DNA of 46,443 nucleotides from Alphaproteobacteria bacterium (lineage in GTDB: Bacteria; Pseudomonadota; Alphaproteobacteria; Rs-D84), in contig JAFXFG010000004.1 of the NCBI GenBank assembly GCA_017520675.1, forward strand, positions 1 to 46,443, in the 5' to 3' direction. A program made the translations under genes and the position numbers. Below, one piece after another: positions 1 to 46,443 of this stretch; positions within the stretch are counted from its first letter, which is position 1; the number at the start of each line of letters is the position of its first letter. The notes under the pieces were generated by a model. The model was not told the DNA's origin, did not search any database, and was given only the letters and a program-made list of their open reading frames with translations.

Positions 1-172
1 CGGGTATCCATTGCCCCGCAGGGACATATTTTTGTGAATTTTTCACACCCCGCAAAAATTGCAAATTTTTGTGGGTGAATGCCCCACAGGACCCAGGTAG
101 TGCCGATAATAAGGAATACATAACCTAGGTTCCATGGTCAAGCCATGGAATGACAATTTTTTTACAAAAAAA
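1..172. repeat. Cluster of REP-like palindromes at the window edge
   Basis: No gene is visible here. Bases 130-137 (TTCCATGG) and 143-150 (CCATGGAA) form perfect 8-bp arms around a 5-base loop, flanked by CTAGG and ATGAC like many alphaproteobacterial REP elements. Bases 46-60 and 64-77 form a second AT-rich hairpin with one bulge. TGCCCC-G/A-CAGG occurs twice (about 13-24 and 80-91). The first ten bases (CGGGTATCCA) look like one arm of a further REP whose partner lies outside the window. Confidence 0.5.
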
Positions 173-189
173 TTTGTTATAAGGAATGT

Positions 190-227
190 AAAAAAACACC
201 GGCGGGGAAGTGTGCCGGTGTGTTTTT
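190..227 (-). terminator. Intrinsic terminator of the secreted repeat-protein gene
   Basis: ACACCGGC (196-203) pairs with GCCGGTGT (214-221) over a 10-base loop. A-run on the left (191-196) and T-run on the right (223-227) allow it to act in either direction. It lies 42 bases beyond the stop of the leftward gene ending at 269. Confidence 0.75.
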
Positions 228-268
228 CTGTGTTGTTCACAGAAACTATGATGATACGCCAAATGGCT

Positions 269-1786
269 TTATTCTGTTGTTGTGGTTTCGCCCTCGCGGT
301 CAATCTTTTCCCAGCGATATGTTGCATTATCGCCAACAATATCAACCGTTAGAACAAATTTACCAGTTGAGCCTTCTGCCTTTGGGTCTGGAATGGCGGC
401 CAGTGCCGCAGCCTTTGCTTCTTCTGCAATTCCTTTAATCGCGGTCAGCGCCGCCCCAACAGTTGCATATTCAGTCGGTAAAGTACCGATTTTTTCAACT
501 GCGCTGTCAGCCGTAGTTTGTGCAGCAGTTGCAGTAGTATTTGCAGTGGTAGCAAGTTCTTTTGCTTCGGTTGCAAGCATGAAGTTTGGTAGTGTGCCTA
601 CAGTTGAATCAGTTATACCGTCGCCATCTGTATCAATTCGAAAGCCCGCAATAATACCTGGCAATAATCCTATTCTCCTATTTTCTGCATCGCCGTATAT
701 TGCAGTGATTAATTCTGCTAAACTTGTTGGGTATGTAAACGGCTGTTTAAGCCAAGAGAAAAATTTTTCAGATTCTGGAAATATAGGAAATTCCCCACTT
801 GGCAATGTGCCGATTTTGGCAGAAAGTTCATCAGTTTTATATGCCGATTGAGTTAATTTCCAAAATGGCGCTAATTCCCCGCCGAACGCAGAATATCCAG
901 AATCATGCAGCAGAGAAGATAAAACATTTAGAAGACCGCCTTTTTGTTCTCTTAGCTCTTGCGGGGAGTCGTTTTCTGGGTTATATATATAAAAAGAGTC
1001 CAGTTCTAACCCTTGTAATCCAAGGGTATGTAGCCCATTTCTACCGACCCACCCTTCGTACATACCTTGAACCGTTATACCCTCTGGCAATGTGCCGATG
1101 TCGGCCGTTAGTTGTAATAACCCCTTGTATTCAGTTAAACCTGGAAATTGTTGTTTATATGTATCAATAAAGGTGTTTGATAATGTGTGACCAAAAAGTA
1201 TATTACTGGCCATATATGGAAAACAAGCTGCACTTGAACCCTGTGATCCATTACAGTTGAACAAAACCTGTATAGCTTCCGTAACTGTTTTTGGTAATGA
1301 ATTCGGTTGATGCGCGCCAAGCAATTCATGTGCGACAACACCAGATACATCAATACCCTCTGGAAATGTTAGTTTGGCAACCTCTTCACTCAGTTTCCAC
1401 AGTGGATATACAGGACCAGAATAAATATCATTTGCATATTTTTCTAAACCAAGAGCTAATAGCGCACCAATAGAAACATTAGGAAAGGTATTTTTAAACT
1501 TAAATGCATCGCTCGCTAATTCATATAAACCTGGAAGCTCATTACCATATTCTGTCCAGCCTTCGTACATACCTTGAACCGTTATACCCTCTGGCAATGT
1601 GCCGATTTTATCTGACAACTCAGTAAAATCACTCTGATTTGCCTTTAAATCCAATGCGGTGGTGGTGGCATAGTTTTCCAGTGCTTCGTCCAAGAATCCG
1701 CGCGACACCAGTGCTGCATCCGCTGGCGCGCCAACCGCAAGTCCCAATATCGCGCTAAATAAACCTGTTGTTAAAAATTTTCTCAT
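269..1786 (-). CDS. Secreted GTLP-repeat protein, probable surface/adhesin-like protein
   Basis: 505 residues. Residues 1-24 form a clear signal peptide (MRKF, hydrophobic core, small residues before the cut at about ADA/A), so the protein is exported. The mature part carries at least five copies of a [IV]GTLP motif (about residues 61, 230, 330, 395 and 437). Two of these sit in an identical IGTLPEGITVQGMYEGW block encoded by a 47-bp direct repeat. The C-terminus is a compact GKFVLTVDIVG..YRWE segment followed by a TTTTE tail. No enzymatic motif is seen. ATG start follows GGGAG at good spacing. The gene sits behind structured RNA copy A with only about 25 bases between terminator-like hairpin and ATG, and the small exported protein at 46215 has the same arrangement. 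Function unknown; surface exposure is inferred from the signal peptide and repeats. Confidence 0.8.
   Translation of the reverse strand: MRKFLTTGLFSAILGLAVGAPADAALVSRGFLDEALENYATTTALDLKANQSDFTELSDKIGTLPEGITVQGMYEGWTEYGNELPGLYELASDAFKFKNTFPNVSIGALLALGLEKYANDIYSGPVYPLWKLSEEVAKLTFPEGIDVSGVVAHELLGAHQPNSLPKTVTEAIQVLFNCNGSQGSSAACFPYMASNILFGHTLSNTFIDTYKQQFPGLTEYKGLLQLTADIGTLPEGITVQGMYEGWVGRNGLHTLGLQGLELDSFYIYNPENDSPQELREQKGGLLNVLSSLLHDSGYSAFGGELAPFWKLTQSAYKTDELSAKIGTLPSGEFPIFPESEKFFSWLKQPFTYPTSLAELITAIYGDAENRRIGLLPGIIAGFRIDTDGDGITDSTVGTLPNFMLATEAKELATTANTTATAAQTTADSAVEKIGTLPTEYATVGAALTAIKGIAEEAKAAALAAIPDPKAEGSTGKFVLTVDIVGDNATYRWEKIDREGETTTTE
1053..1606. repeat. Intragenic 47-bp direct repeat pair
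   Basis: Two identical stretches of about 47 bp (near 1053-1100 and 1560-1606) encode the same IGTLPEGITVQGMYEGW block in the same frame. Recombination between them would remove 169 codons and keep the frame. Confidence 0.7.
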
Positions 1787-1809
1787 TTTTTTACTCCCGT
1801 TGTTGGTTT

Positions 1810-2046
1810 AAAAAATTAACCGCCATAGGAATAGCGGTCGGGGAGTTGCTAAATCAGTATATCATTGACTCCGTCCGCCTTTGGTGCATGCACCTGTTGT
1901 ATAGCGGACAGCTCCCCGACATTTTGTCAGGGTTCTTAAAATACAGTGCAAATACAGGAAACAGCCGTCGGATTACGACACATTGTTATATTTGCACCGG
2001 ATATACTGGGCCTAGCACAGCCCCGAACCAAATTCCCATTTGGTTC
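1810..2046 (-). ncRNA. Structured leader RNA, copy A (unrecognised family)
   Basis: Read on the minus strand from 2046. P1 is a 9-bp hairpin closed by a GGGA tetraloop (2025-2046). GGGGCTGT and AGGCC follow. P2 is an 11-bp helix (1989-1999 with 1944-1954) enclosing the conserved core GTGTCGTAATCC (1970-1981). P3 is GTCGGGGAG with CTCCCCGAC (1912-1920 and 1837-1845). It encloses P4 (CTGTCCGC/GCGGACGG), which carries conserved ATACAACAG and a small GGTGC/GCACC hairpin. The end is a hairpin ACCGC...GCGGT (1819-1838) and a T-rich run to 1810. Every helix has a counterpart in the copy at 45920-46170 despite sequence changes. It does not match T-box, cobalamin, tmRNA, RNase P or 6S landmarks that I know. 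The downstream ATG is at 1786. Confidence 0.75.
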
Positions 2047-2052
2047 AACACT

Positions 2053-2082
2053 ACTATAACACAGTTTTTGCTTTTATTTCAA
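2053..2082 (-). promoter_or_regulatory. Promoter of structured RNA copy A
   Basis: On the minus strand TTGAAA (2082-2077), an 18-base spacer, then TATAGT (2058-2053). The P1 hairpin begins 6 bases after the -10, so the RNA would start at or next to its first helix, as in copy B. Confidence 0.6.
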
Positions 2083-2090
2083 GGACAAAT

Positions 2091-2115
2091 AAAAATCCCC
2101 AATATCATGGGGATT
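2091..2115 (-). terminator. Terminator of the valS-thioesterase operon
   Basis: Minus strand: AATCCCC, 8-base loop, GGGGATT, then a T-run (A-run 2091-2095 on the plus strand). It lies just after the thioesterase stop and just before the promoter of RNA copy A, separating the two units. Confidence 0.8.
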
Positions 2116-2128
2116 ATTGACTGGAATT

Positions 2129-2857
2129 TTATATCTGTTCCCAGTGGCATATAACCAACGCGTGTTCTGTATCACCAGTACGAATTTTATGTCGGCTGAC
2201 CAGTCCATCAATCGCGACATCAATAAATACCTCTGGTGTGTCCGGTTTAATTTCTTTTTTGAAATTAATATCGATTTTGGCCAATTTGTGTTTGCTGCGA
2301 TATTCGTATCCAACACTTTCGGTTGCCCATACTGCATAAACAGCATTATTAATATGCTGATTAACATCGATATCATCGAATCTGCACTTAAAGATATGCG
2401 TTTTATTTGTTTCAAAGTCCGGAAACTTTTCAAATGCACAGCTATACGCACGATTATTAACGACAACATTTGGCGACAAGTGTTTTTCCAATGGCAATGG
2501 TCTGCGGCTGGTCAAATCAATCAGAATCCACTGCGATGTTGCGCGCACCATCAATCGCCCATCTGCACCACGCACTTCAAAATCACGCGTTGCGCGCAAT
2601 GCGTCCTGACACGATGGCCATGTAGTAAAGGTTAATTCTTCACCTTCGCGTGGCAGTTCAATAATGTCAACCAGATAGTACATTACAACCCACCCGACAT
2701 TATTTTCCAGACAGTATGTCCGCCCACACCCCAGAATTTCAGCGTGTCTGTCTGCAATAGACTGTAATTCATTCATTAAAATCAGCGGTCTAACATTGCT
2801 GTACTTGTCGCACTGATATGCCTGTAAAATTCGTTTTTCAACCAGTTTCCCAGACAT
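2129..2857 (-). CDS. Acyl-ACP thioesterase (FatA/FatB family)
   Basis: 242 residues, the usual size for bacterial members of the family (PF01643). These cytoplasmic enzymes hydrolyse acyl-ACP to release free fatty acid. Two hot-dog halves are visible: residues 10-125, beginning with a helix like RPLILMNELQSIADRHAE, and residues about 140-242. The second contains FDDIDVNQHINN, matching the catalytic Asn/His segment (D-x-N-x-H-x-N-N) of plant and bacterial enzymes. ATG follows the valS stop by 2 bases, and its AGGGG ribosome site lies inside the end of valS, so translation is probably coupled. Free fatty-acid release is known mainly from plants and Gram-positive or anaerobic bacteria, so its presence here could reflect transfer; that is inference. 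Confidence 0.88.
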   Translation of the reverse strand: MSGKLVEKRILQAYQCDKYSNVRPLILMNELQSIADRHAEILGCGRTYCLENNVGWVVMYYLVDIIELPREGEELTFTTWPSCQDALRATRDFEVRGADGRLMVRATSQWILIDLTSRRPLPLEKHLSPNVVVNNRAYSCAFEKFPDFETNKTHIFKCRFDDIDVNQHINNAVYAVWATESVGYEYRSKHKLAKIDINFKKEIKPDTPEVFIDVAIDGLVSRHKIRTGDTEHALVICHWEQI

Positions 2858-2859
2858 TT

Positions 2860-5262
2860 TTACCCCTGTATATTTTGTGCCACAACAAAGTCTAATTCAT
2901 TGCCGACTTGAATATTGTTTGCGCGCGCTGCGGATTTTATCAGCCCATGTAAAACATCTGGTACATCATTTGTGATGGTCAGCATTTCCAGTTTTGCGCC
3001 ATTTCCAACCTTGCGTTCTGTGCGCAATCCACGAATATTTTTCAGCACTTCCAACGCGACATCCATTGTTGAAACATCTGTATCATATTCAGGCACAACT
3101 GTTGGGTATGCAGTCAAGTGCAGTGTTTCGCCACCTTCGAATGGTTTATATATTTTCTGCCACAATTCTTCGGTCAAGAATGGAATAAATGGTGCATACA
3201 GACCGATTATTGCGCGCAGAACGGTATACAACGTCCATTGTGCAGACAATTTTGATTCTGCGCTATACTTTTCAGGTGCCCAGAATCTGTCTTTGATAAA
3301 TTCCAAATATTGGTCGCAGAAAATATCCCAAAAGAAAGTATCAATTGCTGCGCGTGAATTGTAGTTATCATATCTGTCCAGATATTTTCGTACTTCTGCG
3401 ACTGTTTTGTTAAGTTCTGATAACACCCATCTATCTTCGATAAATCGTTCTGATACAGGTATTTGCCTTGCGCAATCAGGTTCAAAATCAGACAGATTCA
3501 TCAGGGTATACTTTGACGCGTTCCATAATTTAGTCAGCAGTTTAGAACCGCGTTTCACCTCGTCATCAGAATAACGAATATCTGTTCCGATTGGTGCGGT
3601 TGCAATCCAGTACCGCAACGCATCTGCCCCAAACTTTTCAACTGTATCCAGTGGGTCTGTGCCGTTGCCCTTGGTCTTTGACATTTTTTGACCTTTGGAA
3701 TCACGCACCAGTCCATGGAAATTAACGGTATGAAATGGTACTTTGCCCATAACATATATTCCCATCATAATCATACGTGCAACCCAAAAGAATATGATAT
3801 CTGCACCTGTATACAACAGGTCTGTTGGGTAATATTTTTGCAACTCTAACGTATCTGTTGGCCATCCAAGTGTTGAAAACGGCCACAGTCCTGATGAAAA
3901 CCAAGTGTCCAGCACATCAGGGTCGCGTGTCAAAGATTTTCCACCTGCCATTTTAATGGCGGCTTCTTCTGATTCTGCGACATATACCTTGCCATCTTCA
4001 TCATACCATGCTGGTATATGGTGGCCCCACCATAATTGACGTGATATGGTCCATGGTCTAATATTTTTCATCCATGCCATGAACAGGTTATAACGATGTT
4101 CTGGCATAAATTGAACTTCACCATTTTCGACAGCTTTGATTGCAGGAATTGCCAATTTTTCCGCATCAACGAACCACTGGTCGGTCAGGTATGGTTCAAC
4201 CGGTACCTGTGCGCGTTCAGAATAAGGTGTTGGAATCATCTTATCTTCGATTTTTACCAGTAATCCAGCACCTTCGATATCTGCAACGATTGCATCGCGT
4301 GCTTTATATCTGTCCATTCCGCGATATTTTTCAGGCACAACCGGATTATCATTTAACTTTGCATCAGGTGTTAAAATGCAAACAGGTGTCAGGTTGTGTC
4401 TTTGTCCAACCTCCCAGTCGTCAAAGTCATGTGCAGGTGTAATTTTCACTGCCCCTGTACCTTTTTCTGGGTCTGCGTGTTCGTCTGCGATAATTGGAAT
4501 CTCGATATTTGTCAGTGGAATAATTGCCTTGCGCCCAATCAAGTGTTTCAACTTTTCGTTTTCTGGGTGAACTGCAATTGCTTGGTCGCCGAACAAGGTT
4601 TCTGGTCGTGTTGTTGCGATTTCAATAACACCGCCATCAACCAATTGATAATTGAAATAATAAAATTTACCTTTTTCTTCGCGTGTTTCGATTTCCAAAT
4701 CAGAAATCGAAGTCATCTGTTTTGGGCACCAATTCACCAATCTTTTTTCACGATAAATCAGTCCTTCGTTATACATTTTCACAAACAACTTAGTTACTGC
4801 ATCAGACAGTCCTTGGTCCATTGTAAATCTTTCACGCTTCCACACTGGGCTGGCCCCCAAGATATGCAATTGGTTCATAATTTGGCCACCCTTTTCAGAC
4901 TTCCATTTCCATGCTGCATCTAACTTTTCCTGCAAAGACAAACTATGTGGATTAATTCCGCGCTTTGACAGGTCGCGTTCCACCAACAGTTGTGTTGCAA
5001 TTGATGCATGGTCTGTCCCAGGTTGCCACAACACATCAAAGCCTGACATACGTTTATACCTGCAAACGATATCTGTTAGGACATTATCCAGTGCGTGCCC
5101 CATATGTAAATTACCGGTTACATTTGGTGGTGGCATCATGATGCAAAATGCAGGCTTATCAGATTTTACATCATTATCCCAGAAATTATTATTATCCCAA
5201 AATTCTTGTATTTTTGTTTCGATTTCGCGTGGATTGATATTTTTACCTAGTTCGATATTCAT
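2860..5262 (-). CDS. valS: Valyl-tRNA synthetase
   Basis: 800 residues; a class I aminoacyl-tRNA synthetase that attaches valine to tRNA-Val in the cytoplasm. The HIGH motif appears as HMGH (residues 53-56) after PPPNVTGNL, and KMSKT near residue 530 is the KMSKS loop. The editing domain follows the first catalytic half (GDQAIAVHPE, TPAHDFDD). It is shorter than the roughly 950-residue enterobacterial enzyme because the C-terminal coiled coil is missing or very short. The ATG giving MNIELGKN is chosen over an upstream in-frame start because the extra 53 residues are Cys/Phe-rich and fit no known ValS, and AAGG lies just upstream. It heads an operon with the thioesterase. Confidence 0.95.
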   Translation of the reverse strand: MNIELGKNINPREIETKIQEFWDNNNFWDNDVKSDKPAFCIMMPPPNVTGNLHMGHALDNVLTDIVCRYKRMSGFDVLWQPGTDHASIATQLLVERDLSKRGINPHSLSLQEKLDAAWKWKSEKGGQIMNQLHILGASPVWKRERFTMDQGLSDAVTKLFVKMYNEGLIYREKRLVNWCPKQMTSISDLEIETREEKGKFYYFNYQLVDGGVIEIATTRPETLFGDQAIAVHPENEKLKHLIGRKAIIPLTNIEIPIIADEHADPEKGTGAVKITPAHDFDDWEVGQRHNLTPVCILTPDAKLNDNPVVPEKYRGMDRYKARDAIVADIEGAGLLVKIEDKMIPTPYSERAQVPVEPYLTDQWFVDAEKLAIPAIKAVENGEVQFMPEHRYNLFMAWMKNIRPWTISRQLWWGHHIPAWYDEDGKVYVAESEEAAIKMAGGKSLTRDPDVLDTWFSSGLWPFSTLGWPTDTLELQKYYPTDLLYTGADIIFFWVARMIMMGIYVMGKVPFHTVNFHGLVRDSKGQKMSKTKGNGTDPLDTVEKFGADALRYWIATAPIGTDIRYSDDEVKRGSKLLTKLWNASKYTLMNLSDFEPDCARQIPVSERFIEDRWVLSELNKTVAEVRKYLDRYDNYNSRAAIDTFFWDIFCDQYLEFIKDRFWAPEKYSAESKLSAQWTLYTVLRAIIGLYAPFIPFLTEELWQKIYKPFEGGETLHLTAYPTVVPEYDTDVSTMDVALEVLKNIRGLRTERKVGNGAKLEMLTITNDVPDVLHGLIKSAARANNIQVGNELDFVVAQNIQG

Positions 5263-5420
5263 ATTGCATGCCTTGTTGTTTGTATAATCTGTTGCAAATC
5301 GTACCAGAATAAAATCAAAATTCAAGGAAAACCCCAATAGTAAAAAATACATTACACCGATACATTTGACACAAAGTCCCAAATATAACACCCCACAAGA
5401 AGAAACCAAAGAAAAAAACA

Positions 5421-5540
5421 ATGCTGACCAGCATTTATATCATGGCGATAACTACAGTTGCTATGGCAGAAACGTTTCCAACCGACGGTCTTATGCAGGT
5501 TGGTACAACGTATAACGATGCCGCTGTCATAATTTTATGA
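5421..5540 (+). pseudogene. Possible remnant of a secreted-protein gene (39 codons)
   Basis: An open frame of 39 codons starts with a signal-peptide-like segment (MLTSIYIMAITTVAMA followed by ETFPTDG) and stops at TGA 5538-5540. The ribosome site is poor (A-rich only). Signal peptide followed by a short mature part resembles the N-termini of the window's exported proteins, so it may be the decayed front of such a gene or a real small peptide. It could also be chance. Confidence 0.3.
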
Positions 5541-5635
5541 CAAAAATTTATAAAGAAAATAAGACGGTTTCATCAGATATGAGGATTTTTATATTTAATC
5601 GGTTGTTTCTTGGACCTAAGAACTAAGATTTTTTA

Positions 5636-5663
5636 TTGACAAATGCTCAGTTTTTGCTATTTT
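5636..5663 (+). promoter_or_regulatory. Strong sigma-70-type promoter
   Basis: Perfect TTGACA (5636-5641), 16-base spacer ending in TGC, then TATTTT (5658-5663), making an extended -10. It drives the two-gene unknown operon starting at 5694. Confidence 0.7.
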
Positions 5664-5693
5664 TTGTATTAACACAACCGAGAGGTTCTGATA

Positions 5694-6182
5694 ATGGAAC
5701 GTGTTCTTAAACAAGTTATTAACATTTTGAATCAAAATGCTGTTCATCATTCTGTTGTCCAAGAAGATATCAGCAAGACAGACTTTTGTATGGTTGATGT
5801 TTATTCTGTAAATGTTATTGTTGAACAGCCACTTGCCAGAACGATTTCTAAAAAACGTTCCAAGAAAATCGCAAAACATTCCAAGAAAATTGCCGAACCA
5901 CAATTGATATCTGTTCCGATTTTACAGGTTAAGTATAATCCCACAAAGGGTAATATAAAAATTGTTTTGGACAACGAATGTATATATAACAACGACAATT
6001 TTCAAGACGAATCTGCTGTATCTATTGGTTATGGCAAGAAATCAGCAGAACCCGTAAATCCATCACTAAAAAAGATTCTTGATATCTGCAAAACGAAATC
6101 GACAGTAATGCATTTGGATTATTTGAAAAGGGCAAAAGAATTACTCAAGGAACAGCGCAAGGTATTATTTAATGTCAGATGA
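5694..6182 (+). CDS. Unknown protein, first gene of a two-gene operon
   Basis: 162 residues, no family recognised. There is no signal peptide or membrane segment, so it is probably cytoplasmic. Residues 52-68 are strongly basic (KKRSKKIAKHSKKIAE); the C-terminal 40 residues are Lys-rich and helical-looking (LKKILDICK, LDYLKRAKELLKEQRK). Basic stretches might bind nucleic acid, but no known fold is visible. ATG follows GAGAGG at 8 bases. The gene has the most consensus-like promoter in the window and overlaps the next gene by 11 bases, implying coupled translation. Confidence 0.7.
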   Translation: MERVLKQVINILNQNAVHHSVVQEDISKTDFCMVDVYSVNVIVEQPLARTISKKRSKKIAKHSKKIAEPQLISVPILQVKYNPTKGNIKIVLDNECIYNNDNFQDESAVSIGYGKKSAEPVNPSLKKILDICKTKSTVMHLDYLKRAKELLKEQRKVLFNVR

Positions 6183-6543
6183 TTCATCTAGGATGTTTTT
6201 ATATTTGAAAAAACTTATACAAACATCATTTGTTGGTGTGGCGAATCCTTGTGCTGGCGCAGTCAAAGAATATTTTATAGAAGTTGATACAGACACAACA
6301 GTATCTTTCTTTGTATCCAATAGCAATATAGGGGGTGTTCCTTTTTATGAGTATATAATTACTATAAATGGCGATATTATTGCCAACGCAATTATTTCTG
6401 GACAGTGCAAACACCTGACCCGCGATGAAGAAATGATTGTTCGACTGTTTGATTTATGTTCTGCGCGTATTATATTCCAAGAAACGCGTGCTGCGATACG
6501 CGCAACAATGGAATCTAATAAACAAAAAAATCGCTTGAATTAA
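6172..6543 (+). CDS. Unknown protein, second gene of a two-gene operon
   Basis: 123 residues, no family recognised. No signal peptide. The middle is beta-rich (VKEYFIEVDTDTTVSFFV, YEYIITINGDIIANAII), the rest helical with a charged end (ESNKQKNRLN). ATG lies inside the end of the upstream gene (11-base overlap, +1 frame). Its stop overlaps the stop of convergent comF by 3 bases, so there is no room for a terminator. Conserved pairing with the upstream gene would suggest a shared function, but that cannot be judged here. Confidence 0.7.
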   Translation: MSDDSSRMFLYLKKLIQTSFVGVANPCAGAVKEYFIEVDTDTTVSFFVSNSNIGGVPFYEYIITINGDIIANAIISGQCKHLTRDEEMIVRLFDLCSARIIFQETRAAIRATMESNKQKNRLN

Positions 6544-7262
6544 ATTGCGCGAACAACGCGACAGAATGTTATTCCATATACTGCAACCGCACCTGCCTTT
6601 AATAAAACTTTTCGTATTTCTGCAAATGTTGCGCCTGTTGTCATAACATCGTCAACCAACAAGATTCTTTTACCTTTGATTGCGGTTGGATTTTTTATAC
6701 TGAAAACACCGCTGATATTCTGTGCGCGTTCGCGTGCGTTTTTATGTCCCATATCTGGCCGATATTTTCGCACAACAGAATTCAAATCCAATTTTAGATT
6801 AAGTTCTTTTGCAATTGGTCTGGCCAGTAAAGTCGCTTGGTTATAACCACGATGAAACAGTCGTCTGTTTGCCAGCGGAATTGGCATAACAATATCAGCG
6901 TCAATATGTAAATCCTGTAATGCGTTTATCATTGCGTGCGCCATAAATTTTGCATAGTGAATTTTTGCAGCGTGCTTAAAAGGCAATACAGCATTTCGTG
7001 ATGCGTCATCATATACACACGCAGACCGAATCCAGTCCAATTCGCATTTGCCGGCCGCGCACACTGGGCAAAGTGGATTTTGTCCTAAATCGATATCTGC
7101 TGGAAAGGGATACCCGCACTTAATACACTTTGGATTTGCAATCCAATTTATTTCGCCCCAACATTCTGCGCATAATTGTCCATGAACAGAAACCGGCGCA
7201 TCACATAACGGACACGCCGGCGGAAACAAGAAATCAGCAAGACTCTTTAAATATTTTACCAC
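6540..7262 (-). CDS. comF: ComF-family phosphoribosyltransferase-like protein
   Basis: 240 residues. The N-terminal zinc ribbon is visible as four Cys pairs (CPLC, CAEC, CIKC, CPVC, residues 17-70). It is followed by a type I phosphoribosyltransferase fold with the PRPP loop ILLVDDVMTTGAT near residue 200. ComF proteins are needed for DNA uptake in naturally transformable bacteria; elsewhere (GntX-like) the role is less clear. The start is GTG overlapping the last codons of the upstream OmpA-like gene (7 bases), so the two are co-translated. No other start fits before the zinc ribbon. Confidence 0.9.
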   Translation of the reverse strand: MVKYLKSLADFLFPPACPLCDAPVSVHGQLCAECWGEINWIANPKCIKCGYPFPADIDLGQNPLCPVCAAGKCELDWIRSACVYDDASRNAVLPFKHAAKIHYAKFMAHAMINALQDLHIDADIVMPIPLANRRLFHRGYNQATLLARPIAKELNLKLDLNSVVRKYRPDMGHKNARERAQNISGVFSIKNPTAIKGKRILLVDDVMTTGATFAEIRKVLLKAGAVAVYGITFCRVVRAI

Positions 7263-8551
7263 GTCATACTTTTATAAGTTTTCTTACTAATATTATCGCC
7301 AAAAATGTTTTTTTGTTGCTGTGTCATTGTTTCGTATTGTTCATTAGAAATAATCCGCAACACAAAACCCGATTCTGTTCTTTGCGACAATACTGGAACA
7401 ATGCGCTGCTGCGACACACCATTATCTGTCAGAACTTGTTCAACAATGGCCAGTCTGCGTGCCGCTAATTTTCTTTCGTCTTTACTTTTTGTCATATACT
7501 CTGGGATTGCAACCTGAATTGCGCGTGTTGGCTTGTTTACAACAATACCTGCGTATTCGGTTAACAAAGTATAATTTTCGCGTGATAATGCAGAATCGTC
7601 ATTTCTAAATTTGATTTTTATTTCCAACGGTCTAATACCGCTTCCCTCAGACAAGTCGTGCTGTGCAGTAAAACCTTCAAACGAAGAAGACATATCACTG
7701 ACTGTATCAAACGCGCTATCGATTGAATAGGTGGATAAATGTTTATTTTCTGACAGAAATGTTTTTCTAAATGCGCTTCTAAGTTCTGCGGGGCTTAATT
7801 TTGTCATATCGTTGCGCACGCGTGCAATGCGTGGTGATTTATTTTGTTCAACTTTTCTTACGATTACATCGTCTGTCATAGGAACAACCATACGATGCAA
7901 AGAAACAGGTTGTTTTTCTTCGTCTGCCATCGCCAGTTTAGTATCTGCGATGATTGGTTGTTTTTGTTGTTGTGCGACAACAGGACGTGGCGCAACAGTG
8001 CGTACACTGTCGTCTGCGCGTTTTTGTAAATCAATCAAGCGCGCAATTTGTGTGTCCAGATTGTTTGTTGTTTTTACTTCTGCTGATGTTATTTCTTTTT
8101 GTGTTGGGCGTACATCGGCCTTGGCCAACATAACATCAGGTTTTACAATTTTTTTATCCAGACTTTCTTCTGGTAGCAACGAATCGTTTCTAATAACAGA
8201 AAATTCGCTTGGGTGTGGCATACGCAAAGAAATATCGTTTTTTGCCCACAGGTCAGTGCTTGGTCGTCTAGGTGTTAAAATATCACTGTCATTACTTGCA
8301 AAAGTATCAGGCTGATTAATTTTTTTTGTTTGCTGTGGTTGCGTTTTATTCGCAGTACGCGCCACAACAGTCCTTTTGCGTGTTTGTGTTGTTTTCTTTG
8401 CGCTATTGTCTGTCTTTTTTGCAATTGTTTCACCAAACGCATCGCGTGCAGAAACCCCACCTGCAGCGATATTAACCACAGGCATCTTTGCATTTGCCCA
8501 CAAATTCGCAGTTACAAATAACGACACCACGCAGACGATAAATTTTTGCAT
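7256..8551 (-). CDS. Exported protein with C-terminal OmpA-like domain
   Basis: 431 residues. Residues 1-20 are a signal peptide (MQKFIVCVVSLFVTANLWANA). Residues 25-290 are low-complexity, rich in Lys, Thr, Gln and Asp, and probably disordered. The last 130 residues resemble an OmpA/MotB-type fold: IKFRNDDSALS, LLTEYAGIV, RRLAIVEQVLTDNGVSQQRI. Such domains bind peptidoglycan in the periplasm, but the usual NRRVE signature is only loosely kept. The ATG at 8551 follows AAGGAAAGGAA; an in-frame upstream start would add 28 residues overlapping a terminator and is rejected. It is followed by overlapping comF. Confidence 0.75.
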   Translation of the reverse strand: MQKFIVCVVSLFVTANLWANAKMPVVNIAAGGVSARDAFGETIAKKTDNSAKKTTQTRKRTVVARTANKTQPQQTKKINQPDTFASNDSDILTPRRPSTDLWAKNDISLRMPHPSEFSVIRNDSLLPEESLDKKIVKPDVMLAKADVRPTQKEITSAEVKTTNNLDTQIARLIDLQKRADDSVRTVAPRPVVAQQQKQPIIADTKLAMADEEKQPVSLHRMVVPMTDDVIVRKVEQNKSPRIARVRNDMTKLSPAELRSAFRKTFLSENKHLSTYSIDSAFDTVSDMSSSFEGFTAQHDLSEGSGIRPLEIKIKFRNDDSALSRENYTLLTEYAGIVVNKPTRAIQVAIPEYMTKSKDERKLAARRLAIVEQVLTDNGVSQQRIVPVLSQRTESGFVLRIISNEQYETMTQQQKNIFGDNISKKTYKSMTW

Positions 8552-8572
8552 AATTCCTTTCCTTCCGAATTT

Positions 8573-8602
8573 ATCATAGAACAAAAGGCGAATCGTACGC
8601 AA
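8573..8602 (-). promoter_or_regulatory. Probable promoter of the OmpA-like/comF operon
   Basis: Minus strand TTGCGT (8602-8597), 18-base spacer, TATGAT (8578-8573), 22 bases before the start codon and just after the upstream terminator. Confidence 0.4.
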
Positions 8603-8621
8603 GCAGAAAAAACACCAAAAT

Positions 8622-8645
8622 AAAAAAATCGCCAAATGGCGATTT
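8622..8645 (-). terminator. Terminator of the rpmE / IMPase-like operon
   Basis: Minus strand AAATCGCC, 4-base loop, GGCGATTT, continuing in a T-run (A-run 8622-8628 on plus). The stop codon of the IMPase-like gene overlaps its upstream arm. Confidence 0.8.
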
Positions 8646-9348
8646 ATAATTCTATTTTTCCGTTTGTTGCAACCAGATCAGCGGTCATTTCGATTGTTCC
8701 GCCTGCCTCGCGCAGGATTAAATCGCCTGCGGCAATTTCTGCGAAATCCAATGGATCAGAAACAAACGCATCAAGTTTTCCTGCTGCGACCCATGCCAAA
8801 TCCATTGCTGGACAACCTGTTCTGCGAACATCGCCAACCAGTGGACGTGCATCAGATGTGTTATATGCAACAGTTGCTTCTACATTATCCTTGATGTTTG
8901 AAACCTTGATTCGTGCAGAGTGATACGCAGAAAATACATATGCCCCGCGTCCCGCCTCAGCATAATACAGGCGCTCATCAATTGGCGAATAAACCAATGC
9001 GATTTTTGTTTCGTCATTTGTGCGCAGCGCCAGTGATATTGCAAAGTTTGGATTTCCGCGAACAAAATTTGCCGCCCCAGACAATGCCAGTACAAACTCA
9101 TCGCGTCCATCACCTTCGCGCGACATATCTGGTGTCAACAATCCTGCGGCTGGGCGTACCAACAACAGGTCGCTTAAAATACTTTCTTCGATACGATTGG
9201 CGGCCTTTTGCACAAAGTCGCTTGCGCTACGCAAAGACTGTTGCAGGTTTTCCACCTCGCCAAAATCGCGACGCAGACCAGATGCAGTGCGTTGCAACGC
9301 CATAAACATTTTGTTTAATTCTGTTGAACCTTTAATTAACAGTTCCAT
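8644..9348 (-). CDS. Inositol-monophosphatase-family protein, probably catalytically dead
   Basis: 234 residues with the IMPase fold order: N-terminal helices, the NFVRGNPNFAISLAL segment (residues 94-108) matching NFVHGxPxxxxS in SuhB, and near the C-terminus AWVAAGKLDAF..EIAAGDLILREAGG. The metal ligands are missing. The DPIDGT motif is replaced by LALSGA (residues 87-92), the GEE loop is absent, and the WD before AAG is replaced by AE. It therefore probably lacks phosphatase activity but may keep a binding or regulatory role (SuhB binds RNA polymerase and NusA in Escherichia coli). It sits 29 bases after rpmE, with AGGGGG as ribosome site. Confidence 0.8.
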   Translation of the reverse strand: MELLIKGSTELNKMFMALQRTASGLRRDFGEVENLQQSLRSASDFVQKAANRIEESILSDLLLVRPAAGLLTPDMSREGDGRDEFVLALSGAANFVRGNPNFAISLALRTNDETKIALVYSPIDERLYYAEAGRGAYVFSAYHSARIKVSNIKDNVEATVAYNTSDARPLVGDVRRTGCPAMDLAWVAAGKLDAFVSDPLDFAEIAAGDLILREAGGTIEMTADLVATNGKIEL

Positions 9349-9377
9349 ATCGTTGCCCCCTACACTTGGTGTTAGTC

Positions 9378-9590
9378 CTAGAATTTAAAGCCAGCAAATT
9401 TAGATTTAAATTCTGCTGCGCGCTGACCTTTTTCGCCAGCATTAGAGCGCTGACCAGTCCATGCCGAATGGTTCAAGTTATCGGTCGACAAAATCAAGTC
9501 TTTATTTACAGAAGAAAACATTTCAATAATCTTGCCATCTGTTCTTGTAACATTGATTTTGTGGTATTCTGGATGAATTCCTTTTTTCAT
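9378..9590 (-). CDS. rpmE: 50S ribosomal protein L31 (bL31)
   Basis: 70 residues, normal length for bL31. Matches MKK-x-IHP-x-Y at the start and HSAWTGQ in the middle, with a basic C-terminal FKSKFAGFKF. It has no cysteine, so it is the zinc-free form. ATG after AAAAAGG. Its promoter at 9624-9651 is close to consensus. Co-transcribed with the IMPase-like gene. Confidence 0.93.
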   Translation of the reverse strand: MKKGIHPEYHKINVTRTDGKIIEMFSSVNKDLILSTDNLNHSAWTGQRSNAGEKGQRAAEFKSKFAGFKF

Positions 9591-9623
9591 AGTTTTTACC
9601 TTTTTTTAAATTTTAGCCACAAA

Positions 9624-9651
9624 ATTATACAATTATTTTTACAGAAATCAA
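9624..9651 (-). promoter_or_regulatory. rpmE promoter
   Basis: Minus strand TTGATT (9651-9646), 16-base spacer, perfect TATAAT (9629-9624), 34 bases before the ATG. Confidence 0.7.
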
Positions 9652-9665
9652 GCAATAATAGCAGA

Positions 9666-10175
9666 TTAATATCTGCCAATACATCCCAGATAAGAATTTC
9701 CCGTAGATTCCAGTATATTAATGAATTGCGACTGATTTTTACCAGAAAACAGCGCCAATATAGTCCCAGCATCAGTGGCCAGCATATCTGCGACCGTTGC
9801 GATACCAGAATTCATTTTTTTAAAGAATCCGCTTGTTGGATATATTTCCGCAGCCAGTAATTGTGTTTTTCCGGTTGGTTTTACCTTTTTTTCGGATTCG
9901 ATAACCATCAGTTGACATTCGGACGATATTATCACCTTGTCGCAGACCACGCCATCACTGCCCAGCAATTCGCCCCACCAACCCGTTGAACCACAAAAAA
10001 CAGGATAATATATAACTGCATTTGGGTTGCGTTTCAGAATGTCTGCAATATCCAAATCGTCGGTACAGACATCTGGCATAACACCGGTTGAGTTGTTTAT
10101 TACTTTACGCGCCAGCTGGTATTCATTGTCCCCAGTTGTCTTGCGTGGCCAATAAAGAATCGGAAACTTTGTCAT
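9666..10175 (-). CDS. Unknown 169-residue protein, possibly leaderless
   Basis: 169 residues, no family recognised. No signal peptide or membrane span. Mixed alpha/beta character (ILYWPRK, AVIYYPVFCGSTGWWGELLG, KVIISSECQLMVIES). Five Cys are scattered. No ribosome site precedes the ATG. Instead an extended -10 (TGATATAAT, 10192-10184) lies 8 bases upstream, which places the transcript start at or just before the ATG. It lies between VirB6-like gene 1 and rpmE on the same strand; whether it belongs to the secretion system is unknown. Confidence 0.65.
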   Translation of the reverse strand: MTKFPILYWPRKTTGDNEYQLARKVINNSTGVMPDVCTDDLDIADILKRNPNAVIYYPVFCGSTGWWGELLGSDGVVCDKVIISSECQLMVIESEKKVKPTGKTQLLAAEIYPTSGFFKKMNSGIATVADMLATDAGTILALFSGKNQSQFINILESTGNSYLGCIGRY

Positions 10176-10183
10176 TGCTATGA

Positions 10184-10192
10184 ATTATATCA
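10184..10192 (-). promoter_or_regulatory. Extended -10 promoter next to a start codon
   Basis: TGATATAAT on the minus strand; the predicted transcript start is within 0-2 bases of the ATG at 10175. No good -35 is visible. Confidence 0.5.
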
Positions 10193-10242
10193 GATTCGGT
10201 ATGTATAAAAAAGGGGGCTAGATTAAATAAAGGGCTTGATTT

Positions 10243-11538
10243 TTATTTTTTTATCGATTCGTACCATTTTTTCAAACTGTTCCAGATAATTTGTGTATTA
10301 TTTTTTGCTGTATTATAGAAGTCCTGTGATATCTCTATATTAAACAATGACTTTGATAATGCTGGAATCATTGTCATAAACATAGTTATAAATATTCCCA
10401 TTAATATAATTGTTATCAGGCTGTCATTGTTTAGCATTAACGCATCCATCAAGAATTTCGAATCGTTTTCAGTTATTGCTGTAATCAGTGCTGATTGTCC
10501 CTGCCAGTCGCCAAACACAGCCTGTAAAAACATTATTGCAAATGTTACAAATACGCCAGTTGCGGCCAGTCCCAGTGTTCCACTAATTGCGTTATCAATT
10601 ATTTGTGATATTGTTTTCCCTGCGCCCGCCAGTGATATTTTCCATCCCTTGAACAGCCAGGCCAGTAACATTAGTGGCAACATGACTAAATCCAAAGACA
10701 ATTTGATAAAGATTTCTAAAAAGTATATAGGAATCGGAACCAGTGCCATAAAAAACAGAACCAGCACCAGCAATCCTGCAAAGAACATAACAACATTTGG
10801 AAAGATTGGTATATTCCACATAATTTTGTGCATATAATCGCTATCAAAGGCCATATTTATCATTGTCCATCCAACCGCCATCCCCAGTCCGGTCATCTGA
10901 TGAATGCCTGATAATTCGCAGGTTAAATTATGCCGTAATTTTGGTGAAAAAGCCCCACGATTTGCAGCGTTTTCGTCGATTGACACCGGGTCTGCAATTG
11001 CGGTTGCAATTACACACGAATCGAAAGAATCATCATGTACAACGGCCCTGTTCAAAGACATCCCTACATTAAAGATTGGTTGTATTGCGATTTCTGTAAT
11101 TAATCTTGGTAATGGTGCAAGTAAAAAGATACAAACGATTGCAAGTTTAACAAGTTTGTTTGTAAAATCGCTTGCCAAAGACCAAGGGTTTTCGAATTTA
11201 CTGCTATTATTCAAGAAATTATCAATCAGCGTCCACGCGAACCATATCGCCATTAGTATAATGGCAAATGGTATAATAACTTTCCCCAGTGATGAATAGA
11301 TGCGTGGCAATATATCAGACATTGTTGCCATAATGCTGGCGAACATATCGCAGGACCAACAACTAGAAAAAAATTGATAAGCATCAGTCATACTGACTGG
11401 AAAGTTACTGCGATATACCGAGAATCCAACAATCGCAGTTGCGCCTGCAATTCCAGCGACAACAAAAGGTGCCCATGCCGCTGCGGTCAATGGCAAGAAC
11501 GATAAAAATACAATCCAAAATTTTTTTAATCGACTCAT
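10243..11538 (-). CDS. virB6: VirB6-like membrane protein 1
   Basis: 431 residues with about seven strongly hydrophobic segments (near residues 8-42, 88-108, 130-150, 245-275, 283-300, 325-350, 380-400), the profile of VirB6/TrbL inner-membrane channel proteins of type IV secretion systems. A CWSC pair (near residue 61) precedes the first long membrane helix, and the same motif recurs in VirB6-like proteins 3 and 4. The short soluble C-terminus is Lys-rich. The start has no ribosome site; a TGGTATAAT extended -10 ends 8 bases before the ATG, so the transcript may be leaderless. It is divergent from the four-gene virB6-like operon starting at 11611. Assignment rests on topology and neighbours, not on a sequence match. 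Confidence 0.7.
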   Translation of the reverse strand: MSRLKKFWIVFLSFLPLTAAAWAPFVVAGIAGATAIVGFSVYRSNFPVSMTDAYQFFSSCWSCDMFASIMATMSDILPRIYSSLGKVIIPFAIILMAIWFAWTLIDNFLNNSSKFENPWSLASDFTNKLVKLAIVCIFLLAPLPRLITEIAIQPIFNVGMSLNRAVVHDDSFDSCVIATAIADPVSIDENAANRGAFSPKLRHNLTCELSGIHQMTGLGMAVGWTMINMAFDSDYMHKIMWNIPIFPNVVMFFAGLLVLVLFFMALVPIPIYFLEIFIKLSLDLVMLPLMLLAWLFKGWKISLAGAGKTISQIIDNAISGTLGLAATGVFVTFAIMFLQAVFGDWQGQSALITAITENDSKFLMDALMLNNDSLITIILMGIFITMFMTMIPALSKSLFNIEISQDFYNTAKNNTQIIWNSLKKWYESIKK

Positions 11539-11546
11539 TATTTTTA

Positions 11547-11580
11547 ATTATACCATATTTTGCATCAAATGTGATATAAT
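11547..11580. promoter_or_regulatory. Divergent promoter pair between virB6-like genes
   Basis: Two extended -10 elements share 34 bp: TGATATAAT rightward (11572-11580) and TGGTATAAT leftward (11555-11547). The rightward one leaves a leader of about 24 bases before the TTG start; the leftward one leaves almost none. No clear -35 is seen for either, as expected for extended -10 promoters. Confidence 0.55.
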
Positions 11581-11610
11581 TGAAAAGATAAAAAATATTT
11601 GGGAATGTAG

Positions 11611-12864
11611 TTGGTAAAAAAAACTTTGTTTTTTCTGTGTTTATCATTGGCATTTTTTATGCCTGATGTTGCGTTTGCCAATATTGTTGATAATTTAAAT
11701 CTTGCACCATTTGTTCCTGTTGTATTGAATTCATTGATGATGATTGCGACGCGTGGCTATGATTTTTTTGTTGGTAATGGTGATGGTATAATTTATTTAT
11801 TGGTTTGGACATTTCTTGGGTACACGATATTACTAAACACATTTAAAATGTATTTTCCCAAGGCCTGGTTAAGTTTTTTTGGTTTTTCTGGTGGTGGCGA
11901 ATTATACGAAGGCAAAATAACAGGGTGGCAGATTATGGAAAATGTGATGCGTCCTGGGCTTCGTGCTGTTATTGCGGTTGTGTTATTATTGCAAATTCGT
12001 CCTGTTTATTTGACCCAGTGGTTGGTTAATCCGTTTCTGGAATTGGGTTCGATATACACACATGTAATAACAGAAACGATAAATGATTCAGGTGCTGCAC
12101 CAAAAATAGAATGTCCTGCGGATATTATTAACAATGGTTGGGTGTCCCAAGAGTCTTGTGAATTTTTAGTTCAGCCAGTTTCTGATTTGTCGCATGCCAA
12201 CAATCAGATTATAAAGCGTGGTTTTGATTTTATAACCAGTGGGATACGCGGTTTATTAACACCGATTCCAAGTGGTGGTCAAGATTTTATGAATATCATA
12301 ACTGGTATATTATTGATAATAACATTTGTTGGCTGTAATTTATTTATGGCGTTATTGATTATCCAAGGGATTTTTAATTTTGGAATGCAATTAATTTTGT
12401 ATCCTTTTTATGTATTCACATATGTTGTTAGTGCCAGTGATAAGTGGCTGGATTTATGGCCCGCGTTCAAGGGAATAACCAAGGCTTTACAAGATTTAAT
12501 AGTTACAATGATTGCGTGTTCATTTATGTTGTGTATTGATTTAGCGGTTGTAAAGGCGTTGTTCCAGTGGGATAAATCTGTATTTGTTGTTGCGGCCGGT
12601 GGTTCGTCTTACAGTAATCTGCCACAGGCTGCAGATACTGCGATGGCGTTTGGCGAACATTCTGTAACTTGGCTGTCTGCGCTATTGACTTTCTATTTGT
12701 TTTTCAAGATATTTGATATGACGCAACAGCAACTGAAAAATTATACAGGCAGTGGTATGGACGGCCTATACAAATCTGTAAAGTCAGACAGCAAGACTTT
12801 ATACGGTGGCATAAAAAACATTGGTAAGCAGTTGGGTACAGCAATTGGGTGGATAAAAAAATAA
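11611..12864 (+). CDS. virB6: VirB6-like membrane protein 2
   Basis: 417 residues, starting at TTG after GGGAATG. The start is chosen because it gives a proper signal-like N-terminus (MVKKTLFFLCLSLAFFMPDVAFA). Several long hydrophobic helices follow (about residues 62-80, 110-125, 225-250, 253-275, 295-315, 350-365). A soluble loop with two Cys (ECPAD, ESCEF) lies near residues 165-185. The C-terminal 50 residues are hydrophilic and Lys-rich. This is the profile of VirB6/TrbL, which forms the inner-membrane channel of a type IV secretion system. First of four genes joined by 1-base stop/start overlaps or short gaps. It lacks the CxxC of genes 1, 3 and 4. Confidence 0.7.
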   Translation: MVKKTLFFLCLSLAFFMPDVAFANIVDNLNLAPFVPVVLNSLMMIATRGYDFFVGNGDGIIYLLVWTFLGYTILLNTFKMYFPKAWLSFFGFSGGGELYEGKITGWQIMENVMRPGLRAVIAVVLLLQIRPVYLTQWLVNPFLELGSIYTHVITETINDSGAAPKIECPADIINNGWVSQESCEFLVQPVSDLSHANNQIIKRGFDFITSGIRGLLTPIPSGGQDFMNIITGILLIITFVGCNLFMALLIIQGIFNFGMQLILYPFYVFTYVVSASDKWLDLWPAFKGITKALQDLIVTMIACSFMLCIDLAVVKALFQWDKSVFVVAAGGSSYSNLPQAADTAMAFGEHSVTWLSALLTFYLFFKIFDMTQQQLKNYTGSGMDGLYKSVKSDSKTLYGGIKNIGKQLGTAIGWIKK

Positions 12865-14066
12865 TGGAAAATATGCTTTCATCTTTTATAGATAATACAA
12901 TCCAGTGCTGGGGCTGTTCGGTCTTTGACAGGTTATTCCAAATTGTATCGATTGCAGCAGCATCGATTTATGAATATTTCAGTGTCATATGTGTCATTTT
13001 ATTTTGTGCAGTGTTTACTGTGTTAATAGTCAATGCAATATATGCAAATTTCAAGAGCGATTTTTCAGATCCTTGGTACAAGAATTCTATACAAAAGGTG
13101 TTTATATCAGGGATTGTTGCCTTGGGTATAATGGGGGCAGGGGTTACTTTTCCGCGCATATTAACAATGATAACATTTGAACCTGTTGCGCAGATGACTT
13201 TGTCTTATACGCAATATATGACCAAACAAAATGACACAGATGTTTCAGAGCGCGTAACATACACACCGGTTCAGATATCAGATGATGGATTTTTTCGCCC
13301 ACAGTTACGCGATAAAATAATTATGTTAATGAAGACCACGATAACGCAGTTTCAATCATATATGAAACTTGGGGTTGCGGTTATGGACAGTGCGTTCACT
13401 TGGCGTGCGTTATTAGGGGTTGGTATGTTGATTAAGCATTTGATATTGTTCTTTATTGGTCTTGCATTGACGATTGGATTTTTCAGATTATTCTTCAAGT
13501 ATTGCTGTTATTTTGTTGATGTAATTATTGCGATGGCGTTGTTTGCATTTTTCTTTCCGTTATCTTTGGCTATGTTCCCGTTCCAAGGGGTCGAAGCAAC
13601 ACCTGCCTGGGCCAAGAATCTTGGTGGTACTGTTGGGACTAAACAAATCAAGTCGTTGATAAATTCGATTGTAACCCTTGGATCTGTTGTGATTACATAT
13701 ACAGTAATAATGTTAATTATTGCGAATTTCTTTACTGCCACAGATGCAGACATAAACGATTTAATGACTGCGATAACCACTGGTACGATATTTGAATTTG
13801 ATTTAAATACTGAAAATTTAGAAGCGATGACTTTAATGAGTTGTACTGTTCTGATGTATGTATTAAACTACATATATTCTCAAGTTCCACAGATTAGCAA
13901 AATGATATTGTCCGCCTTCAATGTTGAAGAAAAGAAGGGTGTTGGTGAAAAACTGGGCGATGATTTAATCCACCTTGGTGGTCTGGCGCTTGACAAGATT
14001 GTGCAAACAGGAAAAACGATAGTATCTGGTGGTGAAGACGACGCCAAGAAAAAAGGTTCTAAATAA
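12864..14066 (+). CDS. virB6: VirB6-like membrane protein 3
   Basis: 400 residues. The ATG at 12864 overlaps the previous stop (TAATG); a GTG five codons upstream is less likely. QCWGC (near residues 14-18) precedes the first membrane helix, matching CWSC of protein 1 and CFMC of protein 4. About six hydrophobic helices; a short predicted external loop (residues 115-140) has NDTDVSERV. The C-terminus is soluble and charged (GGEDDAKKKGSK). VirB6/TrbL assignment is based on topology, tandem duplication and nearby virB8-10. Ends in a TAATG overlap with protein 4. Confidence 0.7.
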   Translation: MENMLSSFIDNTIQCWGCSVFDRLFQIVSIAAASIYEYFSVICVILFCAVFTVLIVNAIYANFKSDFSDPWYKNSIQKVFISGIVALGIMGAGVTFPRILTMITFEPVAQMTLSYTQYMTKQNDTDVSERVTYTPVQISDDGFFRPQLRDKIIMLMKTTITQFQSYMKLGVAVMDSAFTWRALLGVGMLIKHLILFFIGLALTIGFFRLFFKYCCYFVDVIIAMALFAFFFPLSLAMFPFQGVEATPAWAKNLGGTVGTKQIKSLINSIVTLGSVVITYTVIMLIIANFFTATDADINDLMTAITTGTIFEFDLNTENLEAMTLMSCTVLMYVLNYIYSQVPQISKMILSAFNVEEKKGVGEKLGDDLIHLGGLALDKIVQTGKTIVSGGEDDAKKKGSK

Positions 14067-15550
14067 TGTTAAAAGCACGATTAATTATGTTGGCGGTAAA
14101 AGTTATAATGGGTGCGATTGCGCTGGGGGTTGGAATTTGGTACTTATCGTCATCGTTGGGTGGTTCTGCACTGACTTATACCAGTATGGATAATTTCTTG
14201 GCATCGGTTGGGGTTGAAAATGGTGATATTGCGACCGCGAACGGTTGTTTTATGTGTCAGTATATTGCGGATTTATTTTCTGTTATCGGTGATGCGACTG
14301 CGCGTTTTTGGGATTTGATGGTGGATAATGTATGGTTGCTGGTTGCGTTGGGTTTTGGTGTTTTTATATTGATACACACTATGCAGTACATGTATGACAA
14401 CGCGAAAAAAACAGCAACGCTTGATGCCAAAGAACACAAATTTGAATTCAAGGGCTGGTTTGACAAAGTTTGGAAACAGGGGGTTCGTGTATTGTTTGTT
14501 GGTGCTTTGATTGGTGCGTTGGGTATGGGTGGGACGCCTGCGTTAAAAATGATATCTCAGTTAACGATAACACCTGTTTTATATGTTGGTTCAGAATTAT
14601 CAATGGCGGCAACAGGCATATCTGATGCGGCGCAGTGTAATGCGCTGGGGGCAATTGGGGAAAGCGAATCAACTGATATATTGAATCCAGTGATGCGTCC
14701 ATTTATGTGTGTTATGGGTAATTTAAACAGTGTAATGCTTGCGGGGGCTGCGGGTGGTTTTGCGTTAATGAATTATGCGTGGCTTGGACTTGGTGGTGGT
14801 TTATTCACATGGCTTGCAGGGTTGACGCTTGTCTTGATGTTTTTGATAATTGGTTTTGATTTATTTTTCCAAGTCTTGTCGATTGTATTCAAGTTAGTGT
14901 TTTTGATAATCTTTTTGCCATTATTATTGGCTGCTACTGCCTTTGAGGGTGTTTGGTCCAAGGCAAATTCACTGGTCAGCAAGGCAATAGGTATGTTGGT
15001 GTCATCTGCGGTTCGTATTGTTGCAATAAGTTTAAAGGTTGTTTTGTTATATGCGACTGTGTCGTACACTGCGGATATGTATTTCCCATCGCCTGCGGAT
15101 GGATATACTGCGGTTTTGCCACCTATGATGGGTATGCAGGCACAAAATCCGGATTCACAAACTTTGTCGATTATGGGTGTGTTTTCAGAATGTGAATCTG
15201 TATCAATGACACCACAGGGTCTTGACAAAGATATATTTAAAAATTGTTTCACTGCCAAGCGTGCCCAGGTCGAGCGTCAATATCCCGATGCGTTTGATTT
15301 TCTACGTGATGGTTGGGAATTTTTGTTGATGATGGCGTGTATATTCTTTTTATATTATTATATTGTCAGTCCAAAGATTGATAAGTTATTACCAAACGCA
15401 AATTTAGTTCGCTTTACGAATGGTCAAGATGCAAAGTTTGAAACGACTGGTGAACAGTTTGATTATGGTGCATGGGTTCACAGTTTGGGCAAAAAGGTAT
15501 GGTCTGTTCCAAAACAGATTGCACAGGCTGCAACCAAGAATATGTCATAG
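14066..15550 (+). CDS. virB6: VirB6-like membrane protein 4
   Basis: 494 residues, the longest of the five. Starts in the previous stop (TAATG). The N-terminal hydrophobic helix (MLKARLIMLAVKVIMGAIALGV) may act as a signal anchor. CFMC (near residues 52-55) precedes the next helix. Gly-rich membrane segments occupy residues 130-155 and 215-275, with further helices near 280-345 and 415-435. A soluble Cys-containing loop (FSECESVSM, KNCFTAK) lies at residues 373-395. The C-terminus is basic. Probable inner-membrane channel subunit of the type IV secretion system. Confidence 0.7.
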   Translation: MLKARLIMLAVKVIMGAIALGVGIWYLSSSLGGSALTYTSMDNFLASVGVENGDIATANGCFMCQYIADLFSVIGDATARFWDLMVDNVWLLVALGFGVFILIHTMQYMYDNAKKTATLDAKEHKFEFKGWFDKVWKQGVRVLFVGALIGALGMGGTPALKMISQLTITPVLYVGSELSMAATGISDAAQCNALGAIGESESTDILNPVMRPFMCVMGNLNSVMLAGAAGGFALMNYAWLGLGGGLFTWLAGLTLVLMFLIIGFDLFFQVLSIVFKLVFLIIFLPLLLAATAFEGVWSKANSLVSKAIGMLVSSAVRIVAISLKVVLLYATVSYTADMYFPSPADGYTAVLPPMMGMQAQNPDSQTLSIMGVFSECESVSMTPQGLDKDIFKNCFTAKRAQVERQYPDAFDFLRDGWEFLLMMACIFFLYYYIVSPKIDKLLPNANLVRFTNGQDAKFETTGEQFDYGAWVHSLGKKVWSVPKQIAQAATKNMS

Positions 15551-15561
15551 GGGTTATAATA

Positions 15562-16860
15562 ATGCAACAATACATAAGGCGTTTATTATCTGGACTAATG
15601 GTGTTAATTGCATCATTGTGCATTATTGTACCTTCATATGGTGCGGAAACGAATTTGCCATCGGGTGATGTTGGTGATTATGGGGCCTGGACGACCGAGA
15701 ATAATTTAAAGAAATTTTCTGGTCAGTTATCTCAGGATATTGATGTGTTTCAAAGCGAATTTCAAACCAAGATAGTACAAAACTATGTCCCGATAGAGGC
15801 CAAGATAGGTTTGGCCTTTATGAATGGTTTATCATATGTTGCGCGTGTATTAGATTCGTCATTGGTTCGTTTTGTAATAATATTTATGATTATTGCGTAT
15901 ATGTTCTGGGCTTCGTTCGAGGCGTATACAATAATCACAGGGAAAAGCAATACCAAAGACAAGGTTTTTGAGATTATAAAACGTGGCGGTCTTGTTTTTA
16001 TGTGGGTTGCGGTTTTAAAGGTTGGTCCTGCACAGGCTTTTATGATGTTAATGTCGCCGATTATGCAGACTGCGACATATGTTTCTGATGGTATATTAAA
16101 TGTTGTGTCCAGTGTTGCAGGGATTAGTCTGCCTGATACCTGTGCGGCGATACGTGAATATGCTGCCACGCACATTTCAGACAGTAATATACTCAGTTCA
16201 TCGCACGCAGCGGACATAATGTGTGTTCCAACGCGTTTATCTGGTTTTTGTTATTCTGCGGTTGCGATTGGCTGGAAATGGATGTCATTAGGAATTGGGC
16301 GCAGTGCGTTTTCGTTTTTATGTGGTGGCGTATTTGTTGGTGGTTTTATTTATGTTGCATGGCGTTTTGCATTTATTGCATTTGGTGTGATTGCAGATTT
16401 ATTTATGGGTGTTATGATGTTGCCATTTACAGCATTATCCGAAACGGTTGGTAAAACATCATACAAAGGAATTATTGGCGACTTATTTAACGGTTTTATG
16501 GAATTGTTCAAGGCTGAATCGTTAAAGGCGCAAATCAGCAGATTTATTGATGCTGCGCTTCATTTTATTGTTTTGTCCATCGTTATTGCCTTGTGCGCAG
16601 GCCTGTTATCAGAGGTTGTAACTCTAAACTCAGCGGACGCGATACCACAGATTGAAACGCCTGGCTTTTTTATCACGATTTTAATACTGGCGTTATCTAT
16701 TTATTTTGCCAAGAACGCAGACAAGATTGCCACAGAAATTGGCGGTGCTATAAACACATCGACTGGCGACACATTGCGTTCTGATATAAATAATATGTGG
16801 GGCAAGACCAAAAAGGGCGCCAAAGATTTATGGAAAATCATTCGCGACAGCACTAAATAA
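15562..16860 (+). CDS. virB6: VirB6-like membrane protein 5
   Basis: 432 residues. ATG at 15562 follows AGGGG and begins a signal-like segment (MQQYIRRLLSGLMVLIASLC ending near SYGA). A soluble stretch (residues 30-85) is followed by hydrophobic helices near 95-115, 140-165, 245-290 and 335-355. Residues 170-220 hold a Cys-containing loop (DTCAAI, IMCVPT, GFCYS). The C-terminus is hydrophilic (KTKKGAKDLWKIIRDSTK). It lacks the CxxC-before-helix motif and pairs more with protein 2. Last gene of the rightward virB6-like run. It ends 2 bases from the convergent lipoprotein gene without an obvious terminator. Confidence 0.7.
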   Translation: MQQYIRRLLSGLMVLIASLCIIVPSYGAETNLPSGDVGDYGAWTTENNLKKFSGQLSQDIDVFQSEFQTKIVQNYVPIEAKIGLAFMNGLSYVARVLDSSLVRFVIIFMIIAYMFWASFEAYTIITGKSNTKDKVFEIIKRGGLVFMWVAVLKVGPAQAFMMLMSPIMQTATYVSDGILNVVSSVAGISLPDTCAAIREYAATHISDSNILSSSHAADIMCVPTRLSGFCYSAVAIGWKWMSLGIGRSAFSFLCGGVFVGGFIYVAWRFAFIAFGVIADLFMGVMMLPFTALSETVGKTSYKGIIGDLFNGFMELFKAESLKAQISRFIDAALHFIVLSIVIALCAGLLSEVVTLNSADAIPQIETPGFFITILILALSIYFAKNADKIATEIGGAINTSTGDTLRSDINNMWGKTKKGAKDLWKIIRDSTK

Positions 16861-16862
16861 AA

Positions 16863-18452
16863 TTACACGAATTTTTCAGGCACTAAATTACATATTGTCT
16901 TCCATATTCTGCGGAATATGCTGGTATCTGGATCGTGGTGATATGTGCGTACTTTTTCATCGCCTGTTCTTTTACCTGTCCAGACAGGTTTTCCATTTTT
17001 ATCCAGTGAAACGCGCCACGAAGTTTTTGTATCTTGTATAATCATATTTCTTAATTTTTCTGCAAAGTCGCGACTTTCGAATATTGCGACATTTTCTGTG
17101 TTATAGTACGCGCTACGCGGGTCTAAATTAAAACTGCCAATCCAAGAAATATCATCATCAAAGACCATTGTTTTGCTGTGTAAAACAGAAAAACTTGATT
17201 GCTTTCTTTCGCGGTCATGTTCTTTTCCACGCAGGTTTTCTGCGGATTCCATAAATTCATAGACCTCTGCACCTGATTCAATCAGTTTTTTTCTATACTT
17301 TTCCCATTTTGCATAGACTGTTGGCGCATTCGTAGAAGACAGTGAATTTGTAACGATTGTCAAATGAACACCGGAATTTTCTTCGTGCAGCATATGCTCT
17401 AATCCGCCTTGACCAGGTACAAAATATGCCGCAGACATATAAACGGAATTCTTAGTTTTGTCCCACAAGTGTTGCAGTGCTTTGACAATATCGCCACGAT
17501 AAGATTCTTTTTCTGCCATTGTCATTTCGACTTTCTGTGGCGGGTCTGCCAAGAACTTACCGTGTCCCCAACTAAAATCTAATTTTTTATGTTTAAATTC
17601 GCGTTTTGCCAGATTGATAATGGTGTTATATCTGCGCACATCTTCTGTACTGCGTTCTTCCAGTTCTGCAAAAGACTTTTCCAGTTTTCGCAGGGCGCGC
17701 TTTGACTTTGCTTTTGGAAATACGGACGCAGGAATAGACAGGTGATGATTCCAATATTCGTTAAAACTGTTGGTTGCGTACCTTGTCATATCACCCAAGA
17801 ATAAAACATCGGTATCAGAAAAGTTTGATGCTGTTTCTGGATAGAAATAATTACTGCCTACATTTCTGCCACCTGTTATATATGCGACATTATCAACGAT
17901 AAACAGTTTATTGTGCATTCGTGAATTAAGTCTATTAAAATCTGTCAAGAACTGTGGATAATACAGCAGTTTTGAACGATTGCTGACTGTATTAAAAACC
18001 TTTACTTCTATATTTGGGTGCTGGTTTAACAACATAACATCAACGATATCAGACTTAGTCCCATAATCGTCCAGCAGTATTCGAACCTTGACCCCGCGGT
18101 CTGCTGCGTTTTTTAATTCAGCGATTAAAACGCGTGAAGTAAAGTCATTACTGTAAATATAAGTCTGTAAATCAATGGTTTTTGTTGCCATTCTTGCGAA
18201 TGCCGACCTGATTACAAAGGCAGACAATCCGTCCTCGATAAGTGTTGCGCCTGATATCTCTGGGGCGGATTTAAGTTCATCTATATAGCATTGGGCAATC
18301 GGTGTGTCGTATGGATTATAATCAAAATCGTTTGCTGTAATTTTTGGCGAATAATGTTCCAGTCGTGTATCATGCATTGATGTTGGTACTGTCGTGCATC
18401 CAACCAAAGGCAATGCCAAAACCCACATAGAAACTTTTTTTAATATCCCCAA
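16863..18452 (-). CDS. Phospholipase-D-family lipoprotein (cardiolipin synthase C-like)
   Basis: 529 residues. Two HKD motifs are seen: HNKLFIVD (His180) and HSKTMVFDDD (His425), each followed by the usual GG/GS-x-N (GGRN, GSFN). This is the two-domain phospholipase D fold of ClsC/YmdC cardiolipin synthases, which join phosphatidylglycerol with another phospholipid. The lipobox LPLVGC (Cys19) makes it a membrane-anchored lipoprotein facing the periplasm. The TTG start after AAAGGG gives a basic N-terminus (GILKKVSMW) for the signal peptide; the internal ATG nine codons later would lose it. Convergent with the virB6-like run. A role as cell-envelope lipase or synthase is likely; an effector role is possible but unsupported. 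Confidence 0.88.
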   Translation of the reverse strand: MGILKKVSMWVLALPLVGCTTVPTSMHDTRLEHYSPKITANDFDYNPYDTPIAQCYIDELKSAPEISGATLIEDGLSAFVIRSAFARMATKTIDLQTYIYSNDFTSRVLIAELKNAADRGVKVRILLDDYGTKSDIVDVMLLNQHPNIEVKVFNTVSNRSKLLYYPQFLTDFNRLNSRMHNKLFIVDNVAYITGGRNVGSNYFYPETASNFSDTDVLFLGDMTRYATNSFNEYWNHHLSIPASVFPKAKSKRALRKLEKSFAELEERSTEDVRRYNTIINLAKREFKHKKLDFSWGHGKFLADPPQKVEMTMAEKESYRGDIVKALQHLWDKTKNSVYMSAAYFVPGQGGLEHMLHEENSGVHLTIVTNSLSSTNAPTVYAKWEKYRKKLIESGAEVYEFMESAENLRGKEHDRERKQSSFSVLHSKTMVFDDDISWIGSFNLDPRSAYYNTENVAIFESRDFAEKLRNMIIQDTKTSWRVSLDKNGKPVWTGKRTGDEKVRTYHHDPDTSIFRRIWKTICNLVPEKFV

Positions 18453-18552
18453 AATACAAACCCTTTAATTTTTTTTTTGCAATTATAAATAAAAGATAAT
18501 CCACCTGCAAGAAAAATCATTATAATTTTTAATGAATTGGGAATATTAACCT

Positions 18553-18581
18553 TTGTGTATTTAGTTTTTTTGTAGTATATT
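18553..18581 (+). promoter_or_regulatory. Probable galE promoter
   Basis: TTGTGT (18553-18558), 17-base spacer, TATATT (18576-18581), 24 bases before the ATG. The next gene downstream has the same TTGTGT with the same spacer. Confidence 0.45.
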
Positions 18582-18605
18582 AACAAAAAACAAAGGTGGA
18601 AATAC

Positions 18606-19619
18606 ATGCAAAAAATAATAATCACAGGTGGTGCAGGGTATATTGGCTCGCACACAGCGGTTGCGCTACAACAGGCGGGTTTTCAGGTTGTTGTTATTGA
18701 TAATTTATCTAATTCATCGGTTTTGTCGCTTGATGGTGTGGCGCGTATAACTGGCACGCATCCATTGTTTGCACAGGTTGATTGTACAGACCTTGAATCA
18801 ATGCGTGCCGTTTTTGAACAGCACAGTGATTCTGTTGGGGTTATACATTTTGCTGCTCTCAAAGCGGTTGGTGAATCTGTGGAACAACCGTTATTATATT
18901 ATCGTAATAATCTGGATGGTTTGATAAATGTTTTAACTTGCATGTCAGAATTCAAGATACCGAACATTGTTTTTTCTTCATCTGCGACTGTTTATGGTGT
19001 TCCGTCTGTCTTGCCGGTTACCGAAGAAACACCACTTCAACCGGCTACATCACCGTATGGTCAGACCAAGGTTATCGGCGAAAGTATAATTCGCGACACT
19101 GTTGCGGCTAATGCAGGGCTTAATGCTACATTACTGCGCTATTTTAATCCTATTGGTGCGCACCCGTCTGGCTTGATTGGCGAACGTCCAAATGGTGTAC
19201 CGAATAATTTAATGCCTTATATTACACAAACAGCGGCGGGTATTCGTCCGATATTGCGTGTTTTTGGTAATGATTATGATACGCCCGATGGTTATTGTGT
19301 GCGTGATTATATTGATGTTAATGATTTGGCGATGGCGCATGTTGCAGCACTGCGTCATATGCTGGATGGTGCGACGGGTGTCAGTACATTTAATCTTGGT
19401 ACAGGGCGCGGTTATTCGGTAATGGAATTAATAAATGCGTTTCGTGATGCGACAGGTGTTGATGTTCCATATGAAATTGTTGCGCGTCGTGCAGGCGATG
19501 TGCCTGCGATTTGGGCAGATGCATCACTGGCGGGTCGTGTTTTGAATTGGCACGCAGATACCCCGTTATCAGAAACACTGTCATCCGCATGGCTTTGGCA
19601 ACAAAATAGTGAAAAGTGA
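18606..19619 (+). CDS. galE: UDP-glucose 4-epimerase
   Basis: 337 residues, normal length. NAD-binding motif TGGAGYIGSH at residues 7-16, catalytic Ser/Thr region SSSATVYG, and YxxxK as YGQTK near residue 152. GalE interconverts UDP-glucose and UDP-galactose in the cytoplasm and supplies galactose for envelope polysaccharides. ATG after AAGGTGG. It stands alone between a lipoprotein gene and a secreted-protein gene, both with their own promoters, in the gap between the two type IV secretion gene groups. Confidence 0.95.
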   Translation: MQKIIITGGAGYIGSHTAVALQQAGFQVVVIDNLSNSSVLSLDGVARITGTHPLFAQVDCTDLESMRAVFEQHSDSVGVIHFAALKAVGESVEQPLLYYRNNLDGLINVLTCMSEFKIPNIVFSSSATVYGVPSVLPVTEETPLQPATSPYGQTKVIGESIIRDTVAANAGLNATLLRYFNPIGAHPSGLIGERPNGVPNNLMPYITQTAAGIRPILRVFGNDYDTPDGYCVRDYIDVNDLAMAHVAALRHMLDGATGVSTFNLGTGRGYSVMELINAFRDATGVDVPYEIVARRAGDVPAIWADASLAGRVLNWHADTPLSETLSSAWLWQQNSEK

Positions 19620-19652
19620 TAACTTTTTTTAGATTTTTTGTCTAAAATCACT

Positions 19653-19681
19653 TGTGTTAGGTTGACAAGTATGATAAAATC
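19653..19681 (+). promoter_or_regulatory. Promoter of the Cys-rich secreted-protein gene
   Basis: TTGTGT (19653-19658), 17-base spacer ending in TGA, TAAAAT (19676-19681). A TTGACA at 19663-19668 is also present but has no good partner. A weak hairpin (AGTGAT/ATCACT) just upstream may end galE transcription. Confidence 0.4.
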
Positions 19682-19708
19682 AGTGATAAAGAGAAGGGAA
19701 TTTTAGCT

Positions 19709-21814
19709 ATGAAAAGATTTGTCGCAGTATTAAGTAGTCTGTTGGTTTTACCCGCATTTGCAGAGGTTGCACCGATAACCTACGAAGAAATATACGAAGA
19801 AGAGGTTGCTGATTATTCTGATGAAACCCCGACAGTGGTTGAAGAAGAAGTGTCTGAAAAATCTGCACCTGTCGTTCAGCCATCGCGCAAAGGTGTACGT
19901 AATACCGCTAATTCTGGACGCGCTGTTTCGCGTGCTTTACCGACATCGGTTGCAACATCTGACAATGTTGCGAAACGTACTGCATCGGTTGGTCGCGTGA
20001 TGCCCGCTTCGCGTACAGCGACAACATCGCGTGTTACAACGCGTGCAGCGACACAAAATACGCAATCCCGTGGGACAGTATCTCGCACTGCAACGCGCCC
20101 AAGTGTGCGTGCAACTGCAAGTGGTGCTCAACAAATTGCACAGACGCGTCGTGCAATGCAATCTGCACCTGCTGTGAATCCTGCACGTGCATCGATTATT
20201 CAAACAGATACAGTGAATACACCACTTTACACAGGTCGTGTTGCTATGCGTTCTGGCGCGGTTCGTGCCCGCATCCCAACAGCGACATCATCTGTTTCTT
20301 CGTCAACATCGGTTATATCCGAAGCGGTCGAGGATACAGCGGTTTCAATGGACGAATTGGCACAAATCACAGATTTTTGCAAGGCGCAATATACACAATG
20401 TATGGATAATTTCTGTAATGTTCTTGACGATAATCAGGGGCGTTGCTCTTGTTCCAAAAATTTAAAGAATTATGCAAAAACCGAAGAAGCGTTAAAGGCC
20501 GCGACCGAGGCATTACAAGATGTTGCACAACAGATTCAATATATTGGTCTAACTAGCGACGAAGTTGAAATTCTTTTCACTCAAACCGCTGCTGAAAATC
20601 AGATGCAATCTTCTTCTGATAACACCCAGTTAAAGAATGATTTGGACAAGATCAAAAATCTGATTGTTGATGTAAAAACAGGAACTGCATCATCTACGGA
20701 AACGGGTATGAGTTTTGATTTGTCTGGCCTGCTTGATTTTAATGTAGACAGCACAGGTTTTGATTTGGCGTCGTTATTTGGTGGTGGTCAAACAAACACA
20801 ACCAGTATCAGCAATCAACGTGGCGAACAGTTGTACAAGACCGCAGCTGCGCGTTGCAAAACCGCCGTTTTGACGGATTGTCAGGCGCAGGGTGTTGATA
20901 TCTCGATTATAACAAACGCATATGATTTGGAAATTGACAAGCAGTGTATTGCATACGAACGCAAATTGACTGACAGTAATGACGAAATGGCGCGTACTGT
21001 TCGCAACGCGAAAAGTGTATTACAACGCGCGCGCTTGATGGTTGCGCAGAATAAAAATATCTATAAAGATTTGCGCAGTTGTGTAAACGCGCTTGATACA
21101 TGTATGCAGGACGACTTTGTTTGCGGTACAGATTACGAGAATTGCATTGACCCAACTGGAAAATACATTGTGAATGGCGAGATAGTTGTTGGTTCTTTGC
21201 CTGGGCAAAAAATCGAATCTGGCGATAGCATAAATGATATAGACGCACCAGGCTATTACACAGATGGGCTATATTCAACTTGGAATTATGCTACAAATCA
21301 AAATGCATGGGATAGCGGTTCTTTGACAGAATATATCAAGACCACAATCGATGAAAATTCACTTCCAACTGAAACATCTAGCAGCATATCTGAATTTTTG
21401 CAATACAAAATCGGGTATAATGACAGCACAGATGGCAGAAATTACGGTATGTGCATATCTGAATTAAATAAATGTCAAGATATTACATATACAAAGGATG
21501 GGAAATATAATCCTGCAAATCCTGTAATCAAAGAATATCTGCAACGCACACTGGTTCAAATAAAAACAATGCAGGACGAAATCTTGTCTAATTATGCAGA
21601 AAATTGCATACCAGAGGTTAAGGCGTGTCTGACACAAAACAATTACAGTTTCAAAGTTTCGACAGGCGCCTTGAATCAAGCAGATAAGGTTGCTATGAAT
21701 GCATGTAAACAGCAGATTATGACATGTATGTCTGTAAATGGTAATGTTAATGCAAATGTTACACCAGATGCGATTCAAAAATGGGTCGAATCTGCAACAG
21801 ATGCAGTGCCATAA
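19709..21814 (+). CDS. Large Cys-rich secreted protein of unknown function
   Basis: 701 residues, no family recognised. Residues 1-18 are a signal peptide (ending LPAFA). Residues 20-210 are low-complexity, first acidic (EEIYEEEVADYSDE), then rich in Arg, Thr, Ser and Ala and probably disordered. From residue 222 on the protein is structured, with many spaced Cys: FCKAQYTQCMDNFC and CSCS near 222-252, and later pairs around 368, 378, 400, 452, 459, 466, 472, 575, 582, 632, 639, 661 and 668. These suggest several disulfides in the periplasm or outside the cell. A predicted helical stretch (residues 255-280) follows. It has its own promoter and a strong terminator, and lies between the virB6-like and virB8-10 groups, so a link to the secretion system is possible but not shown. 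Confidence 0.8.
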   Translation: MKRFVAVLSSLLVLPAFAEVAPITYEEIYEEEVADYSDETPTVVEEEVSEKSAPVVQPSRKGVRNTANSGRAVSRALPTSVATSDNVAKRTASVGRVMPASRTATTSRVTTRAATQNTQSRGTVSRTATRPSVRATASGAQQIAQTRRAMQSAPAVNPARASIIQTDTVNTPLYTGRVAMRSGAVRARIPTATSSVSSSTSVISEAVEDTAVSMDELAQITDFCKAQYTQCMDNFCNVLDDNQGRCSCSKNLKNYAKTEEALKAATEALQDVAQQIQYIGLTSDEVEILFTQTAAENQMQSSSDNTQLKNDLDKIKNLIVDVKTGTASSTETGMSFDLSGLLDFNVDSTGFDLASLFGGGQTNTTSISNQRGEQLYKTAAARCKTAVLTDCQAQGVDISIITNAYDLEIDKQCIAYERKLTDSNDEMARTVRNAKSVLQRARLMVAQNKNIYKDLRSCVNALDTCMQDDFVCGTDYENCIDPTGKYIVNGEIVVGSLPGQKIESGDSINDIDAPGYYTDGLYSTWNYATNQNAWDSGSLTEYIKTTIDENSLPTETSSSISEFLQYKIGYNDSTDGRNYGMCISELNKCQDITYTKDGKYNPANPVIKEYLQRTLVQIKTMQDEILSNYAENCIPEVKACLTQNNYSFKVSTGALNQADKVAMNACKQQIMTCMSVNGNVNANVTPDAIQKWVESATDAVP

Positions 21815-21854
21815 TTGGTTCCCTTCCGCTTTCTCTATCAAAGAGAAAACAGTT

Positions 21855-21884
21855 AAAAAAGTCGTGTTTCTACACGACTTTTTT
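21855..21884 (+). terminator. Strong bidirectional terminator
   Basis: A 12-bp perfect stem: AAAAAAGTCGTG (21855-21866), 6-base loop, CACGACTTTTTT (21873-21884). It serves the rightward Cys-rich protein gene and can also stop leftward transcripts of the unknown pair at 21931-22683. Confidence 0.9.
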
Positions 21885-21893
21885 ATTTATCCA

Positions 21894-21903
21894 CCCCCCC
21901 CCC
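21894..21903. repeat. Run of ten C
   Basis: A homopolymer of ten cytosines in a moderately AT-rich intergenic stretch, between a terminator and the end of a leftward gene. Such runs change length by slippage during replication. Confidence 0.9.
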
Positions 21904-21930
21904 ACACATTATCAAATCGGCTGACTTCCT

Positions 21931-22320
21931 CTAATTCCTATCGCCTGTATCCAGCCCTGAAATGAAGTGGGGTGGGCATCCCCTTGATAACACTCGATAC
22001 AGCGCATCTGGTGTTTGTATGCGCCAATTTTTTAACCCCAGTATATTCTTAGTCAATTGTACACAACTAATCACACAGCGCCTATTTATATAATTCACCG
22101 CACAGTCATTGTCCCAGATAACAAAGACCCATCCATATCGCGATAAAATATCCAAATCCCGCCATTTTAACGGGATTTTTTCTAGCTTGTTAATTCTAAT
22201 AAATTGCCACATTTCCAAGCCTGCTTCACACACCATTATTGGGGCGACATGTACAAAAAATTTACAAAAAAAACGTGGCAAAATTTTTGATGTTTTTCTG
22301 CTAAAACCAATAATAATCAT
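21931..22320 (-). CDS. Unknown protein, second of a pair
   Basis: 129 residues, no family recognised. The start MIIIGFSRK is chosen because GGCGGAG lies 6 bases upstream; a TTG two codons earlier is worse. The protein has a basic aromatic N-terminus (FSRKTSKILPRFFCKFF), a central RYGWVFVIWDNDCAV and a basic C-terminal part (LGLKNWRIQTPDALYRV). No membrane span is certain. It follows the 113-residue gene by about 20 bases, so they form one transcript. Base and residue use look like a real gene. Confidence 0.6.
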   Translation of the reverse strand: MIIIGFSRKTSKILPRFFCKFFVHVAPIMVCEAGLEMWQFIRINKLEKIPLKWRDLDILSRYGWVFVIWDNDCAVNYINRRCVISCVQLTKNILGLKNWRIQTPDALYRVLSRGCPPHFISGLDTGDRN

Positions 22321-22341
22321 GGTCAACTCCGCCTTAAAACC

Positions 22342-22683
22342 CTAATCAATCCATCCGCGTTCTTGTGCGGCATCCCCCAGAACTTTCATTGCGTGCGCCC
22401 AGATTGCCACAGCATAATTTTCACTCCAAATATATTGATGTGGTGCGCGTCTTTTGTCGCCAAATTTTTTCATCACGCCCAGGTCCTCGTCGCTTAATTT
22501 TCCGCATAAATACAGTTTTGTAATCATTGTTTCGATATCCAGTAATTCACAAGGTCTGCGTGTTTGTCTGCCACATCTGTACATAAAGTCGTTTCTGACA
22601 GATTTTGAATATAAAAACCAGAACCATAACTGTTCTGCGGATTGAAATTTTTCTGCTGTATAGTTTGCTAATGTTTTTGTCAT
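22342..22683 (-). CDS. Unknown protein, first of a pair
   Basis: 113 residues, soluble, mostly helical by eye. Distinct segments are YTAEKFQSAEQLWFWFLYSKSVRNDF, a basic Arg-rich stretch RCGRQTRRPCELLDIETMITKLYLCGKLSDEDLGVMKKFGDKRRAP, and an amphipathic end (AVAIWAHAMKVLGDAAQERGW). The middle resembles a helix-turn-helix-like arrangement, but this is only an impression. Starts at ATG after AAGGAG; promoter at 22715-22743 overlapped by a perfect palindrome. The family is unknown to me. Confidence 0.75.
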   Translation of the reverse strand: MTKTLANYTAEKFQSAEQLWFWFLYSKSVRNDFMYRCGRQTRRPCELLDIETMITKLYLCGKLSDEDLGVMKKFGDKRRAPHQYIWSENYAVAIWAHAMKVLGDAAQERGWID

Positions 22684-22714
22684 TTTTCTTTCTCCTTTTT
22701 ATATTGTTGTTTTA

Positions 22715-22752
22715 TATATAGCCCAAGAAAAGATTCTTGTAAAATATTACAA
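22715..22752 (-). promoter_or_regulatory. Promoter with overlapping palindromic operator candidate
   Basis: Minus strand TTTACA (22743-22738), exactly 17 bases, TATATA (22720-22715). The palindrome TTGTAA-AATA-TTACAA (22737-22752 on plus) covers the -35, where a repressor would block polymerase. Confidence 0.5.
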
Positions 22753-22944
22753 CCAGCGGTTGAATTGCGAATCGAAAAACCGAATCAAACCACAGATTCA
22801 AAATTTGCTATGCGAATCGGCTTCTATTCCTATCAGGGCCATAACTATCCGTTATTTAATAAAAAAGGTGCGCAAAATTGCACACCAGAATAGATTTGTA
22901 TTATTGTGATAACTTAATGAAACTCCTTTATTTTTTGTATGTTA

Positions 22945-22967
22945 AAATAAACCCGCCAAAGGCGGGC
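22945..22967 (-). terminator. Terminator of the virB8-9-10 operon
   Basis: CCCGCC (22952-22957), 3-base loop, GGCGGG (22961-22966). On the minus strand it is followed by TTTATTTT. It lies 16 bases beyond the virB10 stop. Confidence 0.75.
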
Positions 22968-22982
22968 ATAAGAATTTTTTTG

Positions 22983-25472
22983 TTATAGCAACGGCGGGAA
23001 GCAATCGCCTCCGGCCTCAGGACAGCAATTGAAACCCATTTCGCCCATATCTGTATAGATTTCACCTGCGCAGCAACCATTTTCGTCTGGCAAACTGCCG
23101 TCCATACAGGTCAGTGCAGTGTCTTCTGCTGCTGGCACTTCTGCAACAGGGGCTTCATATGGATTGACCACACTGCCGTCATCGTTATATTGTACCCCCA
23201 GAATTTCTTCATTAAACTGTTGTGTTCCTTTGCCACCCAGTTCTTGAATCTTATTCTGGTATTGTTGCTTTTGGTCTTTAGTATAGGCCTCATATTGCAA
23301 AGCTTTCTTTGATTTGTAATTCATAGATTCACACCACAGTTTTAGTGTTGTATATGAATAGCCACCACAAGGGGACATTGATGCTTCTCCATTGGCATTT
23401 GTATTTCCTGGGATACAGTCGTCCTTAACGCGATATATACCATTTTCATCTTCAACGCAATATTCCTGTGCGTTAAATGAACGTGATTGTCCTTGCCAAG
23501 TACCATCGTTATAATCAACATCAAATTTGTTTAAATTTCTTTTACCGATGTCGGCTCTTTTTGTGTTCTCCGCGTATCCCAGTGAACATTTTTTGCCACC
23601 ACCTGTCTCGCCACATGATGCAACCAAATCTTGTGGTGAATAAACTGTAATTCGTGTACCTGCTGCAATTGTAAATGGTGGAACCGAGCTGTCCAGCATA
23701 TCCAGCATTAATTTCTGTGCGACTTGATTCCATGCGCTAATAATTTCGGACTTTGCTAACTCAGACGAACGCACAGTTCCGCTTTGAACAACAGTATTGT
23801 TATCTAGGTCAATCTGGTTAACAAACGCGTCCGCCACTGGATTAATCAGGTTAATTGCAGCCGGCACAAACGCGGTCAACATTGGCATAAAGAATTGTTC
23901 CAGATAGTCTGTACTACCACGTCCCAAGACCCCTTCGCGTCCCTGTGCATCGCCCGAAAATGGATCAGAATCATCACCTTTAAAATTATATTCCATACCA
24001 TTTGGCAAAATAAATTGATACCACTTAATTTGCATACGACCGATTGATGCATACGGCCCCGGCAGTTTTCCTGTTACATACCCCAGCATTAATGTCCCTG
24101 CCGGTATAATAACATTGCGTCCTGCGTCAGAATAAACATTTCTGTCAACGGTTGCGCGCACTGGCAAGAAACTATTTCTTAATGCTTCGGGATCTGCACG
24201 CACTTCTGATACAATCGTTGCAGGGATCGGCTTGTATTGGCGCAGTATGAATTGTCTATCATACGGCACAGACGGCAACAATCCATTACCAGATCCCAGA
24301 TATATTTCTGTTTCAATTTCTGGTGCTTTTTTTACAACACTCATACCCCGTTCATCTGATGAAATTCGCGCAGACATACCAGCAGAATCAGATGGGGACT
24401 CATTTTGCACTGCGCGATTAAATTGCTTAACCGCAGGTTTCATTGTTAATTCAGGTAGTATTCCACTGTTTATCACAGACAATCCAATATGCTCTGCATC
24501 GGTTCCAATTTTTTTACCGCTGTCATCTGTAATTATACCATTATCTGGATTATAAGTCCCTTCGGCATTTTTACAATCCTTGTCCGAGAAAGGATGATAA
24601 TAATACGCCCCACCAGATGGCTTAACCCAGCCGATTTGTTTCCCAGATGTCCCGTACGCAGGAAATGCGAAATCCGAACAACCATCAGGAATAACGATTT
24701 CAACTTCCTTCTTAGATTGTTTCTTAGTGGGTTTTATCGCGGGCGCCAAAGTGTCAACAGACTTTTTAATATTTTCTTTTATTGGCTCCGGCATTGGTTC
24801 TGACTCTGGCTCTGGTTCTTGCGCATAGTCAAACTCTGGTTCGTCATCAAATTCTGGTTCTTCTATCTTTGCGGGCTCAAAGGCAGGTTCTGTATATTTT
24901 TCTGGTTCAGATACAGGAATAATCGGCATCTGTACAGGTTCTTTTTCTGGCGCCTGCGCCCCCAGTGTCAAAACGATTTTAGATTCCTTTTTCATTGTCA
25001 GTGGTTCGTTGGTATCATGCCATTCTACGAACAAAGAAACATTTGTAACAGGTTGAACGGCTGTCGGTTCGTATTCCAAGAATATTTTACATCCAATTGT
25101 CTTGTTGATTGGTTTTATCACAGTGCAATTTTGCTTGATACTAAGCCCATTAATCTCTGTATAATTATTAACCCCCAAGATATTTACAGCGGTACTGGCG
25201 GTTATACTAATTTCTTGTGTTTTTTTGTCGCCGACTAAAACCTCAGCCCAGTTAATTATATCTGGATCGATTTTTATTTCTGCGACGGCTTTCTCTACAT
25301 CGTTTATATCTGCCTTTTTATTATCTGCCCCACCAAACAACAGGGTCAACAAAATCAAGACCAACACAAATGCCGCCGCCATCAACAACCATTGCACGCG
25401 CTTTGGTGTATCTTGCATTGATTCAGCAAGTTTCTTTTTTAAATCGGTCATTTTTTCTTTTAACTTGGCCAT
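22983..25472 (-). CDS. virB10: VirB10/TrbI type IV secretion core protein with Cys-rich tail
   Basis: 829 residues, about twice the usual VirB10. Order: short cytoplasmic Lys-rich start, one membrane helix (residues 27-47), a periplasmic beta-like domain (about 60-170), an acidic Pro/Glu linker (about 185-245), a Tyr-rich insert with paired Cys (about 260-335), then the TrbI barrel (about 430-660). The barrel shows PVRATVDRNVYSD, IPAGTLMLGYVTG, RMQIKWYQFILPNG and IAAGTRITVYSPQDLV. VirB10 spans both membranes and forms the core complex with VirB7 and VirB9. After the barrel come about 160 extra residues, ending in a Cys cluster (CMDGSLPDENGCC, NCCPEAGGDC). ATG after AGTAGG. Third gene of virB8-9-10. 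Confidence 0.9.
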   Translation of the reverse strand: MAKLKEKMTDLKKKLAESMQDTPKRVQWLLMAAAFVLVLILLTLLFGGADNKKADINDVEKAVAEIKIDPDIINWAEVLVGDKKTQEISITASTAVNILGVNNYTEINGLSIKQNCTVIKPINKTIGCKIFLEYEPTAVQPVTNVSLFVEWHDTNEPLTMKKESKIVLTLGAQAPEKEPVQMPIIPVSEPEKYTEPAFEPAKIEEPEFDDEPEFDYAQEPEPESEPMPEPIKENIKKSVDTLAPAIKPTKKQSKKEVEIVIPDGCSDFAFPAYGTSGKQIGWVKPSGGAYYYHPFSDKDCKNAEGTYNPDNGIITDDSGKKIGTDAEHIGLSVINSGILPELTMKPAVKQFNRAVQNESPSDSAGMSARISSDERGMSVVKKAPEIETEIYLGSGNGLLPSVPYDRQFILRQYKPIPATIVSEVRADPEALRNSFLPVRATVDRNVYSDAGRNVIIPAGTLMLGYVTGKLPGPYASIGRMQIKWYQFILPNGMEYNFKGDDSDPFSGDAQGREGVLGRGSTDYLEQFFMPMLTAFVPAAINLINPVADAFVNQIDLDNNTVVQSGTVRSSELAKSEIISAWNQVAQKLMLDMLDSSVPPFTIAAGTRITVYSPQDLVASCGETGGGKKCSLGYAENTKRADIGKRNLNKFDVDYNDGTWQGQSRSFNAQEYCVEDENGIYRVKDDCIPGNTNANGEASMSPCGGYSYTTLKLWCESMNYKSKKALQYEAYTKDQKQQYQNKIQELGGKGTQQFNEEILGVQYNDDGSVVNPYEAPVAEVPAAEDTALTCMDGSLPDENGCCAGEIYTDMGEMGFNCCPEAGGDCFPPLL

Positions 25473-25512
25473 TTGTATTGCCTACTTTGTTTTTTAGATA
25501 AATTTATTCGCA

Positions 25513-27045
25513 TTATTGTAATCTAACGACACTGCAACTTGTTCCGCTAAATTTCAGCATTTTATCGCACAGTTTTTGTGCTGTATCAATATCTGCGAAC
25601 GGTCCAACACGCAGGCGGTACATACGCGCACTGGCTGATGCAGTACCCAAATCGCCGACCCCCTGTGTATCGACGGAATAGAATACCATATCTTCGTATG
25701 GTGTCAGCAAACCTTGACCATCTTCGCCACTGAATTTAGCCAACAGCATTGCCCAATAATCGTCCAATGCCTTAACAGATGTATCGGATTTTAGTTCAAC
25801 CGCAACCCCGACTTGATTACTGGAAATCAGCGGAATATTTGTCTGTGGCAGATATGCCCCTGCGGTATTGCGTTGTTGTGGCAACATATTAACAACACTG
25901 CTTGATGACTGTGGCATCACTTGTGGCACGCTATACCCAGCCGGCATATAATATCCTGCACCAGTCATTGGGTTGACTGTTTGATTATTTCCCATAAACA
26001 TAGGGGTTCCAGTATAGTTTGTTCCCATACTCATCGCAGCCATACTATCTGTGTATGCGATATTATTCAAGGACTGACCGGACAGCATACTTTGTGCAAC
26101 ATTTGCCTCAGCCAGTGCCATAACAGATGCAGTATCTGCAATCAAGAATGGTTTTTCGCGTTTTTTGATACAAACAATGCGTTGACCACTGCGCAGTACC
26201 ATATCACCAACTGCCTCAACAATTAATAGTCTGCCGTCCTCGCCATCTGTGCGAAATCCGACTGGTGATTCACCACCCTCGACCAGTAATGACACCACTG
26301 GTCTTTGTGTCATTGAAATAACCTTGTCGCCAAAATCGATATAAGTAAAGATTCTGTCGCGCCATACGCGTTCTGGTGCAATAACATAATCATCTGGATT
26401 TGGCACAAATATATCAAGGTCAAATCTAAATTCAGACGGGTCTATCTTCATAGATTTTATCCAGCCATAATCTTCGCCGTCAACCCCAACGGTGCTTGGG
26501 GTTGCTGCGCTTGATTTGTTGAATATAGAACGCGCGCCACCTGATGTTCTTGTTGCACCTGCGCCCGCCATCGGCAGACTGCTGTTTCCATCCAAAATGA
26601 TATCCACCTGTGAATAAGTAATTTCGCTGGCGTTGCTGGGTTGTGCCTGTAAATAAAAGATATATTTATTTCCTGATTTTCCTGTTACAATCATATTAGT
26701 GTCAGAACCCTGATTGTCTGTCGCGGGCGAAATAAACATTGTTCTATCGCCCTGTGTGGCATCGATTTGGAATTGACCAGAATCACCAACAATTGCATCT
26801 TCTATCTGTTCGCCATTTGGCAAATTAATCATAGTAACCATACCATTACGCAGTTTAATTGGCAAAACATTGCCTGATGACCATGCTAATTGCGCATACC
26901 CAGGTTTTAAACTGCCTGCGGTCATATTTGCATTTGGGTTATCCCATGCTTCTTGTATTCCATAGTCGCAATATGCCGGCACTGAAATCATTCCCATCAG
27001 GCAAAAAACAGAAATACTAAATTTAAATTTTTTCACAAAAGTCAT
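25513..27045 (-). CDS. virB9: VirB9-type core protein with C-terminal SPOR domain
   Basis: 510 residues, nearly twice a usual VirB9. Signal peptide residues 1-26 (ends VPAYC). N-terminal VirB9 domain about 30-135 (IKLRNGMVTMINLPNGEQI, TMFISPA). C-terminal VirB9 domain about 195-305 (RVWRDRIFTYIDFGD, PVVSLL). A Met/Gln/Asn-rich linker covers about 320-430. Residues 435-510 look like a SPOR domain (VAVELKSDTS, MYRLRVGPFADIDTAQKLC, CSVVRL), which binds denuded peptidoglycan at division sites in other proteins. VirB9 forms the outer-membrane core ring of type IV secretion systems. ATG after AAGGA; 22 bases after virB8. Confidence 0.88.
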   Translation of the reverse strand: MTFVKKFKFSISVFCLMGMISVPAYCDYGIQEAWDNPNANMTAGSLKPGYAQLAWSSGNVLPIKLRNGMVTMINLPNGEQIEDAIVGDSGQFQIDATQGDRTMFISPATDNQGSDTNMIVTGKSGNKYIFYLQAQPSNASEITYSQVDIILDGNSSLPMAGAGATRTSGGARSIFNKSSAATPSTVGVDGEDYGWIKSMKIDPSEFRFDLDIFVPNPDDYVIAPERVWRDRIFTYIDFGDKVISMTQRPVVSLLVEGGESPVGFRTDGEDGRLLIVEAVGDMVLRSGQRIVCIKKREKPFLIADTASVMALAEANVAQSMLSGQSLNNIAYTDSMAAMSMGTNYTGTPMFMGNNQTVNPMTGAGYYMPAGYSVPQVMPQSSSSVVNMLPQQRNTAGAYLPQTNIPLISSNQVGVAVELKSDTSVKALDDYWAMLLAKFSGEDGQGLLTPYEDMVFYSVDTQGVGDLGTASASARMYRLRVGPFADIDTAQKLCDKMLKFSGTSCSVVRLQ

Positions 27046-27067
27046 TTCTAATCCTTATATGTTTTTT

Positions 27068-27745
27068 TTAATTGTTTCCACGAAATCCGGTGTTTAGTGG
27101 GTCGCCATCGCCTTCGATTACCTTGTATTCGCTGACGCGTAACCCCAGTGGATTATCAATACGATCTGCCCAATTTATTTCTGTATCGCCAATCTCATGC
27201 AGTTTTATTTGAACTGTATAGTACTTAGCATCATTTTCTTGAATATTGCCCATTGCATCTGCGCAGAAATATTTAAATCTCACCCTATATGCGTTTTCTG
27301 CAGAAAAGTACATTATCTTGTCGTCAAACGACACATGGCATGAAAAATCAAAGTCTGGCAAAGTTCCCATTATTGCCCTGAACATTGCGGTATTGATAAA
27401 GTCCGCATAAACATTCTCGGACGACATTATACGCACTTTCCCGTTCCAAGTATTTTGCATTGCCTCAGCATTTGTAAAAACTTCATTTCTGTGGCGAACA
27501 TATTCACGAATAAAAGCGTGTTTATACAGTTCAACATTTTCGTCTGCACCAGCGGTTGACATTTCGATTAGTTTAACGGTTCTTTCGCTGGGCAATGCCG
27601 TTGATAAAAAGAAAATCTGTGGTCTGTTAAGTGGGAACATTTTTGCCAATGTAATCAGCATACCAACCAGCACAACTATTGCAGTTGCGCACACAAAGAC
27701 CAGCAGTCTTGATAATAAAATTGGCGGTTCTACGCGTTTTGACAC
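27068..27745 (-). CDS. virB8: VirB8 inner-membrane assembly protein
   Basis: 225 residues, the usual size. A short cytoplasmic start (MSKRVEPPILLSRL) precedes one membrane helix (about 13-37). A periplasmic NTF2-like domain follows (about 60-210), with YKHAFIREYVRHRNEV and a sheet-rich end (YYTVQIKLHEIGDTEINWADRIDNPLGLRVSEYKV) that matches VirB8. The GTG at 27745 is chosen because GGAAGG sits 5 bases upstream; a TTG six codons earlier overlaps that site. VirB8 is the assembly factor of the type IV secretion system. First gene of virB8-9-10. Confidence 0.88.
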   Translation of the reverse strand: MSKRVEPPILLSRLLVFVCATAIVVLVGMLITLAKMFPLNRPQIFFLSTALPSERTVKLIEMSTAGADENVELYKHAFIREYVRHRNEVFTNAEAMQNTWNGKVRIMSSENVYADFINTAMFRAIMGTLPDFDFSCHVSFDDKIMYFSAENAYRVRFKYFCADAMGNIQENDAKYYTVQIKLHEIGDTEINWADRIDNPLGLRVSEYKVIEGDGDPLNTGFRGNN

Positions 27746-27883
27746 AAAAATCCTTCCTATCAATTAAAATGATTGTAGAAAAAAATATATAACTTATGCA
27801 AGAAAAAACTAACATATAAAAACAAAAACATAGGTTTAAAATTTTCTTGCGTAAGGATTGTAAAAATATTATAATATTTCCGC

Positions 27884-27911
27884 TTGATTTTTTGTATTTG
27901 TGTGCTATTCT
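27884..27911 (+). promoter_or_regulatory. Promoter of tRNA-Trp-secE-nusG
   Basis: TTGATT (27884-27889), 16-base spacer ending in TGC, TATTCT (27906-27911), an extended -10. A TATAAT at 27925-27930 is an alternative -10 without a good -35. Confidence 0.45.
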
Positions 27912-27966
27912 TCCACAGACTATATATAATGGCATGCGGTACATCAGGCCAAAGATATGCAGCCAC

Positions 27967-28040
27967 AGGGGCATAGTTCAACGGTAGAATATCGGTCTCC
28001 AAAACCGCGGATGAGGGTTCGATTCCTTCTGCCCCTGCCA
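27967..28040 (+). tRNA. trnW: tRNA-Trp (anticodon CCA)
   Basis: Acceptor arm AGGGGCA (27967-27973) pairs with TGCCCCT (28030-28036), discriminator G, and CCA is encoded. D-arm AGTTCAACGGTAGA, anticodon loop CTCCAAA (anticodon CCA), T-arm GGTTCGATTCC. It lies 63 bases before secE, the usual alphaproteobacterial order. Confidence 0.97.
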
Positions 28041-28103
28041 GTTAAAATTCGGGTGTTGTTGTGTATAGTTGCGAATAAATTACGTAATATTAGGCAGTTT
28101 TTT

Positions 28104-28283
28104 ATGAAAAAAATACTGGATTTTTTTAAGTCGGTTCGCAGCGAATGGTTCAAGATTGTATGGCCATCGCGTGATACTGTTGTGCGTTCAACGATAATGA
28201 TATTGGTGTTTTCTGGATTGGCTACCTTGTTTTTCTTTGTGGTGGACAGTGTTTTGAATGCATTGGTTGGATGGATATTTTAA
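28104..28283 (+). CDS. secE: Preprotein translocase subunit SecE
   Basis: 59 residues, the short single-helix form. Residues 1-25 carry the conserved amphipathic helix SVRSEWFKIVWPSRDTV (E-x-x-K-V-x-W-P), followed by one membrane helix (about 30-55). SecE clamps SecY in the inner-membrane translocon. ATG at 28104 is supported by AGG upstream and the standard SecE N-terminus; in-frame sequence further upstream is tRNA. Confidence 0.95.
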   Translation: MKKILDFFKSVRSEWFKIVWPSRDTVVRSTIMILVFSGLATLFFFVVDSVLNALVGWIF

Positions 28284-28304
28284 TACAGGCAAAGGAAGTG
28301 TGTT

Positions 28305-28838
28305 ATGGAAGAAAATATGCAGTGGTTTGTTGTTAATGTTCATACTGGTTGCGAAGACAAGGTTGCGCGTGGTTTGCGTGAACAGATTGATAAGCGTCGC
28401 TTGAATGCTTTGTTTGGTGAAATATTGGTTCCAACGCGCGAAGTAACTGAAATCAAGGGTGGTCGTCGCGTCAAAAGTGAAAAGAAATTTTTTCCAGGCT
28501 ATATCGTTGTTCAAATGGTTATGAATAACGAAACTTTTTCATTGGTAAAATTGATGCCTCAGGTTGTTATGTTCTTGGGTGCGAAAAATAAACCAATCGC
28601 AGTCAGTGAGGAAGAGGCGCGCCGTCTGTTGAAACAGGTTGAAGAGGGTTCAGTTGTTGCGGACGATGTTCAATACGAAGTTGGGCAAGAGGTACATGTT
28701 ATCGACGGGCCGTTTGCAGGCTTTAATGGTGTCGCGTCAGAGGTTGACAATGTCAAACAAAAGATGACTGTAACTGTACTGGTGTTTGGTCGTGAAACCA
28801 GTATGGAGCTTGAGTTTGAACAGGTTGAAAGGGTTTAA
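28305..28838 (+). CDS. nusG: Transcription elongation/antitermination factor NusG
   Basis: 177 residues, normal length. NGN domain at 5-120 (WFVVNVHTGCEDKVA, FFPGYIVVQM) and KOW motif (GQEVHVIDGPFAGFNG, about 125-150). NusG binds RNA polymerase and links it to Rho or ribosomes. ATG after AAGGAAG, 21 bases after secE. Its stop is 1 base before the next small gene. Confidence 0.97.
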   Translation: MEENMQWFVVNVHTGCEDKVARGLREQIDKRRLNALFGEILVPTREVTEIKGGRRVKSEKKFFPGYIVVQMVMNNETFSLVKLMPQVVMFLGAKNKPIAVSEEEARRLLKQVEEGSVVADDVQYEVGQEVHVIDGPFAGFNGVASEVDNVKQKMTVTVLVFGRETSMELEFEQVERV

Positions 28839-28839
28839 G

Positions 28840-29013
28840 ATGGGGCTTTATAAAAATCCTAAAACCAACAAGATAGAATATGTAATCACACGCGAAGATG
28901 TTATTCGTTATGTGCAGAAATTTCGTGAGTCTGAAGAAATGAAAGAATGTCTTGCGAAGTTTGAAAAAATGCGTGAGTCTGTACTAAAATCTGCCGAACG
29001 CGGTGGAAGGTAA
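28840..29013 (+). CDS. Small unknown protein between nusG and rplK
   Basis: 57 residues, no family recognised. Highly charged and helical-looking (TREDVIRYVQKFRESEEMKE, AKFEKMRESVLKSAERGGR), no signal or membrane span. ATG starts 1 base after the nusG stop, and GAAAGGG at the end of nusG is a good ribosome site, so it is translated together with NusG. Normally rplK follows nusG directly. The extra gene is followed by a 121-base leader before rplK. Confidence 0.65.
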   Translation: MGLYKNPKTNKIEYVITREDVIRYVQKFRESEEMKECLAKFEKMRESVLKSAERGGR

Positions 29014-29134
29014 AGTTTCTGTCTGGGCGATTCGATATAACCGAATTGTCTGACAAAAAACTGTGGTAGATACGCCATATCGAACCACAGCACATTCAGG
29101 TGCAATAACGCACCGCAAAAAATGGAGTGAACAA
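29014..29134 (+). promoter_or_regulatory. Structured leader of rplK-rplA
   Basis: 121 bp with paired elements: CTGTGGT (29061-29067) with ACCACAG (29084-29090), and GGTGC (29099-29103) with GCACC (29110-29114) just before the ribosome site GGAGTG. L1 represses the L11 operon by binding such a leader in other bacteria; this is the natural candidate site, but I cannot match the exact L1 motif. Confidence 0.4.
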
Positions 29135-29566
29135 ATGGCAAAAAAAGAAGTTAAGGGACTGGTAAAACTGGTTGTCCCTGCTAAGCAAGCAAATCCTGCG
29201 CCACCAATTGGTCCGGCTTTGGGTGCTGCTGGTGTAAACATTGCAGAATTCTGCAAACAGTTTAATGATAGAACTGCTGATAAAGAACCTGGAATGCCAA
29301 TTCCTTGCATTATCACAGTTTATACAGATCGCAGTTTCGAATTTATTATGAAATTGCCACCTGTTGCATACTATATTAAAAAGGCATTGAAATTAAAAAT
29401 CGGCTCACACAAACCTGGTCGTGATTTTGTTGGAACATTGACTCAGGCACAATTGAAAGAAATTGCCGAAGCAAAAATGCCAGATTTAAATTGCTCTACC
29501 ATTGAATCTGCGATGAACATTGTTGCGGGTCAATGCCGTTCTATGGGCGTAAAGGTGGAGGAATAA
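29135..29566 (+). CDS. rplK: 50S ribosomal protein L11
   Basis: 143 residues, normal length. N-terminal domain with [19 protein letters not shown] and C-terminal RNA-binding domain ([20 protein letters not shown]). L11 sits in the GTPase centre of the large subunit. The ATG at 29135 follows GGAG and gives the family start MAKKEVKG. Confidence 0.97.
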
Positions 29567-29570
29567 TATC

Positions 29571-30245
29571 ATGAAATTGACTAAGAAACAGCAAACTTGG
29601 AAAAACTTGGATACGGACAAAGTTTATACTTTGGCCGAAGGTATCGAAGCGTTGCGTGAATACGCGTCCAAGAAATTTGATGAAACATTGGAAATCGCAA
29701 TTCGTTTGGGAATTGATGTAACCAAGGCAGACCAGAACATTCGTGGAATGTTATCTTTGCCAAATGGTACTGGTAAAACTGTACGTGTTGCAGTATTTAC
29801 AGCAAATGCCCAAGACGAAGCCAAAAAGGCAGGTGCAGACGTTGTTGGTGGCGAAGAATTGATTGATGCAGTTGCTGCGGGCAATATTAACTTTGATCGT
29901 GTGATTGCAACACCAGATATGATGCCAAAAATGTCCAAGATTGCACGTGTTTTGGGGCCAAAGGGCTTAATGCCAAACCCAAAACTGGGCACTGTAACAA
30001 ACAATGTTGCAGACGCAGTTGCGACTGCCAAGGCTGGTCAAATTGAATACCGCGCAGAAAAGAAAGGTATTATCCATGCCGGTATTGGTAAAATGTCATT
30101 TGCGACAGAAAAGTTGGTTGAAAACGCAAATGCATTGATTGATCAATTGAAAAAAGTTAAACCATCATCTACCAAGGGTCAGTACATATTGGGTGTATCG
30201 ATTGCGACAACCCAGGGTCCTGGTATCAAAGTAGATGCAAAATAA
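29571..30245 (+). CDS. rplA: 50S ribosomal protein L1
   Basis: 224 residues, near the usual 230. Signature GPKGLMPNPKLGTVT in the second half and KKGIIHAGIGKMSF near residues 164-177. L1 forms the mobile stalk at the E site and is usually the autogenous repressor of the L11 operon. Starts 4 bases after rplK, with GGAGG in its end. Confidence 0.97.
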   Translation: MKLTKKQQTWKNLDTDKVYTLAEGIEALREYASKKFDETLEIAIRLGIDVTKADQNIRGMLSLPNGTGKTVRVAVFTANAQDEAKKAGADVVGGEELIDAVAAGNINFDRVIATPDMMPKMSKIARVLGPKGLMPNPKLGTVTNNVADAVATAKAGQIEYRAEKKGIIHAGIGKMSFATEKLVENANALIDQLKKVKPSSTKGQYILGVSIATTQGPGIKVDAK

Positions 30246-30249
30246 TAAG

Positions 30250-30277
30250 GTGCGACTGAATTAACATTCGGTCGCAC
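30250..30277 (+). other. Hairpin at the end of rplA
   Basis: GTGCGACTGAAT pairs with ATTCGGTCGCAC over a 4-base loop (12-bp stem including one G-T). No T-run follows, so an RNA-processing or stability role is more likely than termination. Confidence 0.6.
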
Positions 30278-30283
30278 AAACAG

Positions 30284-30416
30284 ATTTCTGTCCAAGACTG
30301 ATGGTGTGGCAACACTTAATTCCCATCATAGACAAAGAAAAATTCTTTGGGGCAGGAACCTTAGCCCCACCCAAGGGCAACCTTGGATGGAAAGTTAACA
30401 AAAACAGAAGCTTGAA
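30284..30416 (+). promoter_or_regulatory. L10 leader (autoregulatory mRNA element)
   Basis: The 150-base gap before rplJ contains the recognisable L10-leader core: CCAAGACTGATGGTGTGGC, then CTTAATTCCCATCATAGAC. A second hairpin region follows (GGGGC...GCCCC). The L10-(L12)4 complex binds this RNA and represses rplJL translation. Position and core match; the exact boundaries are approximate. Confidence 0.8.
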
Positions 30417-30428
30417 GGAAAAATAGAC

Positions 30429-30908
30429 ATGAGACGCGAAGAAAAATCAGATTTGATTTCAGCGTTACAGTCGTCCCTGAAAGAAGCAAACGGTGTTTTC
30501 GTTATTGAAAACCATGGCTTGACAGTACAGGAATTCGAAGGGTTGCGTAATGAATTGCGCCCAATGGTTTCCTTGTTCAAAGTTGTCAAGAATCGTTTGA
30601 TGAAGTTAGCGTTAAAAGACACTGACTTTGAATCTGTATCCGATATGTTAAAGCGTCCAACTGCAGTTGCTGTTGCAACAGACGGTTTGGCGGTAACCAA
30701 AGTATTGGCCAAATTTGCCGAAGAACATCCAAATTTGACAATCGTTGGTGGTAAAATGGATGCGGACGTTCTGGATGCGAACGGCGTATTGCAATTATCC
30801 AAGCTTCCTTCACTGTTGGAAATTCGTGGCACGATTGCGCGTATATTGGTCGAACCTGCATCGCGCCTTGCACGTGTTTCAGCAGAGTATGGAAAAAAAG
30901 AACAATAA
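30429..30908 (+). CDS. rplJ: 50S ribosomal protein L10
   Basis: 159 residues, slightly short of the usual 165-175. Contains NHGLTVQEFEGLRNELRP and the conserved KVVKNRLMKLA region near residues 55-65. L10 anchors the L7/L12 stalk to the ribosome. ATG after GAAGGAAAAAT. Preceded by the L10 leader that controls it. Confidence 0.96.
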   Translation: MRREEKSDLISALQSSLKEANGVFVIENHGLTVQEFEGLRNELRPMVSLFKVVKNRLMKLALKDTDFESVSDMLKRPTAVAVATDGLAVTKVLAKFAEEHPNLTIVGGKMDADVLDANGVLQLSKLPSLLEIRGTIARILVEPASRLARVSAEYGKKEQ

Positions 30909-30953
30909 ACATCAGAATAGGAATATTCTGACCTACCCAATAGGAGTAAAAAA

Positions 30954-31319
30954 ATGGCAGACATTCAAAAATTAGTTGAAGAATTGTCAAAATTGACTGT
31001 TTTGGAAGCAGTTGAACTGTCCAAAGCATTAGAAGAAACATGGGGCGTAAGTGCTGCTGCTGCTGTTGCAGTTGCTGCTGGTCCTGCTGCGGCTGCTGCA
31101 GAAGAAAAGTCAGAATTTGACGTTATCTTGGCAGAAATTGGCGCAAACAAATTGGCTGTTATCAAAGCGGTAAAAGAAGCAACAGGTCTTGGCTTGACCG
31201 AAGCAAAGGCTTTGGTAGAATCTGCACCAAAGGCAGTTAAAGAAGCCTTGGCAAAAGATGAAGCCGAAAAATTGAAGGCTGCATTAGAAGCCGCTGGTGC
31301 AAAGGTTGAATTGAAATAA
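30954..31319 (+). CDS. rplL: 50S ribosomal protein L7/L12
   Basis: 121 residues. N-terminal dimer domain ([22 protein letters not shown]), Ala-rich hinge (residues 35-50), C-terminal domain ([32 protein letters not shown]) that recruits translation GTPases. ATG after AGGAG. Confidence 0.97.
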
Positions 31320-31603
31320 TTTAACTTTTAACCAAAACGGTTTTTTATAACCGTCTCGTGGAAACACGAAAAACGCCGCCCACCTAGGGGAAACCCTAAG
31401 TGGGCACAAAGGCGTAAAAACCAAACAAAAAAACAAGATACAAAAAGCGTGTCAAAAAAAGGAGATTATTAAACAAATAAGAGTGTATTTTAATTTAGCA
31501 AAATAAGATACGACTACAGAATATTGTTATTCAGAATTTGTTTAAAAATCTCTTTTTTTTACCGCTTCGTTTGCAAAACGCACAGAATAAAGGATTAAAA
31601 CCG
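31320..31603 (+). promoter_or_regulatory. rplL-rpoB intergenic region with stacked hairpins
   Basis: 284 bp without a gene. Three consecutive hairpins: ACGGT/ACCGT (about 31338-31354), CTCGTG/CACGA (about 31355-31370), and a long one, ACGCC-x-CCCAC-x-TAGGG with CCCTA-x-GTGGG...GGCGT (31373-31425). No T-run follows, so this fits a processing site or partial attenuator like the one between rplL and rpoB of Escherichia coli. The remaining 160 bp are AT-rich leader. Confidence 0.6.
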
Positions 31604-34600
31604 ATGGCAGTTATCCAGAAACTAAGAAAATCTTTTGGGAAAAGTTTTTTGCAAACTCCGCTTCCTGATTTAGTTGAAATACAATATAATTCCTACAAGG
31701 ATTTCTTGCAGGCTGATGTTGATCCCCAGAATCGCAAAAACATGGGGTTGCAAAATGTATTTTCTTCAATGTTTCCAATCAAAGACTATGCCGGCATTGC
31801 CGATTTGGAATTTGTTGAATACACATTAGACAAACCTGTCTATAATGTAAAAGAATGCATGTTGCGTAATATGACATATTCCAGCAAGTTGAAATTGAAG
31901 CTGAGATTGATTTTATGGGACATCGCCGAAGATGGCAAAAAAACTTTGCGTGATATCAAAGAACAAGAAATATTTATGGGCGAAGTACCATTAATGACAG
32001 AGCGCGGCAGTTTTATTGCCTCTGGTGTTGAACGTGTTATTGTATCCCAGATGCATCGCGCCCAAGGTGTTGTTTTCGCAACCACCAAAGAAGCCAAGAT
32101 TGCAGGCAATCCTGTAACATACACAGCGCGCATTATTCCAGAACATGGTTCTTGGATTGATTTCGAAGAATCCAAAGGCATTATCTATGTCCGTATTGAT
32201 CGTCGTCGCAAGGTTCCAGCAACTGTATTATTGCGTTGCCTACCTGCTGCCGAAGATGAAAAGAAATGGATTGCTGACCCACGCAAGACAACAATTCGTG
32301 GTATGACAGATACAGAAATATTGTCTGCGTTCTACAAGCGTATTCCGTTGTCATTTAATGGCAAGTTGTGGACCGGCGACACCGCCAGTTTTGAAGGCTT
32401 AGATAAATATCGTTTGAACTATGATTTAATTAATCCAAAAGACAAAGCGGTTTTGGCATCCAAGGGCGACAGATTAAATGCAAAGCGTATGAAAAAGATT
32501 ATGGACGCGTCCAAGAAATTTGGAATCTTACCAGAATCTTTGGTCGGCGAATATTTGTTTGATGCTGTAACAAATGGCGAAGAAGTTGTTTTCCCAGCTG
32601 GTACAGAAATAACCGAAGAAGTCTTGAACGATTTGGACAAAATGAACATCAAAGAAATCAGTTTGATTTCCATTGATAATGCCACTATTACTGCGCATAT
32701 GCGTAATACATTGATGGCAGACAAAACAACAAATCGTGAAGAAGCATTAATTGAAATATACAACATCATTCGTCCTGGCGAACGTCCAACACTAGAAGCG
32801 GCAATAAATCTGTTTATGCGTCAAGGCTTCGAAGCGACATATTATGATTTGTCTGCTGTTGGTCGTTTCAAAATGAACAAGCGTCTAAAAATCGACTCTG
32901 GCAAGAAACCAGAAGACGAACGTTTATTGACCAAGGCGGACTTCTTGGCGGTATTAAAGACATTAACAAACATTATTGACCGCAAAGATACTGTTGATGA
33001 TATTGACAACCTGTCCAATCGTCGTGTTCGCACAGTTGGTGAATTGCTGGAACAGAATTTCCGCACAGGTATGGTTCGCATTGAACGTTTGGTTCGCGAA
33101 AGCCTATCATCGCCAAACATTGCGAATATGCAACCCCAGGATGTTATCAATGTAAAGCCATTGATGTCCTTGATATCTGAATTCTTGGGTACATCGCAGT
33201 TATCGCAGTTTATGGACGCGTACAATCCATTGTCAGAATTAGAGCACAAGCGTCGTATTTCTGCATTAGGACCTGGTGGATTGAATCGTGAACGCGCAGG
33301 GATTGATGTCCGCGACGTTCATCCAACGCACTATGGTCGTCTGTGTCCAATTCACACCCCCGAAGGTGCAAATATTGGTTTGATTAATCACATGGCATCA
33401 TATGCGCGTGTAAATCCATATGGTTTCATTGAAACACCGTACTATGTTGTTGAAAACAGTCGCATCACAGACAAGATGATATATTTGACTGCTGATGAAG
33501 AACTGGGGCACAAAATTGCACAGGGTAACACCCCGACAACAAGCGCAGGTGTCTTGGCCGAAGATATGGTAACGGCGCGTGTTGATGGTGAATTTACCAT
33601 GGTTCCAAAAGAAGAAATCGACTTAATCGACGTAGAACCACGTCAGGTGGTATCGATTGCAACTGGTTTGATACCATTCGTTGAAAACGACGACGCGAAC
33701 CGTGCTTTGATGGGTTCAAACATGCAACGTCAGGCTGTTCCGCTATTGCGTGTTCAGGCACCATTAGTTGGTACAGGTATTGAACGTGAAGTTGCGCGTG
33801 ATTCCCGCACTGGTAAGGTTGCGAAACACAGTGGTATTGTTGAATCTGTTGACGCGAACCGCATTGTGGTTAAATGTATGAACAGTCGCAATGTTGTAAC
33901 AGGTGTAGATATTTACAACCTGGAAAAGTTCGAACGTTCCAACAGTGAAACGATTATTCACCAAAAACCATTGGTCAAGGTTGGCGATCGTATTTCTGCG
34001 GGCGACATTATTGCGGACGGTTCATCGATGAACTATGGTGATTTGGCACTGGGTCGCAATGTATTGGTTGCCTTTATGCCATGGCGTGGATATAACTACG
34101 AAGATTCAATTGTGATTTCTGAAAAGATTTCGCGTGATGATGTATTTACATCTGTAAAAATCGTAGAAAAAGAATTCAAGGTTCGTGATACCCAATTGGG
34201 GCCAGAGGCGCTAACCCGCGACATACCAAACGTTGGTGAAGAAGCCTTAAAGAATCTGGACGAATCTGGTATTATCTATGTTGGCGCGCGCGTGAAGCAG
34301 GGCGACATTTTGGTTGGTCGTGTAACACCAAAGTCAGAAACATTGTTAACCCCAGAAGAAGCCTTGTTGCGTAATATCTTTGGTGAAAAAGCATTGAATG
34401 TAAAAGACACATCACTGCGTGTTGGTCCAAACGAAGAAGGTACAGTTATTGGTGTGAATGTTTTGACGCGTCATGGTGTCAAGAAAGACGAACGCACTCA
34501 AATGATTGAACTGCAAAAAATCGAAGCCATCAACAAAGATCGTGAAGAAGAAATTGCGATTATAGAAAAAGGCTTTGCGGATCAAGTATTCCAGATTGCT

Positions 34601-35740
34601 GAAAATATGGTTATTGATTCTGGTACTGGCAGTTTAAAGCCATTTATTGGCAAGAAATTGACTGCAGAAGTATTCGAAGGCATTCGTCCATCAGACTTAA
34701 AGAAATTGGTTGTTTCTGATAAAGAAGCCCAGACCAAGATTGAAGAACTGCGTGAACAACACTTGATAAAGTTAAAGCAGTTAAATGAAAAGGCTGATGC
34801 AGAAGTTTCCAAGGCAACAGAGAGTAACTCATTGAATGCGGGTGTGTTAAAAGAAGTAAAAGTGTACATTGCGCACAAGATGAAATTACAGCCTGGGGAC
34901 AAAATGGCGGGTCGCCATGGAAACAAGGGTATTGTATCCAAGGTTGTGCCTGTTGAAGATATGCCATATTTACCAGACGGGACACCGGTTGACATTGTGT
35001 TGAATCCGTTGGGTGTGCCATCGCGTATGAATATTGGTCAGATATTGGAAACCCACCTTGGTATGGCTGCGCGCACACTAGGTGCCCAGATTGGTGCTGT
35101 TTTGGACGAAGTCAAGGCCAAACGTGCTGTTACAGACGATTTGCGTTCCGTAATGGGCAAGGTTTACGGCAAAGAAACAGCGGACAAGTTGGAAAAGATG
35201 ACAGATACGGATGTGCGTGCACAGGCTGCGTTATTGCGTGATGGTGTGCCGATGGCGACGCCTACATTTGACGGTGCCACTGCCGAGGACATTCGTGATA
35301 TGTTAAAGATGGCAGGTCTGCCAGAAACAGGTCAGTTTGATTTGTATGACGGTATGACTGGCGAAAAGTTTGCCCGTCCTGTAACTGTTGGTGTTATGTA
35401 CATGCTGAAACTGCATCACTTTGTTGATGAAAAGATTCACGCACGTTCTGTTGGTAATTATTCATTAGTAACACAACAGCCATTGTCTGGTAAGGCCCAT
35501 ATGGGTGGTCAGCGTTTGGGTGAAATGGAAGTTTGGGCACTTGAAGCCCATGGTGCTGCACACTTGTTGCGTGAAATGTTGACGGTTAAGTCTGACGACA
35601 TTACTGGCCGTAACAAGATGTATGAATCCATCATCAATGGCAGCAACGACATCCAAACTGGCACGCCTGAGGCATTTAACGTACTTGTACGTGAATTGCG
35701 CGGGTTGGGCTTAGCGATGACACCAAAAAAAATTGATTAG
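31604..35740 (+). CDS. rpoB: RNA polymerase beta subunit
   Basis: 1378 residues, usual for alphaproteobacteria. The rifampicin region reads SQLSQFMDAYNPLSELEHKRR then ISALGPGGL, followed by DVHPTHYGRLCPIHTPEG. The C-terminus has GGQRLGEMEVWALEAHGAA. Forms the catalytic core of RNA polymerase with beta-prime. The ATG at 31604 after AAAGGA gives the normal start MAVIQKLRKSFG; an in-frame start 22 codons upstream is AT-rich leader. Not fused to rpoC. Compared with the Escherichia coli sequence it has changes at the positions equivalent to 517, 518 and 525 beside the rifampicin pocket. Confidence 0.97.
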   Translation: MAVIQKLRKSFGKSFLQTPLPDLVEIQYNSYKDFLQADVDPQNRKNMGLQNVFSSMFPIKDYAGIADLEFVEYTLDKPVYNVKECMLRNMTYSSKLKLKLRLILWDIAEDGKKTLRDIKEQEIFMGEVPLMTERGSFIASGVERVIVSQMHRAQGVVFATTKEAKIAGNPVTYTARIIPEHGSWIDFEESKGIIYVRIDRRRKVPATVLLRCLPAAEDEKKWIADPRKTTIRGMTDTEILSAFYKRIPLSFNGKLWTGDTASFEGLDKYRLNYDLINPKDKAVLASKGDRLNAKRMKKIMDASKKFGILPESLVGEYLFDAVTNGEEVVFPAGTEITEEVLNDLDKMNIKEISLISIDNATITAHMRNTLMADKTTNREEALIEIYNIIRPGERPTLEAAINLFMRQGFEATYYDLSAVGRFKMNKRLKIDSGKKPEDERLLTKADFLAVLKTLTNIIDRKDTVDDIDNLSNRRVRTVGELLEQNFRTGMVRIERLVRESLSSPNIANMQPQDVINVKPLMSLISEFLGTSQLSQFMDAYNPLSELEHKRRISALGPGGLNRERAGIDVRDVHPTHYGRLCPIHTPEGANIGLINHMASYARVNPYGFIETPYYVVENSRITDKMIYLTADEELGHKIAQGNTPTTSAGVLAEDMVTARVDGEFTMVPKEEIDLIDVEPRQVVSIATGLIPFVENDDANRALMGSNMQRQAVPLLRVQAPLVGTGIEREVARDSRTGKVAKHSGIVESVDANRIVVKCMNSRNVVTGVDIYNLEKFERSNSETIIHQKPLVKVGDRISAGDIIADGSSMNYGDLALGRNVLVAFMPWRGYNYEDSIVISEKISRDDVFTSVKIVEKEFKVRDTQLGPEALTRDIPNVGEEALKNLDESGIIYVGARVKQGDILVGRVTPKSETLLTPEEALLRNIFGEKALNVKDTSLRVGPNEEGTVIGVNVLTRHGVKKDERTQMIELQKIEAINKDREEEIAIIEKGFADQVFQIAENMVIDSGTGSLKPFIGKKLTAEVFEGIRPSDLKKLVVSDKEAQTKIEELREQHLIKLKQLNEKADAEVSKATESNSLNAGVLKEVKVYIAHKMKLQPGDKMAGRHGNKGIVSKVVPVEDMPYLPDGTPVDIVLNPLGVPSRMNIGQILETHLGMAARTLGAQIGAVLDEVKAKRAVTDDLRSVMGKVYGKETADKLEKMTDTDVRAQAALLRDGVPMATPTFDGATAEDIRDMLKMAGLPETGQFDLYDGMTGEKFARPVTVGVMYMLKLHHFVDEKIHARSVGNYSLVTQQPLSGKAHMGGQRLGEMEVWALEAHGAAHLLREMLTVKSDDITGRNKMYESIINGSNDIQTGTPEAFNVLVRELRGLGLAMTPKKID

Positions 35741-35818
35741 TGGTTAAGAATTTCCCCGGGTTGTTCAAAATACGACTTGGGGAAACGCCCTAACTACTAA
35801 CCACTAACAACTTTTTAA
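35738..35818 (+). other. Long-range hairpin between rpoB and rpoC
   Basis: TTAGTGGTTA at the rpoB stop pairs with TAACCACTAA (about 35799-35808), and inside it TTTCCCC (about 35751-35757) pairs with GGGGAAA. It ends just before the rpoC ribosome site (AAAGGAG). It has no T-run, so it is not a terminator. Confidence 0.6.
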
Positions 35819-35841
35819 GCGACTGAAAGGAGCAAAATATA

Positions 35842-38800
35842 ATGAGCAATATGTTGCAAAAGATATTTGGACAAATTGAAAACAAAGAGCAGTTTGATGC
35901 CCTGCGTATTACGATTGCGTCCCCCGAAGAAATTTTATCTTGGTCCCATGGTGAAGTTAAAAAACCAGAAACCATTAACTATCATTCAATGAAGCCAGAG
36001 GCCGAAGGTCTGTTTTGTCAGCAAATTTTTGGTCCAGTCAAAGATTATGAATGTGCCTGTGGTAAATACAAAAGAATAAAGTATCGTGGTGTTGTTTGCG
36101 AACGTTGTGGGGTAGAGGTTGGATCTGCCTCGGTTCGTCGTGAACGTATGGGGCACATTAAACTTGCGATGCCTGTTGCGCATACTTGGTTTTTGCGTGA
36201 AGGTAAAATCGCCACATTATTAAATAATCTGCCACAAAAGAAATTGGAACAGGTTATTTCCTATGATGCCTACATTGTAATTGAACCAGGATTGACTAAT
36301 CTGAAACAATACGATGTTATCAGCGAAGACGAATATCAGGCTGCGGTTGAAGAATTTGGTGCTGATGCATTTCGTGTTGGTATTGGTGCCGAAGGTATTC
36401 GTGCGATAATATCTAATCTGGATATGGGTGATGAACGCACTCGTTTGCGTGCGGAATTATCTGAAACAAAATCAGAAACCAAACGTAAATCATTAATCAA
36501 GCAGTTAAAATTGGTCGAAGCATTTTTAGATTCTAAGACAGACCCATCTTGGATGTTGCCGGATATCATACCTGTAATTCCACCAGATATGCGTCCATTG
36601 GTTACACTTGATGCTGGACATGTTGCGGCATCTGACTTGAACGATTTGTATCGTCGTGTCATTATCCGTAACAATCGTTTAAAGCGTTTTATGGAAATGC
36701 ACGCACCAGACATCATTGTACGCAATGAAAAGCGTATGTTACAAGAAGCGGTTGATTCACTGTTTGATAACGCGCACAAGGCCCGTCCAATGGTGTCTCA
36801 GAATCGTCGTCCATTGAAATCATTATCTGATTCTTTGCGCGGTAAGTCTGGCCGTTTCCGTATGAATATGTTGGGTAAACGTGTTGACTACTCTGGGCGT
36901 TCTGTTATTGTGTCTGGTCCAACATTGAAATTGCATCAGGTTGGTTTGCCCAAGACGATGGCGCTTGAATTATTTAAGCCATTTGTTTTCGCGCGTTTAT
37001 TGGCTGGTGATTACGCAAACACATTAAAAACAGCCCGCAGAATGGTTGAAAACGGCGAAGATGTTGTGTGGGAAATTTTGGAAAACGTTATTTACGAACA
37101 TCCTGTATTGTTAAATCGTGCACCATCGTTGCACCGTTTGTCGTTATTGGCGTTTGAGCCTGTATTAATCGAGGGCAAGGCAATCCGTCTGCATCCATTG
37201 GTATGTTCTGGCTTTAATGCTGACTTTGACGGCGACCAGATGTCTGTACACGTTCCAATTTCATTAGAAGCACAACTGGAAGCGCGCACATTAATGTTAT
37301 CATCGAATAACGTATTGTCGCCTGCGAACGGTGCGCCTATGATTGTTCCATCACAAGACATGGTTTTGGGTGTTTACTACATTTCATTGATTAATGGTGA
37401 ACACAATGAAAAGTCGCCACGTTTTGCGAATATGGACGAAGTGAAATTGGCATTAGAAAACAAGACAATTACATTACATACACCAATTGTTGCGCGTATC
37501 AAGGGCAAGACCTATCAGACAACAGCGGGTCGTATGATATTGGGTGAATTGTTGCCTGATTCAGAAAATATGCCATTTGATTTGGTTAACAAGGTTATGC
37601 CACGCAGTGCGATTAAGTCATTATTGGCAACAACATATGAACGTTGTGGCGACAAAGCGATGATTTTACTTGCAGACGCATTGAAAGACACTGGCTTTGA
37701 ACAGGCTGCACGCAGTGGTATTTCGATTGGTTATGACGACATCGTTATTCCATCAGAAAAGAAAGACATCATTGCCCAATCTGAAAAAGCCGCAGAAGAA
37801 ATTGAAGAACAATATCAAAACGGTTTGTTGTCGGGTGGCGAACGTTATAACAAGTTGATTGACTTGTGGCATGGCACAACCGACAAATTGGGTGATATGG
37901 CGTACGCTGCATTGGGCAAGAGCAATGGCGACAATTGGAATTCAATTTACATGATGGCTTTATCCGAAGCCCGTGGTTCCAAGCGTCAGATTCAGCAGTT
38001 GGCTGGTATGCGTGGTATGATGCAGAAACCAGACGGTTCTATTATCGAAGTTCCAATTATTTCGAACTTTAAAGAAGGTCTGACCATGTCAGAGTACTTT
38101 ACATCAACCCACGGTGCGCGTAAAGGTATGTCGGACACTGCGCTTAAAACGGCCGAGGCTGGATATCTAACCCGTCGTCTGGTTGAATTGGCACAGAACA
38201 CAGTTATTACAGAACACGATTGCGGCACGACAGAATTCATTACTGCCAAACCTGTATATCAGGGTTCAACACTGTCTGTTCCACTGGGTGATGTTGTATT
38301 GGGACGCACAGCAGCACATGACATTGTTCATCCAATCAGCAAAGAAGTCATTGTACCTGCTGGCGAATTAATTACCAAGGCCGCTGCCAAGACAATTAAT
38401 GAATCTGGTTTGCCAAGTGTTGATGTACGCAGTGTTCTGACATGTTGTTCGGATGGTTTGTGTGCGAAATGCTATGGTATGGATTTGTCGCGTAATGCGT
38501 TGGTTCATGTTGGCGAAGCGGTTGGTGTTATTGCGGGTCAGTCTATTGGTGAACCTGGAACGCAGTTGACATTGCGTACCTTCCACATTGGTGGTATTGC
38601 ATCTGGTGGTGCGGAAAGCCACTTTATCGAAGTTCCTGTTGCGGGTCGCATAAAATTATCTGGTGTGGATACGATTAAGAACAGTGCAGGTCGTATTGTT
38701 GTATTAAGTCGCAATGGAAAATTAACTGTTGTTGACGAAGGCGACAAAGAACTGTTCAGCAGCAACCTGCCATATGCATCAATGTTGATTGTGAACGATG

Positions 38801-39951
38801 GCGACACAGTTGAAAAGGGTGCCAAGGTTGCAGAATGGGATCCATATTCCAACACAATTATTGCGGAAAAAGACGGTATTGTTAACTTTAATGACTTGAT
38901 TGAAAATGTTTCATACCAAGAAGAAGTTGATTCTATGACAGGTATCGTTTCTCGCAAGGTTATAAATTGGAAAACAAACACCAAAAAGGCATTAAAGCCA
39001 GCAATCACATTGGTTGATGCCAAGGGTAATGTTATCAATCTGGGTGGCAAGAAGATTGCAGAATATCTGTTGCCTATATACTCAGTATTGAATGTTGCCA
39101 ATGGTGACAAGGTTGTTGCGGGTGATATTTTGGCGCGCATACCTGTTCAGGCAAAGCGTACAGGCGACATTACTGGTGGTCTGCCACGTGTTAACGAATT
39201 GTTGGAAGTTCGTCGTCCAACAAATCCTGCCTTGTTGGCTGAAATCGATGGTACAGTTGACCTAGAAGATTCTAAGTCCAAGATAATAATCCGCATTGAA
39301 CCGACTGACGGCACAGCGCCTGTTGAATATGCAGTGCCCAAGGGTACAAACCTGTTGGTTCGCAGTGGTGATTTTGTTCGCAAGGCTGACAAATTGGTTG
39401 ATGGCGATCCAGTCCCACAAGATATCTTGCGTATTTTGGGTCAAAAGGCATTGGCAACATTTATGGTTGATCAAATCCAGCAGGTTTATCGTCTGCAAGG
39501 CGCGATTATCAATGACAAGCATATTGAAATTGTTATTCGTGAAATGACCCGTCGTGTAGAGATAACAAATCCGGGCGACACAGGCTTCTTGATTGGTGCT
39601 GTTGTTGACAGGGTTGACTTTGACGAAGAAAATGCACGTGTTGCACGCGAAGGTGGCAAAATTGCCGAAGCCTCTCAGGTTTTGGTTGGTTTGACCCGCG
39701 CGTCATTGACATCTCGTTCATTTATCTCTAACGCATCGTTCCAACAGACGACCAAGGTTCTGGTTGATGCCGCGATAAGTGGTTCGACTGATAAACTGGT
39801 TGGTATCAACGAAAACTTGATTGTTGGTCGTTTGATTCCAGTTGGTACAGGTGCCTATGTTCGTCGTGTTCGTGAAATTGCCAAAGAAGAAGAAAAAGCA
39901 GAACGTTTGGCACGCGAAGGCAACGGTCAACAGCAGTTGTTGGACATCTAA
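35842..39951 (+). CDS. rpoC: RNA polymerase beta-prime subunit
   Basis: 1369 residues, usual length. N-terminal zinc finger [17 protein letters not shown], active-site NADFDGDQM (the Asp triad binding Mg), second zinc site [12 protein letters not shown], and C-terminal switch/jaw regions ([16 protein letters not shown]). ATG after AAAGGAG. Confidence 0.98.
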
Positions 39952-39958
39952 AAACACA

Positions 39959-39982
39959 TCCGCCCAGTTAAATCTGGGCGGA
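39959..39982 (+). terminator. Hairpin after rpoC
   Basis: TCCGCCCAG pairs with CTGGGCGGA over a 6-base loop, 7 bases after the rpoC stop. Only a weak T-tract follows (AGTTTTCC), so it is a moderate terminator or 3-prime stabiliser. Confidence 0.6.
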
Positions 39983-39995
39983 CATAAAGTTTTCC

Positions 39996-40023
39996 TTGCA
40001 AATCGTAATGATTTGAATAAAAT
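39996..40023 (+). promoter_or_regulatory. Promoter of rpmF-plsX
   Basis: TTGCAA (39996-40001), 16-base spacer, TAAAAT (40018-40023), 31 bases before rpmF, right after the rpoC hairpin. Confidence 0.55.
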
Positions 40024-40054
40024 AGGACAGTTATAAAATAAAAAGGATAAAAAA

Positions 40055-40204
40055 ATGGCAACGCCAAAAAGTAAAACAAGTAAAGCACGCTCTGCACAAC
40101 GTCGTTCACATGATGCATTGTCTGTAATGCCATGTGGTGTATGCAAAACATGCGGTGAAAAGAAACGTCCACATCATGTTTGCCCTGCATGCGGTGCAAA
40201 ATAA
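40055..40204 (+). CDS. rpmF: 50S ribosomal protein L32 (bL32)
   Basis: 49 residues, slightly short of the usual 55-60. Starts MATPKSKTSKARSAQRRSHD, the standard bL32 N-terminus. Zinc site with CGVCKTCGEKK and HHVCPACGAK (two Cys pairs). ATG after AAAGGA. The rpmF-plsX order is common in bacteria. Confidence 0.95.
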   Translation: MATPKSKTSKARSAQRRSHDALSVMPCGVCKTCGEKKRPHHVCPACGAK

Positions 40205-40226
40205 TATAATAATAAAAAACGATTAA

Positions 40227-40267
40227 GGCAGAAGCAGGGCGCATTAAATGTGCCTTTCTGCTTTTTT
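40227..40267 (+). terminator. Terminator/attenuator between rpmF and plsX
   Basis: GCAGAA (40228-40233) pairs with TTCTGC (40256-40261) and GGCGCAT with ATGTGCC inside, followed by TTTTTT (40262-40267). The plsX start codon lies only 11 bases later, so readthrough would set plsX expression relative to rpmF. Confidence 0.7.
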
Positions 40268-40277
40268 ATTAAATACG

Positions 40278-41345
40278 ATGACAGAAGAAAAAAAGATTAT
40301 ATCGATTGACACCATGGGCGGCGACAAAGGTCCAAATGCAGCGCTGGGTGGTGTTAATCAATATTTATACCAGTACGGCGAAGAATCTGTATTTTTTCGC
40401 CTGTTTGGTGATGAAAAAGTTTTGCGTAAATTGCTGGGTAAATACCCACGTGTTTCCCGTAATTGCGAGGTGGTACACGCCCCAAACTCTATCAAAGGCA
40501 CAGACAAAGTTATGGATGTCTTGCGCCACGCACAGGACACATCTATGTATATGGCGATAAAAGATGTCCGCGAAGGTAAATCGTCGGCTGTGATTAGTGC
40601 GGGAAATACCGGTATTTTGATGTCTTTATCTAAACTTGCGTTAAAGACCATTGACGGTATTTCGCGTCCTGCGATAACCACGATGTTGCCATCTGGTGCT
40701 GGGGACAGTCGTGTTGTTGTGCTTGACCTGGGGGCAAATGTTCATTGTGATGAAGGAATTTTATTTGACTTTGCCGTTCTGGGCAGTGTCTATGCCGAAG
40801 TTATTGGAAAAATGCCAAAACCCAAACTTGGTGTCTTGAACATTGGTTCCGAAGAAACCAAGGGTAACGAAACACTGGTTCGTCTGAACAAAGTTTTGAC
40901 AGCCAACAAAGAGAAATTACCTTATGACTATATCGGTTTTGTAGAGGCGAACGATATCAGTGCCGGCAAGGTTCAGGTTGTTGTTACCGATGGTTTCACA
41001 GGTAATATTGTGTTAAAGACCGTTGAAGGTACCGCAAAATTAATCAAGCGCGTAATTGTTGAAAATTTCAAGAAATCTGTTCTGGCGATAATCGGTGCAT
41101 TTTTCTTGGTGCATGTATTCAAGCGGTTAAAGCATAAAATAGACCCGCGTTCGTACGCTGGTGCGACATTTTTGGGATTGCGTGGATTCGCGGTCAAGAC
41201 CCATGGCAACAGTGATGCTTTGTCATTTGCGAATTCAATACATTATGCCGCCCAATTGACCAAGGCGAATATGAATGGATTAATCGAAGAACGCGCCCGC
41301 GCGCTATCGACTGTCCGTACAGAATTAAATAATATAACAGAATAA
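40278..41345 (+). CDS. plsX: Phosphate acyltransferase PlsX
   Basis: 355 residues, usual length. Starts MTEEKKIISIDTMGGDKGP, with the family motif D-x-MGGD. Central ISAGNTGILMSLS, later SEETKGNE and TDGFTGNIVLKTVEG. PlsX makes acyl-phosphate from acyl-ACP for phospholipid synthesis. The ATG at 40278 is chosen because it gives the normal start. An in-frame ATG ten codons earlier lies in the terminator hairpin. No good ribosome site precedes 40278. Confidence 0.95.
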   Translation: MTEEKKIISIDTMGGDKGPNAALGGVNQYLYQYGEESVFFRLFGDEKVLRKLLGKYPRVSRNCEVVHAPNSIKGTDKVMDVLRHAQDTSMYMAIKDVREGKSSAVISAGNTGILMSLSKLALKTIDGISRPAITTMLPSGAGDSRVVVLDLGANVHCDEGILFDFAVLGSVYAEVIGKMPKPKLGVLNIGSEETKGNETLVRLNKVLTANKEKLPYDYIGFVEANDISAGKVQVVVTDGFTGNIVLKTVEGTAKLIKRVIVENFKKSVLAIIGAFFLVHVFKRLKHKIDPRSYAGATFLGLRGFAVKTHGNSDALSFANSIHYAAQLTKANMNGLIEERARALSTVRTELNNITE

Positions 41346-41371
41346 AAAATCGCCCAATTGGGCGATTTTTT
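41344..41371. terminator. Bidirectional terminator between plsX and pyk
   Basis: A perfect 28-bp palindrome: A-run, TCGCCC, AATT centre, GGGCGA, T-run. It ends both convergent genes; the pyk stop codon touches its edge. Confidence 0.9.
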
Positions 41372-42740
41372 AATCCAGTGTTCGCAGGCTAATTTTATCT
41401 TCATCAACAATAACCAGTTTTCCTGAATTGATATTAAACTTGCGTGCAGAATTAAATGCATCGCGCATACCAAACAGTTCTGTATCGTATATTGGGCAAA
41501 TTCCGCGTACCAGACATAACTGATTTGCAATTACAGATTCATTACATACTGCGATAATTGGAATATCGGGTTTTCTACATGAAATCTGGGTTGCTGTAAT
41601 TGTATCGCGTGCAAATACAACGATTGCAGATGCCTTGTTTAGATACGCCATTGACGCAACAGAACGCGACCAATCGTTCTCTGGCAGGTGTTCTACACGC
41701 GACCAATCGTATGGGTTTGTAATTGCATCGCAGTCCGCATATGCCAATATGTTGTACATAGTATCGATAACATTAACTGGGTTAATCCCCATTGTTGTTT
41801 CTTCGCTGGTCATCGTAGAATCTGCGCGCAAATACGCAGCATTTGAAACATCTGTAATTTCTGCGCGTGTTGGGAATTCGCTGTTAATCATTGTCCCCAG
41901 CATTTGTGTTGCGACAATAACAGGGCGGTTCATTTTTCTGCATTCACGAATTATATGGCGCGAAATAGCCGGCACTTCTGCATAAGGTACTTCGACGGCT
42001 AAATCGCCACGTGCAATCATAATACCGTCTGCTGCGGCCGCAATATCAGTAATACGGTCAACTGCATTTGGTCGTTCTATTTTTGCGATAATTTTAATAG
42101 GATGTGATGTGCGTTGGGTTATAAAGTCGCGTACTTCTGCGACATCTTCTGGTTTTTGCACAAATGAAATTGCGACATAATCTGGTTTTTTTGTGATTGC
42201 ATATTCTAAATCTTCGCGGTCTTTTTTTGTCAGCACAGATGTATCGATTTCTGTATCAGGCAAATTAAATCCGCGTCTGGACCAGATTTCATTACCGCGC
42301 ACAACAGTTGTGTCAACCTTATCTGGTGCAGCGGATTCGACCTTCATTTCGATTTTTCCATCATTCAGCAATATTCTGTCCCCCACGCGCAACGAAGCCA
42401 GCACATCTGTATCTGGCAGGTATACGCGTGTTGCATCCCCTGGTGCTGGGTTTGAATCAAAGGTAAATTTTTGTCCAATTTCCAGCGGGTATTTTTCTTC
42501 GGTTTCAAAGTTACCTATACGATGTTTGGGGCCTTGCAAGTCAATCATAATTGCGACAGGCGTATTTAGTTCTGTGGAAATTTTGCGAATAAGGTCTATT
42601 TTCTTACCCTGTGCGTCGCCTGTATCGTGGCTAAAATTCAAGCGACATACATTAACACCGGCTTGAATCATACGGGTTAGTGTTTCGCGGTCTTCGCATT
42701 TTGGACCAATGGAAGCAGTAATTTTTGTGAACTTGTTCAT
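41370..42740 (-). CDS. pyk: Pyruvate kinase
   Basis: 456 residues, near the usual 470. RLNFSHD near residues 33-39, DLQGPKHRIGNF (substrate Arg/Lys region), KIERPNAV with the catalytic Glu, GIMIARGDLAVE, and MLGTMINSEFPTRAEITDVSNA. Makes pyruvate and ATP from phosphoenolpyruvate. The segment that usually reads AVMLSGETA is STMTSEETTMG here, and the usual Lys-x-Arg-x-G site reads KHRIG. Activity is likely but regulation may differ. ATG after AAAGGG. Divergent from gapR. Confidence 0.93.
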   Translation of the reverse strand: MNKFTKITASIGPKCEDRETLTRMIQAGVNVCRLNFSHDTGDAQGKKIDLIRKISTELNTPVAIMIDLQGPKHRIGNFETEEKYPLEIGQKFTFDSNPAPGDATRVYLPDTDVLASLRVGDRILLNDGKIEMKVESAAPDKVDTTVVRGNEIWSRRGFNLPDTEIDTSVLTKKDREDLEYAITKKPDYVAISFVQKPEDVAEVRDFITQRTSHPIKIIAKIERPNAVDRITDIAAAADGIMIARGDLAVEVPYAEVPAISRHIIRECRKMNRPVIVATQMLGTMINSEFPTRAEITDVSNAAYLRADSTMTSEETTMGINPVNVIDTMYNILAYADCDAITNPYDWSRVEHLPENDWSRSVASMAYLNKASAIVVFARDTITATQISCRKPDIPIIAVCNESVIANQLCLVRGICPIYDTELFGMRDAFNSARKFNINSGKLVIVDEDKISLRTLD

Positions 42741-42772
42741 ATTATACCCTTTGATTTTTTAAATTGTTTTTC

Positions 42773-42802
42773 TTGATTTTTTCGAATTATGATATATCAT
42801 AA
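42773..42802 (+). promoter_or_regulatory. gapR promoter overlapped by a perfect palindrome
   Basis: TTGATT (42773-42778), 16-base spacer, TATCAT (42795-42800). The 16-bp palindrome TTATGATATATCATAA (42787-42802) covers the -10, making it a candidate operator. Confidence 0.5.
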
Positions 42803-42829
42803 AAAAAGTAAATAAACAAGGGGAATTAG

Positions 42830-43081
42830 ATGATGAAACAAGCAAATCATGGTGCAATCGATAATCAACAATTATTAAGCATTATTGAAAGAATTGAAAA
42901 ATTAAACGAAGATACAGCCGCAATCGCCGCTGATATTAAAGAGATTTATAGCGAGGCTAAATCCGCAGGTTTTGACCCGAAATACATTCGTCAGATGATA
43001 CGTCTGCGCAAACTTGACCCAGATGAACTGGACGAAGCAGACGAATTGACACAGATGTATCGCAACGCATTGGGAATATAA
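42830..43081 (+). CDS. gapR: GapR (DUF2312) nucleoid-associated protein
   Basis: 83 residues, usual length. Matches DUF2312: LLSIIERIEKLNEDTAAIAADIKEIYSEAKSAGFDPKYIRQMIRLRK. In Caulobacter GapR forms tetramers around overtwisted AT-rich DNA and helps replication. Two adjacent ATG codons follow AAGGGG; either may serve. Its stop overlaps the next start (TAATG). Confidence 0.92.
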   Translation: MMKQANHGAIDNQQLLSIIERIEKLNEDTAAIAADIKEIYSEAKSAGFDPKYIRQMIRLRKLDPDELDEADELTQMYRNALGI

Positions 43082-43395
43082 TGAAAGGCTTCACAAAAAC
43101 AGTCGAAGATTTTAACTGCGCCCATTGTGGCGCAGTTGTTCGTGGTAATGGCTATACTAATTATTGTCCACATTGCTTATGGTCGCGCCATGTTGATGAA
43201 AATCCGGGCGATCGGGCGGCGACCTGTGGTGGAATGATGCGTCCGATTTCTGTTGCACCAGATGGTGTGCGTTTTGTAATAACGCATCGGTGTGAAATTT
43301 GTGGCAAGACCAAGCGTCAGCGTACCGCAGACGACGATGATATGGACGCGATAATAAAGTTATCACGAAACGAAGATTTTCTTTATGGCAAATAA
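43081..43395 (+). CDS. RNHCP-domain zinc protein
   Basis: 104 residues. Family pattern is clear: FNCAHCG, then YCPHCLWSRHVDENPGDRAATCGGMM, and HRCEICGK. Several Cys/His pairs suggest zinc binding. The function of the RNHCP family is unknown. Co-translated with gapR through a 1-base stop/start overlap, which suggests a DNA- or RNA-related role; that is inference. Confidence 0.88.
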   Translation: MKGFTKTVEDFNCAHCGAVVRGNGYTNYCPHCLWSRHVDENPGDRAATCGGMMRPISVAPDGVRFVITHRCEICGKTKRQRTADDDDMDAIIKLSRNEDFLYGK

Positions 43396-43420
43396 AAAAA
43401 ATCCCAAACGGGATTTTTTT
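43394..43420. terminator. Bidirectional terminator between gapR operon and secB
   Basis: A-run, ATCCC (43401-43405), 4-base loop, GGGAT (43410-43414), T-run. Placed between convergent genes. Confidence 0.85.
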
Positions 43421-43439
43421 GTTTGAATACATTTTTTTA

Positions 43440-43865
43440 TTATTTTGCATTCTTCTGTTCGTACAACTGTGCAAAGTCCACAGGTTGCATAGTAAATGTT
43501 GGGAATCCTGATTCAGATGTTGTTCTGGTGATAAGTGCACGAACGGCTGGGAACAACAGTGTTGGAACATCGATTAACAAAGTGCGTTTTTTGACTTCTT
43601 CGTCTTTTTCTTCTTCCATTTGCACCAATCCGGAATAAGTAGATTCGATTAAGAAGATAGATTTATCGTCTTTTTCCAGTTTAGAGTGTGCTTTGATAAT
43701 CAAGTCAACCATAAACAAGTTATTTTCTGCGCCCTTGATTTGAATATCTATATTGATTTCTAGTTTTGCCTGACCATTGTCTGATTTGAAAAATAATTCA
43801 GGAACATTTGGGCTTTCGAATGAAAAGTCTTTCAAGAATTGTGAAATGATATTAAATTTTGCCAT
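43440..43865 (-). CDS. secB: Protein-export chaperone SecB
   Basis: 141 residues, near the usual 150-160. Family segments: FLKDFSFESPNVPELF, INIDIQIKGAENNLFMVDL, PTLLFPAVRALITRTTSESGFPTFTMQPVDFAQLY. SecB tetramers keep secretory proteins unfolded and hand them to SecA. ATG after AAGGAGAT. Confidence 0.95.
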   Translation of the reverse strand: MAKFNIISQFLKDFSFESPNVPELFFKSDNGQAKLEINIDIQIKGAENNLFMVDLIIKAHSKLEKDDKSIFLIESTYSGLVQMEEEKDEEVKKRTLLIDVPTLLFPAVRALITRTTSESGFPTFTMQPVDFAQLYEQKNAK

Positions 43866-43926
43866 AATTATATCTCCTTTGATTTTGGCGAATGTAAAGT
43901 CTGGACTTTGGTCCGCATTTTATGTT

Positions 43927-43954
43927 AATATAGCATTATAAAATTGTTTTACAA
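43927..43954 (-). promoter_or_regulatory. secB promoter
   Basis: Minus strand TTGTAA (43954-43949), 16-base spacer ending in TGC, TATATT (43932-43927): extended -10 as elsewhere in the window. Confidence 0.5.
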
Positions 43955-43973
43955 GTGGGTGGGGTAAGAAAAA

Positions 43974-45074
43974 ATGCGAATTTTTGAAAAAAAAGTAATA
44001 GTACATTCGTTGGCTGGAATTTTATGTGCATTTGCTTTGGCGTCGTGTGATGTATCGGCGCCGACTGTTTCTGGGGATAATTCTGTATTGCCATCGAATT
44101 TTCGTCGCGTAAGTTATTCTGAATTACCTGGTTGGCGTGATGACGATGTTCGTTATGCACTGCAGGCATTTCGCAATTCGTGCAAGGCGCAAATTCAATA
44201 TGCCGGTCGTGTTATTCCTGATAGGGAGTTATTTGCAGAAAAGTGTCGCATGTTACCATCTGCATCGGCCGATATTGCGACTGTACGCGCATGGTTTGAA
44301 TCACATTTTCAGCCCTATCAGATATTTAATGAACGTGGCGGGGACAAGGGGACATACACTGGCTATTATTCGCCTGTGATTCCTGCGTGCCGCACACAGA
44401 CAGAGCAGTGCAACGAACCGCTGATGGCATTGCCAACAGATGGCCGTCAGTACAAGGGCGTTCCCAAGAAAGATATAGTAGAGAAAAAAATAGGTCGTGT
44501 TTTATATTGGGCGAACATTGTTGATGTTCAGAATATTCAAATCCAGGGCTCTGGCAATCTTAGACTAGAAGATGGCACTGATGTAAAATTGAATTTTTCT
44601 GCTGTAAATGATATGCCGTTCAAGTCGATTGGCGAAGAACTGCGCAATCGTGGAATTCGTCCATCTGGTGGCTATTCGTCCGAGGCTGTCTGGCAACACC
44701 TAAAAGCCAATCCAAAACTTGCGCGTGATGTGATATACAAGAATCCGCGTTATGTATATTTTTATGAATCTGTTCCACCTGATGTGATTGGTGCGATGGG
44801 TACGCCATTGTCCAAGATACGCAGTATTGCGATGGATAACACATTATACACATTGGGCTTGCCTGTTTATGTAAATACGAATTTATCAGACGGTCGTCCA
44901 TTCCGCAGACTAATGATTGCCCAGGACACAGGCAGTGCAATTCGCGGTTGGATTCGTGCAGACATTTTCTTTGGCAAGGGGGACCAGGCTTACAAATTCG
45001 CCCAAGGCCAACATGCCCAGGGTCAAATGTTTATCTTAATGCCGAAAGAATACGTATATGTCAAACCAAACTAA
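43974..45074 (+). CDS. mltA: Membrane-bound lytic murein transglycosylase A
   Basis: 366 residues, usual length. Lipobox LASC (Cys25) after a hydrophobic signal, so an outer-membrane lipoprotein. MltA domain: FNERGGDKGTYTGYY, YWANIVDVQNIQIQGSGNL, and 3D domain with QDTGSAIRGWIRADIFFG (catalytic Asp). Cleaves peptidoglycan with formation of anhydro-muropeptides. Overlaps the following gene by 17 bases. Confidence 0.95.
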   Translation: MRIFEKKVIVHSLAGILCAFALASCDVSAPTVSGDNSVLPSNFRRVSYSELPGWRDDDVRYALQAFRNSCKAQIQYAGRVIPDRELFAEKCRMLPSASADIATVRAWFESHFQPYQIFNERGGDKGTYTGYYSPVIPACRTQTEQCNEPLMALPTDGRQYKGVPKKDIVEKKIGRVLYWANIVDVQNIQIQGSGNLRLEDGTDVKLNFSAVNDMPFKSIGEELRNRGIRPSGGYSSEAVWQHLKANPKLARDVIYKNPRYVYFYESVPPDVIGAMGTPLSKIRSIAMDNTLYTLGLPVYVNTNLSDGRPFRRLMIAQDTGSAIRGWIRADIFFGKGDQAYKFAQGQHAQGQMFILMPKEYVYVKPN

Positions 45075-45387
45075 GAAGATAGACAGTCGCTATTCGCGCC
45101 CGCAAACGATTGCTGGTGCGCTGGGTGGATTGATACGTATTTTTGGCGTTCGTGCATCCGATTCAGACTTACAGGCGCGTTGGGCTGATATTATGGGCAC
45201 AGATATCGCATCTGTTGCATCATTGGCTGCGATAAAAAAGAATCGTGATAACACCTTTAATGTAGTGATTCGTCCAACGAATCCGGCCTATGCATTACAG
45301 TTGTCTTATCAACGGGATGAAATAATAACTCGCATTAACAAGTACTTTGGCTATGATGCGGTCAGCAAAATAAGTTTCAGAAAATGA
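45058..45387 (+). CDS. dciA: DUF721 protein, DciA-like replicative helicase loader
   Basis: 109 residues. The DUF721 pattern is seen: L..LI..FGV..SDLQARWADIMGTDIASVASLAAIKKN, then TFNVVIRPTNPAYALQLSYQRDEIITRINKYFG. DciA proteins load DnaB helicase in bacteria lacking DnaC/DnaI. Shorter than many members, with the domain only. ATG inside the end of mltA, stop overlapping ruvC by 4 bases. Confidence 0.85.
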   Translation: MSNQTKKIDSRYSRPQTIAGALGGLIRIFGVRASDSDLQARWADIMGTDIASVASLAAIKKNRDNTFNVVIRPTNPAYALQLSYQRDEIITRINKYFGYDAVSKISFRK

Positions 45388-45875
45388 CGCGACGTGTATT
45401 GGGTATTGACCCTGGATTATTACATACAGGCTGGGCAGTGATTGACACTGCGGGGTCTGTGCGCAAATACATTGCCAGCGGTGTGATTTTGCCGAATCCA
45501 AAGCAAGAAATGTCTGCGCGTTTGCTGGATATTTTTCGTAGTCTGGACGATATATGTCATACTTTTCAACCTGACGAATGTAGTATAGAGATTATATTTG
45601 TGAACCAAAACCCCAAGACTACATTAATATTGGGACAGGCGCGTGCATCTGCGATACTTGCGGTTGCGAACAATGATATTCCAATATTTGAATACGAACC
45701 GAACAAGATAAAAAAAGCGCTAACTGGGGCAGGGCACGCAGACAAATCTGCGATTGACAAGATGGTAAAGATATTATTGCCCACTGTGAAGCCCAAAACT
45801 GCGGACGAAGCGGACGCGATTGCGATTGCACTGGCGCACACGAACACGATGCGCATTACAAATCGGAAATCATAA
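45384..45875 (+). CDS. ruvC: Holliday-junction resolvase RuvC
   Basis: 163 residues, usual length. GIDPGLLHTGWAVI (first Asp), CSIEIIF (Glu), LGQARASAI, and TADEADAIAIALAH with the Asp-x-x-Asp pair, so all four catalytic acids are kept. Cuts Holliday junctions with RuvAB, which is not in the window. ATGA overlap with dciA; no terminator before RNA copy B. Confidence 0.95.
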   Translation: MTRRVLGIDPGLLHTGWAVIDTAGSVRKYIASGVILPNPKQEMSARLLDIFRSLDDICHTFQPDECSIEIIFVNQNPKTTLILGQARASAILAVANNDIPIFEYEPNKIKKALTGAGHADKSAIDKMVKILLPTVKPKTADEADAIAIALAHTNTMRITNRKS

Positions 45876-45883
45876 ATTTTAAA

Positions 45884-45912
45884 TTGCAATAAATCCACAA
45901 TACTGATATAAT
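45884..45912 (+). promoter_or_regulatory. Promoter of structured RNA copy B
   Basis: TTGCAA (45884-45889), exactly 17 bases, perfect TATAAT (45907-45912) with upstream TGA (extended -10). The first RNA helix starts 7 bases later at 45920. Confidence 0.7.
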
Positions 45913-45919
45913 TCAAAAT

Positions 45920-46170
45920 GAACCAGATGGGAATCTGGTTCGGGGCTGTCGTAGGCCTAGTTTATCCGATGCAAATATGTACACGCATGTATTATGTGTC
46001 GTAATCCAAGTGGTGAAAAATCTCCGTATTTGCATCGCTATCTTGATTATGCCCTGACTGAATAAGTCGGGGGGCTGTCCGCCATACAACAGGGGTAACC
46101 CGAAAGCGGACAGAATCATTGATAAACTGATTTACGAACTCCCCGACCGCTGATTTTCATCGCGGTTTTT
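45920..46170 (+). ncRNA. Structured leader RNA, copy B (unrecognised family)
   Basis: P1 45920-45928 with 45933-45941 around GGGA. GGGGCTGT and AGGCC follow. P2 is 11 bp (45967-45977 with 46027-46037) around the conserved core GTGTCGTAATCC (45996-46007) plus a variable insert. P3 is GTCGGGGGG (46066-46074) with CTCCCCGAC (46139-46147). Inside it, P4 is CTGTCCGC (46075-46082) with GCGGACAG (46106-46113), enclosing ATACAACAG and a GGG/CCC hairpin. The conserved strand TGATAAACTGATTTA lies between P4 and P3. The final hairpin is ACCGC (46146-46150) with GCGGT (46162-46166) and TTTTTT, sharing two bases with P3. Same plan as copy A on the minus strand. The gene downstream starts 45 bases after the T-run. 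Confidence 0.8.
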
Positions 46171-46214
46171 TAACAAAAAAATTAATAAATAACAGGTTAC
46201 AGGGGGGGCTAAAA

Positions 46215-46439
46215 ATGCATAAAAAACTTTTAACAATTTTCTTAATCTGCGCGCCAATATCGGCAATGGCGAACATTCCATCAACCGAATATGTCCAGCA
46301 ACAAATCGCATCCCAAATCGCAACCGCCGTATCATCTAAGGTTGACACATCGGCATCCGCGAATCAGACAATGGCGGGAACTTATACTGTAACTGGTACG
46401 CTTAACGCACCAACACCAACCCTGCCAACGGCGGAATAA
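46215..46439 (+). CDS. Small secreted protein behind structured RNA copy B
   Basis: 74 residues. Residues 1-19 are a signal peptide (MHKKLLTIFLICAPISAMA). The mature part begins NIPSTEYVQQQIASQ, is Ala/Thr/Ser-rich and ends in TGTLNAPTPTLPTAE then TAA. The GTL/TLP wording recalls the GTLP repeats of the protein at 269-1786. ATG follows AGGGGGGG at 5 bases. It may be a complete short surface protein or the intact front part of a longer one shortened by an early stop; the window ends 4 bases after the stop. Confidence 0.65.
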   Translation: MHKKLLTIFLICAPISAMANIPSTEYVQQQIASQIATAVSSKVDTSASANQTMAGTYTVTGTLNAPTPTLPTAE

Positions 46440-46443
46440 TTAG

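Follow-up and report, generated by a model that had tools for sequence, protein, structure and literature searches.

The window analysed here (the whole stretch of 46 443 nucleotides of contig JAFXFG010000004.1) carries two copies of a structured RNA, A and B, on opposite strands and each upstream from a gene. With moderate confidence, we interpret both as antisense leaders of the phage C4/CI type which would give locus-specific control past a terminator, each copy probably switching its own gene. C4 and CI RNAs are textbook phage regulators, and phages P1 and P4 use such antisense RNAs for immunity; to our knowledge, their wider use by host cells is mostly unexplored. Here the layout of a phage regulator is tied to secreted-protein genes across a bacterial genus. 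The original prediction had correctly recognized two copies of one RNA, but the genome (draft assembly, 1.11 Mb in 46 contigs) holds about 40 leaders of two sequence types, a count based on one covariance model and on pattern scans over 948 kb. Almost every one of them has a gene immediately behind it, which makes the unit a leader in addition to a possible standalone small RNA. The features of the two copies are listed below (window coordinates, with the strand in brackets).

2053–2082 (−): promoter of copy A, with −35 TTGAAA at 2077–2082, an 18-nt spacer and −10 TATAGT at 2053–2058
2025–2046 (−): 5′-terminal hairpin P1 of copy A (GAACCAAATGGGAATTTGGTTC), 6 nt after the −10 box
1810–2046 (−): whole putative C4-type leader RNA, copy A, from P1 to the U-run (fold, covariation, model match of 120.7 bits)
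2011–2017 (−): word a1 of copy A (TGCTAGG), pairing with a′ TTTAGCA
2000–2008 (−): word b1 of copy A (CAGTATATC), pairing with b′ GATATACTG
1926–1932 (−): strand X of copy A (CCCTGAC), partner of Y in the minimum-energy fold
1914–1920 (−): strand Y of copy A (GTCGGGG), able to pair with X or Z
1829–1920 (−): domain of copy A resembling RF02221 (sRNA-Xcc1), with b′ and a′ (30.0 bits at E 0.0015, short of the gathering score, 53)
1855–1863 (−): word b′ of copy A, complement of b1
1847–1853 (−): word a′ of copy A, complement of a1
1837–1845 (−): strand Z of copy A (CTCCCCGAC), alternative partner of Y
1810–1839 (−): intrinsic terminator of copy A, hairpin GACCGC..GCGGTT followed by T6
269–1786 (−): gene led by copy A, encoding 505 aa that begin like a signal peptide, with its ATG 27 nt beyond the model match
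45884–45912 (+): promoter of copy B, with −35 TTGCAA at 45884–45889, a 17-nt spacer and −10 TATAAT at 45907–45912
45920–45941 (+): hairpin P1 of copy B, 7 nt after the −10 TATAAT
45920–46171 (+): whole putative C4-type leader RNA, copy B (fold z −6.8, model match of 127.4 bits), including an RF02221-like match of 40.1 bits (E 6e-6)
45949–45955, 45958–45966, 46121–46129 and 46131–46137 (+): words a1, b1, b′ and a′ of copy B
46052–46058, 46066–46072 and 46139–46147 (+): strands X, Y and Z of copy B
46146–46171 (+): terminator and U-run of copy B
46215–46439 (+): gene led by copy B, a 74-aa secreted protein from a family of about 16 paralogues in the genome

Both −10 boxes are of the sigma70 type and hairpin P1 is 22 nt long in both copies. 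The spacing noted originally is correct: TATAGT ends 6 nt and TATAAT 7 nt before P1. The promoter position is also fixed relative to P1 in homologous loci, as established from 81 copies with a recognizable P1 in the window's genome and its genus. The spacing is not a chance effect: counted from the start of P1, similarity to TATAAT averages 4.2 out of 6 at −13 (about 2.2 elsewhere), with a peak confined to −13/−12; the gap between the −10 box and P1 is 6 or 7 nt in 71 of the 81 copies, and a second, TTGACA-like peak is located at −37 to −35.

The suggestion that promoter and RNA travel together is supported, whole promoter–RNA–gene units being gained or lost as blocks. Relative to the close relative G014, the complete promoter–RNA–gene–terminator unit is absent from the window's genome at two syntenic sites. 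At L217 the unit is placed exactly behind the terminator of the upstream gene, and at L204 there are 1177 bp in place of 28 bp. The units behave like phage ‘morons’ or cassettes, and we infer that promoter, RNA, gene and terminator are inherited together as an accessory cassette. On the basis of the fixed promoter–P1 position and this block inheritance, a defined RNA 5′ end at the first helix likely matters.

The leader RNA is about 240 nt long, and copies A and B are about 75 per cent identical. The predicted fold of copy A has −100 kcal/mol (z −8.2 compared with shuffles; −6.8 for copy B). From 5′ to 3′, the leader comprises hairpin P1, a G-run (W), a small hairpin with a1 as its loop, b1, the long arm and X; these are followed by Y, arm 1, arm 2 (whose loop holds b′), a′, Z and the terminator hairpin with its U-run, followed by the Shine–Dalgarno (SD) sequence and the ATG. 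The core of arm 1 is conserved (AUACAACAGG..GAAAG), the long arm comes in two unrelated kinds, and the a1/b1 words lie about 150 nt from the domain with their complements. Compensatory changes were found in 20 of 68 pairs in a 12-copy alignment. The 3′ domain has 95.8 per cent standard pairs and 13 compensated pairs, a result equalled in none of 500 shuffles.

The alignment supports both Y:X and Y:Z pairings. The minimum-energy folds contain Y:X in 76 and Z:W in 77 of 78 copies, and forcing Y:Z has a median cost of 14.8 kcal/mol. Of 81 copies, 77 end in a U-run. Adopting the alternative Y:Z fold weakens the terminator in no more than about half of the listed copies, and fold and read-through are thus not linked in the same way throughout. 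One leader (L025, at C23:3955 of G000) is without the usual terminator; its AUCCUUUU..AAAAGGAU hairpin spans the stretch in front of what may be a nuclease gene with a GTG start, and translation may be the step on which this copy acts.

Words a1 and a′, and b1 and b′, are complementary within each locus and differ between loci. In type I leaders, the words score 17.0 with their own partners and 12.8 with those of other loci (n=86); in type II the values are 17.4 and 11.8, the own partner being the best in 8 of 8 copies. This type II test took in 8 of 17 copies, as the pattern for Z left out CTCCAACC variants; the initial a1/b1 search window left out five copies with short 5′ parts, which were partly recovered later. 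Such bipartite complementarity of a′/b′ to upstream a1/b1 is a defining trait of C4 RNAs. The words recur in varying combinations; b ATGACTT, for instance, occurs together with three distinct a words. Among sites shared with G014, the syntenic pair L203 and C27:19731 has identical words, the orthologues L198 and C41:27837 have the same word a and a different b word with a matching b′, and at the syntenic pair L189 and C22:16211 both the words and the gene differ.

Because these variable words have co-changing complements, the variation points to RNA–RNA recognition, not to a ligand pocket. The earlier idea of an aptamer is thus not supported, the most variable parts of the RNA being precisely the words a1 and b1. 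A ligand-binding riboswitch or aptamer class common to a surface-gene regulon would explain a structured leader with a terminator and the conserved arm 1 core before about 40 similar genes. It seems very improbable, since the a1/a′ and b1/b′ words that decide the fold vary freely with compensation, the long arm is of two unrelated types, and phage antisense RNAs have the same layout.

A second target, a2/b2, was not found at the ribosome-binding site (RBS) of either type (12.6 versus 12.2 for type I; 11.1 versus 11.3 for type II); in RF02221 loci, which served as a positive control, the same test gave 15.7 versus 11.6. The RBS-masking route of phage P1 C4 is therefore unavailable in cis, and masking through a second target copy was ruled out. 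Bipartite targets in trans are not in excess either, with 36 sites compared with 32 for shuffled words in 948 of 1109 kb. Sequestration of the SD sequence by the leader was also rejected: predicted accessibility is 0.49 versus 0.51, and this absence of an effect leads us to prefer regulation at the level of termination rather than translation. At locus L014 (C24:47486), the RBS region of the gene contains ACCTAAAA, an 8-nt match to its own b word, possibly a surviving b2 or a chance occurrence.

At gathering thresholds, Rfam detected no RNA family in the window except a tRNA. With open thresholds, RF02221 matches the 3′ domain (best match 48.3 bits, E 7e-8, against a gathering score of 53), and there are 19 such matches in the window's genome, all below 53 bits. 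The C4 family RF01695 gave no match on copy L004 at E up to 1; the same library matches phage P1 c4 to RF01695 at 68.8 bits, and phage P1 also matches RF03163.

sRNA-Xcc1 (RF02221) is an integron-cassette sRNA of Xanthomonas, so far described as trans-acting and linked to virulence. For comparison, 398 Pseudomonadota genomes were searched and 30 of its loci were read. They carry a1/b1 upstream (17.0 versus 12.8) and a2/b2 around the SD sequence of the next gene (15.7 versus 11.6), and many, as read by eye, precede genes whose products resemble BRO, KilA-N, Rha and antirepressor proteins. This arrangement is the annotated order of phage P1 (a1, b1, C4 RNA, a2, b2, icd, ant), which is why we read a C4/CI-type module here. 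Carrying both a1b1 and a2b2, often before phage-type regulators, sRNA-Xcc1 (L097–L126) therefore looks like a C4-type module, although it is placed outside Rfam's C4 clan, and the data suggest that it has both target copies in cis. In the literature searched, a single paper names both C4 antisense RNA and sRNA-Xcc1, and there the two appear as distinct entries. In Xanthomonas, RF02221 precedes symE (PMC12444791). The published position of an sRNA-Xcc1 match in E. coli falls in a hok gene in the record examined.

The window RNAs resemble C4 of phages P1 and P7 (RF01695; c4-a1b1, RF03163) in having their own sigma70 promoter followed by a1, b1, the a′/b′ domain and a presumably co-transcribed gene. 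Unlike C4, which leads icd/ant, they end in an intrinsic terminator, have no RF01695 match and lead secreted-protein genes, in about 40 chromosomal copies. With RF02221 they share the Y–arm–arm–Z domain of about 90 nt and the core AUACAA..CCCG.AAG, but their matches remain below 53 bits. As judged from sequence, they differ from both phage C4 and the RF02221 loci elsewhere in two ways: there is no a2/b2 at the RBS, and the downstream genes are not antirepressors, whereas those RF02221 loci have a2/b2 at this site and are followed by phage-type regulators.

Three other systems are comparable. In phage P4, CI RNA (seqA/CI/seqC) is reported to cause premature termination through pairing with upstream and downstream sequences (PMC4825925). 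It is likewise an antisense RNA from a leader that pairs with an upstream complement, but P4 has the additional downstream seqC. With IsrK (RF01394) of the Salmonella prophage Gifsy-1, a single promoter yields both a short RNA that ends at a terminator and an mRNA made by read-through, the short RNA acting on the long one by opening an RBS (PMC4825925). Promoter, terminator and downstream RBS are in the right order for this in our loci; IsrK differs in being prophage-borne, in being tied to an antirepressor-like gene and in its RBS opening, predicted SD accessibility being unaffected by the leader here. Many C4-like sRNAs in one bacterial chromosome are also found in Group 1 of A. baumannii, which are not known to us as secreted-protein leaders with locus-specific a1b1 and terminators (PMC5320573).

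At nearly all loci the ATG is located 10–50 nt past the terminator, with an SD sequence between them. The downstream ORFs appear to be secreted, lipoprotein or glycosyltransferase-like. By a simple, rough hydrophobicity rule (signal-peptide-like or lipoprotein-like start), 20 of 23 ORFs in the window's genome, one truncated RNA copy being left out of the 23, and 56 of 67 in its relatives look secreted or membrane-anchored. No phage antirepressor operon was found downstream at these loci. The ORFs of L003, L004, L005, L009, L011, L013 and L018 belong to a paralogous secreted family with a common N-terminus (LVSRGFLDEALENYATTTALDLKANQSD) and a variable remainder, for which one full protein gave no Pfam match. 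In the window, neither led protein has a PHROG match, and no Pfam family was found for the 505-aa protein. The gene preceding copy A encodes an acyl-ACP thioesterase and the one preceding copy B is ruvC, so neither copy lies in an evident prophage. Elsewhere in the window, an 853-aa ORF (2860–5421, minus strand) matches phrog_12710, a phage family of unknown function, over nearly its full length (E 9e-245).

This gene context bears on the possibility that the RNA is a standalone, stable C4-like ncRNA acting in trans for superinfection immunity against phage or plasmid transcripts, the downstream gene being a leak-through passenger. C4 plays that role in P1 and P7, and it was proposed for the many C4-like sRNAs of A. 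baumannii (PMC5320573); diverse words would suit shifting phage targets, and the terminator looks strong. We nevertheless consider this unlikely, as an ORF starting 10–50 nt from the terminator at nearly every locus, in genes that are alike, would be needless for a free sRNA, and a strict search with a single pattern found no exact copy of the core in viral contigs.

R1, a covariance model built for the 3′ domain, gave 27 matches at E≤1 in the window's genome, 23 of them strong. Type II, with the same layout in another sequence, turned up in front of the remaining paralogues of the copy B gene and in a scan for its core; it has 17 copies, three of which R1 also matched weakly. At E≤0.001, R1 has matches in 70 of 99 related genomes, including 55 of 59 from the window's genus; it also matches every one of 11 genomes sampled from a sister family, as well as 3 of the 22 taken from outside the order. 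Among the matches listed, there are up to 36 copies per genome of about 1 Mb. The named relatives are metagenome-assembled goat-gut Alphaproteobacteria (RGIG3039 and RGIG2127). Integron attC sites were rejected on account of layout, the copies being scattered singly with their own promoters and without an integron array.

Two copies, L012 (C8:1596–1839; C8:1713) and L016 (C26:21377), keep the promoter and P1, have lost the 3′ part and are probably relics. That all copies are purely structural or degenerate C4 relics, duplicated with the secreted-protein family and now without regulation, would agree with such shortened copies and with the missing a2/b2. We think this improbable: compensatory changes, promoter spacing and terminators have been kept in almost all copies across the genus, which argues for ongoing selection on the RNA.

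Under the antisense-leader interpretation, transcription from the sigma70 promoter would, given the observed spacing, begin with the first nucleotide of P1. The primary transcript would fold with a1:a′ and b1:b′ paired, Y bound to X, and Z to the G-run beside P1. Most transcripts would end at the terminator and yield the short RNA, and those reading through would be the mRNA, a short-plus-long arrangement modelled on Salmonella IsrK. The short or processed RNA may then act through its a/b words on the nascent or read-through transcript of its own locus, word pairing tuning how much transcription passes the terminator, as in P4 CI. The word pairs being specific to their loci, each locus would be regulated separately.

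A broader and more tentative proposal, to which we give somewhat less than even chances, is that a small-genome gut symbiont has made from a phage immunity RNA some 40 mutually insulated switches, each with two recombining and diversifying words, which jointly set the secreted and surface proteins displayed. If each RNA indeed controls only its own gene by a two-word code, the leaders would form a naturally occurring collection of orthogonal RNA switches and might offer uncultured gut bacteria a way to vary their surface.

Tandem copies of sRNA-Xcc1 reportedly occur in Xylella. A similar organization is seen on contig C5 (L130:14190–14787), where three type II units stand in tandem before an ORF starting MKIGQELEFIRKNS; they are spaced by about 245 nt, and each has a promoter-like sequence and a terminator of its own.

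Follow-up and report, generated by a model that had tools for sequence, protein, structure and literature searches.

A multi-copy structured leader RNA related to RF02221 lies upstream of surface-protein genes in gut Alphaproteobacteria

The C4 antisense RNA is laid out as a1b1, a'b' and a2b2 elements, and we use that naming here. The C4 RNA of P1/P7 is processed, its a'/b' loops contact the target mRNA, and b' occludes the RBS (PMC5320573). The Group 1 sRNAs of Acinetobacter baumannii are derived from C4 and are members of RF01695 (PMC5320573). RF02221, or sRNA-Xcc1, is distributed in Xanthomonas and in integron cassettes, Xylella and phages. Its publication describes an sRNA of 88 nt with mapped ends (PMC2996969).

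The window analysed here, a stretch of 46,443 nucleotides, is one entire contig of a 1.1 Mb source genome in 46 contigs. Alignment showed that positions 45920-46171 on the forward strand and 1808-2046 on the reverse strand are homologous RNAs of about 240-250 nt with about 75-80% identity. An earlier note on this DNA had described two such copies on opposite strands, and both were present at those positions with the conserved strands that it had quoted. Two was too few, however, as the true number in the genome is 20 or more. A blastn search of the source genome gave 31 matches (best E 1e-134), about 13 of them full-length, and a covariance model gave 35 matches at E<=0.1, with 23 at E<1e-10. 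One locus, L012 (G000:C8:1596-1789), was a decayed copy without 3' strand and terminator, and further weak matches lay close to the ends of contigs C46, C26, C37, C38, C14 and C27.

From 5' to 3', each window copy consisted of a promoter-like site, a fold with strong covariation and an intrinsic terminator, and a gene for a secreted protein came next. As had been claimed, each copy begins after a promoter-like site of the form TTGNNA-17/18-TATANT with extended TG, which is a consensus match only. On the forward strand, the site of copy 1 (TTGCAA-17-TATAAT, extended TG, 45884-45912) precedes a 252-nt RNA that was delimited by homology, covariation and folding, from its predicted 5' end through the terminator U-run (45920-46171). 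The P1 hairpin GAACCAGAUGGGAAUCUGGUUC (45920-45941), with three pairs changed on both sides, is followed by the 5' strand of a long-range helix, GGGG-cug-UCGUAGG-cc-UAGUUUAUC (45942-45966; covariation in helices 2-4), in which a1 is UGUCGUAGG and b1 is UAGUUUAUC. Copy alignment and pair counting placed the P2 hairpin CGAUGCAAAUA..UAUUUGCAUCG, with conserved inner segment GUGUCGUAAUCC, at 45967-46037 and the P4 hairpin CUGUCCGC..GCGGACAG, with conserved internal loop AUACAACA/GAAA, at 46075-46113. Between them lies the P3 hairpin CCCUGAC/GUCGGGG (46052-46072; alignment, pair counting and fold), whose 3' arm can alternatively pair with CCCCGAC at 46141-46147 in a closing stem of the RF02221 type. 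The 3' strand b'-a', GAUAAACUGA-UUUACGA-ACU-CCCCGAC (46121-46147), pairs with the 5' strand, as covariation and permutation tests indicate, and is the predicted antisense element. The intrinsic terminator ACCGC..GCGGUUUUUU (46146-46171) appeared in the fold as helix 9 and was missed by the consensus scan. A small secreted-protein gene, read from sequence (74 aa, MHKKLLTIFLICAPISAMA.., SD AGGGGGGG), follows at 46215-46439.

Copy 2 is arranged similarly on the reverse strand. Its promoter-like site TTGAAA-18-TATAGT (2053-2082, again a consensus match only) precedes the RNA at 1808-2046, defined by the same three kinds of evidence; the terminator stem (1818-1839) was a terminator scan match. The downstream gene (269-1786) encodes a 505-aa secreted protein, MRKFLTTGLFSAILGLAVGAPADA.., and 6 nt of its SD, CGGGAGU, also occur in the sequence complementary to the 3' strand of the RNA. 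The target genes in the window encode secreted proteins without a Pfam match (member 1 of A4) and not antirepressors. In the same genome, a minimal, diverged variant (L134, G000:C12:15629-15722) precedes the same small secreted-protein family as copy 1, and the SD of its gene, TCAGGAGG, exactly complements CCTCCTGA of its RNA.

The consensus fold of 12 full-length copies left 97.4% of cells paired and contained 19 pairs with two-sided changes. The covariation score was 0.322, compared with 0.155 for shuffled alignments and about 0.05 for slid partners, and the folding z was -6.4 for the 252-nt and 230-nt RNAs of the window. These results bear out the helices and covariation described earlier, including a P1 pair that is G-C in one copy and A-U in the other (columns 34/43) and a P2 pair that changes from A-U to G-C (columns 78/157). 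The earlier description nevertheless lacked the helix with the strongest covariation. In this long-range helix, in outline GGGG..UCGUA..UAGUUUAUC with GAUAAACUGAUUUACGA..CCCC, the 5' strand at 45942-45966 pairs with GAUAAACUGA-UUUACGA-acu-CCCC at 46121-46144. It holds most of the covariation, with 10 of the 19 two-sided changes in helices 3 and 4, where a'b' is complementary to the a1b1 of its own leader. The proposal of a duplicated, structured regulatory RNA before signal-peptide genes, with its structure under selection, is supported.

The segment GUCGGGG has two mutually exclusive partners, CCCUGAC in P3 or CCCCGAC, and both are nearly invariant across the 12 copies. Folded alone, the 3' domain adopted the RF02221 fold, with the GUCGGGG/CCCCGAC stem, P4 and a short AAUCA/UGAUU hairpin. 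Exclusive pairing of this kind counts in favour of the main rival reading, a sensor leader that acts in cis through its terminator. As a riboswitch or protein-binding attenuator, the RNA would bind a ligand or protein with the cores AUACAACA/GAAA in P4 and GUCGUAAUCC in P2, and whichever of two structures formed, the long-range helix or the GUCGGGG/CCCCGAC stem, would set terminator read-through into the surface-protein genes. Every aligned full-length copy does close with a terminator, the unpaired segments are highly conserved, and the genes that follow the RNA belong to one coherent class, that of surface proteins. A terminator placed between RNA and gene suggests a transcriptional step that would be superfluous in an antisense model, and it counts against an antisense reading. 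No known riboswitch family matched either window copy, even at E<=10, and we consider a sensor leader unlikely.

The earlier note had placed the RNA in no known class. This did not hold, since the 3' halves of both copies matched Rfam RF02221 significantly, though below the gathering cutoff of 53 bits: copy 1 scored 40.1 bits (46066-46155, E 8.5e-6) and copy 2 scored 30.0 bits (1829-1920, reverse strand, E 1.7e-3). The comparison with Rfam thus yielded a relative and not a member by score. No other Rfam class was found in either window copy, even at E<=10. Another copy from the same genus (L031) scored 57.8 bits, above the cutoff, and precedes a Rha gene, which is the phage-type arrangement. 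The window copies contain the three-helix RF02221 core with its AUACAA/GAA internal loop (model alignments 1-87 and the 3'-domain fold). They share with RF02221 the closing GGGG/CCCC stem, a hairpin that has AUACAA.A opposite GAA, a 3' strand that runs into CCCC-G-C, and a position upstream of a gene. They differ in length (about 250 nt), in having P1, P2, P3 and a terminator, and in preceding secreted-protein genes where RF02221 precedes antirepressor or symE genes. To C4 (RF01695; also c4-2, RF02944, and c4-a1b1) the likeness is one of plan, that of a leader before an antirepressor-type gene in which short a' and b' segments complement the upstream a1b1 and the target RBS; the complementarity to the RBS is strong in the Pseudomonadota loci, significant in the genus and weak for the two window copies. 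The hairpin cores differ, and RF01695 matched neither window copy at E<=10 nor any of 15 loci at E<=0.1. In contrast to C4, the window family is host-encoded and multi-copy, carries a terminator and has surface genes as targets.

We found RF02221 matches in 62 of 398 Pseudomonadota genomes. In most of the 30 Pseudomonadota loci inspected (L051-L080), the match took up the 3' half of a larger RNA, which consisted of a promoter, a 5' strand (e.g. GGGGCCGAAAACCCC..AAACAGCGG), a T-run hairpin and then the RF02221 part. The 3' strand of this part (CUGUUUGCGGUUUUCGG) complements the 5' strand of the longer RNA, and that 5' strand recurs in the RBS of the gene downstream (CCCCGAAAAGGAGCAAACAGCCATG). 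The two-block score of the 3' strand against its own 5' half was 15.3 versus 9.6 for permuted pairs (z 14.4), and against its own next-gene RBS it was 12.3 versus 8.0 (z 10.2). The Rfam model, built as an 88-nt sRNA, appears truncated at its 5' end, with the upstream 5' strand and T-run hairpin belonging to the same RNA. In phages and other Pseudomonadota, RF02221 seems to form one section of a longer leader in cis, antisense to the RBS of the gene that follows.

That gene is often an antirepressor gene (Ant, Bro-N, KilA-N, Rha, P22_AR), directly downstream of the RNA. Eight of 10 scanned downstream genes in other genomes encoded Bro-N, KilA-N, P22_AR_N or Phage_pRha (L066 among these fell under the Pfam cutoff). 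Among phages, the RNA precedes annotated antirepressors in Aaphi23, Rac-SA53 and IFTN1, and a KilA-N gene in 4316. These phage RNAs appear designed for pairing with the beginning of the message that follows. In the literature searched, no paper mentioned both 'sRNA-Xcc1' and 'antirepressor'. Two further loci were recorded. In a Xanthomonas plasmid (L294, NZ_CP021010.1), an RF02221-type RNA that shares 84.6% identity with L054 in its 5' part sits between two oppositely oriented ISXfu2 transposase genes. L060 has a sub-threshold c4-2 RNA match (2890-2958, reverse strand; 34.8 bits against a cutoff of 41) on the same strand as an RF02221-type RNA and about 1.3 kb upstream of it.

We then measured complementarity in the genus of the window with block and run scores, because loops and G+C made duplex-energy ranks uninformative for individual loci. 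Across 70 non-redundant loci, the internal helix between 5' and 3' strands showed cognate constraint at z 26, and the 3' strand against the start of its own gene gave z 3.4-4.8 relative to permuted pairs, in tests that take loci as independent and ignore tree structure. The start signal was z 4.6-4.8, with 4.4 when permuted inside GC strata and 3.7 when runs had to hold at least 2 G/C, compared with 1.5 and 0.4 for mirror controls and 0.2-1.1 for same-sense controls. It peaked at -10..+20 (z 4.0) and was <=2.0 in all other windows to +350. Single loci stood out, with 14 contiguous complementary nt in L098 (UUCGAAAAUCAGUA), 10 nt in L101, and 9 nt plus GGGG over the SD in L108. Start complementarity in the genus was weaker than in the phage and Pseudomonadota loci, yet significant.

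Other measurements count against an antisense reading. The two-block score in the genus reached z 2.2 only, and the variable part alone was not significant. Complementarity of the window copies to their own start regions was weak, at 5 nt for copy 1 and 6 nt (GGGAGU) for copy 2, and on these values we rejected strict pairing of the two copies with their own RBS. A whole-genome search for trans targets of their full a'b' (17-mers, <=2 mismatches) returned nothing beyond the RNA itself and a single site with 2 mismatches. Near-identical starts occur in paralogous genes with different a'b', so strict own-RBS pairing is not kept in those families.

Against the sensor leader, three results weigh together. 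The same core precedes phage antirepressors with strong RBS complementarity, which is unusual in metabolite sensors; the 5' and 3' strands diversify among the copies of one genome, whereas a sensor needs one solution only; and in the genus, the complementarity to cognate start codons reaches significance. The permutation tests favour the antisense mechanism over a riboswitch. The best reading is that the host has domesticated and amplified an antisense leader of phage type, giving a new variant related to RF02221, and we think it probable that the RNA is such a C4-like leader taken over from phage-type regulation. The mechanism is supported at the family level, and for the two window copies we infer it, because their own complementarity is weak and the two-block score is low.

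In the proposed mechanism, the promoter would yield a structured transcript of about 250 nt, which the intrinsic terminator would end just ahead of the RBS of the next gene. In this precursor, the 3' strand (b'a') would be held by long-range pairing to the 5' strand (a1b1), and in the alternative RF02221-like fold, with the GUCGGGG/CCCCGAC closing stem and P4, it could come free. The freed strand would then pair with the SD and start-codon region of read-through mRNA from the adjacent gene and lower its translation. The computation itself gave homology, fold, covariation, amplification, position, gene class and family-level cognate complementarity; from these we infer transcription, 3'-strand release, repression and a trigger. 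Since a1b1 and a'b' diverged together among the copies, each surface-protein gene may be addressed by an antisense sequence of its own.

The distance from the RNA, measured from the end of CCCCGAC, to the ATG was mostly 41-60 nt, which leaves little room for a second promoter. Downstream proteins looked secreted at 50 of the 70 non-redundant loci (71%) compared with 118 of 486 background ORFs (24%), where secretion was called by a simple hydropathy/lipobox rule and start codons were likewise assigned by simple rules. Downstream families in the genus included beta-barrel, YadA-anchor, PMP, outer-membrane, adhesin and glycosyltransferase, and no antirepressor was found by Pfam and PHROG phage families among the 66 downstream proteins listed. 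These neighbours bear on whether the RNA is instead an independent trans-acting sRNA that is encoded before surface genes by chance and regulates other mRNAs. The title of a 2011 paper reportedly calls sRNA-Xcc1 trans-acting, which counts for this alternative, as does its publication at 88 nt, and promoter plus terminator could give a complete sRNA. The near-constant spacing to the next gene's start, the enrichment of signal-peptide-like neighbours and the complementarity that ties the RNA to the start of the adjacent gene all speak against it, and we regard it as improbable.

Homologues, whose absence had been named as a refutation, were abundant. A covariance model of the 3' domain found the RNA in the genus of the window (135 of 141 genomes) and, across the whole order, in 174 of 201 genomes and 18 of 23 genera. 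Genomes carried 20+ copies per 1 Mb, and the top counts were at least about 27. Carriers in a pattern scan were Alphaproteobacteria, 'Rickettsiales' and 'Rhodospirillales' MAGs, many from the guts of ruminants or other herbivores. The Group 1 sRNAs of A. baumannii are alike in that a phage antisense-RNA scaffold occurs in many copies in one genome with divergent specificity regions (PMC5320573). Those belong to RF01695, whereas here an RF02221-type scaffold lies in cis before surface genes throughout an order.

So many copies per genome, several of them close to contig ends, could also reflect a repeat cassette whose fold serves DNA exchange among surface-gene loci and not RNA regulation. The RNA subtype does differ between homologous genes (L001, L014, L134), as it would after shuffling. 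Yet no transposase or shared boundaries were noted at the inspected copies, and copies that are only about 71-80% identical have kept their promoter and terminator as well as the RNA pairing. The G-U pairs that occur in the helices indicate selection at the RNA level, and we judge such a recombination module very improbable. The suggestion that the module is mobile likewise found no sign of a mobile element; the RNA behaves as a gene-leader family, spread through one bacterial order by duplication or shuffling.

Taken with the antisense reading, this distribution suggests that a host lineage turned a phage immunity switch into a large surface-protein regulatory system. More tentatively, and with rather less confidence than in the leader itself, we propose that in an order of gut Alphaproteobacteria with small genomes, an RNA that controlled phage antirepressors was domesticated and multiplied to tens of copies, that each surface-protein paralogue may have its own covarying antisense code, and that a gene-by-gene RNA switch might set which surface proteins are displayed. 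If true, this bears on surface variation in uncultured gut Alphaproteobacteria. RF02221, which has been regarded as an sRNA of 88 nt whose predicted targets lie in trans, gains a testable mechanism.

The exact motif also occurred in two records assigned to other phyla, L190 (CALVNY010000012.1, 'Clostridia') and L243 (BNVZ01000025.1, 'Endomicrobiia'), which may be misbinned alphaproteobacterial contigs or recent transfers. Elsewhere in the window, two adjacent open frames of about 1400 aa (31538-35740 and 35842-39951) resemble rpoB and rpoC in size and order.
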